A stretch of DNA of 64,000 nucleotides, from positions 310,001-374,000 of the forward strand of contig NZ_BMFQ01000001.1 in assembly GCF_014638915.1 (NCBI RefSeq), given 5' to 3'. The notes under the pieces were generated by a model. The model had not been told where the DNA came from and did not search any database. It saw only the letters and a list, made by a program, of their open reading frames with translations. The position numbers and the translations under genes were made by a program. The stretch is from Xanthomarina arctica (GTDB taxonomy: Bacteria > Bacteroidota > Bacteroidia > Flavobacteriales > Flavobacteriaceae). Positions 1 through 64,000 of the stretch are shown piece after piece; within the stretch, counting starts at the first letter, position 1, and every line of letters begins with the position of its first letter.

Positions 1-628
1 GTGCTAAATAAGGGGAATCGGTTTCTAAAACAATATGTTTTAAATCTATCTGATTGATAAATTGATCTATTTTTCCATTCTTGAAAGTTAATACACCTCC
101 AATTCCTAATTTCATATTAAATATAATAGCACGTTTTGCTTGTTCTAAAGTTCCTGTAAAGCAATGGAAAATGCCAAATAAATCGTCGCCTTTTTCCTCT
201 TCTAAAACTTCAAAAATTTCATTAAAAGCGTCTCGGCAATGAATTACAATTGGTAATTTGTATTTTTTAGCAAGCTGTATTTGATGTTTGAAAGCTTTTT
301 TCTGAATTTCGAGAGTTGTTGTATCCCAATACAAATCGATTCCAATCTCCCCAATAGCATAAAAAGAACGTTTGGCCAAAAATTGATCTACAAGAGCCAG
401 TTCCTCTTGGTAATTTTCTTTAACAGATGTTGGATGCAAGCCCATCATTAAAAAAACATTTTTTGGAAAATCTTTTTCTAACTGAAGCATCGACTCAGTA
501 TAAGTTGAATCTATTGCGGGAATAAAAAAGCGTGAAACACCTGCGTCAATTGCTCTTTGGATCATGGCACTTCTATCCTCGTCGAAGGCGTCACTATATA
601 AATGGGTATGTGTGTCGGTAATAATCAT
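1..628 (-). CDS. TatD family metal-dependent hydrolase (3' end cut by window)
   Basis: Read from the ATG at 628-626 on the minus strand, 209 codons are visible before the window edge. The protein begins MIITDTHTHLY, giving the HxH metal ligands of the TatD amidohydrolase fold. It continues with GEIGID (Glu ligand), VIHCRDAF and FHCFTGT (His ligands) and ends in LETDSPYLA, the conserved Asp motif near the C-terminus. TatD enzymes are metal-dependent DNA 3'-5' exonucleases or deoxyribonucleases of the cytoplasm. Only the last few dozen residues should be missing. Family assignment is firm; the exact substrate is not. Confidence 0.93.
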   Translation of the reverse strand, partial: MIITDTHTHLYSDAFDEDRSAMIQRAIDAGVSRFFIPAIDSTYTESMLQLEKDFPKNVFLMMGLHPTSVKENYQEELALVDQFLAKRSFYAIGEIGIDLYWDTTTLEIQKKAFKHQIQLAKKYKLPIVIHCRDAFNEIFEVLEEEKGDDLFGIFHCFTGTLEQAKRAIIFNMKLGIGGVLTFKNGKIDQFINQIDLKHIVLETDSPYLA

Positions 629-680
629 GATGCAAAAGTATAGGTTCTTTTACAAATAACCTTGAGACCTACCATGATTT

Positions 681-725
681 AAACCTTTCAGGTGCTAATC
701 TCAAAACTTCGGGCCTGAAAGGTTT
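681..725 (-). terminator. Inverted repeat downstream of the sigma/TPR operon
   Basis: AAACCTTTCAGG at 681-692 is perfectly complementary to CCTGAAAGGTTT at 714-725, with a 21-nt loop. It lies just after the stop codon of the minus-strand TPR gene. The long loop and weak T-run make it a poor classical terminator. It may instead be a dispersed intergenic repeat of a kind common in Flavobacteriaceae. Confidence 0.45.
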
Positions 726-736
726 ATTTTAAGAAT

Positions 737-1468
737 CTACTTCAACTTTTTAATAAGTTGTTGTGCTTGTTTATAATCTTCAGAATCTTTAGGGATTGTT
801 TTCAAAACATTTAAACAAGCTATTTCATCTCCTTGTTTTAATTTACTTAATGCCAAATACCAGATAGCCTTGTTTTTATATACAGAAGGTGTTTGAATAA
901 TAACATCAAAAAGCGCATCTGCCTTTTCATATTTATTAAGCTCTACTAAAGAAACTGCTTTATAAAATTGTAGTTCCATATTATTGTTATCTGTTTTAAG
1001 TAATTCTGAAAAATACATGTCTGCATCTTTAAAATTTCGATTATTGAAAGCTACTTCTGCTTTGTTTAAAACGTCATTTTGCGCACTTCTAACAGTTAAA
1101 TCCATTGTTCCATAATTAGCATAATCGCTATAAACTGGATTTGAGAACTGCTGTGTTACAAAAAAACCAAGAGCTAAAATGGCCGCCACAGCAATAGAAT
1201 AATACCATGGATTTATGCGTTTTGCTTTTGTTTTTGACTGTTTGTTAAAATATGCCGAAGAAATATCTTCCACGTTCTTTTTAAAAGCTTCTGTTTTTTC
1301 TTCGTTTTTAATTTGATGTTCTAAAAAATTAGAAGTTTGTTTATATAATTGAAAAGCATCCTTAAATGCTAAATCAGTTTTTAATCTGTTTTCAAATATT
1401 TGAATATCATCTAATGATAAATCTCGTGAAAGATATGCTTCAAATAAAATGTAATCTTGGTCTTGCAT
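737..1468 (-). CDS. Membrane TPR protein, probable anti-sigma factor
   Basis: This 243-residue protein has an acidic cytoplasmic N-terminal part (about 1-85), one transmembrane segment (about 88-107, YYSIAVAAILALGFFV) and a C-terminal periplasmic part with two or three TPR-like repeats (about 135-240). It starts 2 nt after the sigma-factor stop codon, so the two are almost certainly co-transcribed. The layout (helical N-terminus, single membrane span, extracytoplasmic sensor part) fits transmembrane anti-sigma factors. No zinc-finger anti-sigma motif is visible, so that role is inferred from position and topology. Confidence 0.7.
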   Translation of the reverse strand: MQDQDYILFEAYLSRDLSLDDIQIFENRLKTDLAFKDAFQLYKQTSNFLEHQIKNEEKTEAFKKNVEDISSAYFNKQSKTKAKRINPWYYSIAVAAILALGFFVTQQFSNPVYSDYANYGTMDLTVRSAQNDVLNKAEVAFNNRNFKDADMYFSELLKTDNNNMELQFYKAVSLVELNKYEKADALFDVIIQTPSVYKNKAIWYLALSKLKQGDEIACLNVLKTIPKDSEDYKQAQQLIKKLK

Positions 1469-1470
1469 GG

Positions 1471-2052
1471 TTAAGATTTTAGGTTTTTATAACGTGGTGA
1501 CTCTTGAACCATTTTTGTAAGTTTCCCTATACATAACGATTTCTTTTTCCTAGCATATGCATAAGTCACATTTAGACTTTTAGCTACTTCTTCCATAGAT
1601 TTTATTTTAAAAGTGGCCGTTAGCAAATCTTTACAAGCTTGTCCCAGATCTTGAAACATGTCTTTAAACAAGCTGTGCTGTTCTTCAAACAACGTGGTTT
1701 CGAAGGCGAGTTCTTGAGCATCGTCATCTTTAGATAACACTTCTTCATTAATTGTTACCTCTTTATTACCAGTTTTTTTTATTTGATTCAACCATTTGCG
1801 TTTACATAGCAAGAAAAAATAGGCATCGAATGGACAGGTAAGTTTTAGTCCTTTCTCTGTGGCTTGATGGTATATGGTAATAATGGTTTCTTGGATAATA
1901 TCTTTAGCATTGGCTTCATCTCCACTATTCTGCTTGATATAGTTTATAACTTTTGGCCCAAACTTATCATATATAGTTTGTATGATAAATGCATTGTTGT
2001 GAACCAATCCATCAATATATTTTTGGTCTTCGTGACTTTTTTTTTGGCTCAT
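1471..2052 (-). CDS. ECF-type sigma-70 family RNA polymerase sigma factor
   Basis: A sigma region 2 is seen at about residues 20-95 (DIIQETIITIYHQA, then YFFLLCKRKWLNQIKK), and a region 4 helix-turn-helix at the C-terminus (MEEVAKSLNVTYAYARKKKSLCIGKL). The ORF is open to 2070, but the internal ATG at 2052 (MSQKKSHEDQKYIDG) gives the usual start for this family, so I prefer it (193 residues). It should direct RNA polymerase to a small regulon, probably including the neighbouring CHAT cassette, and be held by the TPR membrane protein encoded 2 nt downstream. The family is clear; the regulon is unknown. Confidence 0.88.
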   Translation of the reverse strand: MSQKKSHEDQKYIDGLVHNNAFIIQTIYDKFGPKVINYIKQNSGDEANAKDIIQETIITIYHQATEKGLKLTCPFDAYFFLLCKRKWLNQIKKTGNKEVTINEEVLSKDDDAQELAFETTLFEEQHSLFKDMFQDLGQACKDLLTATFKIKSMEEVAKSLNVTYAYARKKKSLCIGKLTKMVQESPRYKNLKS

Positions 2053-2198
2053 GAACCCTTGTATTTTCAACTAAAGTAAAAAAAGTTTCAGATTTATAGG
2101 TAACAATTTAAAAAAGGTTTTGATATAAGGCTGTAAGTGTAGAACATGTGATACAAACATCGAATAGAAAAAAAATTAATCCATAAAATTTTTACGTC

Positions 2199-2675
2199 AT
2201 GAGAAACACAATTTTAATTATCGCAACAGTAGCTTTAACCAATATACAGGTACATGCTACAAATGAAAAAACAACCTTTTTCCCTTCAAATAAGGTTGAA
2301 ACAATAACAACAGAAAATCTAGTGCAAGTTTTCGATTGGAATGTGAAAACGACCAAACGTACTTATTCTGGAACCTCTCCAAATATTGAACACGCAAATA
2401 AAATGATTGTTCTAGTAAGCTATGGCGAAGTTATTTTAGACAAAAAAATAGAAAGCTTTTATATGAGACGCTATGAAGCAGAAAACAACAGCAATAGATT
2501 GTATTTCTGGGAAGTAGAAAGTACTTATGGTTATGCCAAAGGCTTTTCTTCTTCTGAAGAAGATGCTAATAGAATGATAACACTTATAGCTAAAGGCGAA
2601 ATTGTTTCATCTAAAGTAATTATAAGTGGTATTGTAAAAGAGAGCCAAAGAAAAAAGGCCAGAACAAAAATATAA
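2199..2675 (+). CDS. Secreted protein with two internal repeats, function unknown
   Basis: The 158-residue product has an N-terminal signal peptide (about 1-21) and no recognised domain. Two similar stretches of about 38 residues are visible, at roughly 46-85 and 106-146. Each starts with W(N/E)V and contains AN(K/R)MI, then L and GE(V/I). The C-terminus is basic (KESQRKKARTKI). It is divergent from the sigma-factor gene, 146 bp from its start, and is followed by a terminator. Its position makes it a candidate target of that sigma factor. Expected location is periplasm or cell surface. Confidence 0.75.
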   Translation: MRNTILIIATVALTNIQVHATNEKTTFFPSNKVETITTENLVQVFDWNVKTTKRTYSGTSPNIEHANKMIVLVSYGEVILDKKIESFYMRRYEAENNSNRLYFWEVESTYGYAKGFSSSEEDANRMITLIAKGEIVSSKVIISGIVKESQRKKARTKI

Positions 2676-2721
2676 AGATGCTATTAATCGAGAGCTGAGT
2701 TATTTTATAATTCAGTGGAGA

Positions 2722-2756
2722 AGGACCTTTCATTCATTTGAAAGGTCTTTTTTTTT
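2722..2756 (+). terminator. Rho-independent terminator
   Basis: Stem GACCTTTC at 2724-2731 pairs with GAAAGGTC at 2740-2747, loop of 8 nt, followed by a run of nine T. It ends the transcript of the secreted two-repeat protein. Confidence 0.9.
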
Positions 2757-2930
2757 GATTATTAAAATTAGCTCAAATTTAAACATAGCAAACACCTTAT
2801 TTGACAAGGGTTTCCAAGACGAAAATAATATTATCTAAAATTTTTTAATAAAAAATTAAAATAAATGGGTAACAAAAAACAAGGTCTGTTTATATAAGTA
2901 TGAATAACAATTTAAAAAAACACTTTAATT

Positions 2931-3968
2931 ATGAAAACAAGAAATCAATTTCACAGTTTTTCAAAATCTTTAAAAAACGTGAATAAAAACGCTAAAACAC
3001 TTTTTGGATCCATCTTTATGGCATCCTTAGTTTTAACAAGTTGTACAACTAATGAGGATCCAGATTACTTTATTCCAGCCGAAACCAATGCAACACCACA
3101 AGAATTTGCGAATATTAGAAATCAAGCTTTAGAAAACATCACACAGCAATTCCAATTTAATGCAGACGATGGCTTTATTACCCTAACGTCTTCCAATGGT
3201 GTGGAAATTTCTATAGATGGAAATTGTTTAACTAAAAATGGAGCTGCTATAACTGGAATGGTAGATTTGGAGTATGTAGAGATTTTTGAAAAAGGCAACA
3301 TGCTTACTACCAACAAACCAACCATGGGGCTGATGGCTAATGGCGATAAAGCTTTATTATTAACTGGAGGAGAGTTCTTTTTAGAAGCCACACAAGATGG
3401 CATTTCTCTAGAAACCAATTGTGCTCTACAATTAAAAGTACCAACAGCTTTAACTGGAGGCACAGATAATACGATGACTCTTTGGTATGGTGATATAGAT
3501 GAAGACGGAGATCTTACTTGGGAAGAGGTTGAAGGAGACGAGCCTGGACAAGAAAATGGTGTTTTTACACAAGGCACAAATTACTATGTCATGTTTAACC
3601 AATTTGGCTGGTCTAATATCGATAGATTCTACAACGATCCAAGACCCAAAACAACTATTACTGTAGCTGTTCCTGCTGGTTATCACAACACAAATAGTAC
3701 GGTATATTTATCCTATGACGGAGAAGATAGTGGCTTAGCACGACTTGATTCTTACGATCCAATTGCAGGGTTGTTCAGTGAGCATTATGGACAAATTCCT
3801 ATTGGTTTGGAATGTCATTTAATTTTTGTCACCGAAGAAGATGGAAACTGGAAGTATGCTATAAAGGCTGTGACTATTGCAGAAGACGGAGCAAGTATTT
3901 TTAGTTTATCTGAAACTTTAATAGCAACAGAAGCCGAACTAGTACAACAAATTAATTTTTTGCCCTAA
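2931..3968 (+). CDS. Outer-surface lipoprotein with an EF-hand-like loop
   Basis: The 345-residue product has a long N-terminal signal region ending in the lipobox LTSC, which places the lipidated cysteine at residue 38. The mature part looks beta-rich and matches no family I can name. Within it, DIDEDGDLTWEE reproduces the Asp spacing of a 12-residue EF-hand calcium loop (D at 1, 3, 5; G at 6; hydrophobic at 8; E at 12). It is flanked by terminators on both sides, so it is probably a single-gene unit, directly upstream of the PKD/barrel protein. Function unknown. Confidence 0.78.
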   Translation: MKTRNQFHSFSKSLKNVNKNAKTLFGSIFMASLVLTSCTTNEDPDYFIPAETNATPQEFANIRNQALENITQQFQFNADDGFITLTSSNGVEISIDGNCLTKNGAAITGMVDLEYVEIFEKGNMLTTNKPTMGLMANGDKALLLTGGEFFLEATQDGISLETNCALQLKVPTALTGGTDNTMTLWYGDIDEDGDLTWEEVEGDEPGQENGVFTQGTNYYVMFNQFGWSNIDRFYNDPRPKTTITVAVPAGYHNTNSTVYLSYDGEDSGLARLDSYDPIAGLFSEHYGQIPIGLECHLIFVTEEDGNWKYAIKAVTIAEDGASIFSLSETLIATEAELVQQINFLP

Positions 3969-3980
3969 TTTAACCTAGAG

Positions 3981-4015
3981 AAGCGATGGTTGTAATGACC
4001 ATCGCTTTTTGTATT
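3981..4015 (+). terminator. Rho-independent terminator
   Basis: AAGCGATGGT at 3981-3990 pairs with ACCATCGCTT at 3998-4007, followed by T-rich sequence. It ends the lipoprotein transcript, 26 bp before the preferred start of the next gene. Confidence 0.88.
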
Positions 4016-4041
4016 TTAGCCTGAACCAAATATATCTAATC

Positions 4042-6000
4042 ATGAGAATATGTTTTACCGTAATACTTTTTTGCTGTTGTTTACAATGGCTTTCTGCACA
4101 AAACACAGTTCCTCAAGATAGTATTAAACGCGTTGCAACTATTACATATGAAGTTGAAGGATCAGCTATTCAGTTTACCCCAGAAGCTCCAACTTTAGAG
4201 CAAATTGCTGGTGCTCCAAAAGCCTTCTATTCTTATTATTGGGAATTTGATGATGGCACGTATAGCAAGGAAGAATACCCGAAACACAGCTATCAAACTC
4301 CTGGAGATTACGAAGTAAAACTTTGGGCAACCAATCATTACGACACCGGAAAACCACCAAGCTCCAGACCAAAAAAAATTACAGTTACAAAAACTAATAA
4401 TTCTTCTACTGACGAAGCCTCCATGACAGAAGACTTAAATCTTCAGCGCAATAGAGAACCTATGCCAGAGGAAGATATTGTAGTGGTTATGAGCTATAAA
4501 AACTACTTAAATTATAATACCAGTGGAAAATTGTTCTTGTTTTACAACGAACAAAAATTTAAAGCCGATAACTTCATCATAGAAGATATTAGAACCTATC
4601 ATGAAGAAAAAAAATCGGCAAAAACCGATTTTGTTTATACAAATACAATAGACAATTTTGAAAACACCCTATTAGCTTCAGCTCAAGATGGTTTTTTAAA
4701 TTTAAAAGCCAAACCACAGGATTCTACCATAAAAACCAATTTGCCATTAACTCTAGAAGAATCCAAAGCTTATTATAGAAATTATGAGCAATTTGAATTC
4801 AATAATTTGGAACCTAATGAAGAACGTCATTTGTTTTTCACTTTAAAAACACCTCCAGAAATGCTTAAAGATACCAGCGCGATAATTTCTATTCGCGGTG
4901 TCTATGTTCCCGATGTCAATTTCGATAATCATAAAGTAAAAGACATGGAAATGGAGATTGTAACCTCTCACGATCCTAACAACATGTCCAGCAATAGCAC
5001 ATTCTTGAATTATAGATTGGTTCGCTTTAAAACTTTAACCTATAAAATTAAATTTCAGAATAATGGAGAAGGTCCAGCTACAACCATTCGGTTAGAAACA
5101 GATATTCCAGAGATGCTAGACAAATCGACCATTGAAGTTACAGACATGTATCCAAAATGTGAAATTTGCCCTAAGGAAGAAGAAGTTCGTTACAGCTGTT
5201 TGGATACCACATTTACAGATACTCAGGCCATATTTACTTTTAAAAATATTTATTTACCAGGAAGTGAACAAAAAAATGTGAAAGAATATGATTCTACTAA
5301 AGGCTTTGTAAAGTACAATATTAAATTTGCTAAAGATTTTCACAAACAAAAAACTAAAAGTAGAACGGACATTATTTTTGATAAAAATGACCCCATTATC
5401 ACCAATTACTCCACCACTAGATTTGTGCCAGGTATTTCTATAGGTGCCAAAGTGGGATATAATTCTTATTCCGATTTAAAAAACTCTGAAAGCTACTTTG
5501 TTGGTGCTACCCTATCTCCTTATAAATCCTACAGATGGTATTGGCAAGTGGAATTATTGAATAGTTTTCACACCTATGACGACAACGCAAATACTCAAGA
5601 AATTATTGTTGATGGAACACAAGGGTTTCGATATCTACAACGTACAACTACCAATAACAGTTACAAAAACGTGGATTGGGAAATTCCAGTTCTTATGCGT
5701 TACAACCTCAATAACTACATAGGTATTGGTGCAGGAATACAGGGTATGATTTCTTTAAGCGAAAAGCAAACTCAAGATGTATTAATTGAACAATTTGAAG
5801 GGATAAATGACGATTATTTAATAAATAGTGAAACCTATTCTAGTGAAAACACAAATTCTTTCACCAATTTCAGAACAGGTTTGTTATTAGATGTTACAGC
5901 TGGATTTGCTAGAATTGGACCAAGTATTGGCGCAAGATATGTCCTGAATTTTAAAGAGGATTATAATTATTTACAATTATATGCTATTTGGAAATTCTAA
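4042..6000 (+). CDS. PKD-domain protein with C-terminal outer-membrane beta-barrel
   Basis: I choose the ATG at 4042 because MRICFTVILFCCCLQWLSAQ is a good signal peptide; the upstream in-frame ATG at 4009 overlaps the preceding terminator. The mature protein has a PKD-like domain (about residues 40-115, YYWEFDDGTYSKEEYPKHSY). A central Ig-like repeat region follows, with a DPNN motif and YKIKFQNNGEGPA, as in proteins with a DUF11 or DUF7619-type domain. The last 190 residues look like an outer-membrane barrel ending in WKF. It probably exposes the PKD part to the periplasm or the surface. It is 30 bp upstream of the CHAT gene and likely co-transcribed with it. Confidence 0.75.
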   Translation: MRICFTVILFCCCLQWLSAQNTVPQDSIKRVATITYEVEGSAIQFTPEAPTLEQIAGAPKAFYSYYWEFDDGTYSKEEYPKHSYQTPGDYEVKLWATNHYDTGKPPSSRPKKITVTKTNNSSTDEASMTEDLNLQRNREPMPEEDIVVVMSYKNYLNYNTSGKLFLFYNEQKFKADNFIIEDIRTYHEEKKSAKTDFVYTNTIDNFENTLLASAQDGFLNLKAKPQDSTIKTNLPLTLEESKAYYRNYEQFEFNNLEPNEERHLFFTLKTPPEMLKDTSAIISIRGVYVPDVNFDNHKVKDMEMEIVTSHDPNNMSSNSTFLNYRLVRFKTLTYKIKFQNNGEGPATTIRLETDIPEMLDKSTIEVTDMYPKCEICPKEEEVRYSCLDTTFTDTQAIFTFKNIYLPGSEQKNVKEYDSTKGFVKYNIKFAKDFHKQKTKSRTDIIFDKNDPIITNYSTTRFVPGISIGAKVGYNSYSDLKNSESYFVGATLSPYKSYRWYWQVELLNSFHTYDDNANTQEIIVDGTQGFRYLQRTTTNNSYKNVDWEIPVLMRYNLNNYIGIGAGIQGMISLSEKQTQDVLIEQFEGINDDYLINSETYSSENTNSFTNFRTGLLLDVTAGFARIGPSIGARYVLNFKEDYNYLQLYAIWKF

Positions 6001-6030
6001 ACCCTCAGAAGTTATCCTGAGTACTTTCTT

Positions 6031-8601
6031 ATGAAAAAAATTCTGCTTTTACTACTTTGCTTTTTAAGTGAATTTACTTTTTCACAGAGTTTGGAAGATG
6101 CTATTTATTCAGCCACTGAAAGCTTTATAGCGAATAAAAACATAACATCTTTTGAAACCTTAAAGGAACATGAAACCTTATTTAAAAAACAGGTATCAAC
6201 CAAAGACGAACAATTGGCCTTTGTATTCTTACTATGCAATAAAGCGTATTTTTTAAACGATTTAAATAAATTCACTCCTGCCATTATAGCCTACGAAGAT
6301 GCATGGAAACGTTATAGTAACAACCAACTTGCCAGTATTTCAGATTATGACATTATTGAATACTGTTTAAAACCTCTTGGAAATTTATATACCAAAACCA
6401 ACAACTATACAGATGCTGAAAACACCATCAAACAGTATTTATTTTTAGCGCAAAAAAAGGATAATAATAGGCAATATATTGCAGGTATCATCAACCTTTC
6501 TGTGTTATACCAAACTCGTGGCATGCATCCATCTGTTGTGGATTTAATAAGTCAAACCGAGACTGTTTCAAATATTGAAACCACACAAAAAGAGACATTA
6601 AAAACGCTTAAAACCTCTAGTTTAATTGCTTTAAACGGGACTACTAATTATCATTTAGATCGGGATGATATGTTGTCAAATCCGAAAGGAGCGTATAACA
6701 GATACCAACTAGAATATGAATTGGCATTAAAAAAAGGCGATTATGAAATGGCCTTAAAAAACTTTAATCTTTCAATGCTATTTCAAAATAGAGATTCTCT
6801 AACACACAGAGAACTTGCTAAAAACCATCTCAAAAAAGCCCAATTACACTATTTATTAAGGGATTTTGATGTAGCTAATCAAAGTTTACAATTAGCTTTA
6901 CGTCCTTTAATTCCTGATTTAGAAATAAACATCATTCCTGAAAAATCACATTTATATGCTGAAAATACATTTATAGATATTTTCGACTTAATGGCCAGAT
7001 TACAAATAAATGAAGAAATAGCTTTAGCTTATTACGATTTGAGTTTTTATGTCTCCGAATTATTAATAGAGAGTCTCACATCACAAGAATCGAAAATCAC
7101 GAATCAAGCAAGTAATAGAAAACGCAGTGAAAATTGCATTGAATTACTTTTTGAAAAATATCAAAACAATTCAAATCCTGAAACTTTTACACGAGCCTTG
7201 CATTATGCAGAAACTTATAAGGCATCTGTTTTAAAAGGGGTCATGGACAAAAAATCTTTATTAGAAAAACATCCAAACGACAGTTTGCTACTAAAAGAAC
7301 AAGATCTCCTTAAACAACAAGAACAGTTAACAGATATTTTAATCAAGACGCAATTAGGGTATCAAACAAGAACGAACGATAGTTTAAACAAACAACTTTT
7401 AGATATTAGCATGGGTTTAAAAACCCTTCAACAGCAAATAGAAATTAAATATCCTAAAGAAAGAACCAATTTTGAAATATCAGATATTCAAAAACAACTT
7501 CAATTGGACCAAGCAATTCTTGTGGACTATTTTTATGGACAACATGCTATTTATCAGTTTATAATTTCAGAAAAGAGCACGGATTTTCAAAAGATTGAAT
7601 TAAACGCTGCTTCCAAAAGCGAGATCACCAATTTTATTCATTTATTCGATAATGCATCCGTAATAAATAACAACATTGATGCGTTTTCAGCACAAGCTTT
7701 TAAGATGTATACTTTTTTGAATTTAGATGAAACTTTAACTGCTAAAAACTTGATTATAATACCCGATGGCCTGTTAAATTTTATTCCTTTTGAAGCGCTA
7801 CTAACAGAAAAAACGCAGAGCATGAACTTTTCTACTATGCCCTTTTTAGTAGTCAAACAGCAGGTGGTTTACAATTCAAATGTGCGTTTTTATTTAGAAA
7901 AACCAATGGTATCTATAAATCAAAAAGTATTAGGGGTTTTTCCAGTGTTTAAAAATACAAATCAACCGCTTAGCTATTCTATAGAGGAGGCAAAAGCTTT
8001 AAAAGAAGAAACTGGGGCTACTATTTTTATAGATTCCCAAGCTACAAAAAGTCATTTTATTCAATCGGCCTCAAAATACAATGTGTTACATATATCTACA
8101 CATGCCACAAGTGGGGATTTTAGGAATCCTGCAACTATGGCTTTTTATGATGAGCCCATGCTTTTAAACGAATTTTACAGTTTAAATATCAATCCAAATT
8201 TAGTTGTTTTAAGTGCCTGTGAAACGGGAGTTGGAAAGATCCAAAAAGGCGAAGGTGCCATGAGCATTGCTAGAGGTTTTCAATATGCAGGCGCAAAGAA
8301 CATTTTATTTTCACAATGGCAAATAAATGATGCCTCTACAGCCACCTTAATGACTTATTTTTACAAACAGTATAAAAAAACTGGATCTGCTTCCATAGCT
8401 AACAGACTCTCTAAACTAGATTATTTACAAGACAATTCTATTAGTAACATTAAGAAATCGCCATATTATTGGAGTGCTTTTGTTTATTATGGAACATTAA
8501 GTCCAGAAAAGGAATCCAACCATGGCATTTATTATTTCTTAGGCATTCTGGCTCTCTTAATTATTGTATTTTTATACTATAGAAAACAGAACAGAATATG
8601 A
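6031..8601 (+). CDS. TPR-CHAT domain protein (caspase-like protease), membrane-anchored
   Basis: The 856-residue product has a signal peptide (MKKILLLLLCFLSEFTFSQ), TPR-like helical repeats (about 40-330), a coiled-coil region (about 410-480) and a CHAT domain (about 570-835). The putative catalytic dyad is His691 in HISTHA and Cys730 in LSACETG, and both motifs are intact. A single transmembrane helix follows (about 833-850) with a short basic tail, so the CHAT domain should face the periplasm. CHAT proteases of clan CD cut specific protein substrates after TPR-mediated recognition. The stop overlaps the retropepsin gene by 4 bp. Substrate unknown. Confidence 0.9.
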   Translation: MKKILLLLLCFLSEFTFSQSLEDAIYSATESFIANKNITSFETLKEHETLFKKQVSTKDEQLAFVFLLCNKAYFLNDLNKFTPAIIAYEDAWKRYSNNQLASISDYDIIEYCLKPLGNLYTKTNNYTDAENTIKQYLFLAQKKDNNRQYIAGIINLSVLYQTRGMHPSVVDLISQTETVSNIETTQKETLKTLKTSSLIALNGTTNYHLDRDDMLSNPKGAYNRYQLEYELALKKGDYEMALKNFNLSMLFQNRDSLTHRELAKNHLKKAQLHYLLRDFDVANQSLQLALRPLIPDLEINIIPEKSHLYAENTFIDIFDLMARLQINEEIALAYYDLSFYVSELLIESLTSQESKITNQASNRKRSENCIELLFEKYQNNSNPETFTRALHYAETYKASVLKGVMDKKSLLEKHPNDSLLLKEQDLLKQQEQLTDILIKTQLGYQTRTNDSLNKQLLDISMGLKTLQQQIEIKYPKERTNFEISDIQKQLQLDQAILVDYFYGQHAIYQFIISEKSTDFQKIELNAASKSEITNFIHLFDNASVINNNIDAFSAQAFKMYTFLNLDETLTAKNLIIIPDGLLNFIPFEALLTEKTQSMNFSTMPFLVVKQQVVYNSNVRFYLEKPMVSINQKVLGVFPVFKNTNQPLSYSIEEAKALKEETGATIFIDSQATKSHFIQSASKYNVLHISTHATSGDFRNPATMAFYDEPMLLNEFYSLNINPNLVVLSACETGVGKIQKGEGAMSIARGFQYAGAKNILFSQWQINDASTATLMTYFYKQYKKTGSASIANRLSKLDYLQDNSISNIKKSPYYWSAFVYYGTLSPEKESNHGIYYFLGILALLIIVFLYYRKQNRI

Positions 8602-9056
8602 GTGAGATAGCAAGTTTAAATCTTAAAGACTTTCTTTTAGAAAAGGGTTATACCAAGGTTAAATTGAAATTAACTAGAACCAATCATTTTGAAATCAAGG
8701 CCAGCATTAATGGCGTCAAAGGACTTTTTATTTTGGATACAGGCGCTTCTAGTTCTTGCGTGGGTTTTGAAGCCATAGAAACGTTTAACCTCAAAGCCAA
8801 GGATTCTGAAATTAAGGCTGCTGGCGCCGGAGCAATAGATATGGTCACTCAAATTTCCAATAAGAATACCTTGAAAATAGGAAAGTGGAAAAAAAACAAA
8901 GTAGCTCTTATTCTATTTAATTTAACCCACGTAAATACCGCTTTAGTAAGCCATAATGCACAACCAGTTGATGGTATTATTGGTGCAGATATATTAAAAA
9001 AATCTAAAGCCATTATAGATTATGAAAAGAAATATCTCTATCTAAAACTCCAGTAA
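8598..9056 (+). CDS. Retropepsin-like aspartic protease
   Basis: The 152-residue single-domain protein contains FILDTGASSS with catalytic Asp47 and the downstream GIIGADIL flap-side motif of clan AA proteases. Such proteins act as dimers because each chain carries one Asp-Thr-Gly. No signal peptide is evident, so it is probably cytoplasmic, unlike the CHAT protein. Its ATG overlaps the CHAT stop (ATGA), which indicates translational coupling and a common task. Possible targets are the anti-sigma protein's cytoplasmic part or the CHAT tail; that is inference only. Confidence 0.87.
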   Translation: MSEIASLNLKDFLLEKGYTKVKLKLTRTNHFEIKASINGVKGLFILDTGASSSCVGFEAIETFNLKAKDSEIKAAGAGAIDMVTQISNKNTLKIGKWKKNKVALILFNLTHVNTALVSHNAQPVDGIIGADILKKSKAIIDYEKKYLYLKLQ

Positions 9057-9119
9057 ATAAACTTCTTTCATTTAAATATTCATATCTTTATTACTTATTT
9101 CTACTAACGAATCCACCCT

Positions 9120-9746
9120 ATGCAAGCTTCCATTATTATAGCAGACGACCATCCATTAATCTTAAGAGGTTTAAACGATTTCTTAATCGAAAAAAAGTAT
9201 AATGTCTTGGCAAGTGCCGTTAATGGTAAAGAAGCTTTCGATCTTATAGAGAGTCATAAACCAGATATTGCTATTTTAGATATCCAAATGCCTTATTTTA
9301 CTGGTTTAGAGATTGCAGAGAAATGTAAGGATCTAGACTATCACACAAAAATAATCCTTATAACTTTTGAGAAAGATGAAACTATATATAAACAGGCCAA
9401 AAACTTAGGTATTTATGGCTATGTATTAAAAGAATTTGCTCTAGAAGAAATTGAACATTGCATTGATAATGTTATTAGAGACATCCCCTATTTTAGTAGA
9501 GAATTACTTTCTTCATTAGAAGTGGAAGAAGCACCAGAAGAGCTTGAAACCTTAACTCCAACGGAAATAGAGGTTATAAAATACATTTCAGATAATAAAA
9601 CAGCGAAGGAAATTGGAGATCTCATGTTTACATCCTTTCGTACTGTAGAAAAACATAAAAGTAATATCAATAAAAAACTAAACCTTACTCCTACAAAATA
9701 TAGTTTACTATTTTGGGCCAAAGAAAATAAGAACCATTTAATATGA
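9120..9746 (+). CDS. LuxR/NarL-family response regulator, orphan
   Basis: The receiver domain spans residues 1-120, with the acidic pair D9-D10, phosphoacceptor Asp54 in AILDIQMP and the conserved Lys near 109 (VLKEF). A LuxR-type helix-turn-helix is at about 145-205 (LTPTEIEVIKYISDNKTAKEIG, then SFRTVEKHKSNINKKL). No histidine kinase is adjacent, so it is an orphan regulator in this window. It lies 63 bp after the retropepsin gene. An 18-bp perfect palindrome begins 3 bp after its stop codon and recurs 320 bp later, which makes this protein the obvious candidate to bind it. Confidence 0.93.
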   Translation: MQASIIIADDHPLILRGLNDFLIEKKYNVLASAVNGKEAFDLIESHKPDIAILDIQMPYFTGLEIAEKCKDLDYHTKIILITFEKDETIYKQAKNLGIYGYVLKEFALEEIEHCIDNVIRDIPYFSRELLSSLEVEEAPEELETLTPTEIEVIKYISDNKTAKEIGDLMFTSFRTVEKHKSNINKKLNLTPTKYSLLFWAKENKNHLI

Positions 9747-9749
9747 AAT

Positions 9750-9797
9750 ATACGTAGTACTACGTATTGTATGGCATGTTAATTAAGCTGATATTTG
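9750..9797 (+). promoter_or_regulatory. Palindromic operator overlapping a Bacteroidota promoter (copy A)
   Basis: ATACGTAGTACTACGTAT at 9750-9767 is a perfect 18-bp palindrome. Its last base opens a -33 TTG (9767-9769), followed by exactly 20 nt and GATATTTG at 9790-9797, one mismatch from TAnnTTTG. The operator thus sits just upstream of the -33 element, a position suited to activation by a dimeric regulator such as the LuxR-type protein encoded upstream. Confidence 0.75.
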
Positions 9798-9800
9798 TCC

Positions 9801-9870
9801 TGCTATTAATTAGTTCTTAGGGAGAATTAATGAAAGCTCTAAATAAATCTAATTTATTTGGAGCTTTCTT
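9801..9870 (+). ncRNA. Candidate short structured RNA (copy A)
   Basis: The promoter at 9767-9797 should start a transcript near 9801. It opens with TGCTATTAAT and a GGGAG element (9820-9824), then a hairpin of 17 bp with one U-G pair: arms 832-848 and 852-868 past 9000, loop CTA. No convincing ORF is present. The start, the GGGAG element and the terminal hairpin recur in copy B although the stem sequences differ. That pattern suggests two paralogous small RNAs or structured leaders. Confidence 0.5.
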
Positions 9871-10069
9871 CGTTTATAGCTATTTCTAAACCAAAAACCA
9901 AAGAATAATTTTGTAATCCTCCTGTTTCTCAAATTTAACACCTTTCCTACTAGGCTTTTTTTTAAAACTTCCAAAATCTCAAAAAAGCACTGATTTTAAA
10001 GGGTTTATGATATTTTTATTTAGAAGAATACAGAACTAATTTAGAAATTTTATCCAAGTTTTCGTAAAA
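9869..10069. other. AT-rich spacer between the two operator/hairpin units
   Basis: About 200 bp with no ORF of note, no strong hairpin and no promoter I could identify. It contains some A- and T-runs only. It separates two units whose operators are exactly 320 bp apart. Confidence 0.5.
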
Positions 10070-10117
10070 ATACGTAGTACTACGTATTGTTTGGCATGTA
10101 GATTATTAAGATATTTA
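10070..10117 (+). promoter_or_regulatory. Palindromic operator overlapping a Bacteroidota promoter (copy B)
   Basis: The same 18-bp palindrome as in copy A lies at 10070-10087, followed by TTG at 10087-10089, again exactly 20 nt, then GATATTTA at 10110-10117. The stretch TTGGCATGT-like after the TTG is also shared with copy A (TGGCATG). Conservation of both operator and spacing, but not of surrounding sequence, argues for function. Confidence 0.75.
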
Positions 10118-10120
10118 CAG

Positions 10121-10196
10121 TGCTATTAATCAATTACCTTTAAGGGAGTACCGATAAAACTCTGTGTACTAAAAAAGGCACAGGGTTTTATTTCCT
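10121..10196 (+). ncRNA. Candidate short structured RNA (copy B)
   Basis: The predicted transcript opens with TGCTATTAAT like copy A and carries AAGGGAG at 10142-10148. It then forms a 13-bp hairpin with one U-G pair: ATAAAACTCTGTG at 10154-10166 against CACAGGGTTTTAT at 10179-10191, followed by TTCC. It could end here as a small RNA or continue as a structured leader for the 33-residue peptide gene starting 43 bp later. Confidence 0.5.
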
Positions 10197-10238
10197 CTTA
10201 AAATTACTAAAGTCCCAAAAATCTAAAATTTTTAAGTT

Positions 10239-10340
10239 ATGGAAAATGAGTATGATTCTATCAACAAATATTTTGTAATTGGATTAGTTATTGTTGTTGT
10301 AACTGTTATTTCAATCAATATTCTTGTTAATTTTTTTTAG
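10239..10340 (+). CDS. 33-residue single-pass membrane peptide
   Basis: ATG at 10239 opens a 33-codon frame: MENEYDSINKYF, then a hydrophobic stretch (VIGLVIVVVTVISINILV) and NFF before TAG. It has an acidic N-terminus and one predicted membrane helix reaching almost to the C-terminus. It lies downstream of operator copy B and upstream of a clear terminator, so it is probably expressed from that promoter. No homologue is known to me. It could be a membrane regulator or toxin-like peptide, but nothing in the sequence decides this. Confidence 0.55.
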   Translation: MENEYDSINKYFVIGLVIVVVTVISINILVNFF

Positions 10341-10358
10341 TTAGTTATTTTCAAGACA

Positions 10359-10392
10359 AAAGCGCAATCTAAAAAATAGATTGCGCTTTTTT
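10359..10392. terminator. Bidirectional terminator
   Basis: AGCGCAATCT at 10361-10370 pairs with AGATTGCGCT at 10378-10387, with a 7-nt loop. T7 follows on the plus strand, and a shorter T-run on the minus strand serves the convergent sucB gene. Confidence 0.92.
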
Positions 10393-10415
10393 TATATTCC
10401 TATAACAGCTTTTTG

Positions 10416-11636
10416 TTATAATTCTAAAGCTTTCTTAATATCGTTATTCATTAATAGTTCCGTTGGATTCTCTAGCGCTTCTTTTACAGCTACCAAAAAC
10501 CCTACAGATTCTTTTCCATCAATAATTCTATGGTCGTAAGATAAAGCAACATACATAATTGGTCTAATTTCTACTTTCCCATCAATAGCTACTGGACGTT
10601 CCACAATGTTGTGCATTCCTAAAATAGCACTTTGAGGTGGGTTAATAATTGGTGTAGATAACATGCTTCCAAAAACACCACCATTAGTAATGGTAAAAGT
10701 TCCACCTGTCATTTCATCTACAGTAATTTGTCCATCACGCGTACGGATAGCCAAACGTTTTACTTCTGCCTCAACACCTCTAAAAGATAAATTTTCTGCA
10801 TTTCTAATTACTGGAACCATTAAACCTTTTGGTCCAGAAACCGCAATAGATACATCAACAAAATCGTAAGAAATCATTTCTTTCTCATCTATCATTGAAT
10901 TAACAGCTGGATACATTTTTAATGCTCTTACAACTGCTAAAGTAAAGAAGGACATGAATCCTAAACCTACATTATGCTTATTCTTAAAAGTTTCTTTATA
11001 TTCATTACGTAAAGTAAAAATTGGCGACATATCCACCTCGTTGAACGTGGTTAACATTGCCGTTGTATTCTTGGCTTCTACCAAACGTTCTGCTACTTTA
11101 CGACGTAACATAGACATTTTACTTCTTGAAGAACTTCTTGTTCCACCTGTTGGAGTTCCCATAGAAGGTACTGCTTGTACAGCATCTTCTTTAGTAACAC
11201 GGCCATCTTTTCCAGTACCAGAAATACCTGAAGCATCCATGCCTTTTTCGGCTAAAATCTTTTTTGCTGCAGGACTAGCAGTTCCTGTTGCGTATGTTTT
11301 TGTTTCTGCAACTGGAGCAGGTTTTTCTTCTTTTTTAGGAGCTTCAACCTTTTGTTCTTCTTTCGCTGGAGTTGGAGCAGAATCTCCTTCTGGCTTAGAA
11401 GCACTAGTATCTATTAAACAAACAACAGCTCCAACCGCAACAGCATCACCTTCTTCAGCTTTAAGTGTAATGGTTCCACTGGCTTCTGCTGGTAATTCTA
11501 ATGTAGCTTTATCGCTATCTACCTCAGCAATTGCTTGGTCTTTTTCTACATAATCTCCATCTTGCACTAACCAAGTTGCTATTTCTACTTCTGTAATTGA
11601 CTCTCCTGGTGAAGGAACTTTCATTTCTAAAATCAT
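10416..11636 (-). CDS. sucB: 2-oxoglutarate dehydrogenase E2 (dihydrolipoyl succinyltransferase)
   Basis: The 406-residue enzyme transfers succinyl groups from lipoyl to CoA in the 2-oxoglutarate dehydrogenase complex of the TCA cycle. An N-terminal lipoyl domain (1-77) carries the lipoylated Lys43 in DSDKA. A Pro/Ala/Glu-rich linker follows, then a peripheral subunit-binding domain (about 115-155, [33 protein letters not shown]). The catalytic domain (about 180-406) has SYDHRIIDG with His369 and Asp373. Its start codon is 134 bp downstream of the M23 peptidase gene, in the same orientation as sucA. Confidence 0.97.
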
Positions 11637-11770
11637 AATTATAATTTTATTTGTAATCTATTTGCTTACGTTGTTTTTGTTCTATTTCTTTTTGTCCTTT
11701 TGCAATTCTTAATTTAAAGTTATGGACAAATCTTTAAATTGTTTCTTGTATTTGGTTTCTAAATAAAACC

Positions 11771-12733
11771 CTATCTACCTATATTCTTTATAACATCTCC
11801 CTTTATAGGAAGATAATCTATTTTTGTTTCGCCATTAACAGAAATTCTTTCAAAATATATTTTCCCACCAGTAGCAATATTCATGTCCACAGTGTTTTGC
11901 AGGCTTAAATGCAAATGTGGCTCCGTTGAATTTCCAGAATTTCCACATTGCGCCAACAAGGTTCCTTGTCTAATAAACTGTCCTTCTCTAACCACAACTG
12001 ATTGATGTTTTAAATGCGCAAACATGATATATTCTTTATCACTAGTTTCTAAAATAATGGTATTTCCAGTTATTTGTTTGGCATTTTTTTCTCCTGGAAT
12101 ATTATCTTCAATTCCAGTAATTACTTTAACAACCTTAGCGTCACAAGGCGCAATTATCTCTTTTCCAAATGCAAAATAACTTTCATTTATTTTAGGATCA
12201 CCTTTAAAAGTTGCACCATCTTTCCTAATTAAAAAATCATATGCAAACTGCTGATTCTCGTAATCTATGTGATAATTTTGAGCTTTTTCTATTCCTCCCC
12301 AAAATACAAACCATGAGTCATTAAAAGGCAAAATCATTTTAGTTGCATTTCTTTCAATTTCTTTCAGACTTTTAGGCCTATGGTAAGTTACTTTCAGGCC
12401 TCCAATTTTATTGTTTTTATCTAAAAAAATCATCAAATCTCTCACTTCCGAAGCAAATGTAACCTTATAAATTTGAGCTTTATCTGTTAATTTATTGAAT
12501 TCTATATTAGAAATATCTCCTAAGGAATTCTTTAAATCGCCAAAAAATGCATTGGTCTTTAAAGGTGGCATTGCCTTTTTCATGGTGTAATTAAACATAT
12601 TATATATGGCATTGTAATCTCCTTCATTATAAAAAGTCTCCAATTCTGAAAGTACTTTTTCATAATTTTCTTTTTCTTGTGAAAAAGACACTAAAGATAC
12701 GAGCAATAATAATATGAATAATCCTTTCTTCAT
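11771..12733 (-). CDS. M23-family peptidase inserted between sucA and sucB
   Basis: A signal peptide (1-19, ending SFSQ) is followed by an N-terminal DUF3887-like segment (about 22-115) and a C-terminal LytM/M23 domain. Zinc ligands can be assigned: His155 and Asp166 in H-N10-D (HIDYENQQFAYDF), His240 (FAHLKH), and His273/His275 in EPHLHLSL. All look intact, so it should be an active peptidoglycan or protein endopeptidase in the periplasm. Its ATG directly abuts the sucA stop codon (no gap), so translation is probably coupled to a metabolic gene, which is unexpected for a cell-wall enzyme. Confidence 0.88.
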   Translation of the reverse strand: MKKGLFILLLLVSLVSFSQEKENYEKVLSELETFYNEGDYNAIYNMFNYTMKKAMPPLKTNAFFGDLKNSLGDISNIEFNKLTDKAQIYKVTFASEVRDLMIFLDKNNKIGGLKVTYHRPKSLKEIERNATKMILPFNDSWFVFWGGIEKAQNYHIDYENQQFAYDFLIRKDGATFKGDPKINESYFAFGKEIIAPCDAKVVKVITGIEDNIPGEKNAKQITGNTIILETSDKEYIMFAHLKHQSVVVREGQFIRQGTLLAQCGNSGNSTEPHLHLSLQNTVDMNIATGGKIYFERISVNGETKIDYLPIKGDVIKNIGR

Positions 12734-15493
12734 TTAACGCTGGTTGTTTTTAGTTTTATCGAAAACAAAATCTATAACCTCTTTATGACGTTTTTTTGAA
12801 CGCACAGAGCTACCAGCTGCTGGAGCACCATATGCTCGTCTTGTTGCTGCTCTAAACGTTTTCACTTCGTCTAAATGCATTAGCATATGACTGTAAGCCC
12901 CCATGTTTCTTGGTTCTTCTTGAGCCCAAACCACATCGTCAGCATTTTTATATTTTTTTAAGATCGCTCTAATATCTTTTGCAGGTAATGGGAACAATTG
13001 CTCTATTCTAACTAAAGCTATATCGTCTCTTCCTAATTTTTCTTGTTCTTCAAGCAAATCGTAATAGAATTTTCCTGTAAGAAAAACCAAGGTTTTAATT
13101 TTAGCCACTTTTGCTCTTTCGTCGTCAATTAACATCTTGAATTCGCCATTTGCAAACTCATCAACAGTTGAAACAACTAATGGATGACGCAACAAACTTT
13201 TAGGTGTAAATACAATTAGAGGTTTTCTAAATTTTGCTTTTACTTGTCTTCTTAATAAATGAAACATGTTAGCAGGCGTTGTACAATCTGCTACATACAT
13301 ATTGTCCTTTGCACAAAGTTGTAAATAACGCTCCATTCTCCCTGAAGAATGTTCTGCTCCTTGACCTTCGTAACCATGTGGTAAAAGCATTACCAACCCG
13401 TTTTGAAGTTTCCATTTATCTTCGGCCGCAGAAATATATTGATCTAACATAATTTGGGCTCCATTACTAAAATCTCCAAATTGTGCTTCCCAAATAGTAA
13501 GTGTATTTGGACTAGCCATAGCATAACCGTAATCGAAACCTACAACGCCATATTCAGAGAGTAAGGAGTTATAAATAAAAAAACGTCCCTGCTTATCACT
13601 AATATTATTATGAAGAATAATTTCTTCTTCACTATCTTCTACTTTAACAACGGCATGTCTATGAGAAAAAGTTCCTCTTTCAACATCTTGTCCAGAAATT
13701 CGAATATCGTATCCTTCTTCTAAAATAGAACCATAAGCTAAATGCTCTGCCATAGACCAATCTAACTTGTTTTCGTCAAACATGTCTTGTCTAGATTCTA
13801 TTAAACGAGAAATTTTTCGAATAAATTTTTTGTCTTTTGGTAATGATGAAATAACCTTTGTAATTTTAGTCAACCCTTCCGTAGAATAAGTTGTATCTAT
13901 AGGTTTCATCATTTTATCTTCATCAACAGAAATATAGTTCACCCATTCATTTTGCATAAATGGGGTTATTACTGTTTTATCTTCTTTTCTAGAATCTTCT
14001 AATTTTACTTCTAAAGAAGCTTTATAATCTTCTTCTAATTTAGTAACATAGTCACTATCTATAATTCCTTGAGAAATTAGCTTTTCGGCATAAATCTGTC
14101 TTGGATTCTCATGCTTAGCAATCGCTTTATATAATTTTGGTTGTGTAAAACGAGGTTCGTCACCTTCATTATGGCCATATTTTCTATACCCTAATAAATC
14201 AATAAACACATCGCGTTTAAACTGCATTCTAAAGTCTAATGCAAATAACATGGCGTGTACAACAGCTTCTGCATCGTCTGCATTTACATGCAATACTGGA
14301 GAAAGTGTTACTTTTCCAACGTCTGTACAATACGTACTTGAACGTGCATCTAAATAGTTAGTAGTAAAACCTACTTGGTTGTTTACAACAATATGTATGG
14401 TTCCATTTGTTTTGTAACCATCTAATTTCGCCATTTGAACAATCTCGTAAACAATACCTTGACCAGCAATAGCGGCATCTCCATGCACTATAATTGGCAA
14501 AACTTGAGACGGATTATCCGGATATTTATCGTCTTGCTTGGCTCTAACAATTCCTTCTACTACAGCTCCAACCGTTTCTAAATGCGACGGGTTTGGCGCT
14601 ATATTTAAATTAATTTTCTTACCTGAATTTGTAATTCGGTCGCTAGTCCAACCTAAGTGATATTTAACGTCACCATCAAAAACTTCTTGTTCGTAATCTT
14701 TTCCATCGAACTCACTAAAAATATCTTTAGCAGATTTTCCGAAGATATTAGTTAAGGTACTTAAACGACCACGGTGGGCCATTCCCATAACAAATTCCTT
14801 CACATCATATTCTGATGCTTTTTCAATCAAAGCATCTAAAGCGGGGATTAAAGACTCTCCTCCTTCTAAAGAAAAACGTTTCTGTCCAACATATTTTGTA
14901 TGCAAGAAACTTTCAAAAGAAACAGCTTCGTTTAGTTTTTTAAGAATGTATTTTTTTTGTTCAGCTGAAAAGTTTGGCTGATTATCATTAATATTTAGTT
15001 TTTCCTGAATCCATTTTATTTCCTCAGGTTTTCTAATGTACATATATTCTACACCAATAGAACTACAATAGATACTCTCTAAATGATTTATAATTTGTTG
15101 TAATGTCTGAGGTCCGGTACCTAATACTTCTCCTGCATTAAAAACGGTCCCTAAGTCCAATTTAGACAACCCAAAGTTTTCTAAATCTAATGTTGGCTCA
15201 TATTTTCTGCGATCTCTTACAGGGTTTGTCTTTGTAAATAGATGCCCACGTGTTCTGTAACCATCTATAAGCTTTATAACCTGGAATTCTTTAGTAAGGT
15301 TTTCAGAAACAAGCTCGCAAGAAACGTCTTCTCTTGGTAGATCTATTTCTCCAGAACTTTCGCTACCAAAATCGAAACCTTGGAAAAAGGCTCTCCAACT
15401 TGGTTCTACAGAATCTGGGCTTTGTAAATATTGGTCGTATAATTCAGCAAAATATGCTGTATGTGCGGCGTTTAAGAAAGAAAATTTGTCCAT
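12734..15493 (-). CDS. sucA: 2-oxoglutarate dehydrogenase E1
   Basis: The 919-residue product has the family's usual length and runs from an N-terminal E2-binding motif (FLNAAHTAYFAELYDQYL) through the thiamine-diphosphate domain (GMAHRGRLSTL; GDAAIAGQGIVYE; NNQVGFTT) to the C-terminal EEPRNMGAYSHM motif. It decarboxylates 2-oxoglutarate and succinylates the lipoyl group of SucB. It is first in a minus-strand unit with the M23 peptidase and sucB. A -7 box TACTTTTG lies at 15539-15532 on the minus strand, predicting a leader of about 35 nt. Confidence 0.98.
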   Translation of the reverse strand: MDKFSFLNAAHTAYFAELYDQYLQSPDSVEPSWRAFFQGFDFGSESSGEIDLPREDVSCELVSENLTKEFQVIKLIDGYRTRGHLFTKTNPVRDRRKYEPTLDLENFGLSKLDLGTVFNAGEVLGTGPQTLQQIINHLESIYCSSIGVEYMYIRKPEEIKWIQEKLNINDNQPNFSAEQKKYILKKLNEAVSFESFLHTKYVGQKRFSLEGGESLIPALDALIEKASEYDVKEFVMGMAHRGRLSTLTNIFGKSAKDIFSEFDGKDYEQEVFDGDVKYHLGWTSDRITNSGKKINLNIAPNPSHLETVGAVVEGIVRAKQDDKYPDNPSQVLPIIVHGDAAIAGQGIVYEIVQMAKLDGYKTNGTIHIVVNNQVGFTTNYLDARSSTYCTDVGKVTLSPVLHVNADDAEAVVHAMLFALDFRMQFKRDVFIDLLGYRKYGHNEGDEPRFTQPKLYKAIAKHENPRQIYAEKLISQGIIDSDYVTKLEEDYKASLEVKLEDSRKEDKTVITPFMQNEWVNYISVDEDKMMKPIDTTYSTEGLTKITKVISSLPKDKKFIRKISRLIESRQDMFDENKLDWSMAEHLAYGSILEEGYDIRISGQDVERGTFSHRHAVVKVEDSEEEIILHNNISDKQGRFFIYNSLLSEYGVVGFDYGYAMASPNTLTIWEAQFGDFSNGAQIMLDQYISAAEDKWKLQNGLVMLLPHGYEGQGAEHSSGRMERYLQLCAKDNMYVADCTTPANMFHLLRRQVKAKFRKPLIVFTPKSLLRHPLVVSTVDEFANGEFKMLIDDERAKVAKIKTLVFLTGKFYYDLLEEQEKLGRDDIALVRIEQLFPLPAKDIRAILKKYKNADDVVWAQEEPRNMGAYSHMLMHLDEVKTFRAATRRAYGAPAAGSSVRSKKRHKEVIDFVFDKTKNNQR

Positions 15494-15531
15494 ATAAAAG
15501 GAAATGCTAAAACGTTTAATCTAAATTTATA

Positions 15532-15539
15532 CAAAAGTA
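15532..15539 (-). promoter_or_regulatory. Probable -7 element of sucA
   Basis: Read on the minus strand this is TACTTTTG, a perfect match to TAnnTTTG. No good TTG is present 20 nt further upstream, so only the -7 half is supported. Confidence 0.45.
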
Positions 15540-15609
15540 CAACTTTTAGTAAAATTAGATATGGTTTTATTATTTTTATACTCTAGTAATTTAAACCAAA
15601 ATGTAAGTT

Positions 15610-16152
15610 ATGAAAAACAACGCCCCAATTAAATTAAAATCAATACTTCTTGTCTTTTTTATATGTTTGTTTTCGATGCCAATTTTTGCACAGGAACCTT
15701 CTAATAACCAAAAGAGTGATTTTTGGAATCATGTACGGTTTGGTGGTGGCATAGGATTGAGCTTTGGAAACGAATTTTTTAGTGGCACACTATCTCCAAG
15801 TGCTATCTATCAATTTAACCCACAATTTGCTTTTGGTGTTGCCTTAAGTGGTACTTATAATTCTCAAAAATATTTTTACAAATCTACTATTATTGGAGGA
15901 AGCATTCTTGGACTTTACAATCCTATTAGCCAATTACAACTTTCTGCAGAATTTGAAGAAAACTATGTAACCGTAGATTGGGATAACAGAACAGGATTTG
16001 ACAACGAAAACTATTGGTATCCTTCCTTGTTTATTGGCGCAGGTTACCAGACCAAGAATGTTACGATGGGAATTAGATTTGATGTTCTATACGACAGTGA
16101 TAAAAGCACTTATGCACAGCCTTGGATGCCTTTTGTACGTATTTACTTTTAA
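15610..16152 (+). CDS. Outer-membrane beta-barrel protein
   Basis: The 180-residue product has a signal peptide (about 1-27, ending FAQ) and alternating hydrophobic/polar strands with Gly- and aromatic-rich turns. It ends in VRIYF, the aromatic C-terminus typical of outer-membrane barrels. An eight-stranded barrel would fit the length. It is divergent from sucA. Similar small proteins next to sucA are, I believe, sometimes labelled alpha-ketoglutarate decarboxylase in Flavobacteriaceae. Nothing in this sequence supports an enzyme; that name would be carry-over from the neighbour. Confidence 0.75.
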   Translation: MKNNAPIKLKSILLVFFICLFSMPIFAQEPSNNQKSDFWNHVRFGGGIGLSFGNEFFSGTLSPSAIYQFNPQFAFGVALSGTYNSQKYFYKSTIIGGSILGLYNPISQLQLSAEFEENYVTVDWDNRTGFDNENYWYPSLFIGAGYQTKNVTMGIRFDVLYDSDKSTYAQPWMPFVRIYF

Positions 16153-16167
16153 TTAAGAAGAAGGAAA

Positions 16168-16518
16168 TTAACTATATTTCTGTTTAAACCAAACTTTTTG
16201 CCATTCTCTTTGAAGCAATAAAAAAGTTACTTGTTCAGAAAGCACTAACACGTCACTTCCATCTAATTGTTTTACTTTTTCTTCTGGCACGTCTACTATA
16301 TAAAGTAGATTTAAATAATCCATGAATTTTTCTTGAATCAATCTAAAAATGGTTTCATGCAACATGAGTTTTAAACTTGAAGGCAAAATGTCTTCATCAA
16401 AATCTAAATCGATGTTAGCATATAGAAAGTCTTTATTTAACTGAATTACCAATTTCTTATACAACTCTAGTTGTATTGCCGTATCAAGAATATCTTGTGT
16501 TGTTTGTGGTTGATTCAT
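16168..16518 (-). CDS. Small conserved-looking cytoplasmic protein, function unknown
   Basis: The 116-residue protein is acidic and predicted helical, with no signal peptide or membrane span. I do not recognise a domain. It lies 31 bp downstream of the polyprenyl synthetase gene in the same direction, so the two are probably co-transcribed. The start MNQPQTTQDILDTAIQLELYKK is the only reasonable one. Confidence 0.7.
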   Translation of the reverse strand: MNQPQTTQDILDTAIQLELYKKLVIQLNKDFLYANIDLDFDEDILPSSLKLMLHETIFRLIQEKFMDYLNLLYIVDVPEEKVKQLDGSDVLVLSEQVTFLLLQREWQKVWFKQKYS

Positions 16519-16549
16519 TTATATATTTGAAACTAATTTTAGAAAACAA

Positions 16550-17524
16550 TTAAACGTTTCTGCCCATTAGTTGTTCTCCAAAAGTGATAAGTTCTAATTT
16601 ATTCTTTTCAGAAATGTCTAATTTCTCTAATACTAAAAAGGCTTTCTTCGTGTAATTTTCAATAGCTTTTTGTGTGGCATCAGCCGAACCGCTAGTAATA
16701 AATATTTGTTTGGCGGTATTAATTTTTTCGGAATGATCTGTGGTATTTAAACTATACAAATGTTGTAGCTCCGTTTTCTTATTAGCTTCTGAAAACTCAA
16801 CAGCTTTTAAATACAGATAGGTTTTTTTATTCTCTATAATGTCGCCACCAACTTGTTTTCCAAACGTATTTGGATCTCCAAACACATCCAAATAATCGTC
16901 TTGCAACTGAAATGCAATCCCTAAGTTTTTACCAAATTCGTAAATAACATCTTGATCTTCTTCAGACGCTTCAGCAACAATGGCACCCATTTTCATGGCT
17001 GCACCAACTAAAACAGCTGTTTTGCATTCAATCATTTTTAAATATTCTGGAATGCTAACATCGTCTCTGGTTTCAAAATCGACATCAAATTGTTGCCCTT
17101 CGCAAACTTCTAATGCCGTTTTACTAAATAATTTTGCCAAGGCTTGGAATATAGAAGCATCGTAATTTTCAAATAATTGGTAGGCCATAATTAACATGGC
17201 ATCTCCAGAAAGAATTCCGGTATTAAGGTCCCATTTTTCATGAACTGTCTCTTCTCCTCTTCTTAAAGGTGCATCGTCCATAATATCATCATGGACCAAA
17301 GAAAAGTTATGAAAAACTTCAATGCTTAAAGCGGCATCCAAGGCTTTTTTATAATCACACTCAAAAATCTCGGCAGTCATTAAAGTTAAAACCGGACGCA
17401 AGCGTTTGCCTCCTAATTTTAAAATATAATTTATGGGATTGTACAGAGATTCCGGTTGTCTCTTTATTGTAAACGTGTTTAAATAAGAAACAAATGCTTC
17501 CTGATAAAATAGTACTTGTTGCAT
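16550..17524 (-). CDS. Polyprenyl diphosphate synthase (trans-type)
   Basis: The 324-residue enzyme condenses isopentenyl diphosphate with an allylic diphosphate. The family signatures are present: GGKRLRPVL (38-46), first Asp-rich motif DDIMDD (79-84) and second Asp-rich motif DDYLD (209-213). It is likely a farnesyl/geranylgeranyl or longer-chain synthase feeding menaquinone, carotenoid or undecaprenol synthesis; the product chain length cannot be told with certainty. Dxs, the first enzyme of the MEP route to its substrates, is encoded at 29922-31694 in the same window. Confidence 0.94.
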   Translation of the reverse strand: MQQVLFYQEAFVSYLNTFTIKRQPESLYNPINYILKLGGKRLRPVLTLMTAEIFECDYKKALDAALSIEVFHNFSLVHDDIMDDAPLRRGEETVHEKWDLNTGILSGDAMLIMAYQLFENYDASIFQALAKLFSKTALEVCEGQQFDVDFETRDDVSIPEYLKMIECKTAVLVGAAMKMGAIVAEASEEDQDVIYEFGKNLGIAFQLQDDYLDVFGDPNTFGKQVGGDIIENKKTYLYLKAVEFSEANKKTELQHLYSLNTTDHSEKINTAKQIFITSGSADATQKAIENYTKKAFLVLEKLDISEKNKLELITFGEQLMGRNV

Positions 17525-17607
17525 GGAACAAAAATACTATAATTAAAGGCACTTATGCAATAAGTTTTTGTCAATATTAACAAATGGTTAAAACTTTGGA
17601 AACTTTT

Positions 17608-17638
17608 TTGGTTTTTAAAGTTTCCTATTGTACATTTG
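17608..17638 (+). promoter_or_regulatory. Perfect Bacteroidota promoter of the TetR gene
   Basis: TTG at 17608-17610, exactly 20 nt, then TACATTTG at 17631-17638. The transcript would begin only about 3-6 nt before the ATG at 17648, so the mRNA is nearly leaderless. Confidence 0.75.
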
Positions 17639-17647
17639 CACTCAATT

Positions 17648-18244
17648 ATGAGAGACAAAATTCTAATTAGTGCATCAGACATGTTTTTAAACTACGGGTT
17701 TAAAAGCGTAACCATGGACGATATTGCCAATAAAATAGGCATATCTAAAAAAACTATTTATCAACATTTTGATACGAAAACAAAATTAGTTGAAGCGACC
17801 ACGCTTTACATGTTTGAAATGATTTCTCATGGGATAGACTGTATTTGTGCTTTAAACAAAAACCCGATAGATGAAATTTTTGAAATAAAAATATTCATCA
17901 TGGAGCATTTAAAAGATGAGAAATCGTCGCCACAACATCAGCTTCAAAAATATTACCCTAAGATTTTCAACAAATTAAAAATGAATCAATTTTGTATCAT
18001 GCAAGATTGTGTCACTAGTAATTTATCTCGCGGTGTTACTGAAGGCTATTACCTTACATCGATTAACATCGATTTTATTTCAAGACTTTATTTTAGTAGC
18101 ATGATGAGCCTAAAGGACCCAGAATTGTTTCCACTAAACACTTTTTCTATGCGAGACCTTATGGATAATTATTTAGAATATCATATTCGTGGCATTAGCA
18201 CAGAAAAAGGTATCGCTAAATTAAACAGCGTTCTTAACCCATAG
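17648..18244 (+). CDS. TetR/AcrR-family transcriptional regulator
   Basis: The product has the N-terminal TetR helix-turn-helix: MDDIANKIGISKKTIYQHFDTKTKLVEA, about residues 22-50. A helical ligand-binding part follows. A TTG codon lies 12 nt upstream in frame, but it is inside the -7 promoter box, so I take the ATG at 17648 (198 residues). It sits directly upstream of the TolC/adaptor/RND genes with a 31-bp gap, and probably represses that operon and itself. Confidence 0.93.
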   Translation: MRDKILISASDMFLNYGFKSVTMDDIANKIGISKKTIYQHFDTKTKLVEATTLYMFEMISHGIDCICALNKNPIDEIFEIKIFIMEHLKDEKSSPQHQLQKYYPKIFNKLKMNQFCIMQDCVTSNLSRGVTEGYYLTSINIDFISRLYFSSMMSLKDPELFPLNTFSMRDLMDNYLEYHIRGISTEKGIAKLNSVLNP

Positions 18245-18275
18245 AAAAATATCAAATAGACGTACTTAAAAACAC

Positions 18276-19619
18276 ATGAAACACACTTATATATTACTTG
18301 TTAGCATTTTCTTTACTTCTAGCATATTTTCTCAAGAAATACCTAGTCAATTTACCTTAGAAGAAGCCATAGATTATGCTTTAGAAAATAATCGAGCTGC
18401 AAAAAATGCCGTTAGAGAAGTTGAAGCTTCCGAGCAACAAAAAAAGGAAACTACGGCTACTGGATTACCTCAAATTGATGGTGCTATCGATTACCAAAAT
18501 TGGATAAAACAGCAAGTATCTTTACTTCCAGCAGAAATTGCGGGTGGAGATCCTGGCACCTTTGTTCCCGTTTATTTCAGTCCTAAACAAAGCGTTAGTG
18601 CCTTTGCTACATTAAACCAACTAATTTTTGACGGTTCTTATATAGTAGGTTTACAATCGGCAAAAGTTTATTTAGAAATTTCAGAAAACTCCAAAACCAA
18701 AACAGATTTAGAAGTACGTCAAGCAGTGATTAATGCTTATGGAAATGTTTTGTTAGCTGATGAAAACTTACTTATTGCAAACAAAAACATTGAAGTGCTT
18801 GAAAAAAATCTAAATGAAACCACAAAAATATATGAAAACGGTTTAGCTGAAGAAGAAAGTGTTGAGCAGTTACAAATTACCCTTACAGGATTAGAAAACT
18901 ATTTAAGTAAGATTAGTCGTCTTAAGGATTTATCCTATAAAATGTTCAATATTACCTTAGGTATCGACCTTAATGAGCCAACTATTTTAACAGACAATTT
19001 AGAAACTCTAACGCTTCAAAATATTTCATTAGAATTACTAAGTGTTGATGAAAATGTTGAAAACACCATCGATTATCAAATTGCAAAAAACCAAGAATAT
19101 ACTAGAGAACTGTTATTGAAACTAGAAAAGAGCAGTTACTTACCTAGCTTAAATGCTTTTATAAATGCTGGATATAGCGGGTTTGACGATAAATTCACAT
19201 TCGCAACTAACAATCAAAAATGGTATGGCTCTTCTCTTTTAGGTGTTAGTATGTCTATTCCAATATTTAGTTCTGGCATGAGAAGTGCTTCAACCCAACA
19301 AGCTAAAATAGACTTAGAAATAGCTAAAGAAAACTTAACTGAAACTGTACAACAATTAAAATTTCAAATAGCAAATGCAAAAAGCGACTACCAATTTGCC
19401 ATTGAAGAATACGAAAACAAAAGTATAAACTTAAATCTAGCCGAAAGAATTGAGAAAAAAAATCAAACCAAATTTTTTGAAGGTATTGCTTCTAGTTTCG
19501 ATTTAAGACAAGCACAAACACAACTTTATTCAGCACAACAGGAGTATTTACAATCCATGTTCGACGTTATTACCAAAAAAGCAGAATTAGAAACCATATT
19601 AAATACAGTAAACTACTAA
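18276..19619 (+). CDS. TolC-family outer-membrane efflux protein
   Basis: The 447-residue product has a signal peptide (ending FSQ, about residue 20) and two outer-membrane efflux repeats rich in long helices (TLEEAIDYALENNRAAKNA near the N-terminus; ERIEKKNQTKFFEGIASSFDLRQAQTQLYSAQQEYL near the C-terminus). It forms the outer-membrane exit duct of the tripartite pump encoded with the next two genes. Confidence 0.95.
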   Translation: MKHTYILLVSIFFTSSIFSQEIPSQFTLEEAIDYALENNRAAKNAVREVEASEQQKKETTATGLPQIDGAIDYQNWIKQQVSLLPAEIAGGDPGTFVPVYFSPKQSVSAFATLNQLIFDGSYIVGLQSAKVYLEISENSKTKTDLEVRQAVINAYGNVLLADENLLIANKNIEVLEKNLNETTKIYENGLAEEESVEQLQITLTGLENYLSKISRLKDLSYKMFNITLGIDLNEPTILTDNLETLTLQNISLELLSVDENVENTIDYQIAKNQEYTRELLLKLEKSSYLPSLNAFINAGYSGFDDKFTFATNNQKWYGSSLLGVSMSIPIFSSGMRSASTQQAKIDLEIAKENLTETVQQLKFQIANAKSDYQFAIEEYENKSINLNLAERIEKKNQTKFFEGIASSFDLRQAQTQLYSAQQEYLQSMFDVITKKAELETILNTVNY

Positions 19620-19639
19620 GTCATTAATCATATATACCC

Positions 19640-20839
19640 ATGAAAAATATAAAAACCCTCATAATCCTTGCTCTTATTATAACGTCTTGTGGCGATAAAA
19701 AAGCGAATTCTTTTGAAGATGTTATTACATCAGACAATTTGACTTTATTAAAAGAAAAACGCAATGAGATTGACACGGAACAACAAGGTTTAAGTGATCA
19801 GATAAAATTGTTAAATGAAAAAATATCGCAATTAGATACGATTAGAAAAATTCCATTAATTACAACCTTCCAAGTACACGAGGAAGTCTTTAATCACCTT
19901 TTAGAAATTCAAGGAAATGTAACAACCAAAGATCTTTTAATTATTACTCCGGAATACAATGGTATTTTAACTAACGTTTATGTAAAAGAGGGTCAGAAAG
20001 TATCTAAGGGACAACTATTAGCTAAAATTGACGATGGCGGTTTAGGACAACAATTGGCTCAATTAGAAATACAAACCAATCTTGCTAAAACTACCTTTGA
20101 ACGTCAAAAACGTTTATGGGATCAAAACATAGGAAGTGAAATACAATACTTACAAGCAAAATCTACTTACGAATCTCAAGATAAAGCCGTAAGCCAATTG
20201 AAGCAACAAATTTCTAAAACGAGTGTTACAGCACCTTTCTCAGGAACTATAGACGATGTTATTACGCAGCAAGGAAGCGTTGTATCTGCAGGGCAAACTC
20301 CTATCTTACGAATTGTAAACCTAGACAACATGTATATTGAAACAGATGTACCAGAAAGCTACGTAAGCGATGTTGTTAGAGGTAAAAATGTGACTGTAGA
20401 ATTTCCTGTCTTAGGAAAAACCATTGAAACTACTATTCGTCAAGCTGGTGATGTTATAAATCCTGCAAACAGAACTTTTAAAATTGAAGTAAGTGTTCCA
20501 AACGAAGACAAAAGCATCAAACCAAACTTAACATCACGTCTTAAAATTAACGATTATACAAACGAAAACGCTTTACTAATTCCACAAAGCATTATTTCAG
20601 AAAATGCAGAAGGCGAACAATACATTTATGTCATCACAAATAAAAATGCTAAAGGTGAAGGTGATGCCACTCGTGTTATTATAAAAACTGGAAGAACACA
20701 AGGAGATGTTATTGAAGTCCTTGAAGGTATTGAAGATGGTGCTGAAATTGTAAAAGAAGGTGCTAGAAGTGTAAAAGATGGGCAAACAGTTAAAGTAATT
20801 GATTTACCAAACGATAAAACTAACAGCACTAACGAATAA
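19640..20839 (+). CDS. RND efflux periplasmic adaptor (membrane fusion) lipoprotein
   Basis: The 399-residue product has a lipobox ITSC placing the lipidated Cys at residue 17, a short coiled coil (about 30-75), a split lipoyl-like domain (NVYVKEGQKVSKGQLLAKIDDG ... TSVTAPFSGTIDDVITQQGSVVSAGQ) and beta-barrel plus membrane-proximal domains. It bridges the RND pump and TolC. It lies 20 bp after the TolC gene and 5 bp before the RND gene, so the three are one operon. Confidence 0.95.
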   Translation: MKNIKTLIILALIITSCGDKKANSFEDVITSDNLTLLKEKRNEIDTEQQGLSDQIKLLNEKISQLDTIRKIPLITTFQVHEEVFNHLLEIQGNVTTKDLLIITPEYNGILTNVYVKEGQKVSKGQLLAKIDDGGLGQQLAQLEIQTNLAKTTFERQKRLWDQNIGSEIQYLQAKSTYESQDKAVSQLKQQISKTSVTAPFSGTIDDVITQQGSVVSAGQTPILRIVNLDNMYIETDVPESYVSDVVRGKNVTVEFPVLGKTIETTIRQAGDVINPANRTFKIEVSVPNEDKSIKPNLTSRLKINDYTNENALLIPQSIISENAEGEQYIYVITNKNAKGEGDATRVIIKTGRTQGDVIEVLEGIEDGAEIVKEGARSVKDGQTVKVIDLPNDKTNSTNE

Positions 20840-20844
20840 GACTA

Positions 20845-23800
20845 ATGACTAAAAAGAAAAAACAAGTCGATAAAGAATTTGGTTTATCAACATGGGCAAT
20901 CAACAACAAGACCACCATGTATGTGCTTATTCTGGTCATATTTTATTTAGGTGTTTCTGCCTTTTTCGATATGCCTCGGGAAAACTTCCCAGAAGTAAAT
21001 GAAACTAAGATATATGTAAGTTCTATTTATCCAGGAAATACTGCTGAAGATGTTGAAAAACTGATTACAGATCCCTTGGAGGACGAACTAAAAACGGTAA
21101 GTAGTGTTGTTGAAATAACTTCAACATCACAAGAAGATTTCTCCATGATTATTGTGGAATTCGATGAACATCTTACAGTTGAACAAGCCAAACAAAAAGT
21201 TAAAGACGAAATTGACACCATTACAGCTGGAGAAGATTGGCCAATGTCTAATGGAGCTAAGGTAAAACCAGATGTTTTCGAACTGAGCCTTTCAGAAGAA
21301 ATGCCAATTCTTAACATTAATATTTCTGGGGATTATCCTATTGAAAAATTAAAAGAATATGGCGAATATCTTCAAGATGAGATTGAAGATTTAATGGAAA
21401 TTAAAAAAGTAGATATTCGTGGGGCTCAAGACAAAGAAGTTGAAGTTGCTGTAGATATCTACAAAATGATGGCTGCCGATGTCACCTTTTCTGATATTAT
21501 TGGAGCCATTAACAACGGAAACGTTACCATGTCTGCCGGAAATTTAAAAACTAGTGGTCAAAGAAGAACCATTAGGATTTTAGGTGAAATTGATAACCCT
21601 AGCCAACTTAAAAACTTTGTTGTAAAAGCAGATGAAGGTCATGCTATCTATTTAAAAGACGTAGCAACAGTTACGTTTCACGAAGAAGACAAAACCACTT
21701 TTGCCAGAGAATTTGGCGAACCTGTAGTTATGTTGGACGTGAAAAAACGCGCCGGGAAAAACATGGTTGCTGCTGCCGAGCAAATTCAGGTTATAGTTCA
21801 AGATGCTATAGACAATGTCTTTCCTCCAGATTTAAAAGTAACTATTGCAAACGATCAATCTCCTGTAACCATTGGACAAGTAGACGATTTAGTAAACAAC
21901 ATTATTTTTGGAGTTATCCTTGTTGTTACCGTTTTAATGTTCTTTCTAGGATTTAAGAATGCCATATTTGTTGGTTTTGCTATCCCAATGTCCATGTTTA
22001 TGTCGCTTATGATATTAAATCTATTAGGACAAAGTTTAAACACCATGGTTCTTTTTGGATTAATTATGGGTCTTGGAATGCTAGTGGATAACGGAATTGT
22101 AGTGGTAGAAAATGTCTATCGACTCATGGATGAAGAAGGCATGAGCAGGATTGAAGCTGCCAAAAAAGGTATTAGTGAAATTGCTTTTCCTATTATTATT
22201 TCTACAGCAACAACGGTCGCAGCCTTTATCCCTTTAGGTTTATGGCCAGGAATTATGGGTGAATTTATGATGATTTTACCTATTACACTTTCAGTAGTTT
22301 TAGGCTCATCTTTATTTGTTGCCATTTTCTTTAACTCGGTTTTAGTCTCTCAATTTATGAGTATTGAAGATAAAGACATGCCTATAAAAGAAATAATTAG
22401 AACCACTTTAATCATGGCGGTAATTGGTCTTTTAATACTCCTTTTTGGTGGTGAATATCGCGCTCTTGGGTCTCTAATGATTTTTACAGCCATCATGCTT
22501 TGGGTGTATCGATTATTTTTACGTAAATGGGCTAATAGCTTCCAAACTAAAACACTGGTTAGGTTAGAACAATGGTATGAGCGTCAATTACGTTGGGCTT
22601 TATCTGGATGGAAACCATATATCTTAAGTGGATTAACAACACTCCTGTTTTTCTTGGCCATTGCTGCTTTTGTATATTCTTTAATGATTCAACGAACCAA
22701 AGTGGAATTTTTTCCAGACAATAAACCCAACCAGATTATTGTGTATATAGAATATCCACAAGGAACAGCTATTGAAAAAACCAATGGGATTACTCTTGAA
22801 ATTGAAAAGATTGTTTCCAAAGTAATCAACAATGACCAGTACAAAGATGGAGACTATAATTTCATGGTTGAAAGTGCTGTATCTCAAGTAGGTGAAGGAG
22901 CTGGGAATCCACAAACAGATAGTGGATCTTCTGCCGAAATGCCTCACAAAGCCAAGATTACAGCTTCCATGCGTGAATATAAATTTCGTCGTGGAGAAGA
23001 CAGTGAACTATTGCGTCAAAAAGTACAAAAAGCATTAGTTGGTATTTTTCCAGGAGTTTTAATTTCTGTTGAAAAAGATGCTAATGGTCCACCGGCAGGG
23101 TCGCCAATCAATATTGAAATTGAAGGAGACGATTATGACGAGCTGATTAATACAGCCGAAAACATGCGTGAATTTATCAATAACAAAAACATTCCAGGTA
23201 TTGATGAACTTAAAATAGATGTTAATAAGGATAAACCTACTATGAAAGTAGTGGTAGACAGAGAAAAAGCTGGAGAATTAGGTATTAGTGCGTCTCAAAT
23301 AGGACAGCAATTACGTAACTCTATTTTTGGTTCTAAAGCTGGTATTTATAAAGAAGACGGTGACGATTTCGATATCTATGTGCGTTTTAATGAAGACAAT
23401 CGTTATAACACTAGTGCACTTTTTAATCAAAATATCACGTTTAGAGACAACTCTGGAAAGATAAAAAGCATTCCTGTTTCCGCAGTTACAAAACACGAAA
23501 ACAACTCTGGGTTTAGTGCTATTAAACATAAAGCTACCAAACGTGTGGTTACGGTTTATTCAGCCTTATCACCTGGTTTTACAGATGCAGGAGCCATTGT
23601 AGCCCAGGTTCAAAAAGAAATGAAAAACTACGAAGGTTTACAAGACAATATTAAAATTGATTACACTGGTCAGATTGAAGAACAAAACAAACAAATGACT
23701 TTTTTAATGGGTGCCTTTTTTACAGGTCTCGGATTGATATTTTTCATCTTAATATTTCAGTTTAACTCCATTTCAAAACCGGCCATTATTATGTTTGCCA

Positions 23801-24324
23801 TATTCTTAAGTTTTATTGGGGTTTTTGGAGGGATTGTTCTCTCAGGAAGTGCCTTTGTAATTATGATGACCATGGTTGGTATAATTTCACTAGCAGGAAT
23901 TGTAGTAAATAATGGGGTGGTACTTCTGGATTATGCACAACTATTAATAGACAGGAAAAAACAAGATTTAGATCTAGACGACCATGACTATTTAGAAAAA
24001 GAAGATTTATTTGAAAGCATTGTAAGAGCTGGAAAAGCACGTTTACGACCAGTATTATTAACAGCTATTACTACTATTTTAGGATTAATTCCTTTAGCCA
24101 TTGGTTTAAACATTAATTTCTTTACACTTTTTAAAGAATTCGATGCTAATATTTATATGGGTGGAGACAATGTTGTTTTCTGGGGACCTTTAGCATGGAC
24201 CGTTATTTACGGTCTATTTATCGCAACTTTCTTAACACTAATAGTAGTTCCTGTATTGTTCTATTTATCTGTGCAATTAAAAATGTGGATTCGCACAAAA
24301 AGAACGACTACAGACCTTAACTAA
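20845..24324 (+). CDS. RND efflux transporter permease subunit
   Basis: The 1159-residue protein has the duplicated RND layout: TM1 (about 20-40), a large porter domain, TM2-6 (about 345-500) with an extra hydrophobic pair near 525-560, then the second half with TMs near 595-620 and 955-1150. TM4 carries the proton-relay motif GMLVDNGIVVVENVYR. It is longer than typical AcrB because of the insertion between halves. It exports drugs or other small molecules with the preceding adaptor and TolC protein; substrate unknown. Confidence 0.96.
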   Translation: MTKKKKQVDKEFGLSTWAINNKTTMYVLILVIFYLGVSAFFDMPRENFPEVNETKIYVSSIYPGNTAEDVEKLITDPLEDELKTVSSVVEITSTSQEDFSMIIVEFDEHLTVEQAKQKVKDEIDTITAGEDWPMSNGAKVKPDVFELSLSEEMPILNINISGDYPIEKLKEYGEYLQDEIEDLMEIKKVDIRGAQDKEVEVAVDIYKMMAADVTFSDIIGAINNGNVTMSAGNLKTSGQRRTIRILGEIDNPSQLKNFVVKADEGHAIYLKDVATVTFHEEDKTTFAREFGEPVVMLDVKKRAGKNMVAAAEQIQVIVQDAIDNVFPPDLKVTIANDQSPVTIGQVDDLVNNIIFGVILVVTVLMFFLGFKNAIFVGFAIPMSMFMSLMILNLLGQSLNTMVLFGLIMGLGMLVDNGIVVVENVYRLMDEEGMSRIEAAKKGISEIAFPIIISTATTVAAFIPLGLWPGIMGEFMMILPITLSVVLGSSLFVAIFFNSVLVSQFMSIEDKDMPIKEIIRTTLIMAVIGLLILLFGGEYRALGSLMIFTAIMLWVYRLFLRKWANSFQTKTLVRLEQWYERQLRWALSGWKPYILSGLTTLLFFLAIAAFVYSLMIQRTKVEFFPDNKPNQIIVYIEYPQGTAIEKTNGITLEIEKIVSKVINNDQYKDGDYNFMVESAVSQVGEGAGNPQTDSGSSAEMPHKAKITASMREYKFRRGEDSELLRQKVQKALVGIFPGVLISVEKDANGPPAGSPINIEIEGDDYDELINTAENMREFINNKNIPGIDELKIDVNKDKPTMKVVVDREKAGELGISASQIGQQLRNSIFGSKAGIYKEDGDDFDIYVRFNEDNRYNTSALFNQNITFRDNSGKIKSIPVSAVTKHENNSGFSAIKHKATKRVVTVYSALSPGFTDAGAIVAQVQKEMKNYEGLQDNIKIDYTGQIEEQNKQMTFLMGAFFTGLGLIFFILIFQFNSISKPAIIMFAIFLSFIGVFGGIVLSGSAFVIMMTMVGIISLAGIVVNNGVVLLDYAQLLIDRKKQDLDLDDHDYLEKEDLFESIVRAGKARLRPVLLTAITTILGLIPLAIGLNINFFTLFKEFDANIYMGGDNVVFWGPLAWTVIYGLFIATFLTLIVVPVLFYLSVQLKMWIRTKRTTTDLN

Positions 24325-24368
24325 TTACCTTTCTTTTTATTCTCTAATAAAAGGAATGATTAATAGCG

Positions 24369-24402
24369 GAAAAGCCTCGACAATTGTTGAGGCTTTTTAT
24401 TT
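24369..24402 (+). terminator. Rho-independent terminator of the efflux operon
   Basis: AAAGCCTC at 24371-24378 pairs with GAGGCTTT at 24390-24397 around a loop that can extend the stem; T-run follows. It closes the tetR-tolC-adaptor-RND unit. Confidence 0.9.
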
Positions 24403-24426
24403 GATGATCATTTACCTTCCTTAAAT

Positions 24427-24457
24427 TTGTAGCCCATTAAAACATTTGTTATATTTG
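24427..24457 (+). promoter_or_regulatory. Bacteroidota promoter of the antitoxin-like gene
   Basis: TTG at 24427-24429, exactly 20 nt, then TATATTTG at 24450-24457: a perfect match to the -33/-7 consensus, 19 nt before the ATG at 24477. Confidence 0.7.
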
Positions 24458-24476
24458 ATATTACAAATTATTATTT

Positions 24477-24785
24477 ATGATTCAAGAAATTATCACATAT
24501 AAGAATATTCTAGAATCCTTAGCAGATTTAATTAATAAATCAGCTTTAAAAAAGAGTTTTATTATTGAAGCTTCTGGAATTCCTTCACCTACATTTTACA
24601 GAAAATTAAAATCACTTACTTTTACTGCAGATGAAACACTTAAAATTGTAAGAATTTTAAATCCTGAAGAATCATACTTACAAGAATTGAAAGAAAGTAT
24701 TAATCGTGGTAAATCCGATTACAACAACCATAGAACACACAGTAGAGAAGACATTTTAAAAGAAATAAATACGCTATTAGAATAG
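24477..24785 (+). CDS. Small HTH-like protein, candidate antitoxin
   Basis: The 102-residue protein has a possible helix-turn-helix around residues 25-60 (KSFIIEASGIPSPTFYRKLKSLTFTADETLKIVRIL), similar in pattern to Cro/C1-type regulators. The polar C-terminal tail would suit toxin binding. Its last 9 bp overlap the 3' end of the ParE/RelE-like gene on the opposite strand. The antitoxin role rests on this pairing alone. Confidence 0.65.
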   Translation: MIQEIITYKNILESLADLINKSALKKSFIIEASGIPSPTFYRKLKSLTFTADETLKIVRILNPEESYLQELKESINRGKSDYNNHRTHSREDILKEINTLLE

Positions 24786-25055
24786 TGGTTTTTGATAATT
24801 ATTCCAGAACGAAAGCAAAATTAATTCATCGTTTTTAACCTCATAATAAAGATAAACTTGTGGTACAATTAAAAATTTATAGGCTTTCCATGTAGCATCA
24901 TAACTTCCTAATTTTGGATTTTGAAGTAATAAATCTATCGCTTCTAAAGAGGTATCCATAAAAAATTGAATTTCCTTGTTGGTCCACTGAGTTTTAAGAT
25001 ACTTAATATTACTTAAATAAGTCTCTTTTGCTTCCGTTGTCCAAACTTCCTTCAT
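24777..25055 (-). CDS. RelE/ParE-family toxin-like protein
   Basis: The 92-residue protein matches the ParE/RelE fold pattern: N-terminal beta strand and helix (VWTTEAKETYLSNIKYLKTQWTNKEIQFF), a helical pair ending in LLLQNPKLGSY, then strands YKFLIVPQVYLYYEVKNDELILLSFWNNYQKP. RelE homologues cut mRNA on ribosomes; ParE homologues inhibit gyrase. Family membership is likely, the activity is not decided. It is convergent with, not downstream of, its probable antitoxin. A weak -7-like box (TAGATTTA on the minus strand, 25091-25084) lies upstream. Confidence 0.82.
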   Translation of the reverse strand: MKEVWTTEAKETYLSNIKYLKTQWTNKEIQFFMDTSLEAIDLLLQNPKLGSYDATWKAYKFLIVPQVYLYYEVKNDELILLSFWNNYQKPLF

Positions 25056-25136
25056 TTTCGAATCACTCTAATGTTATTGATTGTAAATCTACATATTTTA
25101 ATTAATCATTTTCATTTCATAATCAGTTAACTTCCT

Positions 25137-25144
25137 TAAATTTG
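25137..25144 (+). promoter_or_regulatory. Probable -7 element of aspS
   Basis: TAAATTTG matches TAnnTTTG perfectly. It predicts a leader of about 45 nt for aspS; the -33 position has no clear TTG. Confidence 0.45.
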
Positions 25145-25192
25145 CATCCTCATGCACCGAAGCTTTAGCGTAGGTGTACAAATTTTAAATTT

Positions 25193-26947
25193 ATGTATAG
25201 AAGTCATACTTGTGGTGAATTAAGAGCATCACATATCAATAATGAAGTAACACTTTCTGGTTGGGTACAAAAGTCTCGTGATAAAGGTTTTATTGTTTGG
25301 ATAGATTTACGCGATCGTTACGGCATCACGCAATTGGTTTTTGATGAAGAACGTACGCCTAAAGCTATGATAGATCAAGCACAAAATCTAGGTCGTGAAT
25401 TTGTAATTCAGGTTACTGGAACTGTTATTGAACGTGCTTCTAAAAATCCAAATATGGCAACTGGTGATGTTGAAATTTTGGTTACTGAGCTGACTGTTTT
25501 AAATGAATCTTTATTACCTCCATTTACTATTGAAGACAAAACAGATGGCGGTGAAGATATTAGAATGAAATATCGCTATTTAGATATTAGAAGAAATCCG
25601 GTTAAAAACAACTTGGTTTTTCGTCATAAAGTAACGCAGGAAGTTAGAAATTATCTTTCAAAAGAAGGTTTTATTGAAGTTGAAACGCCATATTTAATTA
25701 AATCTACTCCAGAAGGCGCTAGAGATTTTGTTGTTCCTAGCAGAATGAACGAAGGACAATTTTACGCCCTTCCACAGAGCCCACAAACCTTCAAACAACT
25801 CTTGATGATTGGAGGCATGGATAAATATTTCCAAATAGTAAAATGTTTTAGAGACGAAGATTTACGTGCAGATAGACAGCCAGAATTTACGCAAATTGAC
25901 TGCGAAATGGCTTTTGTGGAACAAGAAGATATTTTAAATGCTTTTGAAGGACTTACTCGTCATTTATTAAAAGAAGTGAATGGCGTTGAAATAAACGAAT
26001 TTCCAAGAATGTTGTATGATGATGCCATGCGTTTATACGGAAATGACAAACCAGACATTCGTTTTGGAATGGAATTTGGCGAATTGAATGAGGTTGCACA
26101 ACACAAAGATTTTGAGGTATTCAATGCCGCAGAACTGGTTGTTGGAATCGCTGTTCCGGGAGGAAATAGCTATACCAGAAAAGAAATAGACCAATTAATT
26201 GATTGGGTAAAACGTCCTCAAGTTGGTGCTTTAGGAATGATTTATTCACGTTGTAATGATGATGGAACATACAAATCGTCTGTAGATAAGTTTTACGATC
26301 AAGATGATTTAGCCAAATGGGCTGAAAAAACGGGTGCTAAAGCTGGCGATTTAATTTGCGTGCTTTCTGGAGATAAAAATAAAGTAAGAGCACAATTGAG
26401 TGCTTTGCGTATGGAATTAGCAGAACGTTTAGGCCTACGTAAACCAAATGAATTTGCTCCACTTTGGGTTATGGATTTCCCTCTTTTAGAATGGGATGAA
26501 GACACCGAACGTTATCATGCCATGCATCATCCATTTACGTCACCTAAACCTGGACAATTAGAATTACTAGCTACAAATCCTGGAGAAGTAAAAGCCAATG
26601 CTTACGATTTGGTTATGAATGGAAACGAAATTGGTGGTGGTTCTATAAGAATTCACGATAAAAAAACGCAGGCCTTAATGTTCGATTACTTAGGCTTTAC
26701 AAAAGAAGAAGCTCAAGCACAATTTGGATTTTTAATGAATGCTTTCGAATATGGAGCGCCTCCACATGGTGGTTTGGCTTTCGGTTTAGATAGATTGGTT
26801 GCTATTCTTGGTGGACAAGAGACCATTAGAGATTTTATAGCATTCCCAAAGAATAATTCAGGACGTGATGTCATGATAGATGCTCCGGCTCCAATTGACG
26901 ATAAACAATTGGCGGAACTTAGTTTAAAGCTCCATTTAAAATCATAA
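25193..26947 (+). CDS. aspS: Aspartyl-tRNA synthetase
   Basis: The 584-residue class II synthetase has the usual bacterial length. An N-terminal OB-fold anticodon-binding domain (1-105, [29 protein letters not shown]) is followed by the catalytic core with motif 2 ([18 protein letters not shown]), the bacterial GAD-type insertion (about 290-420) and motif 3 ([15 protein letters not shown]). It charges tRNA-Asp. It is a single-gene unit closed by a perfect terminator hairpin. Confidence 0.98.
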
Positions 26948-26952
26948 ATATT

Positions 26953-26978
26953 AAATCCTGCAATTGCAGGATTTTTTA
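26953..26978 (+). terminator. Rho-independent terminator of aspS
   Basis: AATCCTGCAATTGCAGGATT is a perfect palindrome folding into a stem with a minimal loop, followed by T-run. Confidence 0.88.
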
Positions 26979-26991
26979 GTAGTTTTAATTT

Positions 26992-27093
26992 ATGAGAAAG
27001 AAGATTATAAAAATCGTTTTATATGTAGTCGTCGTCTTTACTATCATATTATTTGGCTTGTATGGATATGCTTACTATGTTATGAATTATTAA
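26992..27093 (+). CDS. 33-residue single-pass membrane peptide
   Basis: ATG at 26992 opens a 33-codon frame: MRKKIIKIVLYVVVVFTIILFGLYGYAYYVMNY is a positively charged start plus one hydrophobic helix and an aromatic tail. It lies between the aspS terminator and the ClC gene. The charge pattern predicts N-in topology. Function unknown; coding status is inferred from the clean membrane-peptide pattern. Confidence 0.5.
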   Translation: MRKKIIKIVLYVVVVFTIILFGLYGYAYYVMNY

Positions 27094-27204
27094 ACGGATT
27101 CATGAAACATAAATAACTATTCACCTAAAAAGATCAATTCTGAAGTCTTAAGACAAATCTATATGGAAGATTTATTACTTTTAAATTCTGAATCGAAGCA
27201 ATAA

Positions 27205-29004
27205 ATGGACATGAAATCTTTAATAAAACAATTTTTGCTTTGGAGATATAAACATATTTCCCAGAAAAACTTTGTTTTATTTTTGAGTGCCTTTGTTGGG
27301 TTATCGGCTGGTCTTGCTGCTGTAACTTTAAAAAACATAACCTATTCCATTCAAGTTTCGCTTGAAGAAGGCATTGTTTTTTCTCAAAATCAATTGTATT
27401 TTATTCTACCCATAGTAGGACTATTGTTGGTGTATCTTATTAAGAAATACATGTTTCGAAAAGAGATGTCTCCTTCAGTACCTCCTTATATTAAACGGGC
27501 AGTTCCATCCCTTTTATATTCGCTTTTAAGGCAAAAAGGACTTCTTTCTTATAAATTAATTTACCACCCATTAATACTTGCGCCTTTAACTATTGGTTTT
27601 GGTGGTTCTGTAGGATTACTAGGCCCTGCCATTACTTCGGGTTCTGCCATTAGTTCTAATTTGAGTAGGTTAATGCATATCGACAAGAAAACACGAACCT
27701 TACTTATAGCATGTGCTACTGCAGGAGCCATAGCATCAATGTTTAAATCGCCTATTGCGGCCATCGTTTTTGCTGTTGAAGTCTTTAGCTTAGACTTAAC
27801 TTTTGTGTCTTTATTACCTTTGTTGATCGCGTCAATTTCGTCGGTATTAACCTCTTATTTTTTCCTTGGAGATGAGGTTCTTTTTAATTTCACGTTAACC
27901 GATAAATTTACCATAAACGATACCGCATTTTATATCATATTGGGTCTTGTAACAGGAATTGCATCGATCTATTTCACAAAAATTTACTTTGCTATTTATG
28001 CCTTCTTTGACAGGTTTAAAACCAAATTTATTAAACTACTTGTTGGCGGTTCCTCTATTGGGGTTATGCTTTATTTTATTCCACCTCTTTATGGTGAAGG
28101 TTTAAGTTTTACAAGAGATTTATTTGATGGAAATCATTTACATGCCTTAGGATCGAACTTATTTGATGATTATTTAGATAATATTTGGGTTGTAATTGTA
28201 TTACTGATTGGGTTTACTATTTTTAAAGTTATTGCCATGACTACTACCTTTGCTGCTGGAGGAGTTGGCGGAGTTATTGTGCCAACCATGGTTATGGGGA
28301 GTGCTTTAGGTAACGTGGTTGCCAAAGTAATTAATAACATTGGGTTTGGCCATCAGGTATCAGAATCTAATTTCACTTTAATTGGAATGGCAGGACTGAT
28401 TGCTGGGGTAATTCATGCACCACTGACTGCCATTTTTTTAATTGCTGAAATTACTGGAGGCTATGAATTATTTTTGCCATTAATGATTACCGTTGCTATT
28501 TCGTATATGATTACTAAAAATTATATGGAACACACCATTTACACCAAAGAACTAGCTGAAAGAGGTAACTTATTAACCCACGATAAAGATCATAATGTTC
28601 TTACTTCCATGAATATTGATAGTGTTATTGAACAAGACTTTATAAAATTACAACCGGAAATGTCTTTGGGAGACATGCTACATAAAGGTGTTTCAAAATC
28701 TAATAGAAACTTATTTCCTGTTATAAATCAAGATAATATTTTGGTAGGAATCATACTTTTAGATGATATTAGAAGTATCATGTTCGATCAATCTTTATAT
28801 GAGTCAACATCGGTGGAAACATTTATGCATATCCCTCCTGGTTTTATAGATTATGAAAAAGATTCAATGCGGATCGTTATGCAAAAATTTCAAGATACAA
28901 ATGCTTGGAACTTACCAGTTATTAAGAACGGAAAATATTATGGTTTTGTCTCTAAATCTAAATTATTAACAGCATATAGACGCGAATTAATTAACTTTAC
29001 TTAA
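27205..29004 (+). CDS. ClC-family chloride channel/transporter with CBS domains
   Basis: The 599-residue protein has a ClC membrane domain (about 20-430) and two C-terminal CBS domains (about 455-590). Selectivity-filter segments are recognisable: GFGGSVGLLGP (132-141) and AAGGVGGVIVPTMVMGSALG. In the first, the position of the usual external gating Glu (GxEGP) is Leu139, which would change or abolish proton coupling. Its stop overlaps the start of the following small membrane-protein gene by 1 bp. Confidence 0.93.
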   Translation: MDMKSLIKQFLLWRYKHISQKNFVLFLSAFVGLSAGLAAVTLKNITYSIQVSLEEGIVFSQNQLYFILPIVGLLLVYLIKKYMFRKEMSPSVPPYIKRAVPSLLYSLLRQKGLLSYKLIYHPLILAPLTIGFGGSVGLLGPAITSGSAISSNLSRLMHIDKKTRTLLIACATAGAIASMFKSPIAAIVFAVEVFSLDLTFVSLLPLLIASISSVLTSYFFLGDEVLFNFTLTDKFTINDTAFYIILGLVTGIASIYFTKIYFAIYAFFDRFKTKFIKLLVGGSSIGVMLYFIPPLYGEGLSFTRDLFDGNHLHALGSNLFDDYLDNIWVVIVLLIGFTIFKVIAMTTTFAAGGVGGVIVPTMVMGSALGNVVAKVINNIGFGHQVSESNFTLIGMAGLIAGVIHAPLTAIFLIAEITGGYELFLPLMITVAISYMITKNYMEHTIYTKELAERGNLLTHDKDHNVLTSMNIDSVIEQDFIKLQPEMSLGDMLHKGVSKSNRNLFPVINQDNILVGIILLDDIRSIMFDQSLYESTSVETFMHIPPGFIDYEKDSMRIVMQKFQDTNAWNLPVIKNGKYYGFVSKSKLLTAYRRELINFT

Positions 29005-29255
29005 TGAAAATTTCTATTATTAAAACCATCACTAGCATCCTACTTGTCCTTTCAATAGGAAGTATTCTTGCAGGCTATTTATTAGATGTTACTTATTCAC
29101 AAAAACTTATTGGCTTTGGAGTTGTTGGTCTATTTTTACTTGTTTTTCCTTTGTTTTCATATTATAGATGGAAAGATAGAGACATGAAAGATTACATGAT
29201 TAACAAGGAGAATTTAGACAAAATGAGAGAATATAAGGAAAAGAAAGGTTCTTAG
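29004..29255 (+). CDS. Small two-helix membrane protein
   Basis: The 83-residue protein has two hydrophobic segments (about 8-28 and 34-53) and a charged C-terminal tail (WKDRDMKDYMINKENLDKMREYKEKKGS). Its ATG shares one base with the ClC stop codon, so it is translationally coupled. It may be an accessory protein of the channel. No family recognised. Confidence 0.72.
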   Translation: MKISIIKTITSILLVLSIGSILAGYLLDVTYSQKLIGFGVVGLFLLVFPLFSYYRWKDRDMKDYMINKENLDKMREYKEKKGS

Positions 29256-29701
29256 TTTAAATTTCTTCTTTCTATAAAAAAGCGTTTCATTAAGCTAGAA
29301 GCCTCTTCAGCTAAAACACCACCAACCATAATAGTTTTTGGATGTAACTTTGTTCCTAAGGCTGTACAGCCTCTTTCATCGTCTTTGGCTCCATATATAA
29401 TTTTACTTATTTGACTCCAATACAAAGCTCCTGCACACATCTGACAAGGTTCTAAAGTAACATACAATGTGCAATCTTTTAAATATTTGCCACCTAAAAA
29501 ATTGGATGCTGCTGTAATTGCCTGCATTTCTGCATGAGCAGTAACATCAGTTAAAAGTTCGGTTAAATTATGGGCTCTGGCAATAATCCGATTTTCAACT
29601 ACAATAACGGCTCCAACAGGAATTTCGCCTTTATCAAAAGCTATTTCTGCTTCTTGAAGTGCTTTTTTCATAAAATAACTATCATCAAACATGTTTTCCA
29701 T
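29252..29701 (-). CDS. tadA: tRNA-specific adenosine deaminase
   Basis: The 149-residue protein has the cytidine/adenosine deaminase zinc motifs HAEMQAI (His and catalytic Glu) and PCQMCAGAL (two Cys), with the TadA-typical spacing and the downstream YGAKDDERGC. TadA converts A34 to inosine in tRNA-Arg(ACG). A guanine-deaminase-like alternative is possible but less likely. Its 3' end overlaps the convergent small membrane gene by 4 bp. Confidence 0.88.
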   Translation of the reverse strand: MENMFDDSYFMKKALQEAEIAFDKGEIPVGAVIVVENRIIARAHNLTELLTDVTAHAEMQAITAASNFLGGKYLKDCTLYVTLEPCQMCAGALYWSQISKIIYGAKDDERGCTALGTKLHPKTIMVGGVLAEEASSLMKRFFIERRNLN

Positions 29702-29713
29702 ACCTGTAAAAAT

Positions 29714-29743
29714 AAAAAAAGACAGCTATAAATGTATAGCTGT
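29714..29743 (-). terminator. Hairpin with U-run just upstream of tadA
   Basis: ACAGCTATA at 29722-29730 pairs with TATAGCTGT at 29735-29743, 4-nt loop. On the minus strand it is followed by a T-rich run and then the tadA ATG about 20 nt later, so it is shaped like a terminator or attenuator in the tadA leader. Confidence 0.5.
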
Positions 29744-29921
29744 TTTCAAATTATTCAAATAAAAATCAATTCGTTTTCAATAACCTCATGAGTGGCACTA
29801 TTTCAATGTCCATTAATACTTAAAATATAAAATTCTTAAAACAAGAATTATATTTTAAAATATGCATCAAAACCACCAAAATAACTTCTATTTTAATAAT
29901 TTTACTGAATATCTTGTAACA

Positions 29922-31694
29922 ATGACTACAACACTTTTGAAATCTATCAATTCGCCTGAAGACTTACGTAAGATACCTGTCAAGCAACTTCCTAATCTTG
30001 CCAAGGAGTTAAGACGCTTTATTATTCAAATTGTCGCAACTAAAGAAGGCCATTTAGGAGCAAGTCTAGGTGTTGTTGAGCTTACCATTGCCTTACACTA
30101 CGTATTTAACACGCCCAAAGATTTACTTATTTGGGATGTGGGTCATCAAGCTTATGGACACAAAATATTAACTGGTAGAAGAGATATATTTGATACCAAT
30201 AGGCAGTTACATGGTATAAGTGGTTTTCCTAAAAGAGAAGAAAGTGACTATGATGCTTTTGGAGTTGGACATTCTTCGACTTCAATTTCAGCCGCTTTAG
30301 GAATGGCAATTGCTTCACAATTAAATGGAGATGATAACAAACAACATATTGCTGTTATTGGAGATGCTTCCATTGCAAGCGGCATGGCCTTTGAAGGTTT
30401 AAATCATGCTGGTGTTACGACTGCAAATTTACTAGTTATTTTAAATGACAATGCCATTGGAATAGATCCATCGGTTGGAGCTTTGAAGCAATATTTAACT
30501 AATGTTAAGAAAGGAACACAAAAGCAAGACAATATTTTTGAAGCCCTAAATTTTAATTATTCAGGACCTGTAGATGGGCATAATCTCACCGAGTTAATTT
30601 CTGAATTAGAACGTTTAAAAACGGTAAAAGGCCCAAAGTTTTTACATGTTATTACAAAAAAAGGGAAAGGTTTAAAACAAGCTGAAGATAATCAAGTCAC
30701 CTATCATGCGCCTGGAAAATTCGATGCAGATACGGGAGAATTGGCTGTAAAAACGAGTAACAAACTACCACCAAAATATCAAGATGTTTTTGGTGTTACT
30801 CTTGTCGAATTAGCCAAGAAAAACAAAAAAATTATTGGTATAACTCCAGCAATGCCAACAGGTAGTTCACTAAAGTTTATGATGGAAGAAATTCCTGATC
30901 GCGCTTTTGATGTAGGCATAGCAGAACAGCATGCAGTAACACTAGCAGCGGGAATGGCTACACAAGGGTTAATTCCTTTTTGCAATATCTATTCCACCTT
31001 TTTACAACGTGCCTACGACCAGGTTATTCATGATGTGGCCATACAGAATCTCCCTGTTATCTTTTGTTTAGATCGTGCCGGTTTGGTTGGTCAAGATGGT
31101 GCGACCCATCATGGTGTTTTTGACTTAGCCTATTTACGTTGCATACCAAATTTTATTATTTTTGCTCCAAGAAACGAAATCGAACTTCGTAATATTATGT
31201 ACACTTCGCAATTAGGGAAATTAAAACATCCTATTGCTATAAGATATCCTAGAGGTAGAGGTGTTACTTTAGATTGGGAAAAAGATTTTTCAGAAATTGA
31301 AATAGGGACTGCCGTTCAATTAAAGAAAGGCTCAAAAATAGCCGTACTAACCATAGGAACTATTGCTGTAAATGTTTCTGAGGCTATTGACATTTTAAAT
31401 GATGTAGACACCGTTTCGCATTACGACATGCGCTTTGTAAAACCATTAGATGAAAAACTATTACATCATATTTGTGGCACTTACGAAACCATTTTTACAG
31501 TGGAAGATGGTTGTATTCATGGTGGTTTTGGAAGCGCAATTTTAGAATTTGCTTCAAAACATAACTACAAGAACACTTTTAAGTTAATTGGGATTCCAGA
31601 CAAGTTTGTAGAACATGGTACAACAGAAGAGTTGCAACAACTATACCTTTTGGATAGCCTTTCCATTTCAAAGCAAATCTCTAAATTTTTATAA
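29922..31694 (+). CDS. dxs: 1-deoxy-D-xylulose-5-phosphate synthase
   Basis: Starting at the ATG at 29922 (MTTTLLKSINSPEDLRKIP) gives 590 residues, the common length; the ORF is open for 20 more codons upstream of low-quality sequence. Thiamine-diphosphate motifs are present (GDASIASGMAFEGLNHAG ... NDNAIGI), as are the transketolase-like pyrimidine domain (GIAEQHAVTLAAGMA, LDRAGLVGQDGATHHG) and the C-terminal domain. It condenses pyruvate and glyceraldehyde 3-phosphate at the start of the MEP isoprenoid pathway. Confidence 0.96.
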   Translation: MTTTLLKSINSPEDLRKIPVKQLPNLAKELRRFIIQIVATKEGHLGASLGVVELTIALHYVFNTPKDLLIWDVGHQAYGHKILTGRRDIFDTNRQLHGISGFPKREESDYDAFGVGHSSTSISAALGMAIASQLNGDDNKQHIAVIGDASIASGMAFEGLNHAGVTTANLLVILNDNAIGIDPSVGALKQYLTNVKKGTQKQDNIFEALNFNYSGPVDGHNLTELISELERLKTVKGPKFLHVITKKGKGLKQAEDNQVTYHAPGKFDADTGELAVKTSNKLPPKYQDVFGVTLVELAKKNKKIIGITPAMPTGSSLKFMMEEIPDRAFDVGIAEQHAVTLAAGMATQGLIPFCNIYSTFLQRAYDQVIHDVAIQNLPVIFCLDRAGLVGQDGATHHGVFDLAYLRCIPNFIIFAPRNEIELRNIMYTSQLGKLKHPIAIRYPRGRGVTLDWEKDFSEIEIGTAVQLKKGSKIAVLTIGTIAVNVSEAIDILNDVDTVSHYDMRFVKPLDEKLLHHICGTYETIFTVEDGCIHGGFGSAILEFASKHNYKNTFKLIGIPDKFVEHGTTEELQQLYLLDSLSISKQISKFL

Positions 31695-31719
31695 TCATTT
31701 CTATTTCTCAAAATATTTT

Positions 31720-31755
31720 ATAAAAAAAAGGTGACTTTTTCAAGTCACCTTTAAA
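31720..31755. terminator. Terminator between dxs and the convergent T9SS protein gene
   Basis: AAGGTGACT and AGTCACCTT form a 9-bp stem (about 31729-31752). On the minus strand a run of eight T follows, so it best serves the T9SS gene; the plus-strand run is shorter. Confidence 0.85.
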
Positions 31756-31776
31756 ATATATTAAACTAAGCTACGC

Positions 31777-34700
31777 TTATTTTATAATAAACTTTTTGGT
31801 TTCAGTAACCGTGCCATTTGAAAATTTAGCAAGATATAAACCTGAGCTTAAACTTAATGACAATTGTTTTTTACTGTTAGAACTCATGTTTAAAGTCGAG
31901 TTATAAACTAATTGACCACTTAAGTTGTAAATAGCTAAATCCATTTTTCCTAAATTAGATTTAGAAGCAATAGTAATCTCACCATTAGAAGCCGTTGGAT
32001 ATAATGTTAAATCTGAAGCTAGCGCATTTTCTTCAACACTTAAAGAACCTGAAGAAAACATACCAGAGAAAACACCTCTACCATGAGTAGCAGCAAATAC
32101 CATATTATCATTTCTTAAGTCTAAATCCAATACTTTAACATTACTCATACCATTAAATGCTGGGTACCAATTTGGTGAAGTTGAAGAGAAGTTATTTGAA
32201 TACCAAACTCCTAGTTCTGTTCCAATAATCACTTCTTCCAAATTTAATGGGTTTTGTAAAATTGTTTTTACTGGTAAATCTGGTAAGTCACCATCTTTGG
32301 CTTGCCAAGTAGCTCCACCATCATTAGTGAACCAAATATTATTTACACCATAATTGTGCATGGTTACAAAAATATCAGCTTCAGTCTGTCCAAACTCAAT
32401 ATCAGATACACTACCTACCAATAGATTTCCATCTAAAGCTGTCCATGTAGGACTTGCAGTGTTTGCATTTGAAATTAATAGAACATCACCTAATAAACTT
32501 CCTACAATTAATTTTGAAGATCCTGTAGTATATGGAGATACCGTTAATGCAGTAACTCTTGTTGTTAAAGAAGCATCTGTTAAGTCTGTACTTGATAATG
32601 TTCCTGCAGATTTGATTCCAGAGTATCTTTTTATTATTGCATTTGCACCGGAAGTATAATTAGAATATAAAATATCTAAATTAGAATCTAAAGCTTGCGG
32701 ATTAATAAAAGATCCGTTGCTAGCACTTTCATTATTAATAGTAACGTTATCACCAAGAGATCCATTAGCATTTAAGAAACGTAAATTAACACCTGAATTA
32801 TAAACATAGTTTCTAATAAAATATCTGTCGGTACCATCTTGATCGAAGAAGGTATATGCACCATCACCTCCATAAGGTTCTGTAGAATCGTCTACTCCTG
32901 TAGGGTTGGCATTTTGCATTAATTGTGTTCCGTTATCTTGTAAACCTCCGGCAAAATAATCGCCTGTAAGAGCTGTAGTTGGAGCTACACCAACAGTATA
33001 ATACTGAGATGTATTATATCCCGTGCTTCTGTATTGTGTAAGTGTTCCTCCATTAGCAGAATAATAAACACCACCATCGTTACCCATGACAATTTTATTA
33101 TGATCTGTATGTCCAAATGCTAAAATATGCTGATCGGCATGAACTTCTTGAAATCCAAAACCACCATACCAATGAGAAAATTGGGTCCAAGCAGTAGCTC
33201 CATTTGTAGATTTAAACAAATCGATACCACCAGTGTAAACTATTTCGTCGTTTGTTGGATCTACTTCTAACATTAAATCATAAAAAGCTTGACCTCTTGT
33301 AAAATCTGATGCGGCTATTCCTGTGTCTGCATCATTAGGTAATGTTTTGGTTTGCACTAAAAATGCAGGAACAAAACCTGTGGTAGTTTTTTTAATAGTT
33401 ACTCCTCCAGCTGTTAATTCAGCTAACACATAAACCTTGTTTGGAGTAGTTGAAGAAATGGCTATTTGAGTTCTTGCTCCTCCACTAACAGCATAAACTT
33501 GGGTAAAGGTAGTTCCATCTGTAGATGAAAATATAATTCCTCCTCCATCTCCATATAATTTACTTTGAGTTGTAGATATCCAAATTTTACCATCAGGTCC
33601 AATTTCTATATCGTTTGGACAATGCTTGTGTCCTGCTTCTGTTAAAGGCAAATTAAGTTCAATCCAATTTGCACCTCCATCTACAGATTTATATACTCCG
33701 TATGAAAGTCCGCCAATTGTGGTTGCTGCATTTGATGATCCATATAACGCATCGGCTGCAGCTAAATAAATTTCAGATACACCGCCATTATTTCTTACTT
33801 TAATATCATTTATATGTTGAATTCCAGGAACTACTGTGGCAGTAAAATCACCTGTAGCAGGATTTAAAGAACCGTTTACGGTTGCACCAGAAGCCAAAGC
33901 ATCTTCAATTAAATCTCCATCTGCCATACTAACCATTACAGAAGGTATGGTAATAGTAGCATCTTCTCCTCCCATTGGTACTGGTTCTCCAGGAACGTTA
34001 TTTAATACAATAGCACCAATTGCACCTGCAAGTTGTGCATTTTTTACTTTAATTACAAAAGAACAATCTCCTCTTCTAATTACAGCAATTTTACCAGCTG
34101 CACTAGGACCAAAAGAAGTACATGCTTGTGTAGGTACTCCTGTTGCATCATTAGCTAAAATAAAGTCGGCTGTTAAGGTTGTTGTAATTTCTGGCCCAAA
34201 GTTTGTAGTTGGGAAAGATTGATAATTTCCTGCTATACTTGAAGGCGTATTTACCGTTATATTTGAAGAAGATACAAAATAACTAACTCCTGTACTTCCA
34301 CCAAAAATATTTATCCATGTATCACCACCATCTGTAGATTTCCATACTCCATCTCCATTTACAGAACCATCAGTATGCCCTACGTAAGACTCACCAGTTC
34401 CAACATAAAATGTGTTCGTATTGATTGGATCATAAGTAATAGATGAAACTGCTAAGTTTTCAGGGATATCAACTCTTTCCCAAACGCTACTAGCACTAGA
34501 AATATTTGTGTTTTTCCATAAACCTCCACTAACTCCACCAGCAAAAACGGTATTGTCTGAAGTATCGTTAGGATCGAACATTACTGCTCTGGTTCTTCCT
34601 CCAACATTGTTTGGACCACGTTCAATCCACCCATTATTTAAAGCATCTCCAGGAACTCTTCCATTTATTAAATCATTATTTCTTTGATTCAAAAGCTCTT

Positions 34701-35013
34701 TTTGAAGTTCCGCTACCTTAATAGGTGTTGGTCTTCCTAAAGCTGGATTCATAGTTAAAATCCATTGTTCTTCATTATACTTGTTTGGAGTCATTCTATG
34801 CTCCTTTCTCTCTTGTTTTGATAATAACAAATCTTCCTGAAAAGGATTATTATCTATGTATTCTTGGTGCTGTTGTTTCAATTCATCTACTGAAACTAAA
34901 GCCACTTCATTTTCTAAAGCCTCTTCATTTATTGTCGCGTCATCTTTGGTAATTACAAAAACGGCTAGAGCAATAAGTAAGACGCTAAAAATTAATAGGG
35001 AAATTTTTTTCAT
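31777..35013 (-). CDS. Large secreted protein: BNR/VPS10-like repeats, PA domain, T9SS sorting signal
   Basis: The 1078-residue product begins with a membrane-type signal (KKISLLIFSVLLIALAVFVI). It has repeated beta-propeller blades of the sialidase/VPS10 type (WKSTDGGDTW, YKSVDGGANW, WFTNDGGATW). A protease-associated domain is inserted at about 265-400 (GKIAVIRRGDCSFVIKVKNAQ). The C-terminal 75 residues are a type A T9SS sorting domain (LYPTASNGEITI ... KKFIIK). It should be exported by T9SS and cell-surface bound or released. No catalytic residues were identified. Confidence 0.88.
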   Translation of the reverse strand: MKKISLLIFSVLLIALAVFVITKDDATINEEALENEVALVSVDELKQQHQEYIDNNPFQEDLLLSKQERKEHRMTPNKYNEEQWILTMNPALGRPTPIKVAELQKELLNQRNNDLINGRVPGDALNNGWIERGPNNVGGRTRAVMFDPNDTSDNTVFAGGVSGGLWKNTNISSASSVWERVDIPENLAVSSITYDPINTNTFYVGTGESYVGHTDGSVNGDGVWKSTDGGDTWINIFGGSTGVSYFVSSSNITVNTPSSIAGNYQSFPTTNFGPEITTTLTADFILANDATGVPTQACTSFGPSAAGKIAVIRRGDCSFVIKVKNAQLAGAIGAIVLNNVPGEPVPMGGEDATITIPSVMVSMADGDLIEDALASGATVNGSLNPATGDFTATVVPGIQHINDIKVRNNGGVSEIYLAAADALYGSSNAATTIGGLSYGVYKSVDGGANWIELNLPLTEAGHKHCPNDIEIGPDGKIWISTTQSKLYGDGGGIIFSSTDGTTFTQVYAVSGGARTQIAISSTTPNKVYVLAELTAGGVTIKKTTTGFVPAFLVQTKTLPNDADTGIAASDFTRGQAFYDLMLEVDPTNDEIVYTGGIDLFKSTNGATAWTQFSHWYGGFGFQEVHADQHILAFGHTDHNKIVMGNDGGVYYSANGGTLTQYRSTGYNTSQYYTVGVAPTTALTGDYFAGGLQDNGTQLMQNANPTGVDDSTEPYGGDGAYTFFDQDGTDRYFIRNYVYNSGVNLRFLNANGSLGDNVTINNESASNGSFINPQALDSNLDILYSNYTSGANAIIKRYSGIKSAGTLSSTDLTDASLTTRVTALTVSPYTTGSSKLIVGSLLGDVLLISNANTASPTWTALDGNLLVGSVSDIEFGQTEADIFVTMHNYGVNNIWFTNDGGATWQAKDGDLPDLPVKTILQNPLNLEEVIIGTELGVWYSNNFSSTSPNWYPAFNGMSNVKVLDLDLRNDNMVFAATHGRGVFSGMFSSGSLSVEENALASDLTLYPTASNGEITIASKSNLGKMDLAIYNLSGQLVYNSTLNMSSNSKKQLSLSLSSGLYLAKFSNGTVTETKKFIIK

Positions 35014-35184
35014 GTGTTATTTTATTTAGAATCGCTAAAATAATCGAAATTAATTTAGATTGCAAAAATCACACTCTTTTATTTTAATGTTAAATCCCTA
35101 TTTATCATATTCTTAAAAAAGAATAAATAAATAATTTCTTTGAATAGCTAAAAAGGATAAAATTGAAGAATTTTAAAATAACAC

Positions 35185-35316
35185 TTATTCTGAACCTGCA
35201 TAGTATTGCAAGGTATCCATTTCAGCATTTGTAGGAGTATTTATTTCACTCATAACCAATATACATGCAAAGACAACAAAAATGATGACAATTGCTCCAT
35301 AGATGTTTTTTCTCAT
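35185..35316 (-). CDS. 43-residue membrane peptide
   Basis: ATG at 35316 opens a 43-codon frame: MRKNIYGAIVIIFVVFACILV is one membrane helix, followed by a polar tail ending LQYYAGSE. It lies in the gap between dgt and the T9SS gene, in the same direction as both. It resembles the 33-residue peptide at 26992-27093 in its basic start and single helix. Unknown function; coding status is moderate. Confidence 0.5.
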   Translation of the reverse strand: MRKNIYGAIVIIFVVFACILVMSEINTPTNAEMDTLQYYAGSE

Positions 35317-35414
35317 TTTAGATAGATTTAATGTTCGGTTAAGTAAACGTACACATTAAATCGATTAAAAGCAACATTTATCCGACAAAAGACAAAAAAA
35401 ATCTTATTTTAATT

Positions 35415-36758
35415 TCACAAGGAAATCCCTTTTATCTTCTTAAATTTTAAAATAGCCTGACTATCAGATAGTAAGGACACTAAATGACAAACACTTAACA
35501 ACTTACTATATATAGAGCTGTTTTCATTATATTGAAGTTCTGGTACACTCTTTAAAATTAATAGATCGTAATTAGATTCTTTTTGTAGTGATTTATTAAT
35601 GAGGGCCTCCGTATAGATACCAAGAAGTGTACTAATAACCTGAAAACCTACTATTTCTTTATCTACAACCTCCTTAGACTGATAAACATTTTTGATACTT
35701 AACTTAATGATATCATTAATTTGAGCTTCATATTTACTTTTATCTAGTAAACCTGTGATAAAAGTGTCATTTAAAATGGCTTCTTCATGAGCTAAAAACA
35801 TATCAACAGCTTCATTTATCAATGTATTTATTGCTAGTGCTCTTAAATAACTTATTCTATCTTTTGTATTGGAAAGTTGATTGTACTTCTTGGAATTTAT
35901 AGAATGCCTAACTAAATTAATTAAATACTCTAAAGCATACTCTTCTTGAATAAGCCCCAAATTAATACCATCTTCAAAATCAATTATGGTATAACAAATA
36001 TCATCGGCTGCCTCTACCAAATATGTTAAAGGATGTCTTGAATAACTAATGTCGTTTTTCTCACCTCTTTTAATTAAACCCAACTCGTTTGCAACATCAA
36101 CAAACAATTCTTTTTCACTTTGAAAGAATCCAAATTTTTTATCTGCAATATGAGTACTAGGTTTTTTAGGCAAAGATTCTTTAGGGTATTTAGTAAATGC
36201 GCCTAGGGTTGCGTAGCTTAATCGCAAGCCACCTTCTCTCCCATTCCTGCTTTCAGTAATAATTTTAAATCCATTCGCATTTCCTTCAAAATCGCATAGA
36301 TCTTGAAATTCCTTCTCTGTTAGCTGTGTTTTATATTTATGTCCGTTACCCGATTTAAAAAATTCACCAATAGCTTTTTCACCTGAATGACCAAACGGGG
36401 GATTCCCAATATCATGCGTTAAGGCCGCTGCGGCAACTATGGCTCCAAAATCGTTTGCTTGATATCCATGAATTGTTTGTAGATGCGGATATTTTTCAAT
36501 TAATTTCGCTCCCACTTTTCGACCCAAGGTTCTTCCTACAACGCTAACCTCTAAACTATGTGTTAATCTAGTATGAACAAAATCCGTTTGAGATAATGGA
36601 ATAACTTGCGTTTTATCCTGAAGGCTTCTAAATTCTGAAGAAAATATAATCCTGTCGTAATCAACTTCAAAACCTAATCTGGTTTCATCTTGTTCTTTTC
36701 TTAAACGCTTATTTGTGTCTCCATAACGCTTTAAGGAGAGTAATTGTTCCCAATTCAT
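35415..36758 (-). CDS. dgt: Deoxyguanosinetriphosphate triphosphohydrolase (HD domain)
   Basis: The 447-residue protein has the dGTPase HD-domain signature: RLTHSLEVSVVGRTLG, LTHDIGNPPFGHSGE (HD pair) and the downstream EAADDICYTIIDFEDG. It hydrolyses dGTP to deoxyguanosine and tripolyphosphate, lowering dNTP pools. The typical N-terminal QDKTQV motif (residues 43-48) is present. It is monocistronic on the minus strand. Confidence 0.94.
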   Translation of the reverse strand: MNWEQLLSLKRYGDTNKRLRKEQDETRLGFEVDYDRIIFSSEFRSLQDKTQVIPLSQTDFVHTRLTHSLEVSVVGRTLGRKVGAKLIEKYPHLQTIHGYQANDFGAIVAAAALTHDIGNPPFGHSGEKAIGEFFKSGNGHKYKTQLTEKEFQDLCDFEGNANGFKIITESRNGREGGLRLSYATLGAFTKYPKESLPKKPSTHIADKKFGFFQSEKELFVDVANELGLIKRGEKNDISYSRHPLTYLVEAADDICYTIIDFEDGINLGLIQEEYALEYLINLVRHSINSKKYNQLSNTKDRISYLRALAINTLINEAVDMFLAHEEAILNDTFITGLLDKSKYEAQINDIIKLSIKNVYQSKEVVDKEIVGFQVISTLLGIYTEALINKSLQKESNYDLLILKSVPELQYNENSSIYSKLLSVCHLVSLLSDSQAILKFKKIKGISL

Positions 36759-36890
36759 AGTTACTATTTATCCAGTGCAAGATACATTTTTCATCTTTTA
36801 ATATGTCATTTTTTTAAATCAGATATAAATAAATCCATTGGAATTCATGTTAAGAAATAGTTTCTAAAAACTACACGTTGTGTAAATCAC

Positions 36891-36968
36891 ATAACTTTTA
36901 AGTAACTGTTTTATTACAATCGTTTAACCCTCTATTAACGCCAACTTTACAAAGTTGCAGTTTCTTTG
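36891..36968 (+). promoter_or_regulatory. Pho-box-like array and promoter of the 37013 lipoprotein gene
   Basis: Six hexamers recur at exactly 11-bp steps from 36891 to 36951: ATAACT, GTAACT, ATTACA, TTAACC, TTAACG and TTTACA. Nine nt after the last comes TTTCTTTG (36961-36968), one mismatch from TAnnTTTG. Direct repeats of TT(A/C/T)ACA at 11 bp are the pattern of Bacillus PhoP and, in period, of E. coli PhoB. The -33 region is covered by the array, as expected for an activated promoter. Confidence 0.7.
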
Positions 36969-37012
36969 CCACAGAAATTTACCTAGATAAACCTATATTA
37001 AAAACTAAGAAA

Positions 37013-38287
37013 ATGAAAAAATTAACTTTTGCCATTATTGGCCTATTATCAATAACACTTACAGGTTGTTTTAAAGATGATGACACACCTATAGTAATTG
37101 AAGAAACTACAATTTATCAAAATGGTAATGGTGGTACAGGTGAAACTTGTCCTATAATTGTTAAAGCTGGTGGAATTGCACTAGACGAAACATGGGTAAA
37201 TGATAATATTTATATTCTTGACAGAAAAGTGGTTGTACAAGATGGTGTAACATTAACTATTGAGCCAGGCACAATTATTAAAGGTAGAGCAGGACAAGGT
37301 TCTTTGTCTTCTGCTTTAATCGTAGCTCAAGGTGGTAAAATAATGGCACAGGGGACACCTCAACAGCCTATTATTTTTACTTCTGAAAGCGATAACATTA
37401 CTTGTGGTGAAACATCAGGAACCAATTTAGATGAAAACAATCGTGGTCTTTGGGGAGGTCTACTAATTATGGGTTACGCTCCTTGCTCACTTTCGGGTGA
37501 TGTTGTGACTGCTCAAATAGAAGGTATTCCTGCAGATGACACCTTTGGCTTATATGGCGGAACGAATCCTACTGATGACTCAGGCGTTCTTTCATATATA
37601 TCCATTAGACATGGAGGAACACTTCTTGGTGATGGTAACGAAATTAATGGTTTAACCCTTGGCGGCGTTGGTTCTGGAACTACAATAGATAACATTGAAG
37701 TTGTTGCTAATGTGGATGATGGGATTGAGTTTTTTGGAGGAAGTGTTAATGCTACCAACTTATTAATTTGGGCTGTTGGAGATGATTCTCTTGATATTGA
37801 CCAAGCTTATTCTGGAACTATAGATAATGCTGTAATTATATTAGGAGATAATTCAGATCACGCTTTAGAGATAGATGGTCCAGAAGGAAACCTATTAGGT
37901 TCTTACACCATCCAAAACGTAACAATGAAAGGCAATTTAGTTACTGCCAATGGAGAGTATGCTGACTATAGAAGTAGAGCTATGGGAGCAAATAATAACA
38001 TTTTTGGTTTTAATTTCAAAGATAGTTCTGATGTAGAATTAGATAACGATGCAGTTGCAGAAAACTATAATAACGGAACTCTTACTTTTTCTAACTGGGA
38101 AATTGTATTGCCTTCTGGTGTAGCAAACATAACAGATATTTTTAACAATGCAGCATCAGCTACAACTCCAACTCCTGGGTTTGGAACAGAAGCTACAGCT
38201 GTTAATTTTGGAAGTCAAACTGTAGGAGCTAACACGTCTGTTTTAAGTTGGACTTACGCTAGCGAATTAGGAGCTTTAAACTTCTAA
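37013..38287 (+). CDS. Lipoprotein with right-handed beta-helix-like repeats
   Basis: The 424-residue product has a signal peptide with lipobox LTGC (Cys19). A short Thr/Gly linker follows, and then a repeat-rich body: VTLTIEPGTIIKGRAGQGSLSSALIVAQGGKIMAQGTPQQPIIFTSE and related stretches, as in parallel beta-helix folds. Such proteins frequently precede a TonB receptor gene in Bacteroidota. The Pho-box-like array in front suggests expression under phosphate limitation, perhaps for binding phosphorylated ligands at the surface. The ligand is inferred, not shown. Confidence 0.78.
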   Translation: MKKLTFAIIGLLSITLTGCFKDDDTPIVIEETTIYQNGNGGTGETCPIIVKAGGIALDETWVNDNIYILDRKVVVQDGVTLTIEPGTIIKGRAGQGSLSSALIVAQGGKIMAQGTPQQPIIFTSESDNITCGETSGTNLDENNRGLWGGLLIMGYAPCSLSGDVVTAQIEGIPADDTFGLYGGTNPTDDSGVLSYISIRHGGTLLGDGNEINGLTLGGVGSGTTIDNIEVVANVDDGIEFFGGSVNATNLLIWAVGDDSLDIDQAYSGTIDNAVIILGDNSDHALEIDGPEGNLLGSYTIQNVTMKGNLVTANGEYADYRSRAMGANNNIFGFNFKDSSDVELDNDAVAENYNNGTLTFSNWEIVLPSGVANITDIFNNAASATTPTPGFGTEATAVNFGSQTVGANTSVLSWTYASELGALNF

Positions 38288-38305
38288 ATACAAACCTTAT
38301 ATATA

Positions 38306-38349
38306 GCACTAAAGCCTTTCTTTAATTATAAAGCTTTAGTGCTTTTTTA
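38306..38349 (+). terminator. Terminator between lipoprotein and TonB receptor genes
   Basis: GCACTAAAGC at 38306-38315 pairs with GCTTTAGTGC at 38333-38342, then TTTTTT. It would reduce read-through from the lipoprotein into the TonB gene, or serve to set their ratio. Confidence 0.85.
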
Positions 38350-38439
38350 ATCTTTCTTAAAATTAGGATAAACTATAAAAATTTAAATTCTCGTTTTTAT
38401 AGTAACCCCTGAAAGACAGGAAATAACAAAAAAGCTCAG

Positions 38440-41310
38440 ATGAAAAAAAACAAAATACTACTCACGCTATCTTTGTTGTTTGTTACTTTGTTCGGTTACA
38501 CACAAACTGGAAAGGTTGCAGGATCCATAATTGATGGAGAATTTGTTGACCCTTTACCATTTGCCAATGTATCAGTTAAAGATACGTCTATTGGAACTAC
38601 AACAGATTTCGATGGTAACTATATGCTTGAATTAGAACCTGGAACTTATACCATTGTATTTTCTTATGTAGGTTATGAAACAAAGGAAGTTAATGATGTA
38701 GTTGTTAAACAAAACGATGTTACCGTTTTAGATTTATCATTAAGTACCAATACATTAGATGAAGTAATAATTACTACAAGCTTAAAAAGAAATACTGAAG
38801 ACGCCATTCTAAATATTCAACGCAGATCAGTCATTGTTCAAGACGGACTTTCTTCACAAAGTATAAAAAAATCTGGAGCTAGTAATATTGCTAGTGCTGT
38901 TTTAAGTGTTCCAGGAGTATCCGTACAAGATGGCAAATTTGTATATGTTAGAGGTTTAGGAGATCGCTATACAAAATCCACATTAAATGGCGTAGATATT
39001 CCAGGATTGGATCCAGATAGAAATACGATTCCTATGGATGTTTTTCCTACAAACATTATTGACAATGTGATGGTGCTTAAATCTGCCGCCGCAGATCAAG
39101 CATCAGATTTTACTGGAGGAACCGTAGATATTATTACTAAAGATTTTCCAACAAAAGCTGAATACAGTATTTCTGCAGGGTTTGGCTACAATCCGTCCAT
39201 GCACTTCAAAAGCAACTATTTAACTTATGAAGGGAGTAATACCGATTTTTTTGGATATGATGATGGAACTAGAAATAGACCAATCAACAGATATCAACCG
39301 ATACCTGGTACTTTCGAAAATAAAATTTTACTTACAAGCTTAACCAATAGATTCCAAGAGCAATTAAAAGCTACTGAAACTACTAGTAATCCTAACTTTA
39401 ATTTAGGGTTTACAGCTGGAAACCAGTTTGAACTTAAAAATGGAAATAAAATTGGCTATCTAGTTTCGGCATCCTACAAAAACAATACCGTATTCTATGA
39501 GGATAGAATTGATGGAGGCGCGATTTTAGATTCGGATAAAAATGATTACGAGCCTCGCTATTCCCTTTATACTGTAGGTAGTGAAGGTATTAATGAAATT
39601 TTAATAAGTGGTTTAGGAGGCGTTACCTACAAAACCGATTTATCTAAATATAAGTTTACTGTATTAATGTTACAGAACGGGGAATCATCTGCTGGATTCT
39701 TTAATCAAAAACTATCACAAGATAATGCTGGTGGAGCCTATGAAACTGTGGTAAAGGACGCCCTTTTATATACAGAAAGAACGATTACAAATTTCAATTT
39801 CACAGGGAATCATAAGCTAGGTGTAGATACTGGGTGGAATTTTGATTGGACATTATCTCCATCTTTTTCCGAAGTAGAAGATAAAGATTGGAGGGTGACA
39901 CCTCTATTAGTAACTCAAGAAGGTCTTTACACAATCAACCCAAGTACAACAACAAACCCAACTAGAATCTGGAGAAGTTTGTTAGAAGAAAACTGGGTAT
40001 TTAAAGCCGATCTTTCAAATAAACACACCTTTCTAGGAAGGCCTGCTAAATTAAAATTTGGAGGTAGCTATGTTTATAAATTTAGAGACTTTAGCATCGA
40101 TGAATTTTACATGAGTAATACAAACTTAATAGTTCCAGATGGAAATACTAACTTATTGTTACAAGATGGAAATTTATGGACACCTACAAATCAACAAGGA
40201 ACATTTTTAGAAGCAACAGCTAACAACCAAACCTTTAAACCATCAAATGCTTACGAAGGAGAACAGTATGTCTATTCTACCTATATATCTGAAGAATTTA
40301 ATTTAAGTGAGAATTTAAAAACGGTTTTAGGTTTAAGAACTGAATTATACCAATTGTATTATACAGGCGAAACTGCTCAAGGTGTAAAATATAACAACGT
40401 AAATACCATTGATGAATACAATTTGTTCCCTTCTGCAAACGTAATTTATGCTTTGTCAGATAAATCAAACTTAAGAGCTTCATACGCTAGAACAACTGCA
40501 AGACCAAGTTTCATGGAAGCTTCAAGCGTTCAGATTTTTGATCCAATTACTAACAGAACTTTTATTGGTAACGGGTTTGGAATTTATAATGTGGATGGTT
40601 CAGTTATATACGATCCAGTAAAACCAACCTACATCAACAATTTTGATGTACGCTATGAAGTCTATAGAGAAAAAGGACAAATGATTGCTGCTAGTGGTTT
40701 TTATAAAAGCTTTATTGATCCGCTAGAAACTGTATTCTTCCCATCTTCTGCAGAACAATTAACAGTTGCAAATTTAGGAGACGCCACAGTTGTTGGAGCA
40801 GAAATGGAATTCAGACAGAACTTTGGTTTTATTACAAATGGCTTATCTAATTTGAAATTAAACATTAATGCATCTTATATCTATTCTGAAGTAACCATGT
40901 CTGAAAGCGAGTACGAAAGAAGAGTCCTTGCCGCTAGAACCGGTCAAACCATTGATAGAAAAAGAGAATTACAAGGACAATCTCCGTACTTAATCAATGT
41001 TGGATTTGATTACAGCACTGAAGAATCTGGTTTTCAAGCTGGCTTGTTTTACAATGTTCAAGGTAAATCTTTAGAAGTTGTTGGTACTGGAATTATTCCT
41101 GATGTTTATAGCCAGCCTTTTAATAGCCTTAACCTTACTTTAAATAAAAAGTTTGGAGAAAATAAAAACTCTTCAGTAAATTTAAAGATTAGCAACATCT
41201 TAGGAGAAGACAGAGAAAGTTTATATGAAGCTTATGATGCAAGTCCTTTAATTTATTCTCAAAGGAAAATTGGAACAGAATTTTCTATAGGCTATAGTCT
41301 ATCGTTTTAA
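38440..41310 (+). CDS. TonB-dependent receptor with carboxypeptidase-regulatory N-terminus
   Basis: The 956-residue product has a signal peptide, a CarboxypepD_reg-like domain (about 24-105, GSIIDGEFVDPLPFANVSVKDTSIGTTTDFDGNY), a plug domain (about 125-235, VPGVSVQDGKFVYVRGLGDRYTKSTLNG) and an outer-membrane barrel ending in YSLSF. It imports a ligand through the outer membrane using TonB energy. No SusD partner is adjacent. Its place between a Pho-box-like promoter and a porin/Pit pair suggests a phosphorus-containing ligand; this is inference. Confidence 0.93.
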   Translation: MKKNKILLTLSLLFVTLFGYTQTGKVAGSIIDGEFVDPLPFANVSVKDTSIGTTTDFDGNYMLELEPGTYTIVFSYVGYETKEVNDVVVKQNDVTVLDLSLSTNTLDEVIITTSLKRNTEDAILNIQRRSVIVQDGLSSQSIKKSGASNIASAVLSVPGVSVQDGKFVYVRGLGDRYTKSTLNGVDIPGLDPDRNTIPMDVFPTNIIDNVMVLKSAAADQASDFTGGTVDIITKDFPTKAEYSISAGFGYNPSMHFKSNYLTYEGSNTDFFGYDDGTRNRPINRYQPIPGTFENKILLTSLTNRFQEQLKATETTSNPNFNLGFTAGNQFELKNGNKIGYLVSASYKNNTVFYEDRIDGGAILDSDKNDYEPRYSLYTVGSEGINEILISGLGGVTYKTDLSKYKFTVLMLQNGESSAGFFNQKLSQDNAGGAYETVVKDALLYTERTITNFNFTGNHKLGVDTGWNFDWTLSPSFSEVEDKDWRVTPLLVTQEGLYTINPSTTTNPTRIWRSLLEENWVFKADLSNKHTFLGRPAKLKFGGSYVYKFRDFSIDEFYMSNTNLIVPDGNTNLLLQDGNLWTPTNQQGTFLEATANNQTFKPSNAYEGEQYVYSTYISEEFNLSENLKTVLGLRTELYQLYYTGETAQGVKYNNVNTIDEYNLFPSANVIYALSDKSNLRASYARTTARPSFMEASSVQIFDPITNRTFIGNGFGIYNVDGSVIYDPVKPTYINNFDVRYEVYREKGQMIAASGFYKSFIDPLETVFFPSSAEQLTVANLGDATVVGAEMEFRQNFGFITNGLSNLKLNINASYIYSEVTMSESEYERRVLAARTGQTIDRKRELQGQSPYLINVGFDYSTEESGFQAGLFYNVQGKSLEVVGTGIIPDVYSQPFNSLNLTLNKKFGENKNSSVNLKISNILGEDRESLYEAYDASPLIYSQRKIGTEFSIGYSLSF

Positions 41311-41330
41311 TAAAATTAAGTACTAATATC

Positions 41331-41364
41331 AAAAAAGCCCTCTCAAACTTGAAAGGGCTTTTTT
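41331..41364. terminator. Bidirectional terminator
   Basis: AAAAAAGCCCT at 41331-41341 pairs with AGGGCTTTTTT at 41354-41364, 12-nt loop. It lies between the convergent TonB receptor and MORN-like genes, with T-runs on both strands. Confidence 0.92.
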
Positions 41365-41383
41365 AATATATATAACTTTTAAA

Positions 41384-41740
41384 TTAATTTTGTATTGCCA
41401 ATTTAGTACCATCCTTCCATTCGCTAACAGTTGCGATTTTAGATTCAATAAAATCAACTTCTTTTAGGGTATCATTAGCCCAAAAAAACCATTTACCAAC
41501 TTTTTGACCATTGTCATAATTTCCTATAGCCACTTTCTCTCCATCAACATTATAACTAGTCCAAGTTCCTTGTAACTTACCTTCTTGATTAAAAAACCCA
41601 TGTTGTTGAATCACACCGTCATCATGAAAATAGGTTACCTCTATCTCATCACCTACTTGTTCCAGTTTAGGACTTATTTGTTCTTGTGCAAAAGAAACTA
41701 CTGAAATTAAAAAAACAAAAAACATCACAACTTTTTTCAT
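41384..41740 (-). CDS. Secreted MORN-like (YwqK-type) repeat protein
   Basis: I use the ATG at 41740 (MKKVVMFFVFLISVVSFAQ, a clear signal peptide), giving 118 residues; the ORF is open 10 codons further. The body has MORN-like repeats (DDGVIQQHGFFNQEGKLQGTWTSYNVDGEKVAIGNYDNGQKVGKWFFW). Proteins of this type are annotated as YwqK-family, without firm function. A -7 box TATATTTG (41775-41768 on the minus strand) and an 11-bp repeat array lie directly upstream. Confidence 0.8.
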   Translation of the reverse strand: MKKVVMFFVFLISVVSFAQEQISPKLEQVGDEIEVTYFHDDGVIQQHGFFNQEGKLQGTWTSYNVDGEKVAIGNYDNGQKVGKWFFWANDTLKEVDFIESKIATVSEWKDGTKLAIQN

Positions 41741-41767
41741 AACTATTCGGATTAAAGGTTTAATATT

Positions 41768-41823
41768 CAAATATAGTCTTTATTAACATTAAATCAACAT
41801 TATCTTAACGTTAATTTTACATT
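41768..41823 (-). promoter_or_regulatory. Pho-box-like array and promoter of the MORN-like gene
   Basis: On the plus strand the hexamers TTAACA, TCAACA, TTAACG and TTTACA begin at 41783, 41794, 41805 and 41816, an exact 11-bp period. On the minus strand TATATTTG (41775-41768) is a perfect -7 element. The array covers about -20 to -60 of the minus-strand promoter. Repeat orientation is opposite to that at the other three promoters. Confidence 0.65.
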
Positions 41824-41949
41824 GAGAACCATAAACACTGAATATCAGTGTTTTAAAAAATCATTATAACAATTTAAGCGCCCCTTATTTTAATAATTAC
41901 TTAATATTTAGTTTACAATAACCTCAAGAATAAGTAAGATATTTGTTTT

Positions 41950-42053
41950 GTCTTAAGACATATCAATTAGTAATTTCATATAATTAATTAGTTTTTGTCG
42001 ACTATATTATCATGAATTCTACGGCTGCTTTAGGCCGAAGCAGCCTTTTTTTT
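41950..42053 (+). ncRNA. Candidate small RNA with strong intrinsic terminator
   Basis: GGCTGCTT at 42023-42030 pairs with AAGCAGCC at 42038-42045, followed by eight T: a strong plus-strand terminator. No plus-strand gene precedes it after the TonB gene, which already has its own terminator 690 bp upstream. A -7-like GATATTTG lies at 41938-41945, without a clear -33. A transcript of about 100 nt would result. Confidence 0.4.
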
Positions 42054-42065
42054 AATAATTAAGAT

Positions 42066-42110
42066 TTAATCTTTAGGAAACATTAATTTAACATAAATTT
42101 TAGTTCTTTG
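42066..42110 (+). promoter_or_regulatory. Pho-box-like repeats and promoter of the porin gene
   Basis: TTAATC, GAAACA and TTAACA start at 42066, 42077 and 42088 (11-bp steps; the last is perfect, the others degenerate). Nine nt after the last is GTTCTTTG at 42103-42110, a weak -7 element. The 9-nt gap is the same as at the 37013 and 43411 promoters. Confidence 0.5.
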
Positions 42111-42135
42111 TAGTGACAAAAACTATTAATCATTT

Positions 42136-43338
42136 ATGAAAATTAATGCCCTTTTTATGGTGTTTTTTTTAAGCATCGTAAGTACCTCCATGGCTCAAGA
42201 GATTAAATCGCCACCATTCGGGAAAGGCTTATTTAATCTAGTAGGACAAGACAGTTCTTGGACTATGAAAATTGGAGCAAGAGTGCAATTTTTAGCCGCT
42301 TCCAGCTGGGAAAATAATAATGGTGAATTAATAAATGGTGAATCTTCATTTTTAATTAGAAGAGCTAGATTAAAATTTGATGGCTTTGCCTTAACCCCAA
42401 AATTGAAGTATAAAATAGAGTTAGGCTTATCTAATAGAGATATGTCGGGATCTTCTATCTACACTAGTAATACGCCCAGGATAATTCTTGATGCCGTTAT
42501 GAAATGGAATTTTTACCAAAACTTTGAGTTTTGGTTCGGACAAACCAAACTTCCCGGTAATAGAGAACGTGTTATTTCTTCTGCAAATCTTCAATTTGTG
42601 GATCGCTCTATTTTAAATGCTGAATTTAATATCGATAGAGATGTTGGAATCCAGCTTAGGCATCATTTTAACTTAACTGAAACCTTTATAATTAGAGAGG
42701 TTTTAGCAATTTCTCAAGGCGAAGGAAGAAACGTAACCACAGGAAATCTAGGTGGTTTTCAATATACAGGTCGGTTAGAATTTCTACCACTTGGTTTGTT
42801 TCCAGAAAATGGAGAAAAAATGGTCAGTTCCTTAAACAGACCGCAAACACCAAAACTCGCCTTAGGTATCTCATACGATTTTAACAACAATGCCGTAAAA
42901 ACAAGATCCAACCAAGGAGCTTATATGATAACCGATACTGGTTATTATGAAACAAATATTACGTCCCTTTATGTAGATGCCTTATTTAAATATAAAGGCT
43001 TTTCTTTTATGGGCGAATTTGCCAATAGAAATGCTGAAGATCCCATTGCCAAAGAAGAGGATGGCACTCCTACTGGCTTAGTAGTTCAAATTGGAAATGC
43101 TATAAACCTACAAGCTGGATATCTATTTAAAAGCAACTGGGAAGTAGCCAGTCGTTTTTCGAATGTCAATTTAAATAAAAGTTTCACTGGCCAAAGTATG
43201 GTTAATGAATATGCAATAGGTCTTTCTAAATATATTGTAGGAAATAATTTAAAAGTACAATCTGATCTGACCTATGTGGATACCGAAAATTTTAATAGTA
43301 GAATTGGTTTTAGAATTCAATTTGAAATACAATTTTAA
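42136..43338 (+). CDS. Phosphate-selective porin O/P-like outer-membrane protein
   Basis: The 400-residue product has a signal peptide (about 1-20, ending SMAQ) and a porin barrel of the OprO/OprP type. The family pattern near the N-terminus is visible: MKIGARVQFLA ... SSFLIRRARLKFDGFALTPKLKYKIELGLSNRD, and FEFWFGQTKLPGNRERVISS. It ends in FEIQF. It should admit phosphate or polyphosphate across the outer membrane. It is 72 bp upstream of the Pit phosphate transporter gene, which supports the role. Confidence 0.9.
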   Translation: MKINALFMVFFLSIVSTSMAQEIKSPPFGKGLFNLVGQDSSWTMKIGARVQFLAASSWENNNGELINGESSFLIRRARLKFDGFALTPKLKYKIELGLSNRDMSGSSIYTSNTPRIILDAVMKWNFYQNFEFWFGQTKLPGNRERVISSANLQFVDRSILNAEFNIDRDVGIQLRHHFNLTETFIIREVLAISQGEGRNVTTGNLGGFQYTGRLEFLPLGLFPENGEKMVSSLNRPQTPKLALGISYDFNNNAVKTRSNQGAYMITDTGYYETNITSLYVDALFKYKGFSFMGEFANRNAEDPIAKEEDGTPTGLVVQIGNAINLQAGYLFKSNWEVASRFSNVNLNKSFTGQSMVNEYAIGLSKYIVGNNLKVQSDLTYVDTENFNSRIGFRIQFEIQF

Positions 43339-43341
43339 ATA

Positions 43342-43386
43342 ATAACATTTAGATAACATGTCAATTAAAAACACTTTGGATATTTG
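43342..43386 (+). promoter_or_regulatory. Pho-box-like repeats and promoter of the Pit transporter gene
   Basis: ATAACA at 43342-43347, ATAACA at 43353-43358 and ATTAAA at 43364-43369 are spaced by exactly 11 bp. Nine nt later lies GATATTTG (43379-43386), a -7 element one mismatch from consensus. The gene start is 25 bp further. Confidence 0.65.
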
Positions 43387-43410
43387 CAAATCCTAATTAG
43401 AAACTAACTT

Positions 43411-45774
43411 ATGGAAAACATATACTTATTAATGATTGTTGCTCTTGCTGTTTTAGCAATAGCAGATTTGATTGTGGGGGTAAGTAACGATGCTGTTAAT
43501 TTTTTAAATTCAGCTATTGGATCGAAAGCGATTTCATTTAAAACTATTATGATTGTTGCCAGTATTGGTGTTGCTGTTGGAGCTGTTTTCTCTAGTGGTA
43601 TGATGGAAGTTGCCCGAAAAGGTATCTTCAATCCTCATGAATTTATGTTTAATGAAATCATGATTATTTTCATGGCTGTCATGATAACAGACATTTTATT
43701 ATTAGACTTTTTTAATACCATAGGTATGCCAACGTCTACAACAGTATCTATAGTTTTTGAACTATTAGGTGCTTCTGTGGCTATGGCATTAATAAAAGTA
43801 GCTCATGATGGAGGTAATTTTGTCGATGTTATTGGTTATATAAACACATCGAAAGCTACCGAAATTATCTTTGGAATTCTCCTCTCTGTCGTCGTCGCTT
43901 TTACTATAGGGGCATTGGTTCAATGGGTTGCCAGGTTATTGCTTTCCTATAATTTTGAAAAGAAAGCCAATTGGGTTGGAGCCTTATTTGGCGGGTTAGC
44001 CTTGACATCTATTACCTACTTTATTTTTATGAAGGGTCTAAAAGGAATGGCTTTTACTCAGAAGCCTATTGCCTTATTAAATGGTCAAACATTTGATAGT
44101 CTCCTCGAGAATCAAGTTACAATTATTTTAATTGCAAGTTTGGCATTCTGGTCTATATTATCATACGTGCTTATTACGTTTTTAAAAGCTAATATTTATA
44201 AGATTATTATTCTTGTAGGTACTTTTGCACTAGCCTTGGCATTTGCCGGAAACGACTTAGTAAACTTTATAGGTGTACCAATTGCTGGTTGGTTATCTTA
44301 CTCTGCATGGCATACCGCGTTTTTAGAGACTGGTATTGCGGCAGATGCTTTTAGCATGGGCTTTTTAGCAGACAAGGTTCCTACTCCTACTTATTTATTA
44401 GTTGTTGCAGGTTTAATTATGGTTGCCACCTTATGGTTCTCTAGTAAAGCTAAAGCAGTTGTTAAGACGTCATTAGATTTATCTAGTCAAGAAGATACCA
44501 AAGAACGTTTCCAACCTAATTTCTTATCTCGAGGTTTTGTGAGATTTGCTATTTTGGGGTCTCAATTATCATCCTATGTTTTACCAGCTTCATGGCAGGC
44601 AAAAATTGAAAAGCAATTTGAAAAACCTGTTATTAACTTAAAAAAGGATAAAACTTACGAAATGCCTGCATTCGATCTTGTTCGAGCAGCAATAAACTTG
44701 ATGGTTGCAGCCGTACTGATTTCCATTGCAACTTCAATGAAATTACCATTATCTACTACCTATGTTACCTTTATGGTTGCCATGGGAACTTCTTTAGCAG
44801 ATAGAGCTTGGGGAGCAGAAAGTGCTGTTTATAGAGTTGCTGGAGTTTTAAATGTTATTGGAGGTTGGTTCTTTACTGCTTTCATTGCTTTTATTTCGGC
44901 CGCAATAATTGCCTATTTCCTTAATTGGAATGTTAAGGTTATGGTGCCTATTTTCTTATTAATTGCCACACTTTTACTGGTAAGAAGTTATATTTCACAC
45001 AAAAAGAAATCCGATACCACGAAAGCTGAAGGAAGTTTAACTCGTGCAGAAAGTAGTTCTATTCAAGGTGTTATTCACGAAAGTGCAGATAACATTGCAC
45101 ATGTTATTAAACGTGGAAACAGAATTTACACCAATGCCATTAACGGTCTAGCGAAACAAGATTTAACCTTACTTAAAAAGAACAAAAAACAGGTTATAAA
45201 ACTCTCTGATGAAATAGATGAATTAAGAGATCATATCTTTTATTTTATTAAAAACTTAGACGAATCTAGTGTTGGAGCAAGTAGTTTCTACATTAACGTG
45301 TTAGGATATCTACAAGACTTTACGCAATCTTTGGAGTACATTACCAAGGTGAGTCATAAACACGTTAACAACAACCATAAGAAGCTTAAATTTAGTCAAA
45401 TTAAAGAGCTAAAAGAAGTTGACGAACGTTTTGAGAGATTATTCAACAACACAAGAAATGCTTTCGAATCCCGTTCTTTTGAAGAAATTGGTATTGTTTT
45501 AAATCGTAAGAAAGAAATTGTTTCTTTAGTTACCGATAAAATTCAAAAACAGGTTGAACGTACTAGAACTGAAGAATCAAGTCCTAAAAACACAACCTTA
45601 TACTTTAGTATTCTTTTAGAAACGAAAGATTTATTAGCTGCCATTATGAACTTATTAGAAGAGTATCACGATGCCTTCGATAGCAGTATAAAACCAGCTA
45701 CAATATCAGAAGAAACTCCTGATAAAAACATTAGTGAAAACGCCAGTGAAAACACGAGCGAAAAAACAGATTAG
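43411..45774 (+). CDS. Inorganic phosphate transporter (PiT family) with C-terminal PhoU-like region
   Basis: The 787-residue protein has PiT-family signatures in both halves: VSNDAVNFLNSAIGSKAI near the N-terminus and GNDLVNFIGVPIAGW near residue 285, with about ten membrane spans to residue 530. After that, about 230 mostly helical soluble residues resemble a PhoU/DUF47-type domain (ESADNIAHVIKRGNRIYTNAINGL). It takes up phosphate by proton or sodium symport. The fused cytoplasmic part may regulate it, a role played elsewhere by a separate DUF47 protein. Confidence 0.93.
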   Translation: MENIYLLMIVALAVLAIADLIVGVSNDAVNFLNSAIGSKAISFKTIMIVASIGVAVGAVFSSGMMEVARKGIFNPHEFMFNEIMIIFMAVMITDILLLDFFNTIGMPTSTTVSIVFELLGASVAMALIKVAHDGGNFVDVIGYINTSKATEIIFGILLSVVVAFTIGALVQWVARLLLSYNFEKKANWVGALFGGLALTSITYFIFMKGLKGMAFTQKPIALLNGQTFDSLLENQVTIILIASLAFWSILSYVLITFLKANIYKIIILVGTFALALAFAGNDLVNFIGVPIAGWLSYSAWHTAFLETGIAADAFSMGFLADKVPTPTYLLVVAGLIMVATLWFSSKAKAVVKTSLDLSSQEDTKERFQPNFLSRGFVRFAILGSQLSSYVLPASWQAKIEKQFEKPVINLKKDKTYEMPAFDLVRAAINLMVAAVLISIATSMKLPLSTTYVTFMVAMGTSLADRAWGAESAVYRVAGVLNVIGGWFFTAFIAFISAAIIAYFLNWNVKVMVPIFLLIATLLLVRSYISHKKKSDTTKAEGSLTRAESSSIQGVIHESADNIAHVIKRGNRIYTNAINGLAKQDLTLLKKNKKQVIKLSDEIDELRDHIFYFIKNLDESSVGASSFYINVLGYLQDFTQSLEYITKVSHKHVNNNHKKLKFSQIKELKEVDERFERLFNNTRNAFESRSFEEIGIVLNRKKEIVSLVTDKIQKQVERTRTEESSPKNTTLYFSILLETKDLLAAIMNLLEEYHDAFDSSIKPATISEETPDKNISENASENTSEKTD

Positions 45775-45799
45775 AACGTAATAAAAACAGTCTAAAAAC

Positions 45800-45830
45800 A
45801 AAAAAGCATCTCTTTCGAGATGCTTTTTTT
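45800..45830. terminator. Bidirectional terminator
   Basis: GCATCTC at 45806-45812 pairs with GAGATGC at 45817-45823, TTTC loop, flanked by A- and T-runs. It separates the convergent Pit and nrdA genes. Confidence 0.93.
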
Positions 45831-45852
45831 ATAACACTTAACTTAAATTAAT

Positions 45853-48327
45853 CTAAGAACCACACATCAAACAGTCGTCTCCTTCAGCTTCTTTTGCTTG
45901 CGCAATTAAGGCTTTCATTTCGTCTGCAGTCATTGGTTCCACTTCTTTAGCTTGCTGACTAAATTTCTCAGCTGTTTTAACTGCTTTTTTCTGTTGTACT
46001 TCAAGAGCTTCATCTACCTCAACCACCTCCACAACTTCCGCTATAGGCTCTTCTTTCTTTTTAGTATCTAAAGTAAACTTGATGGCATCTACGGCACTTT
46101 TTGTTCTTAAATAATACATTCCTGTTTTTAAACCACTTTTCCATGCATAAAAGTGCATAGAGGTTAACTTAGCCATAGTTGCTCCTTCCATAAACAAGTT
46201 AAGAGATTGTGACTGATCTATAAAATACCCTCTATGACGAGACATATCTATAATATCTTTCATACTTAACTCCCAGACGGTTTTATATAACTCTTTAATA
46301 TCTTGAGGAATACAATCAATATCTTGAACAGAACCATTAGCTCTCATGATATCTTGTTTTAAACCATCGTTCCAAAGGCCAAGTTCTACTAAATCTTCTA
46401 GTAAATGTTTGTTTACAACAATAAACTCTCCAGATAACACACGACGTGTATAAATATTTGAGGTATATGGCTCAAAACATTCATTATTACCAAGAATCTG
46501 CGAGGTACTTGCTGTTGGCATTGGAGCCACTAATAGAGAGTTTCTAACCCCATGTTTTTTAACTTCTGTACGAAGTTTTGCCCAATCCCATCGTCCACTT
46601 AATTCTTCGTCTTTAATTCCCCAAAGATTATGTTGAAATTCGCCTTGGCTAATTGGAGATCCTTTATAAGATTGATAAGGACCATCTACTTCTGCTTCTT
46701 CCATACTTGCTGTTAAAGCCGCAAAATATAACGTTTCAAAAATTTCCTGATTCAATTTTTTAGCTTCATCACTAGTAAAAGGCATTCTTAGCTTAATAAA
46801 AGTATCCGCTAAACCTTGAACCCCTAACCCAATTGGTCTGTGACGGAAATTGGAGTTTTCAGCTTCTTTAACAGGATAATAGTTTCTGTCAATAACCTTA
46901 TTTAAATTTTTAGTAACACGTTTGGTAATTTTGAATAATTCTTTATGATCGAACTCGTTGTTTTTAATAAACATTGGCAAAGCAATAGAAGCCAAATTAC
47001 AAACAGCAACTTCATCTGGAGATGTATATTCCATGATTTCAGTACATAAATTTGAAGAACGAATAGTTCCTAAATTTTTCTGATTGGATTTTCTGTTTGC
47101 CGCATCTTTATACAACATATAAGGTGTTCCTGTTTCAATTTGAGATTCTAAAATTTTCTCCCAAAGTTCTCTAGCCTTAATTGTTTTTCTTCCTTTCCCT
47201 TCAGCTTCATATTTAAGATAAAGCGCTTCAAATTCTTCACTATGGATTTCTGGTAAGCCAGGACATTCGTTAGGACACATTAAAGTCCAATGTCCATCTT
47301 CCTGAACACGTTTCATAAATAAATCTGAAATCCACATCGCATAGAATAAATCTCTAGCGCGCATTTCTTCTTTTCCATGATTCTTTTTCAAATCTAGGAA
47401 ATCGAATATATCTGCATGCCAAGTTTCTATGTAAATAGCAAAACTTCCTTTACGTTTTCCTCCTCCTTGATCCACATATCTAGCTGTGTCGTTAAAAACC
47501 TGAAGCATTGGAACAATTCCATTACTAGTACCATTTGTACCGGCAATATAACTTCCTGTAGCACGCACATTATGAATAGCTAAACCAATACCACCTGCAG
47601 ATTGTGAGATTTTTGCCGTTTGTTTTAACGTATCGTAAATTCCATCGATGCTATCGTCTTTCATTGTTAAAAGAAAACAAGATGACATTTGCGGTTTTGG
47701 AGTTCCTGAATTAAAAAGTGTTGGTGTTGCGTGTGTAAAATATTTTTTAGACATCAGCTCATAGGTCTCAATAGCGGCATCTAAATCGTTTAGATGAATT
47801 CCAATTGAAACTCTCATAAGCATGTGTTGCGGACGTTCGGCTATTTCGCCATTAAGCTTTAATAGATAAGAACGTTCAAGGGTTTTAAATCCGAAATAAT
47901 CGTAAGTAAAATCGCGATTATAAATAATGGTAGAATCTAATTTATCTTTATTTTCCATTATAACCTGATACACCTCATCTGAAAGCAATGGTGCTTTTTT
48001 TCCATTTCTCGGGTTTACATAGGCATATAAATCTTGCATGACATCACTAAATGTTTTCTTAGTGTTTTTATGTAAGTTCGATACAGATATTCTTGCTGCC
48101 AAACGTGCATAATCAGGATGTGCAGTCGTCATGGTTGCAGCAACTTCTGCTGCTAAATTATCCAGTTCGCTAGTAGTTACACCGTCGTACAAACCTTCAA
48201 TAACTCTCATGGCCACTTTTACAGGATCCACCAGTTCGTTCAATCCATAACACAACTTTCTTACTCTAGCTGTAATTTTGTCGAACATCATTGGCTCTTT
48301 CCTGCCATCTCTTTTTAAAACAAACAT
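45853..48327 (-). CDS. nrdA: Ribonucleoside-diphosphate reductase, large subunit (class I)
   Basis: The 824-residue protein has an N-terminal ATP-cone (about 1-90, [21 protein letters not shown]), the reductase barrel with SSCFLL, NLCTEI (active-site Cys) and [28 protein letters not shown], and the C-terminal redox pair CLMC. The spacer before the tail is Glu/Val-rich and longer than in E. coli. It reduces ribonucleoside diphosphates with NrdB and lies 178 bp downstream of nrdB. Confidence 0.97.
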
Positions 48328-48344
48328 ATATTACACGATTTTAG

Positions 48345-48367
48345 TTTTCTGAAATACGTTCAGAAAA
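48345..48367 (-). other. Inverted repeat between nrdB and nrdA
   Basis: TTTTCTGAA at 48345-48353 pairs with TTCAGAAAA at 48359-48367, 5-nt loop. It lies 18 bp upstream of the nrdA start and lacks a T-run. It may be an mRNA hairpin setting the NrdA/NrdB ratio or a protein-binding site. Confidence 0.35.
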
Positions 48368-48505
48368 TGGGTTAATTAATTCAAACATTTTTACGCAACA
48401 TAAAAATGCTTAAGAATGATATTTAATAGTAAAAAGCATTTAGAATTTCGAACTTGAAATTGCACAATAAATGCTATTAACTTATTGAATTTTAAAGGTT
48501 TTTAT

Positions 48506-49486
48506 TTAAAAATCTGCATCGAAACTGAACTTGTCTGCAGCATCTTCTTTATTAACTACGCCTGCTTTTTGATATTCTGCAACACGTTTTTCAAAGAAAT
48601 TTGTTTTTCCTTGAAGTGAAATCATATCCATAAAATCGAATGGATTTCCAGTGTTATATTCTTTTTCGCAATCTAATTCGCTTAAAAGTCTATCTGTTAC
48701 AAACTCTAAATACTGAACCATTAATTTAGAATTCATTCCAATTAAGCTAGCAGGAAGAGATTCTGTAATAAATTCTCTTTCAATATCTAAGGCTTCTACA
48801 AGGATTTCTCTAATGCGTTCTTTAGAAACTTTGTTGATTAAGTGGTTGTTATGAAGGTGTACAGCAAAATCGCAATGAACGCCTTCATCTCTAGAAATTA
48901 ATTCGTTAGAGAATGTTAATCCTGGCATTAAGCCACGTTTTTTTAACCAAAAAATAGAACAAAATGCACCTGAAAAGAAGATGCCTTCAACAGCAGCAAA
49001 AGCAATTAAACGCTCACCAAAGCTTGGAGATTCTATCCATTTTAGCGCCCAGTCGGCTTTTTTCTTAATAGCAGGGAAATTATCTAAAGCATTAAAAAGT
49101 TGATCTTTTTCCTTTTCGTCTTTTACGTAAGTATCTATTAATAGGGAATAGGTTTCGCTGTGAATATTTTCCATCATGATTTGAAAACCATAAAAGAACT
49201 TTGCTTCGCTGTATTGTACTTCGTTGATAAAGTTTTCGGCTAGGTTTTCGTTAACAATACCATCGCTTGCCGCAAAAAATGCTAAAATGTGCTTAATAAA
49301 AAAACGCTCATCGTCATTCAGTTTATTTTTCCAGTCTGTAAGATCTTGATGTAAATCTATTTCTTCTGCAGTCCAAAAACTGGCTTCAGATTTCTTGTAC
49401 CAATCCCAAATATCATGATGTTGAATTGGAAAAATCACAAATCTATCCTTATTTGGTTCTAATATTGGTTCTGGTAATTGAGACAT
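48506..49486 (-). CDS. nrdB: Ribonucleoside-diphosphate reductase, small subunit
   Basis: The 326-residue ferritin-like protein supplies the tyrosyl radical. Metal-ligand segments are visible: [27 protein letters not shown] (Glu, His and radical Tyr region), [11 protein letters not shown] and [15 protein letters not shown]. Gene order is nrdB then nrdA on the minus strand, the reverse of E. coli but common in Bacteroidota. Confidence 0.97.
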
Positions 49487-50044
49487 TTTTTATGTGTTTT
49501 ATTAAAATTTAGACAAAAATTCAACTGCAATTTGGAACTAACAAAGATTCAAAAATGTGATTGAAAATGAAAGCTTAAGTTATAAACATTGTCAACAAGT
49601 TCTTAACAATACTTTAAACGTTTAAGAATTAACTTCATTTTTATTATTAACCCATTTCACTGTTTTACAGTGTTTTATGAAAAATTAAAATAGAAAAACT
49701 GTGTAAGAAAAATAGGTAGAAACATCCTTTTAAGCAAGGTGCTTATTGATTTTCCTGGAGAAAAATTCCCTAAAAATAGAGCATAAAAAAAACCAGCTTT
49801 CACTGGTTTTTTAAAATCGATTAATAGCAATCATCTATAAAATGAAAGCTTCCCTTAAATTAATAGCAAAACAAATATCTGAAATTATATCTTAAAAAAA
49901 ACAGTTAATGTATAGTTGGTACAAAAAACTGTATAGTTGGCATTTCAAAACCAAAATCTTCTTAGAAGTCTTAAAATTATAACCTTTTATACAGAAATTA
50001 ACACCAATTATACATCTATCTTTCTAACCTACTTAATATATTAT
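49487..50044. other. Long intergenic region between nrdB and the LytTR regulator
   Basis: No ORF above noise. It holds a perfect 12-bp palindrome TTAAACGTTTAA at 49614-49625, a short inverted repeat CACTG-TTTTA-CAGTG at 49658-49672 and an orphan hairpin at 49787-49812. The first two could be control sites of the divergent nrdB promoter. The stretch 49813-50044 shows nothing except the regulator's own promoter at its end. Confidence 0.6.
49785..49812. terminator. Orphan bidirectional terminator-like hairpin
   Basis: AAAACCAG at 49789-49796 pairs with CTGGTTTT at 49803-49810, 6-nt loop, with a T-run on both strands. Neither strand has a coding gene that would use it, so it may end a short non-coding transcript or insulate divergent genes. 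Confidence 0.65.
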
Positions 50045-50052
50045 TATATTTG
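50045..50052 (+). promoter_or_regulatory. -7 element of the LytTR regulator gene
   Basis: TATATTTG is a perfect TAnnTTTG and ends only 5 nt before the ATG at 50058. TTC replaces TTG 20 nt upstream. The mRNA would be nearly leaderless. Confidence 0.55.
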
Positions 50053-50057
50053 AGTCT

Positions 50058-50792
50058 ATGATAAAAGCTGTAATTGTTGACGATGAGCCAAAAGCGATTC
50101 AAAGTTTGACTTGGGAATTGGGGAATTTTAATAAAGAAATAGAAGTTATTGAAACCTTTACTAGTCCTGAGAAAGCCATTGCCTATTTAAAAACGCACAC
50201 TCCAGATTGTTTGTTTTTAGACATTAACATGCCAACAATGGATGGTTTCCAATTTTTGGATTTCATTAACCATAAAGATTATGCCGTTATTATCACTACT
50301 GCTTATAATGAATATGCTTTAAAAGCCTTAAAAAACGAAGCCATTGATTATTTATTAAAACCTATAGATTCTGATGATTTAAAAGACACAATTTCAAAAA
50401 TAAAAAAATTTTATACTAACAATCTATCCATTGCAAAGGTGGAAGAAGTTCTTTTAAATTTTAATGCCAACCTGAAACAGCAAAAAATTATTTTAAACAC
50501 AGACGGCAAATTGGTATTTTTAAACATAGACGATATTCTATATGTAGAATCTGATGGAAATTACAGCACGTTTTTTATGACTAACAATCAAAAAATGGTG
50601 GTAACTAAAAAAATCAAAGAAATTGACGCCATCTTACCGGAAAATTGTTTTTTCAGAATTCACAATTCATATATTATAAACCTTAATAAAATTAAAGAAT
50701 TTGTGAAAAACGAAGCCTATGTGGTTCTGGAATCCAACGAAAAAATACCAGTTGCCAGACAACGAAAAACAGACTTCCTTAACAAATTATAG
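50058..50792 (+). CDS. LytTR-family response regulator
   Basis: The 244-residue protein has a receiver domain (1-120) with acidic D8-D9, phosphoacceptor Asp55 in LFLDINMP and the LLKPID Lys motif. A LytTR DNA-binding domain (about 140-244) follows (LNIDDILYVESDGNYSTFFM ... FFRIHNSYIINLNKIKEF). It is 3 bp from the next gene, its cognate kinase. Confidence 0.95.
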   Translation: MIKAVIVDDEPKAIQSLTWELGNFNKEIEVIETFTSPEKAIAYLKTHTPDCLFLDINMPTMDGFQFLDFINHKDYAVIITTAYNEYALKALKNEAIDYLLKPIDSDDLKDTISKIKKFYTNNLSIAKVEEVLLNFNANLKQQKIILNTDGKLVFLNIDDILYVESDGNYSTFFMTNNQKMVVTKKIKEIDAILPENCFFRIHNSYIINLNKIKEFVKNEAYVVLESNEKIPVARQRKTDFLNKL

Positions 50793-50795
50793 CAC

Positions 50796-52784
50796 ATGAA
50801 ATGGTACTTCAACGGTCGTGTTTTAGCCTTTAAAAGAAATTCTAAATGCTATTTATTCCTTCTAGTTTTATTCCTTTTTTCAGCAACTAATTATGCCCAA
50901 GACAGTATAGACGATTCCTTTAAACAACTTGTTAATAGTACGTTGGATAAAAAACAAAGAAACTATCAGTTGTTAAATTCCAGTTTCAAAGAATTTTCAA
51001 AAGACACTTTGAAAATGCAATTTCTTTTGCAAAAATCTAAGGGAAAGACGTTTTTAGATGGAGAAAGCTACGCTTTAAACATGCTTGGTGAAAACTTTAG
51101 AAATCTATCCCTTTACGATAAAGCTGTCGAGGCTCACCAAAGCGCTTTAGTGAAAGCCAAACAAGCAAAAAATATAGAACTTGAAGTAATTAGCTTAAAC
51201 ATGTTAGGCGTAGTTTACAGACGCCTCGATGTTATTAGAACCGCATTAGATTACCATAAAGAAGCCCTAGACTTAGCTGAAACAATTAAACCTGCAACTG
51301 AAAATCTAAAACACAGTATCGCTATTTCTCAAAACAGTATGGGAAATATTTATCTCGCCCTTAAACAATACGATTTGGCTTTAGTTTTTTTCAAAAAATC
51401 TTTAATTATTGAAAAAGAATTAAATAACAAATTAGGACTCGCCATTAACTACCATAATATTGGTTATGCTCAAGAAGCGAAAGGGTTTTTAGATGAAGCC
51501 CTAACAAATTATCAAATTTCTTTAAAATATAACAATGAAATAGATTCAGATATTGGGCGTGTTATTTGCTACAATAGTATTGGGAAACTGGATATTATAA
51601 AAGGCGAATACACAACGGCTTTACCAATAATAGAAAACGCTTTGGAGAAAGCAAAAACAATAAACGACAAGTATTACATTTCTACCTCTTACTCTAATCT
51701 AGGCCTGATTAATTTAAAAATGAAAAATTTTGATTCTTCTGAAATCAACTTAAACAAGGCGCTAAGTATAGCAAAAAAATATAATTTAAAATCTCAGGAA
51801 TCCGAAACTTACAACCATTTATCGCAATTGGAAGAAGAATTAGGGAATTACAAAACATCGCTTTTATATTACAAACAATACTTAGAATTAGACAAATCTA
51901 TTGCCAACGATAAAAACTTTCAATATGTAAACGATTTAATTTTAAAATATGAAAGTGAAAAGAAAAACAACCAAATTAAGTCTCTTGCAAGCGAAAATGA
52001 GATTGTAAAGCTTAAACTAGTTCAAAATAGAAACATATTATTGCTAAGCTTAATTGGAGCCTTTTTAATTATAGGCTTTTTTATTATTCTACAACGACAA
52101 GGAAAATTAAAAAACGAAAAAAAGATAGTAACCTTGGAGCAGGAGATGTTACGAAACCAGATGAACCCTCATTTTATTTTCAATTCTTTAAATTCAATTA
52201 AGCTATATATTATAAATAACGAAAAAGAAAATGCTGTTTACTACCTAAATAAGTTCTCTAAACTTATTAGAAAAATACTTATTGCTTCCACCGAAAAGGA
52301 GATATCATTACAAGACGAATTGGAAACCATGGCATTATATATGAATATTGAAAACATGCGTTTTTCCAATGAAATAGATTACCAAGTACGTATTGCTAAA
52401 AATGTAAACACGTCCGTAATTAGAGTCCCTTCTTTAATTTTACAACCCTTTTTAGAAAATGCGCTTTGGCATGGCTTATCTTCTAAAACTAATGACAAAT
52501 CAATTGTTTTAGAAGTCCAGAAATATGCTTCAGATTATGTAACTATTTCTATTACTGATAATGGCATAGGAAGAGCTGTTTCCGAAGAAATTAAAGAAAG
52601 AAAAAAATTAAAACGTAAATCTGTTGGTATCAAAATCACGAAAGCACGATTAGCTAATTTTTCTAAAAGCTCCAACAACGATTACAAGTTAGAGATTGAG
52701 GATTTATTTGAAAATGGCCAAGCTTCTGGCACCAAAGTAATAGTTTCCATTCCAATTAAAACTGCCATATTAAAAATGGCATAA
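50796..52784 (+). CDS. TPR-containing LytS/YehU-type sensor histidine kinase
   Basis: The 662-residue protein has a signal/anchor helix (about 19-36) and an extracytoplasmic TPR array (about 60-390). A short coiled coil and one transmembrane helix follow (about 407-428, NILLLSLIGAFLIIGFFIIL). The cytoplasmic His-kinase domain contains QMNPHFIFNSLNSIKLYI, whose His is the phosphoacceptor, and the ATPase part has VPSLILQPFLENALWHG and ITDNGIGRA. It should phosphorylate the LytTR regulator encoded 3 bp upstream. The TPR sensor suggests peptide or protein ligands. Confidence 0.94.
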   Translation: MKWYFNGRVLAFKRNSKCYLFLLVLFLFSATNYAQDSIDDSFKQLVNSTLDKKQRNYQLLNSSFKEFSKDTLKMQFLLQKSKGKTFLDGESYALNMLGENFRNLSLYDKAVEAHQSALVKAKQAKNIELEVISLNMLGVVYRRLDVIRTALDYHKEALDLAETIKPATENLKHSIAISQNSMGNIYLALKQYDLALVFFKKSLIIEKELNNKLGLAINYHNIGYAQEAKGFLDEALTNYQISLKYNNEIDSDIGRVICYNSIGKLDIIKGEYTTALPIIENALEKAKTINDKYYISTSYSNLGLINLKMKNFDSSEINLNKALSIAKKYNLKSQESETYNHLSQLEEELGNYKTSLLYYKQYLELDKSIANDKNFQYVNDLILKYESEKKNNQIKSLASENEIVKLKLVQNRNILLLSLIGAFLIIGFFIILQRQGKLKNEKKIVTLEQEMLRNQMNPHFIFNSLNSIKLYIINNEKENAVYYLNKFSKLIRKILIASTEKEISLQDELETMALYMNIENMRFSNEIDYQVRIAKNVNTSVIRVPSLILQPFLENALWHGLSSKTNDKSIVLEVQKYASDYVTISITDNGIGRAVSEEIKERKKLKRKSVGIKITKARLANFSKSSNNDYKLEIEDLFENGQASGTKVIVSIPIKTAILKMA

Positions 52785-52793
52785 AATGGTTCT

Positions 52794-53363
52794 TTATCTA
52801 TTATAACCTTTGGCTATAATCTCAAGTTCGGCATACCAATCTTCGCCAAATTTTCTAATAAGTGCTTCTTTTACAAACTTATAAATAGGCACTTGAAGTT
52901 CTTTTCCTAAAGTACACGCATCGTCGCAAATTTCCCATTTATCATAATTTACAGCAGAAAATTCGCTGTAATCCTTTACTCTAACAGGATATAAATGACA
53001 AGAAACAGGTTTTTTCCAAGTAATGACACCTTGATTATACGCTTCTTCTATGGCACAAAGCGCAGTTCCTTTTTTGTCGAAAATAACATAGGCACAATCG
53101 GCATCGTTAATTAAAGGCGTTTCAAATTCACCAAATTCTGTAGTAATAAAAGTGCCTTGTTTCTCGATGGCATCAATTCCAGCTTGTCTTAGAAAGTGTT
53201 TGATTTTTGGATAAATATCTTCTAAAATTTGAGTCTCAGCTGTTTCCAATGGAGCTCCAGCATCACCATCTATACAGCATGCTCCTTTACAAGCCGAAAG
53301 ATTACATAAAAAATCTTTCTCGATAATATCTTCTGAAACAATTGTTTTTCCTAGTTGGAACAT
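52794..53363 (-). CDS. DUF3109 family protein with Cys cluster
   Basis: The 189-residue protein matches the Bacteroidota DUF3109 pattern: an N-terminal Cys-rich motif (FLCNLSACKGACC) and further conserved Cys (CAYVIF, LCAIEEAY, VSCHLYPVRV, EICDDACTLG), consistent with a metal or Fe-S site as in the YkgJ-like zinc/iron-chelating family. No function is known. It converges on the kinase gene with a 9-bp gap. Confidence 0.85.
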   Translation of the reverse strand: MFQLGKTIVSEDIIEKDFLCNLSACKGACCIDGDAGAPLETAETQILEDIYPKIKHFLRQAGIDAIEKQGTFITTEFGEFETPLINDADCAYVIFDKKGTALCAIEEAYNQGVITWKKPVSCHLYPVRVKDYSEFSAVNYDKWEICDDACTLGKELQVPIYKFVKEALIRKFGEDWYAELEIIAKGYNR

Positions 53364-53492
53364 AAGTTTTGATGCTAATAAAGTATGTGCAAAGATACAT
53401 TATAAAAGAAAAATTAAAGGAGAAAACAGGGAATATTCATTTCAAATTATCGAAATTTGCAATCGCTTTTATGCCTAAAAATTAATACTGAA

Positions 53493-53696
53493 ATGAAAAT
53501 TTTTAAAATCTTATTATCTCTAATCGCTGTTATTTTAATTATTTACAACCTTACAGAAGTTAATTTCGATTCCCCTTTTGAAGGTGACAGTCTAGTAGCA
53601 TTAATAACTATTTTCGCTTCGTTATGTGCTATTTTATTATTGCAGATTTTAAGGATTTCGAAAAAAATAGAAAAACATTCTAAAACTAGAAAATAA
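53493..53696 (+). CDS. Small two-helix membrane protein
   Basis: ATG at 53493 gives 67 residues; the ORF runs 12 codons further upstream but this start gives a normal basic N-terminus. Two hydrophobic segments (about 2-20 and 35-55) and a basic tail (ISKKIEKHSKTRK) are seen. Its stop codon shares a base with the ATG of the flavoprotein gene, so the pair is translationally coupled. No family recognised. Confidence 0.7.
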   Translation: MKIFKILLSLIAVILIIYNLTEVNFDSPFEGDSLVALITIFASLCAILLLQILRISKKIEKHSKTRK

Positions 53697-54304
53697 TGTT
53701 CGATGTGCTAATAATTGGTGGCGGAGCTGCCGGACTATCTTGTGCTTTAATTCTAGGTTCTGCTAATAAACAGGCCTTTGCTAAAGACAAACAGATTGGA
53801 ATTATTGTACATCAAAAAACATCCCATTTGCAAACTGCCTTATTTAATAATGTTTTAGGAATAACTCCTGGAACTACTGGAGCTTCCATTCTTGAAAGTG
53901 GTAAACAACAACTTACTTCTTTGTATCCACATGTTATACAGATAGACCATGAAAAAGTAACAGAAATTAGTAAAACTGAAAATGGTTTTTTAGTAAAAAC
54001 GAACAAAACTCAACACACTACCAAACTAGTTGTAGTAGCTGTTGGTTATACCAACTTAATGACTATTGAAGGTTTAGAATCTTATATTAAACCTCATCCA
54101 AGAGCGAAGGCAGAAAAAAATAGAATCTGGTTAAAAAACACAGATCACAAAATAGACGAAGGACTTTATGTGGCTGGAACATTAGCTGGTTGGAGAAGTC
54201 AACTTGCTATTGCTTGTGGCAGTGGCTCTCAAGTAGCAACAGACATCTTAACGCTTTGGAACAATGGTGAACATGTCAAGATCCATGATAAGGTGTCGAG
54301 CTAG
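53696..54304 (+). CDS. Short FAD-dependent oxidoreductase (thioredoxin-reductase-like)
   Basis: The 202-residue protein has the N-terminal FAD-binding GxGxxG motif (VLIIGGGAAGLSCALILG) and the C-terminal FAD segment GLYVAGTLAGWRSQLAIACGSGSQVATDIL. It lacks both the NAD(P)H-binding domain and the CxxC redox pair of true thioredoxin reductases (about 310 residues). It keeps only the FAD half, so it needs another electron source or acts as an FAD-binding oxidase. It is not interrupted by any frameshift I can see. Confidence 0.85.
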   Translation: MFDVLIIGGGAAGLSCALILGSANKQAFAKDKQIGIIVHQKTSHLQTALFNNVLGITPGTTGASILESGKQQLTSLYPHVIQIDHEKVTEISKTENGFLVKTNKTQHTTKLVVVAVGYTNLMTIEGLESYIKPHPRAKAEKNRIWLKNTDHKIDEGLYVAGTLAGWRSQLAIACGSGSQVATDILTLWNNGEHVKIHDKVSS

Positions 54305-54427
54305 TCGGCTTTAATTATTATATCTTTTTTGAAGGATCTTGGAAGGTATTTTTTCTCCTTATAATTTGAATTAATTTTTTTATACCTATTAGGTTTTAAA
54401 AACTTAGCAGGAAAACAAAGTGTCGGC

Positions 54428-56020
54428 CTAATTAGTACTATTACTCAGTTCAATAACCTCATCAATCATAATATCTGATTGATTTATAACTTCTTCAAAA
54501 GCACCATTTCCAAAAATCTGATCGGCTAGAGTCGCTTTAATATATTGTTTCACCTCCTTATTGTAAGCCACAAAGGTGATGTTGGCTTTGGTTTTTTCAT
54601 TTAAATAATCTTGAAATTGTAAAACCATATCGTCATCAAACTGAAAGTGCTCGATAAACTCTTCTCTGGAAATAGTATCATAGGCATGACGGTCTTTCTC
54701 TAGTTCTTCAAAAACAAAATTGCTTATAAACCCTCTTCTATCTAGAAATGTAAGGGTTTCATTTTGCATGCTTAAATCCAAAGGCACAAAAACATCTGGA
54801 ATAATCCCACCACCACCATAAACAACTTTCCCTTTAGGAGTTGTAAATTTTAATGAGTCGGCTACTTCAATTTTTTCAGGATCTAAGAGTTCGCCACTTT
54901 TAATTCGTTCAAAATACTCATCAAAATAATCTTTATTTCCATTTTTATAGGAACGTTGAATGGAACGCCCTGTTGGCGTATAATATCTAGAAACGGTTAA
55001 TCTTACTGCACTTCCATCTCCTAAATCCATTTCGCGTTGCACCAAGCCTTTTCCGTAAGAGCGCCGTCCAACAATAATTCCTTTATCATTATCTTGTAAA
55101 GCTCCTGCTACAATTTCACTAGCTGAAGCCGAGTTTTCGTCAATTAGAACATATACTTTTCCGTTTTCGAAATCCCCTTTTTTAGTGGCAAAGTTTTTTT
55201 CGATATCTCCTCTTTTGTTTTTGGTAAATAGGATGAGTTTATCATCTTCTAGAAATTCATCCACAATTTGCTCAGCAACCCCTAAAAAGCCTCCAGGATT
55301 ATTTCGTAAATCGATGACTACTTCAGTAATTCCTACTTTTTGTAATTTATTAAGTTCTTTTTTGAATTCTTTATAAGTAGATTCTGCAAAGCGATTGATT
55401 TTTATATATCCCAATTTATCGGTTAGCTTATAAGCGGCATCGACACTTGTAATAGGAATATGATTCCGTTTCACCTTAAAATCCAATAACTTTGGCTCGC
55501 CTCTTCTGTAAACCTTTAAATCTACAAGCGAATTCATTGGACCTTTAAGCTTTTTAATAATATCGTTATTGCTAAGATCTTTTCCAAAAATAGAATCGCC
55601 ATTAGCCATTATAATTCGGTCTCCACCTACAATTCCAGCTTTCTCACTAGGGCCTCCATCTATAGTTCTAATAACCGTAATGGTGTCTTTATAGGTATAG
55701 AAATTAATGCCAATACCAACAAATTCACCCTTCATATTATCCGCCACACGTTCCATATCTTCTTTAGGAATATATACAGAATGTGGATCGAGATTATTTA
55801 GAATTCCGTTGACTGTTACATCTACAATGCTATCTGTATTAACATCGTCTATGTATTCATAATCTATAAAATCTATAAGCCTATTTAACTTGTCTTTTTT
55901 ACTATTTTTTGTAAATAGTCTATCAGAAGTGTCAGAAAAATTTAATTTTCCACCAATATAAATACCTGCTGCTATGGCAACACCAATAATAAGTGGTAAA
56001 TATTTTTTCTTAAGTGCCAT
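54428..56020 (-). CDS. S41-family C-terminal processing protease
   Basis: The 530-residue protein has an N-terminal membrane anchor (about 6-24), a PDZ domain (about 85-170, GGPSEKAGIVGGDRIIMANG) and the S41 catalytic core with NSASASEIVAGALQD (Ser) and RSYGKGLVQ (Lys). A C-terminal extension of about 120 residues follows. It cleaves periplasmic or exported proteins near the C-terminus. It starts 8 bp after the stop of the upstream deaminase gene, so they form an operon. Confidence 0.95.
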   Translation of the reverse strand: MALKKKYLPLIIGVAIAAGIYIGGKLNFSDTSDRLFTKNSKKDKLNRLIDFIDYEYIDDVNTDSIVDVTVNGILNNLDPHSVYIPKEDMERVADNMKGEFVGIGINFYTYKDTITVIRTIDGGPSEKAGIVGGDRIIMANGDSIFGKDLSNNDIIKKLKGPMNSLVDLKVYRRGEPKLLDFKVKRNHIPITSVDAAYKLTDKLGYIKINRFAESTYKEFKKELNKLQKVGITEVVIDLRNNPGGFLGVAEQIVDEFLEDDKLILFTKNKRGDIEKNFATKKGDFENGKVYVLIDENSASASEIVAGALQDNDKGIIVGRRSYGKGLVQREMDLGDGSAVRLTVSRYYTPTGRSIQRSYKNGNKDYFDEYFERIKSGELLDPEKIEVADSLKFTTPKGKVVYGGGGIIPDVFVPLDLSMQNETLTFLDRRGFISNFVFEELEKDRHAYDTISREEFIEHFQFDDDMVLQFQDYLNEKTKANITFVAYNKEVKQYIKATLADQIFGNGAFEEVINQSDIMIDEVIELSNSTN

Positions 56021-56028
56021 CTTCTTTT

Positions 56029-56460
56029 TTAAGCTTTTAAATCTTCAATTAATTCTAATTTGATACCTGCTTTTTCAAGAAATTGCAAACCTGAATCGTC
56101 TTTATAAGCATTTTTATAAACCACCCTTACAATTCCAGCTTGATGAATTAATTTACTGCATTCTTTGCAAGGAGATAATGTAATGTACAATGTGGCTCCT
56201 TTACAAGATTGCGTAGAAGATGCTACCTTTAAAATAGCATTGGCTTCAGCGTGCAAAACATACCATTTGGTGTAGCCTTCATCATCTTCGCAAAAATTCT
56301 CAAAACCTGAAGGTGTTCCATTAAATCCATCGGAAATTATCATTCTATCTTTTACAATAATTGCACCAACTTGTTTACGTTCGCAATAAGAAAGTTTTCC
56401 CCATTCTTCCGCAATTCTTAAATAAGCTTTATCGTATTTAAGTTGTTTGTGTTCTTTCAT
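56029..56460 (-). CDS. dCMP deaminase family protein
   Basis: I prefer the ATG at 56460 (MKEHKQLKYDKAYLRIAEEW; 143 residues), because the in-frame ATG at 56496 lies inside a repeat element. Zinc motifs HAEANAILK (His, catalytic Glu) and PCKECSKLI (two Cys) are intact, and VGAIIVKDRMIISDGFNGTPSGFEN matches the deoxycytidylate deaminase family. It would make dUMP for dTMP synthesis; a ComEB-like label is also used for such proteins. Confidence 0.92.
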   Translation of the reverse strand: MKEHKQLKYDKAYLRIAEEWGKLSYCERKQVGAIIVKDRMIISDGFNGTPSGFENFCEDDEGYTKWYVLHAEANAILKVASSTQSCKGATLYITLSPCKECSKLIHQAGIVRVVYKNAYKDDSGLQFLEKAGIKLELIEDLKA

Positions 56461-56476
56461 TAAAAATTTATTAGCA

Positions 56477-56514
56477 TTTCCACGCCTGCCTACCAACAGA
56501 CGGGAAAGTGGAAA
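56477..56514. repeat. Degenerate intergenic palindromic repeat
   Basis: TTTCCAC at 56477-56483 and GTGGAAA at 56508-56514 flank an inner GC-rich CCTGCCTACC ... CAGACGGG segment. It is strikingly GC-rich for this window and looks like a decayed copy of the CCTGCC/GGCAGG palindromic repeats found between genes in many Flavobacteriaceae. Confidence 0.6.
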
Positions 56515-56650
56515 AATCAGTATTACTTTTCTTTCACAAAAGTGAACATGTTAATTTAATAATATACAACGAAGATATGCTGTTCGTATTCTAATTACAA
56601 CCAGAGAATTAAAGTTTTATGAAAACTTTGGGTAAATATGAATGTTTCGT

Positions 56651-57241
56651 TTAGGCCAAGTAATCACTACCTAAAATCATAGGAATTACTAATCCAACTA
56701 CAACAGCTGATATGACCATTACCCAATCGCGATTTGAAAATCTGAAAACGGTTTGCATTATAAACCCTAAAAACAAGATGACAAATACAATAATAATTTG
56801 AGCTAACTCTATCCCTAAGGCAAATTCCACCAAGGTCACTAATTTGTTATCAGATTGTCCTACCAACATTCTAAATTCTCTTGCAAAACCCAATCCATGG
56901 ATTATCCCAAAAAATAAGGCAGAGAAAAACAGAACTCCAACCTTCTCTTTTTGAGCCCCTTTTCCGGCTGTAAACACATTAAAAATTGCAACAATTAAAA
57001 TGGTTATTGGAATTAAAAATTCCACCAATTGACCATTGACACTTACAACATTATATGCAGCTAAAACCAGAGACAAAGTATGACCTAAAGTAAATAATGA
57101 AACTAGTAGCAAAACACGCTTCCAATCCTTAAAAAGGTATGGTACTGCTAGAACTATTAAAAAAAGAACATGGTCGTAGCCATTAATATCAAGTACGTGA
57201 TTCATGCCATACTCTACGTGAAACCAGAAATTATCAAACAT
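56651..57241 (-). CDS. HupE/UreJ-family membrane protein
   Basis: The 196-residue protein has about six membrane helices and the HupE/UreJ pattern: an early His-containing MNHVLDINGYDHVLFLIVL, FTLGHTLSLVLA and FGIIHGLGFARE. Members are thought to take part in nickel or cobalt transport, but in Bacteroidota they are often found without urease or hydrogenase genes, as here. The metal role is family-based inference. Confidence 0.87.
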   Translation of the reverse strand: MFDNFWFHVEYGMNHVLDINGYDHVLFLIVLAVPYLFKDWKRVLLLVSLFTLGHTLSLVLAAYNVVSVNGQLVEFLIPITILIVAIFNVFTAGKGAQKEKVGVLFFSALFFGIIHGLGFAREFRMLVGQSDNKLVTLVEFALGIELAQIIIVFVILFLGFIMQTVFRFSNRDWVMVISAVVVGLVIPMILGSDYLA

Positions 57242-57346
57242 TATTTATTGCCGTTTTTGGGTGTTTTCAAAGATACAATTTAAAACGAGTTTAGAATAAG
57301 AGCATCTATTGTTTAAATAAATAATAAAAATATAAATTCAATGTTT

Positions 57347-57354
57347 TACATTTG
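57347..57354 (+). promoter_or_regulatory. Probable -7 element of the 57382 gene
   Basis: TACATTTG matches TAnnTTTG exactly, 27 nt before the ATG; no TTG lies at the expected 20-nt distance upstream. Confidence 0.4.
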
Positions 57355-57381
57355 ATTAAAATATCTAAATAAACCAATTCT

Positions 57382-58032
57382 ATGCTAACTTTAAAAAATA
57401 ATTTAATACTAAAAAGAGGTCAATTCCTTGTAATTGCAATCTTATTTTCAACTATTACATACGCTCAAAATAACGAGTCTAGTGACGATAATGCAAAAAG
57501 CTCAATTAAGATATCTGCAGGTGTCAATTTTAACAGCCTGAATGTTGATTCTAAAGATCAAATAAACACTGATATGGGTATGGGTTATAATTTAGGGGTG
57601 TCTTATTACAGAGGTAGTTTTTTTTACTTCGAAGTTGGTGCACGATATAATGACCGTAACTTCGACATTAATGACACTTCAACAGCAGTTGAAAATAACT
57701 CTTCATTAAAACTCTCTGCAATAGACGTACCTATTACTGGAGGTATTAACCTGACATCCTTTGCTGAAAAACTTATTGGTTTACGTCTTTTTGTTAGTGC
57801 CGTACCGTCTTTTACCATAAATAAAAATGCAGGTAGCAATAGTGGTTTTCAAGATGATGATTTGACCAGCTTTATGTTTTATGGTCAAGGAGGTGTTGGA
57901 GTTGATATTGCATTCTTTTTTGTTGAAGCAGGTTATAATTATGGCTTTAGTAACCTTATTGATGATACGAATAACCAAAGTACAAAATCGAATCCAAGTC
58001 AAGCATATGTAAATATTGGGTTTAGGTTTTAA
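57382..58032 (+). CDS. Outer-membrane beta-barrel protein (OMP_b-brl type)
   Basis: The 216-residue product has a signal sequence after a basic N-terminus (residues about 13-29, ending YAQ), alternating strands with SIKISAGVNFNSLNV and PSQAYVNIGFRF at the C-terminus, which ends in Phe. An eight-stranded barrel of the porin-family 2 type is likely. Monocistronic; role unknown. Confidence 0.82.
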   Translation: MLTLKNNLILKRGQFLVIAILFSTITYAQNNESSDDNAKSSIKISAGVNFNSLNVDSKDQINTDMGMGYNLGVSYYRGSFFYFEVGARYNDRNFDINDTSTAVENNSSLKLSAIDVPITGGINLTSFAEKLIGLRLFVSAVPSFTINKNAGSNSGFQDDDLTSFMFYGQGGVGVDIAFFFVEAGYNYGFSNLIDDTNNQSTKSNPSQAYVNIGFRF

Positions 58033-58108
58033 TTCTTAAAAGCGTTATCTCATTTTGATTTACATTCATCAATTTATGATGAGACTTGATAGATTACAAA
58101 AAACAAGA

Positions 58109-58159
58109 TTTTAGATATTAGGTCAACTGGTTTAAATACCTAATTCCTAATATCTAAAA
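58109..58159. repeat. 14-bp perfect inverted repeat
   Basis: TTTTAGATATTAGG at 58109-58122 is complementary to CCTAATATCTAAAA at 58146-58159, loop of 23 nt. It lies between the convergent barrel and MscS genes. It may act as a bidirectional terminator or be a dispersed intergenic repeat; no clean T-run follows. Confidence 0.55.
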
Positions 58160-58187
58160 CTCTTTGATTTAAAAAAATTTCAGAATA

Positions 58188-59081
58188 TTATTTTTCCTTA
58201 TTGATATAATCAACAGTTACAGGAATACTTGTTTGCGAACCGTATAATTTAATTTCGGTAATATCTGCAGGCATATTTAGACCATTCGCCATAATTACTT
58301 GTTTCACATTCTGAACCACTTTACTTTTAACTTCTAGAGCTCGTTTACGATATTCCTTAGTTTGAGTCCAGAAAAGAATTTTTAAATTAACCGTACTCAC
58401 ACCTAAAGAATCTACCACTACAAAGCATTCGTGATCTTGGTTTTCAATAACGCCTTCGGAAGTTCTAACAGCTTCCAAAATGACCTTTTTGGCAAGTTCA
58501 ATGTCGTCTTCATAATCTATACCTACCATAAAATCTAACCTAAAAAAACCATCTTCGGTATAATTATAAACTGCTTTTTTAATAATATCGCTGTTGGGAA
58601 TATACACATCGCGCCCATCAAATGTTTTTAGCTTAGTATATCGAAATTCCAAGGAGGTGATTTTTCCGAAGATATTGTCCACCATGACGGTGTCATTCAC
58701 ATTAAAAGGTCTGTTAAAAGACAGGATAATCCCTGAAATAAAATTTTCACCTACATCCTTAAATGCAAAACCTATAATAACTGCAGATGCTCCAGCAGCT
58801 GTTAACATACCAGTTGCAATTCCACCTAATCCAGCTACATTTAGGGCCATCATTACTATTAAAATTACAATGCCTAATTTGATGGTTTTCGATAAAAAAT
58901 TTACCATCAACGGGTCTTGTGTTCTTAAAAGAACTGTTTTTTTAAAAAATTTGGAAATAACATTGGCTAATAAAAAGCCAATAACAATCATTACAATGGC
59001 TAAAATAATTCTTGGCATGCTAGCTACAAAGGCATTCCAATAGCCTAGAAGAGATTGCTCGAAAACTTGAATGGACTCCAT
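58188..59081 (-). CDS. MscS-family mechanosensitive channel
   Basis: The 297-residue protein has three membrane helices (about 18-40, 60-82, 88-115) with a Gly/Ala-rich TM3 pore helix (TGMLTAAGASAVIIGFAFKDVGENFISGI). The MscS beta domain (VNDTVMVDNIFGKITSLEFRYTKLKTFDGRDVYIPNS) and C-terminal alpha/beta domain follow. It opens under membrane tension to release solutes on hypo-osmotic shock. Length is close to E. coli MscS. Confidence 0.95.
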   Translation of the reverse strand: MESIQVFEQSLLGYWNAFVASMPRIILAIVMIVIGFLLANVISKFFKKTVLLRTQDPLMVNFLSKTIKLGIVILIVMMALNVAGLGGIATGMLTAAGASAVIIGFAFKDVGENFISGIILSFNRPFNVNDTVMVDNIFGKITSLEFRYTKLKTFDGRDVYIPNSDIIKKAVYNYTEDGFFRLDFMVGIDYEDDIELAKKVILEAVRTSEGVIENQDHECFVVVDSLGVSTVNLKILFWTQTKEYRKRALEVKSKVVQNVKQVIMANGLNMPADITEIKLYGSQTSIPVTVDYINKEK

Positions 59082-59196
59082 CTTGTTAATTTATATTAAA
59101 AGTTAGTAGACCCTTAAAATACAAATTGAAACAGAGTTAAGCTATTCCATTTAAGATTATTATTAACTGTTTGGGACAAAATATTAAGAAGACAAA

Positions 59197-60540
59197 CTAA
59201 AAGACTAATGTAAAAACAGAACCTTCTCCTTCTTTACTATTCACTAAAATCTTGCCTTTGTGCAACAGCATGATTTGTTTACACAAGCTCAAACCAATAC
59301 CACTTCCAGTACTTTTACTTGTGAAAAATGGAATAAATATATTCTCCATAATTTCAAGAGGAATCCCAGAACCGTTGTCATAAACTTTGATGACAATGTC
59401 TCTATTTGGCATTTTTTCAGCACTAATTTTGATAAAAGGATTTTGTTGATCTTTACAAGCATCCATAGCATTTAGGATCAAATTTATCATAACTTGCTCT
59501 ATAAGATGTGCATCGATATCAAGCTCTAATTTTGGTGAAGATAAGTTAAATTCTACTTCAATATTTTTAGATTTTATAGAAGGCTCCATCAATAATTGGA
59601 TGCTCTTAAAAAGTTCTGACAATTTTACTCTTTGAAGGTTTAAATGCGTGACTTTACTTAAACTTCTATAGGTTTTTGCGAATTTTAAAAGTCCTTCGCT
59701 CCTATTTTTAATTGTTTTTATTCCTGAATTAAGGTCTTCTAATTCCAGTTCATTTTCCTTTGGATTATCTAATGTCAATTGAATGTTTCTTTGAAGCGTC
59801 TCTGCTAAAGAAGAAATAGGCGCAATGGAATTCATAATTTCATGAGTCATAACGCTCAACAGTTTTTTCCAAGCTTCCGATTCATTTTGATTTAAGGTAT
59901 CCTCAATATTTTGGATAACAATTAACTTAAAAGCATCTTTATCTACTTGAAAAACGGTATCAGAAATTAATACCTTTATGTTTTCATTTTGTAAGGCTAT
60001 AGTTATGGAATTTGGTTCTCTATGATAGGTTTCGAAAATGGTACTAAATAATTCTGGATGTCTACTTTCAACAAAACGTATGTTTTTAAACGACGGCACA
60101 TCTAATGTTTCTCTAAAAGAATCGTTAGACCAAAGCACATCGCCAGATTCTAAATTATAGGCAATAATACCTATGTCAACCATCTCTAATATTTTTTGGA
60201 GATAGACGTATTGGGCTTCATTTTGAGAATTTATTTCTTTAATTGTTCTATTAATTTCATTAAATCCTGTGTATAAAAACCGGATATCTTTAGGCCCACG
60301 ATCTTCGGGAAACCATCTAGAAAAATCACGATATTTCACGGCTTCAAAAAAATCGTCCATGACTATAAAACGACGTTTTACAAACCCATACATGTTATAA
60401 AACAAATACAAAATAGCAACACCAATTATAGTGCTTGTAGCAGTCTCTTTTAAATAAATGGTATATATAAATGCAAGAATAACAGCGACTAGAAGTAAAA
60501 TTCTTAAAAAAAGTCTGAAGATGTAGCCTCTATAATTCAT
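59197..60540 (-). CDS. NtrY-like sensor histidine kinase
   Basis: From the ATG at 60540 (MNYRGYIFRLFLRILLLVAV) the protein has 447 residues: two membrane helices (about 10-30 and 36-52), a PAS-like region (about 110-215), HisKA with H233 in SVMTHEIMNSIAP, and HATPase_c with LILNAMDACKD, YDNGSGIPLEIMENIF and GSGIGLSLCKQI. The start overlaps the 3' end of the regulator gene by 11 bp. It should control the sigma-54 regulator encoded upstream. Confidence 0.93.
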   Translation of the reverse strand: MNYRGYIFRLFLRILLLVAVILAFIYTIYLKETATSTIIGVAILYLFYNMYGFVKRRFIVMDDFFEAVKYRDFSRWFPEDRGPKDIRFLYTGFNEINRTIKEINSQNEAQYVYLQKILEMVDIGIIAYNLESGDVLWSNDSFRETLDVPSFKNIRFVESRHPELFSTIFETYHREPNSITIALQNENIKVLISDTVFQVDKDAFKLIVIQNIEDTLNQNESEAWKKLLSVMTHEIMNSIAPISSLAETLQRNIQLTLDNPKENELELEDLNSGIKTIKNRSEGLLKFAKTYRSLSKVTHLNLQRVKLSELFKSIQLLMEPSIKSKNIEVEFNLSSPKLELDIDAHLIEQVMINLILNAMDACKDQQNPFIKISAEKMPNRDIVIKVYDNGSGIPLEIMENIFIPFFTSKSTGSGIGLSLCKQIMLLHKGKILVNSKEGEGSVFTLVF

Positions 60541-61876
60541 ACTTATCCAATCTTCTATATAAAGCGGCTCTAGTAATACCAAGCTCCTTAGCCGACTTAG
60601 ACACATTGCCTTTATTCTTTTCTAAAACGCTTAAAATAGCTTGCTTTTCAAGGTCGTCCAAATTTGTGGTAGGGATAGAATTTGTAGTTGTTGTTCTTTC
60701 AATAGATGAAAAAACGAGATCGTCCGACTTTAGCACACTATCTTCTGCCATAATTACTGCACGTTCTAAAACATATTGAAGTTCTCTTACATTTCCAGGA
60801 AACTGATGTTTTTTAAGTTTTGAAATAAATCCGGAATCTAGAGAAATGGCACCTTTGTTATATTTGTCTGCATAGATGGAAATAAAATGTTTGGACAATA
60901 TGGTTATGTCATTTTCCCGATCTCTTAAAGGAGGAATAATCACATCAACCGTGTTTATTCTATAAATTAAATCTTTTCGAAACTTCTTTTCATCGGCTAA
61001 TATAGTAGGATCAATATTTGTTGCACAGATAAGACGAATATCAATAGGAATCGATTCATTAGAACCCAAAGGAGTAACGACTCTATTTTGCAAAATGGTT
61101 AATAACCTTCCTTGTTGGTCTAAACTGATATTGCCTATTTCATCTAAAAAAAGAGTTCCTCCATGAGCCACTTCAAAGCGTCCTTTTCTATCTTCTCTTG
61201 CATCTGTAAACGCTCCTTTTTTATAACCAAACAACTCACTTTCAAAAAGAGAAGATGATAAAGATCCAACATCTACTTTTACAAAGGGCATACGGCTTCT
61301 GTTAGAATTTTCATGAAGCGCTTTCGCTATAAGATCTTTTCCTGTTCCGTTTTCACCAAGAATTAAAACATTAGCGTCTGTTGGTGCAATTTTTTTAAGC
61401 TTTAAAAACACCGCATTCATAGCATCGCTATCTCCTATGATTTCTGAATTTTCAACCTGATGTGTTTTCTTTTTACTTCCCGAAGATTTTTTTGCTTCAA
61501 GTAAAGACGTAATGGTATTTATAATTTTTTCGTTCTTCCAAGGTTTTACTAAAAAGTCTGAAGCACCTTCTTTTAAACCTCTAATGGCTAAATCGATATC
61601 AGCATAGGCAGTAATTAAAATAACGGCTATTTCAGGTTTCTTTTCTTTGATTTTATTTAACCAAAAAATACCCTCGTTACCCGTATTTACTAACCCGTTA
61701 AAATTCATATCTAGAATAATAATATCGAATTTACTATTCTCTATTTGAAAATTAATATTGCTTGGGTTTTTCTCTATAACAACTTCTTTTACAAGAGGCT
61801 TTAATAATAGCCTTAATGCAGTTAGCACGTCTAAATCGTCATCAATTACTAATATTCTCGCTTCTTTTAAAACCAT
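60530..61876 (-). CDS. NtrC-family sigma-54-dependent response regulator
   Basis: The 448-residue protein has a receiver domain (1-120; phosphoacceptor Asp56 in IIILDMN), an AAA+ domain with Walker A GENGTGKD (174-181) and Walker B TLFLDEIG (241-248), and a C-terminal Fis-type helix-turn-helix (GNVSKSAKELGITRAALYRRL). The sigma-54 contact loop is GAFTDA (221-226) instead of GAFTGA, a variant I associate with Bacteroidota regulators. It is divergent from the HlyD/ABC operon and probably activates it. Confidence 0.95.
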   Translation of the reverse strand: MVLKEARILVIDDDLDVLTALRLLLKPLVKEVVIEKNPSNINFQIENSKFDIIILDMNFNGLVNTGNEGIFWLNKIKEKKPEIAVILITAYADIDLAIRGLKEGASDFLVKPWKNEKIINTITSLLEAKKSSGSKKKTHQVENSEIIGDSDAMNAVFLKLKKIAPTDANVLILGENGTGKDLIAKALHENSNRSRMPFVKVDVGSLSSSLFESELFGYKKGAFTDAREDRKGRFEVAHGGTLFLDEIGNISLDQQGRLLTILQNRVVTPLGSNESIPIDIRLICATNIDPTILADEKKFRKDLIYRINTVDVIIPPLRDRENDITILSKHFISIYADKYNKGAISLDSGFISKLKKHQFPGNVRELQYVLERAVIMAEDSVLKSDDLVFSSIERTTTTNSIPTTNLDDLEKQAILSVLEKNKGNVSKSAKELGITRAALYRRLDKYEL

Positions 61877-61947
61877 TGTTACAATATTACAACTTTATAT
61901 TCAGCTTATAAAAGTTAGAAAACCAAAAATTTATTTCACAAAAAACA

Positions 61948-61985
61948 TGTATTAATACCGAACACATGTGTATCAAAAACGGACA
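61948..61985. promoter_or_regulatory. Two tandem 17-bp activator sites (enhancer candidate)
   Basis: TGTATTAATACCGAACA at 61948-61964 and TGTATCAAAAACGGACA at 61969-61985 agree at 13 of 17 positions, both of form TGT-N11-ACA, and are 21 bp apart, two helical turns. They lie about 100-135 bp upstream of the HlyD start and 72-110 bp upstream of the regulator start, as expected for binding by the NtrC-type protein encoded alongside. Confidence 0.65.
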
Positions 61986-62037
61986 CTATTATTTTCTTAA
62001 TGAAATGTTAATTACTGATTACTAGGTGTTTACATTT

Positions 62038-62054
62038 TTGGCATTATCTTCACT
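62038..62054 (+). promoter_or_regulatory. Sigma-54-like -24/-12 element
   Basis: TTGGCATTATCTTCACT: TTGGCA matches the -24 block fully; the -12 block has TCACT where TTGCT is expected, so the GC is AC. Placed 30 bp before the HlyD start and about 60 bp after the tandem activator sites. Confidence 0.45.
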
Positions 62055-62083
62055 ATATACATACTATAATCAAACAATTTAAT

Positions 62084-63334
62084 ATGGACGTTCCAATAGA
62101 AAAGAAAAAATTCTCAACTCAAAAATTACTATTCATTGGTGGCGGATTAGCTATCGTGGCCTTGATAATCTTTGTAATTATAAGCACAGGTGGAGGTTCT
62201 AAATTAAACGTTGAGAAAGAGCGTATTTCTATTAATTCGGTTATGAATGATGTGTTCCAAGAAAACATTCCAGTAAACGGAATTGTTTTACCAATAACAA
62301 CTATCTACTTAGATGCCTTAGAAGGTGGACGTGTTGAAGAGAAATTTGTAGAGGATGGCGCCATTATGAAAAAAGGCGATCCTATTTTAAGATTATCAAA
62401 TACCGATTTAGAATTGAGTCTAATCAACCAAGAAACCTCAGTTTATAATCTATTAACTCAGATGCAGATTTCTCAAAATGCGGCTCGTCAAAACACAATT
62501 AATAGACGTAATAATTATACTGATGTTGAAAACAGCCTTATTGAAGCAAAACGTATTTACGATTTAAACAAACGTTTATATGAAAAGGACGCGATTGGTC
62601 GACAAGATTATGAGTCTTCAAAAAACAATTTCAACTACCAAAAACAACGTATGGAATTGGCTAAAAAAGTATTAAGTCAAGATTCCACCTCAACAAAACA
62701 AGAAGTTGGCCAAGCACAAAGTTCGTATTCAAGAACACAAAGTGCTTTAGAACTGATGCGTAAAAAAGTGGGAGACTTGGTTGTTAGAGCACCTGTGGAT
62801 GGTCAATTAACAGCTTTAGATGCAGAAATTGGTCAATCGAAAAACAAAGGAGAACGTTTGGGGCAATTAGATGTGCTAAGCGGCTTTAAAGTACGTGTGG
62901 ATATTGACGAACATTATATTTCTAGAATCTATAATGGACAAACTGGAACTTTCACATTCAATAATAAACAATACACCTTAACTATTAAGAAGGTATTTAC
63001 CCAAGTAAACAATGGTCGATTCCAGGTTGATATGCATTTTGAAGGTGACGTTCCTGAAGGAATTCGTCGTGGTCAAAACCTTCAAATACGAGTTGCTTTA
63101 AGTGCCGAAAAGGAAGCTTTATTAGTTTCTAAAGGTGGATTTTTCCAAAAAACTGGTGGGAATTGGATTTTTAAAGTGAGTGAAGATGGAAGCACCGCTT
63201 ATAAAGTAAACATCAAACTAGGAAGTCAAAATACAGAATACTACGAAGTTCTTGAAGGACTAAACCCTGGAGATAAAGTCATCACTTCTAGCTACGACAG
63301 CTATGGAGACACTGAAGAATTAATAATAAAATAA
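62084..63334 (+). CDS. HlyD-family periplasmic adaptor
   Basis: The 416-residue protein has an N-terminal membrane helix (about 13-35), a split lipoyl-like domain (LEGGRVEEKFVEDGAIMKKGDPILRLSN ... VGDLVVRAPVDGQLTALDAEIGQSKNKGERLGQ), a central coiled coil (about 105-220), and beta-barrel domains. It links an inner-membrane ABC exporter to an outer-membrane channel. The ABC ATPase gene follows 24 bp later, so this is a MacA-like unit. Confidence 0.93.
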   Translation: MDVPIEKKKFSTQKLLFIGGGLAIVALIIFVIISTGGGSKLNVEKERISINSVMNDVFQENIPVNGIVLPITTIYLDALEGGRVEEKFVEDGAIMKKGDPILRLSNTDLELSLINQETSVYNLLTQMQISQNAARQNTINRRNNYTDVENSLIEAKRIYDLNKRLYEKDAIGRQDYESSKNNFNYQKQRMELAKKVLSQDSTSTKQEVGQAQSSYSRTQSALELMRKKVGDLVVRAPVDGQLTALDAEIGQSKNKGERLGQLDVLSGFKVRVDIDEHYISRIYNGQTGTFTFNNKQYTLTIKKVFTQVNNGRFQVDMHFEGDVPEGIRRGQNLQIRVALSAEKEALLVSKGGFFQKTGGNWIFKVSEDGSTAYKVNIKLGSQNTEYYEVLEGLNPGDKVITSSYDSYGDTEELIIK

Positions 63335-63358
63335 AAGAGTCAATTAAAAACATATACA

Positions 63359-64000
63359 ATGATACAAATAACCAATTTAGAGAAATTTTACAGAACCGAA
63401 GAAGTACAAACCATTGCATTAAACAAACTATCCTTTGAGGTTAAAAAAGGTGAATTTGTTGCCATCATGGGACCTTCAGGATGTGGGAAATCGACACTCT
63501 TAAATATTCTTGGATTATTAGACGATCCTGATGGAGGAAGTTTCAAATTTAATGGCGAAGAAGTTGCAGGTTACAACGAACGTAAGCGTTCTGAACTACG
63601 TAAACACAACGTTGGATTTGTTTTTCAAAGTTTCAACCTCATCGACGAACTTACTGTTTTTGAAAACGTAGAACTACCATTAATCTATACGGGAGTAAAA
63701 CCTGCAGAACGTGTAAAACGTGTTGAAGAAGTTTTAGAAAAAATGCAAATCATGCACAGACGTAATCACTTTCCGCAACAATTATCTGGTGGACAACAAC
63801 AACGTGTAGCAGTAGCTCGTGCTGTAGTTAATAATCCAAAATTAATACTAGCCGATGAGCCTACAGGAAACTTGGATAGCACCAATGGAAATGAAGTTAT
63901 GGATTTACTAATAGATCTAAACGAAGCTGGAACTACTATTATTATGGTTACACATAGTGAACATGACGCCAAATACAGTCACCGTATTATTCGCATGTTA
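63359..64000 (+). CDS. ABC transporter ATP-binding protein (3' end cut by window)
   Basis: From the ATG at 63359, 214 codons are visible. Walker A GPSGCGKST (about residue 40), Q-loop VFQSFN, signature LSGGQQQRVAVARA, Walker B LILADEPTGNLDS and the H-loop VTHSEHD are all present. It is of the LolD/MacB/FtsE-type export subfamily (LELDDPDGG region, DEPTGNLDS). Only the last few residues are missing. A FtsX-like permease is expected beyond the window. Confidence 0.95.
   Translation, partial: MIQITNLEKFYRTEEVQTIALNKLSFEVKKGEFVAIMGPSGCGKSTLLNILGLLDDPDGGSFKFNGEEVAGYNERKRSELRKHNVGFVFQSFNLIDELTVFENVELPLIYTGVKPAERVKRVEEVLEKMQIMHRRNHFPQQLSGGQQQRVAVARAVVNNPKLILADEPTGNLDSTNGNEVMDLLIDLNEAGTTIIMVTHSEHDAKYSHRIIRML

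Follow-up and report, generated by a model that had tools for sequence, protein, structure and literature searches.

The 64,000-nucleotide stretch of Xanthomarina arctica DNA analysed here (the window) probably carries a self-contained regulator-operator-small RNA cassette, in which a response regulator (RR) activates its own copies of an RNA and these RNAs act in trans. The cassette is real, conserved and apparently undescribed, with a logic of a known kind and an arrangement that is new. In the mechanism that we infer for regulator binding, activation, transcript ends and action in trans, the RR would bind as a dimer to palindromes just behind its own gene and, seated at about −42, would overlap the −33 region and bring about class II activation of transcription. 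Each promoter would then give an RNA of ~75 nt with a conserved 5' part (UGCUAUUAAU), a small GGG-loop hairpin and an intrinsic terminator, and the RNAs would act in trans mainly through an ultraconserved 27-nt core. Other LuxR-type regulators with palindromes of their own would place the same core in the same geometry, and the RR branch would also drive a tiny membrane protein. The anatomy of the units, their spacing and conservation, the association of palindromes with regulators and the convergent neighbours of the copies behind PAS-LuxR genes are all shown at the level of sequence and are laid out below.

The locus and its two units

The palindrome ATACGTAGTACTACGTAT had been reported at 9750 and 10070 and nowhere else in the window. 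This is exact. With three mismatches allowed, the 64 kb hold only the copies at 9750-9767 and 10070-10087, far beyond chance (0.01 matches expected from shuffles, with 0/100 shuffles reaching two). The two window copies are also the only exact TACGTAGTACTACGTA sites in the whole 3.9-Mb genome; a third TACGTA-N4-TACGTA site, at C3:238529 (L205), stands without a −7 box at the right spacing. The succession described for each unit, a TTG, exactly 20 nt, a −7 box, TGCTATTAAT, GGGAG and a hairpin, proved correct to the base (Table 1). TGCTATTAAT lies at 9801 in unit 1 and at 10121 in unit 2, after the −7 boxes, GGGAG occupies 9820-9824 and 10144-10148, and a strong hairpin lies downstream in each. 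The two units share 70-nt blocks that are 80% identical, and small RNA 2, although assigned to class B, is matched by the class A covariance model at E 3.1e-4. The longest perfect palindrome found in the window is the 22-bp AAATCCTGCAATTGCAGGATTT at 26953-26974.

Table 1. Features of the locus, in window coordinates
Feature	Position	Strand	Basis and details
Retropepsin-like aspartic protease gene, syntenic partner of the RR gene	8598..9056	+	Pfam
NarL/FixJ-type response regulator (RR), proposed activator of both units	9120..9746	+	Receiver and LuxR/GerE HTH
Palindromic operator, unit 1 (predicted)	9750..9767	.	Centre 43 nt upstream of the RNA core
Promoter 1 (predicted)	9767..9797	+	Sequence; −7 box offset; TTG 9767-9769, 20 nt, GATATTTG 9790-9797
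Predicted small RNA 1, class A	9801..9876	+	Exact core match; covariance model E 1.2e-11 (the model contains this sequence)
Parts of small RNA 1		+	Core 9802-9828; hairpin 9811-9829 with UAGGG loop; terminator-like hairpin 9830-9870
Palindromic operator, unit 2 (predicted)	10069..10088	.	20 bp, perfect
Promoter 2 (predicted)	10087..10117	+	Sequence; TTG 10087-10089, 20 nt, GATATTTA 10110-10117
Predicted small RNA 2, class B (GCTATTAATCAATT...AAGGGAG)	10121..10197	+	Terminator-like hairpin 10153-10192
33-aa single-TM small protein MENEYDSINKYFVIGLVIVVVTVISINILVNFF	10239..10340	+	Loose ORF filter; outer-lineage ORFs
Inverted repeat (14 bp, perfect) separating the small ORF from the odhB-like gene that faces it	10358..10390	.	

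The regulator gene ends at 9746, 3 bp short of the first palindrome, as had been stated. Its product had been called a LuxR-type regulator, which is right as to the LuxR HTH (PF00196, E 6e-11) and falls short in that a receiver domain (PF00072, E 5e-26) is present as well, making it a full response regulator. Residues D9, D10, D54, T82 and K104, presumably those of the phosphorylation site, are invariant among eight orthologues. No histidine kinase was found among the four window genes scanned with Pfam. By eye and from sequence likeness, the retropepsin-like gene adjoins the RR gene in 7/7 relatives listed. On the far side of the array lies a convergent gene for an E2 component of a 2-oxoacid dehydrogenase, which we take to be odhB, and the retropepsin-like gene, the RR gene, the array and the odhB-like gene are kept together across genera. 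The inverted repeat behind the small ORF is likely a shared terminator of this ORF and the odhB-like gene. Directly upstream of the retropepsin-like and RR genes, a gene at 6031-8601 encodes a protein with TPR repeats and a CHAT domain, the latter presumably caspase-like; similar sequence occupies the same position in one relative of the same genus (L011), and what we take to be a TatD-like gene stands there in L009.

Conservation of the units and of the RNA core

The palindrome with its extension, searched with up to 3 mismatches, occurs in 8/60 genomes including the window's own. A joint pattern of palindrome, −7 box and TGCTATTAAT is present in 23/397 genomes of the family, again counting the window's own, against 0 for the control, and the joint-pattern matches listed are all 60 nt long though 11 spacer lengths were allowed. 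Eighty named loci, the best 80 of 560, were fetched with the RR protein. In 51/80, all of them from the Flavobacteriaceae, exact palindromes are present in the scanned zone downstream of the RR gene, at one to six copies per locus. The 29/80 loci without an exact palindrome there include L119, where a palindrome is present outside the scanned zone; as judged by eye, L126 and L131 show no palindrome and L124 has a degenerate one, and the remaining loci mostly have a variant palindrome, TTACGTGTTAACACGTA and the like, or TACGTAGAAGTGCGTA.

A set of 126 units, two from the window and 124 from the 51 loci, was selected by the palindrome alone. The −7 box (A..TTT, positions 41-46) nevertheless lies at one offset in 124/126 of them, and GCTATTA[AG]T begins exactly at position 52 in 85/126 and within five bases of it in 90/126. 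An A-rich run precedes the palindrome across the set and TTG follows it. Palindromes of one locus have matching centres in 75% of pairs, compared with 33% after shuffling, a concordance that duplication or gene conversion can also explain. In the inner lineages the promoters would give rise to short RNAs: a terminator-like hairpin is present within 110 nt of the predicted start in 115/126 units, and the usual predicted RNA is 68-76 nt long (87 units that have both GCTATTA[AG]T near the start and a hairpin).

The most conserved element is the 27-nt RNA core, GCTATTAATTAGTTCTTAGGGAGAATT. Allowing up to 3 mismatches, it is found in 69/299 genomes of the family, the window's own included, with 0 for a reversed-pattern control, and it reaches 57/236 sampled genera. 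Beyond the family it occurs in 0/192 genomes, and a class-wide draw of 198 genomes (6 of the same family and 192 outside) shows it only in the genome of the window. A covariance model built from 39 class A units matches 35/100 family genomes at E<=0.001, the window's own again included. In that genome it recovers units 1 and 2 together with a new site, C2:334842 (E 1.6e-4). That an RNA sequence of 27 nt is kept nearly unchanged across 57 of the 236 sampled genera implies one important interaction partner.

The proposed check for covariation in the hairpins also comes out in favour. Terminator pairs show changes on both sides in 12/14 cases in subgroup A2 and 8/11 in A3, as would be expected of any terminator. 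For the GGG-loop hairpin, which MAFFT alignments align poorly, pairing was for that reason assessed by anchoring on the GGG and recombining the stem halves, with no column counts. Natural stems average 6.16 against 5.30 for recombined halves, and the highest of 500 recombinations reaches 5.72 (n=92). Compensated stems include AAUUCC/GGAAUU (L239), UUUUUUU/AAAAAAA (L253) and UUUUU/GAAAA (L135). The 3' hairpin sequences differ between the RR and PAS groups, and the core stays. As read from the listed sequences, core-type RNAs mostly have one GGG hairpin each and some longer units have two. The last unit of L068, L074, L077, L078, L082, L083, L087 and L091 is of such a longer type, with two GGG-bearing stretches (CAGAGTTATTAAGATTAGAGGGA...TTAATTAGGGTATATAAGGCTCTG); units of this type sit just before the tiny membrane protein and could be true leaders.

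Regulators, operators and alternative readings

Pooling all fetched sequence gives 114 distinct core sites, from related genomes that are not independent of one another. By tblastn, the RR lies upstream of 76/114 (74 with TACG-type palindromes, 2 with degenerate ones and 0 with TACTCA) and a PAS-LuxR protein upstream of 27/114, all with TACTCA-type palindromes. One of the two regulators thus precedes 103/114 sites, and neither is detected by tblastn within 1.3 kb upstream of the other 11/114. The usual palindrome is present without a detected regulator at L182 (rechecked), L270 and L291, and neither palindrome nor regulator was recognised at L252, L259 and L292. At L295 and L298 the neighbouring gene encodes a divergent protein of 257 aa, whose LuxR HTH is clear and whose PAS match is weak, and the palindromes are of TACC..GGTA type. 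At L235 (twice) and L248 the core stands behind a gene pair. One member is a TPR protein that matches HATPase weakly, the other a 221-aa protein that matches the receiver domain weakly, and in the one L235 pair scanned these two matches are below Pfam cut-offs. The palindromes here are of the TTACGG..CCGTAA kind and are followed by the same RNA core; in G012 the arrangement occurs twice, 7 kb apart. The L235 pair was rejected as a LuxR-type system, as it has no LuxR HTH and its Pfam matches are below cut-off except for the TPR repeats.

The palindrome centre lies 43.0 nt from the core in 73/76 TACG matches and 42.5 nt from it in 26/28 TACTCA matches. The exceptions measure 45, 45, 42, 25.5 and 43.5 nt, and eight sites fitted none of the patterns. 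A position of −41.5 to −42.5 is the classical one for class II activation, and the palindrome centre falls there when the start is taken one base before the core.

The new site in the genome of the window belongs to a second cassette (L254:2012-2929; C2, ~334.0-334.9 kb), which consists of a 256-aa PAS-LuxR protein unrelated to the RR, the palindrome TACTCAAATTGAGTA and a core with one mismatch to the 27-nt sequence. Its next gene is lpd-like (E3), and the window's array adjoins the E2 gene; at most other PAS-LuxR sites it is instead a gene that we take to be murF-like that faces the RNA. G306 has the two main cassettes one behind the other at its odhB-like locus, and in each of them the operator and core come after the cassette's own regulator.

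The 33-aa single-TM protein behind unit 2 is a probable further member of the regulon. A loose filter finds a small TM ORF candidate in 79/81 RR loci, some of the candidates being fortuitous ORFs such as those on the opposite strand of odhB, and the small TM protein gives nothing above the Pfam or NCBIfam cut-offs. A single variant palindrome with a −7 box of the same kind stands directly before an ORF for a small single-TM protein of ~40-50 aa in outer lineages (Aequorivita, Aureitalea, Aureisphaera and others), where no RNA was seen. The tiny membrane protein, retained in those lineages, seems to be an earlier output of this regulator. The RR may have controlled a membrane protein before copies of its promoter gave rise to the RNA array. 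As to a type I toxin-antitoxin arrangement, inspection by eye of the 70 nt preceding the small ORFs revealed no shared complementarity. Pairing of the RNA with the small-protein mRNA was rejected: a CCCTAA that could pair with the loop precedes the ORF in a few Xanthomarina-group loci but, again by eye, is absent from the others.

This membrane protein gives rise to the main alternative for the RR loci, namely that their units are structured 5' leaders (attenuators) of its gene and that the sRNA-like ends are products of attenuation. The small ORF of the window does follow unit 2 with no further palindromic promoter between them, much as the outer-lineage promoters run directly into such ORFs. 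A small hydrophobic ORF lies downstream on the same strand at 64/75 TACG core sites, and some loci have a second small TM ORF after unit 1. In addition, the U-tracts behind several hairpins are weak, that of the window's first unit (CTTTCTTCGTTT) among them, and termination may be leaky as a result. The copies behind PAS-LuxR genes nevertheless make the leader reading unlikely as an account of the units. At TACTCA sites a small hydrophobic ORF follows the core in 0/28 cases and a convergent gene in 24/28, and in 21/28 the end of a large convergent ORF is no more than 142 nt away from the core start, which leaves little room for anything beyond the RNA. Over all core sites, the longest ORF of at least 110 aa in the next 75-1300 nt is convergent in 100/114, a count that ignores smaller ORFs. 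Furthermore, unit 1 of the window precedes unit 2 and no gene, and the conservation of the core far exceeds what a leader hairpin needs. The original prediction had offered small RNAs or structured leaders, and both terms keep a place: the core RNA is well supported, on sequence grounds, as free-standing at the PAS-LuxR copies, on which this claim rests because of the 64/75 TACG sites with a same-strand small ORF, and for the same reason unit 2 could also be a leaky leader. The last unit at RR loci may therefore double as one.

If the RNAs act in trans, they may do so as decoys that bind a protein through the GGG loop, like RsmX/Y/Z, with no base pairing. This sub-case of the preferred explanation is a tentative one, and we hold it for somewhat doubtful. 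The loop keeps its GGG as the stem undergoes compensatory changes, as in L239, L253 and L135, and each cell has several copies under LuxR-type regulators. In eight genomes of the genus, moreover, there is no enrichment of TTCTCCCTAA, the 10-mer complement of the core: it matches 45 times, counting RNA genes, and its reversed control 87 times, so simple pairing through it is without support. Against the decoy, CsrA/RsmA (PF02599) has 0 matches in the genome of the window, with 3/14 control genomes positive, E. coli among them, and RRM_1 (PF00076) has 0 as well, with 2/14 controls positive, including a Bacteroides. A decoy would also sit poorly with a core-type RNA that mostly offers a single GGG hairpin and whose 5' GCUAUUAAU is conserved as much as the loop. 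Possible partners of the core are a protein that it decoys, a target reached by an unusual pairing mode, or a novel RNA-binding protein.

Two further readings are highly improbable. Direct repeats, palindromes and a copy number of one to six per locus could suggest a mobile or repetitive DNA element that is here by accident, an idea largely refuted by the fact that 103 of the 114 core sites lie behind one of two regulators with the matching operator type, as well as by the gene order kept across genera. Carriage of the unit by a phage or plasmid was rejected too, as the exact core has no match in viral contigs and no similar plasmid DNA was found. That the transcripts encode a short peptide, with GGGAG as the ribosome site, is rejected. 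An ATG follows GGGAG in the window and its nearest relatives, but one lies within reach after the core at only 25/114 core sites and the reading lengths are scattered. The frame differs between close relatives as judged by eye, and the core has a stop in each of its three frames. A terminator-like hairpin is present at 100/114 core sites.

Known systems and the reach of the cassette

Several near-identical small RNAs under a response regulator are also known as the Qrr RNAs, through which LuxO integrates signals. LuxO is a sigma-54 activator, and the Qrr RNAs need Hfq. The likeness lies in near-identical RNAs under response regulator control and the difference in the single regulator that serves all Qrr copies. 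The logic resembles that of the Gac/Rsm type of system of the Gammaproteobacteria, where GacA drives RsmX/Y/Z and, in the counterpart, UvrY drives CsrB. One account describes control by a response regulator, an upstream activating sequence that is palindromic, and a set of paralogous RNAs with G-rich (GGA) unpaired motifs, and the cassette resembles Gac/Rsm on each of these points (PMC2375449). A palindromic site upstream of the promoter is indeed present here, centred 43 nt upstream of the core. The arrangement differs in that the regulator is encoded directly beside its RNAs, that there are several regulators, each with its own operator and core copy, and that each RNA mostly has one GGG hairpin where Gac/Rsm RNAs have repeated GGA. 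Nor is the RR a GacA/UvrY equivalog by NF007018, for which it scores 65.8 bits against a cut-off of 280, and the CsrA/RsmA target protein of that system was not found in the genome.

Within the same phylum, the FopS/GibS RNAs and RbpB of Bacteroides thetaiotaomicron provide another comparison. These are paralogous RNAs of ~65-70 nt with a conserved 5' part, as here. The FopS copies are expressed from canonical promoters, are not known to have an activator of their own, and have an RRM protein as their binding partner (PMC11697453). By this description they stand apart, with an RRM partner of a kind not found in the genome of the window. The Rfp small RNAs of Flavobacterium psychrophilum come from the same bacterial family, and the predicted pairing region of Rfp18 is its third stem-loop; the main text searched is without the terms LuxR, response regulator or palindrom-, and the Rfp RNAs too are set apart by description (PMC9723704).

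The comparison with Rfam, Flavo-1 included, gives no family match. Between positions 9000 and 10500 of the window there are five sub-threshold matches at E<=1, none of them to Flavo-1 and none near its gathering score, and in six related loci only a tRNA is found. The statement that there is no described equivalent holds insofar as no published description of such a cassette was found in open-access full text; as a statement about the logic it goes too far, since multicopy sRNAs activated by a response regulator are known from Gac/Rsm.

The same core stands beside several regulators with palindromes of their own, and several signals would therefore converge on one RNA output. We tentatively extend this to a plug-in form of signalling in the Flavobacteriaceae, a reading that has somewhat less than an even chance. 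At least three kinds of regulator (the NarL-type RR, the PAS-LuxR protein and the divergent 257-aa LuxR-type protein), and probably the TPR-kinase-like and receiver-like pair as a fourth, would each bring its own operator and core copy, and diverse signals would be fed to a single target, be it an RNA-binding protein, the ribosome or a common set of mRNAs. In this family of bacteria, most of them marine, a single RNA-based control system may thus take its input from separate signals. If true, the result would be a global switch on the lines of Gac/Rsm that does without CsrA and RRM proteins. For the Bacteroidota, the activation of small RNAs and the identity of their binding partners are largely open questions, to which the cassette offers experimental access: it packs regulator, operator and RNA into 1.1 kb, its operator code is exchangeable, and the core recurs under independent regulators.

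The proposed search of related genomes for the palindrome beside such regulators comes out in favour as to the fixed promoter spacing and the identity of the regulator, but not for every copy. Some palindromes are distal, and 18/28 such sites (those of other genomes and the third site of the window's own) have no −7 box at the right place, by a loose test in which chance seems to account for some of the 10 positives (L186, L190). The distal sites were not counted as members of the regulon. Three of them, L191, L197 and L203, each from a different genome, have a palindrome and −7 box before a similar small protein of 60-68 aa (MIYTVSILVSSLVLINFLLLAFSSNK...LSPTGS and relatives), possibly a further regulon member. 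At L202 (G035:C4), overlapping palindromes on both strands lie near large surface-protein-like genes, mostly without the promoter spacing. Finally, TACGTATTACTACTTA occurs in five copies over 37 kb at G000:C3:163281-200043 (L003, L004 and L142-L144), perhaps inside a repeated gene family.
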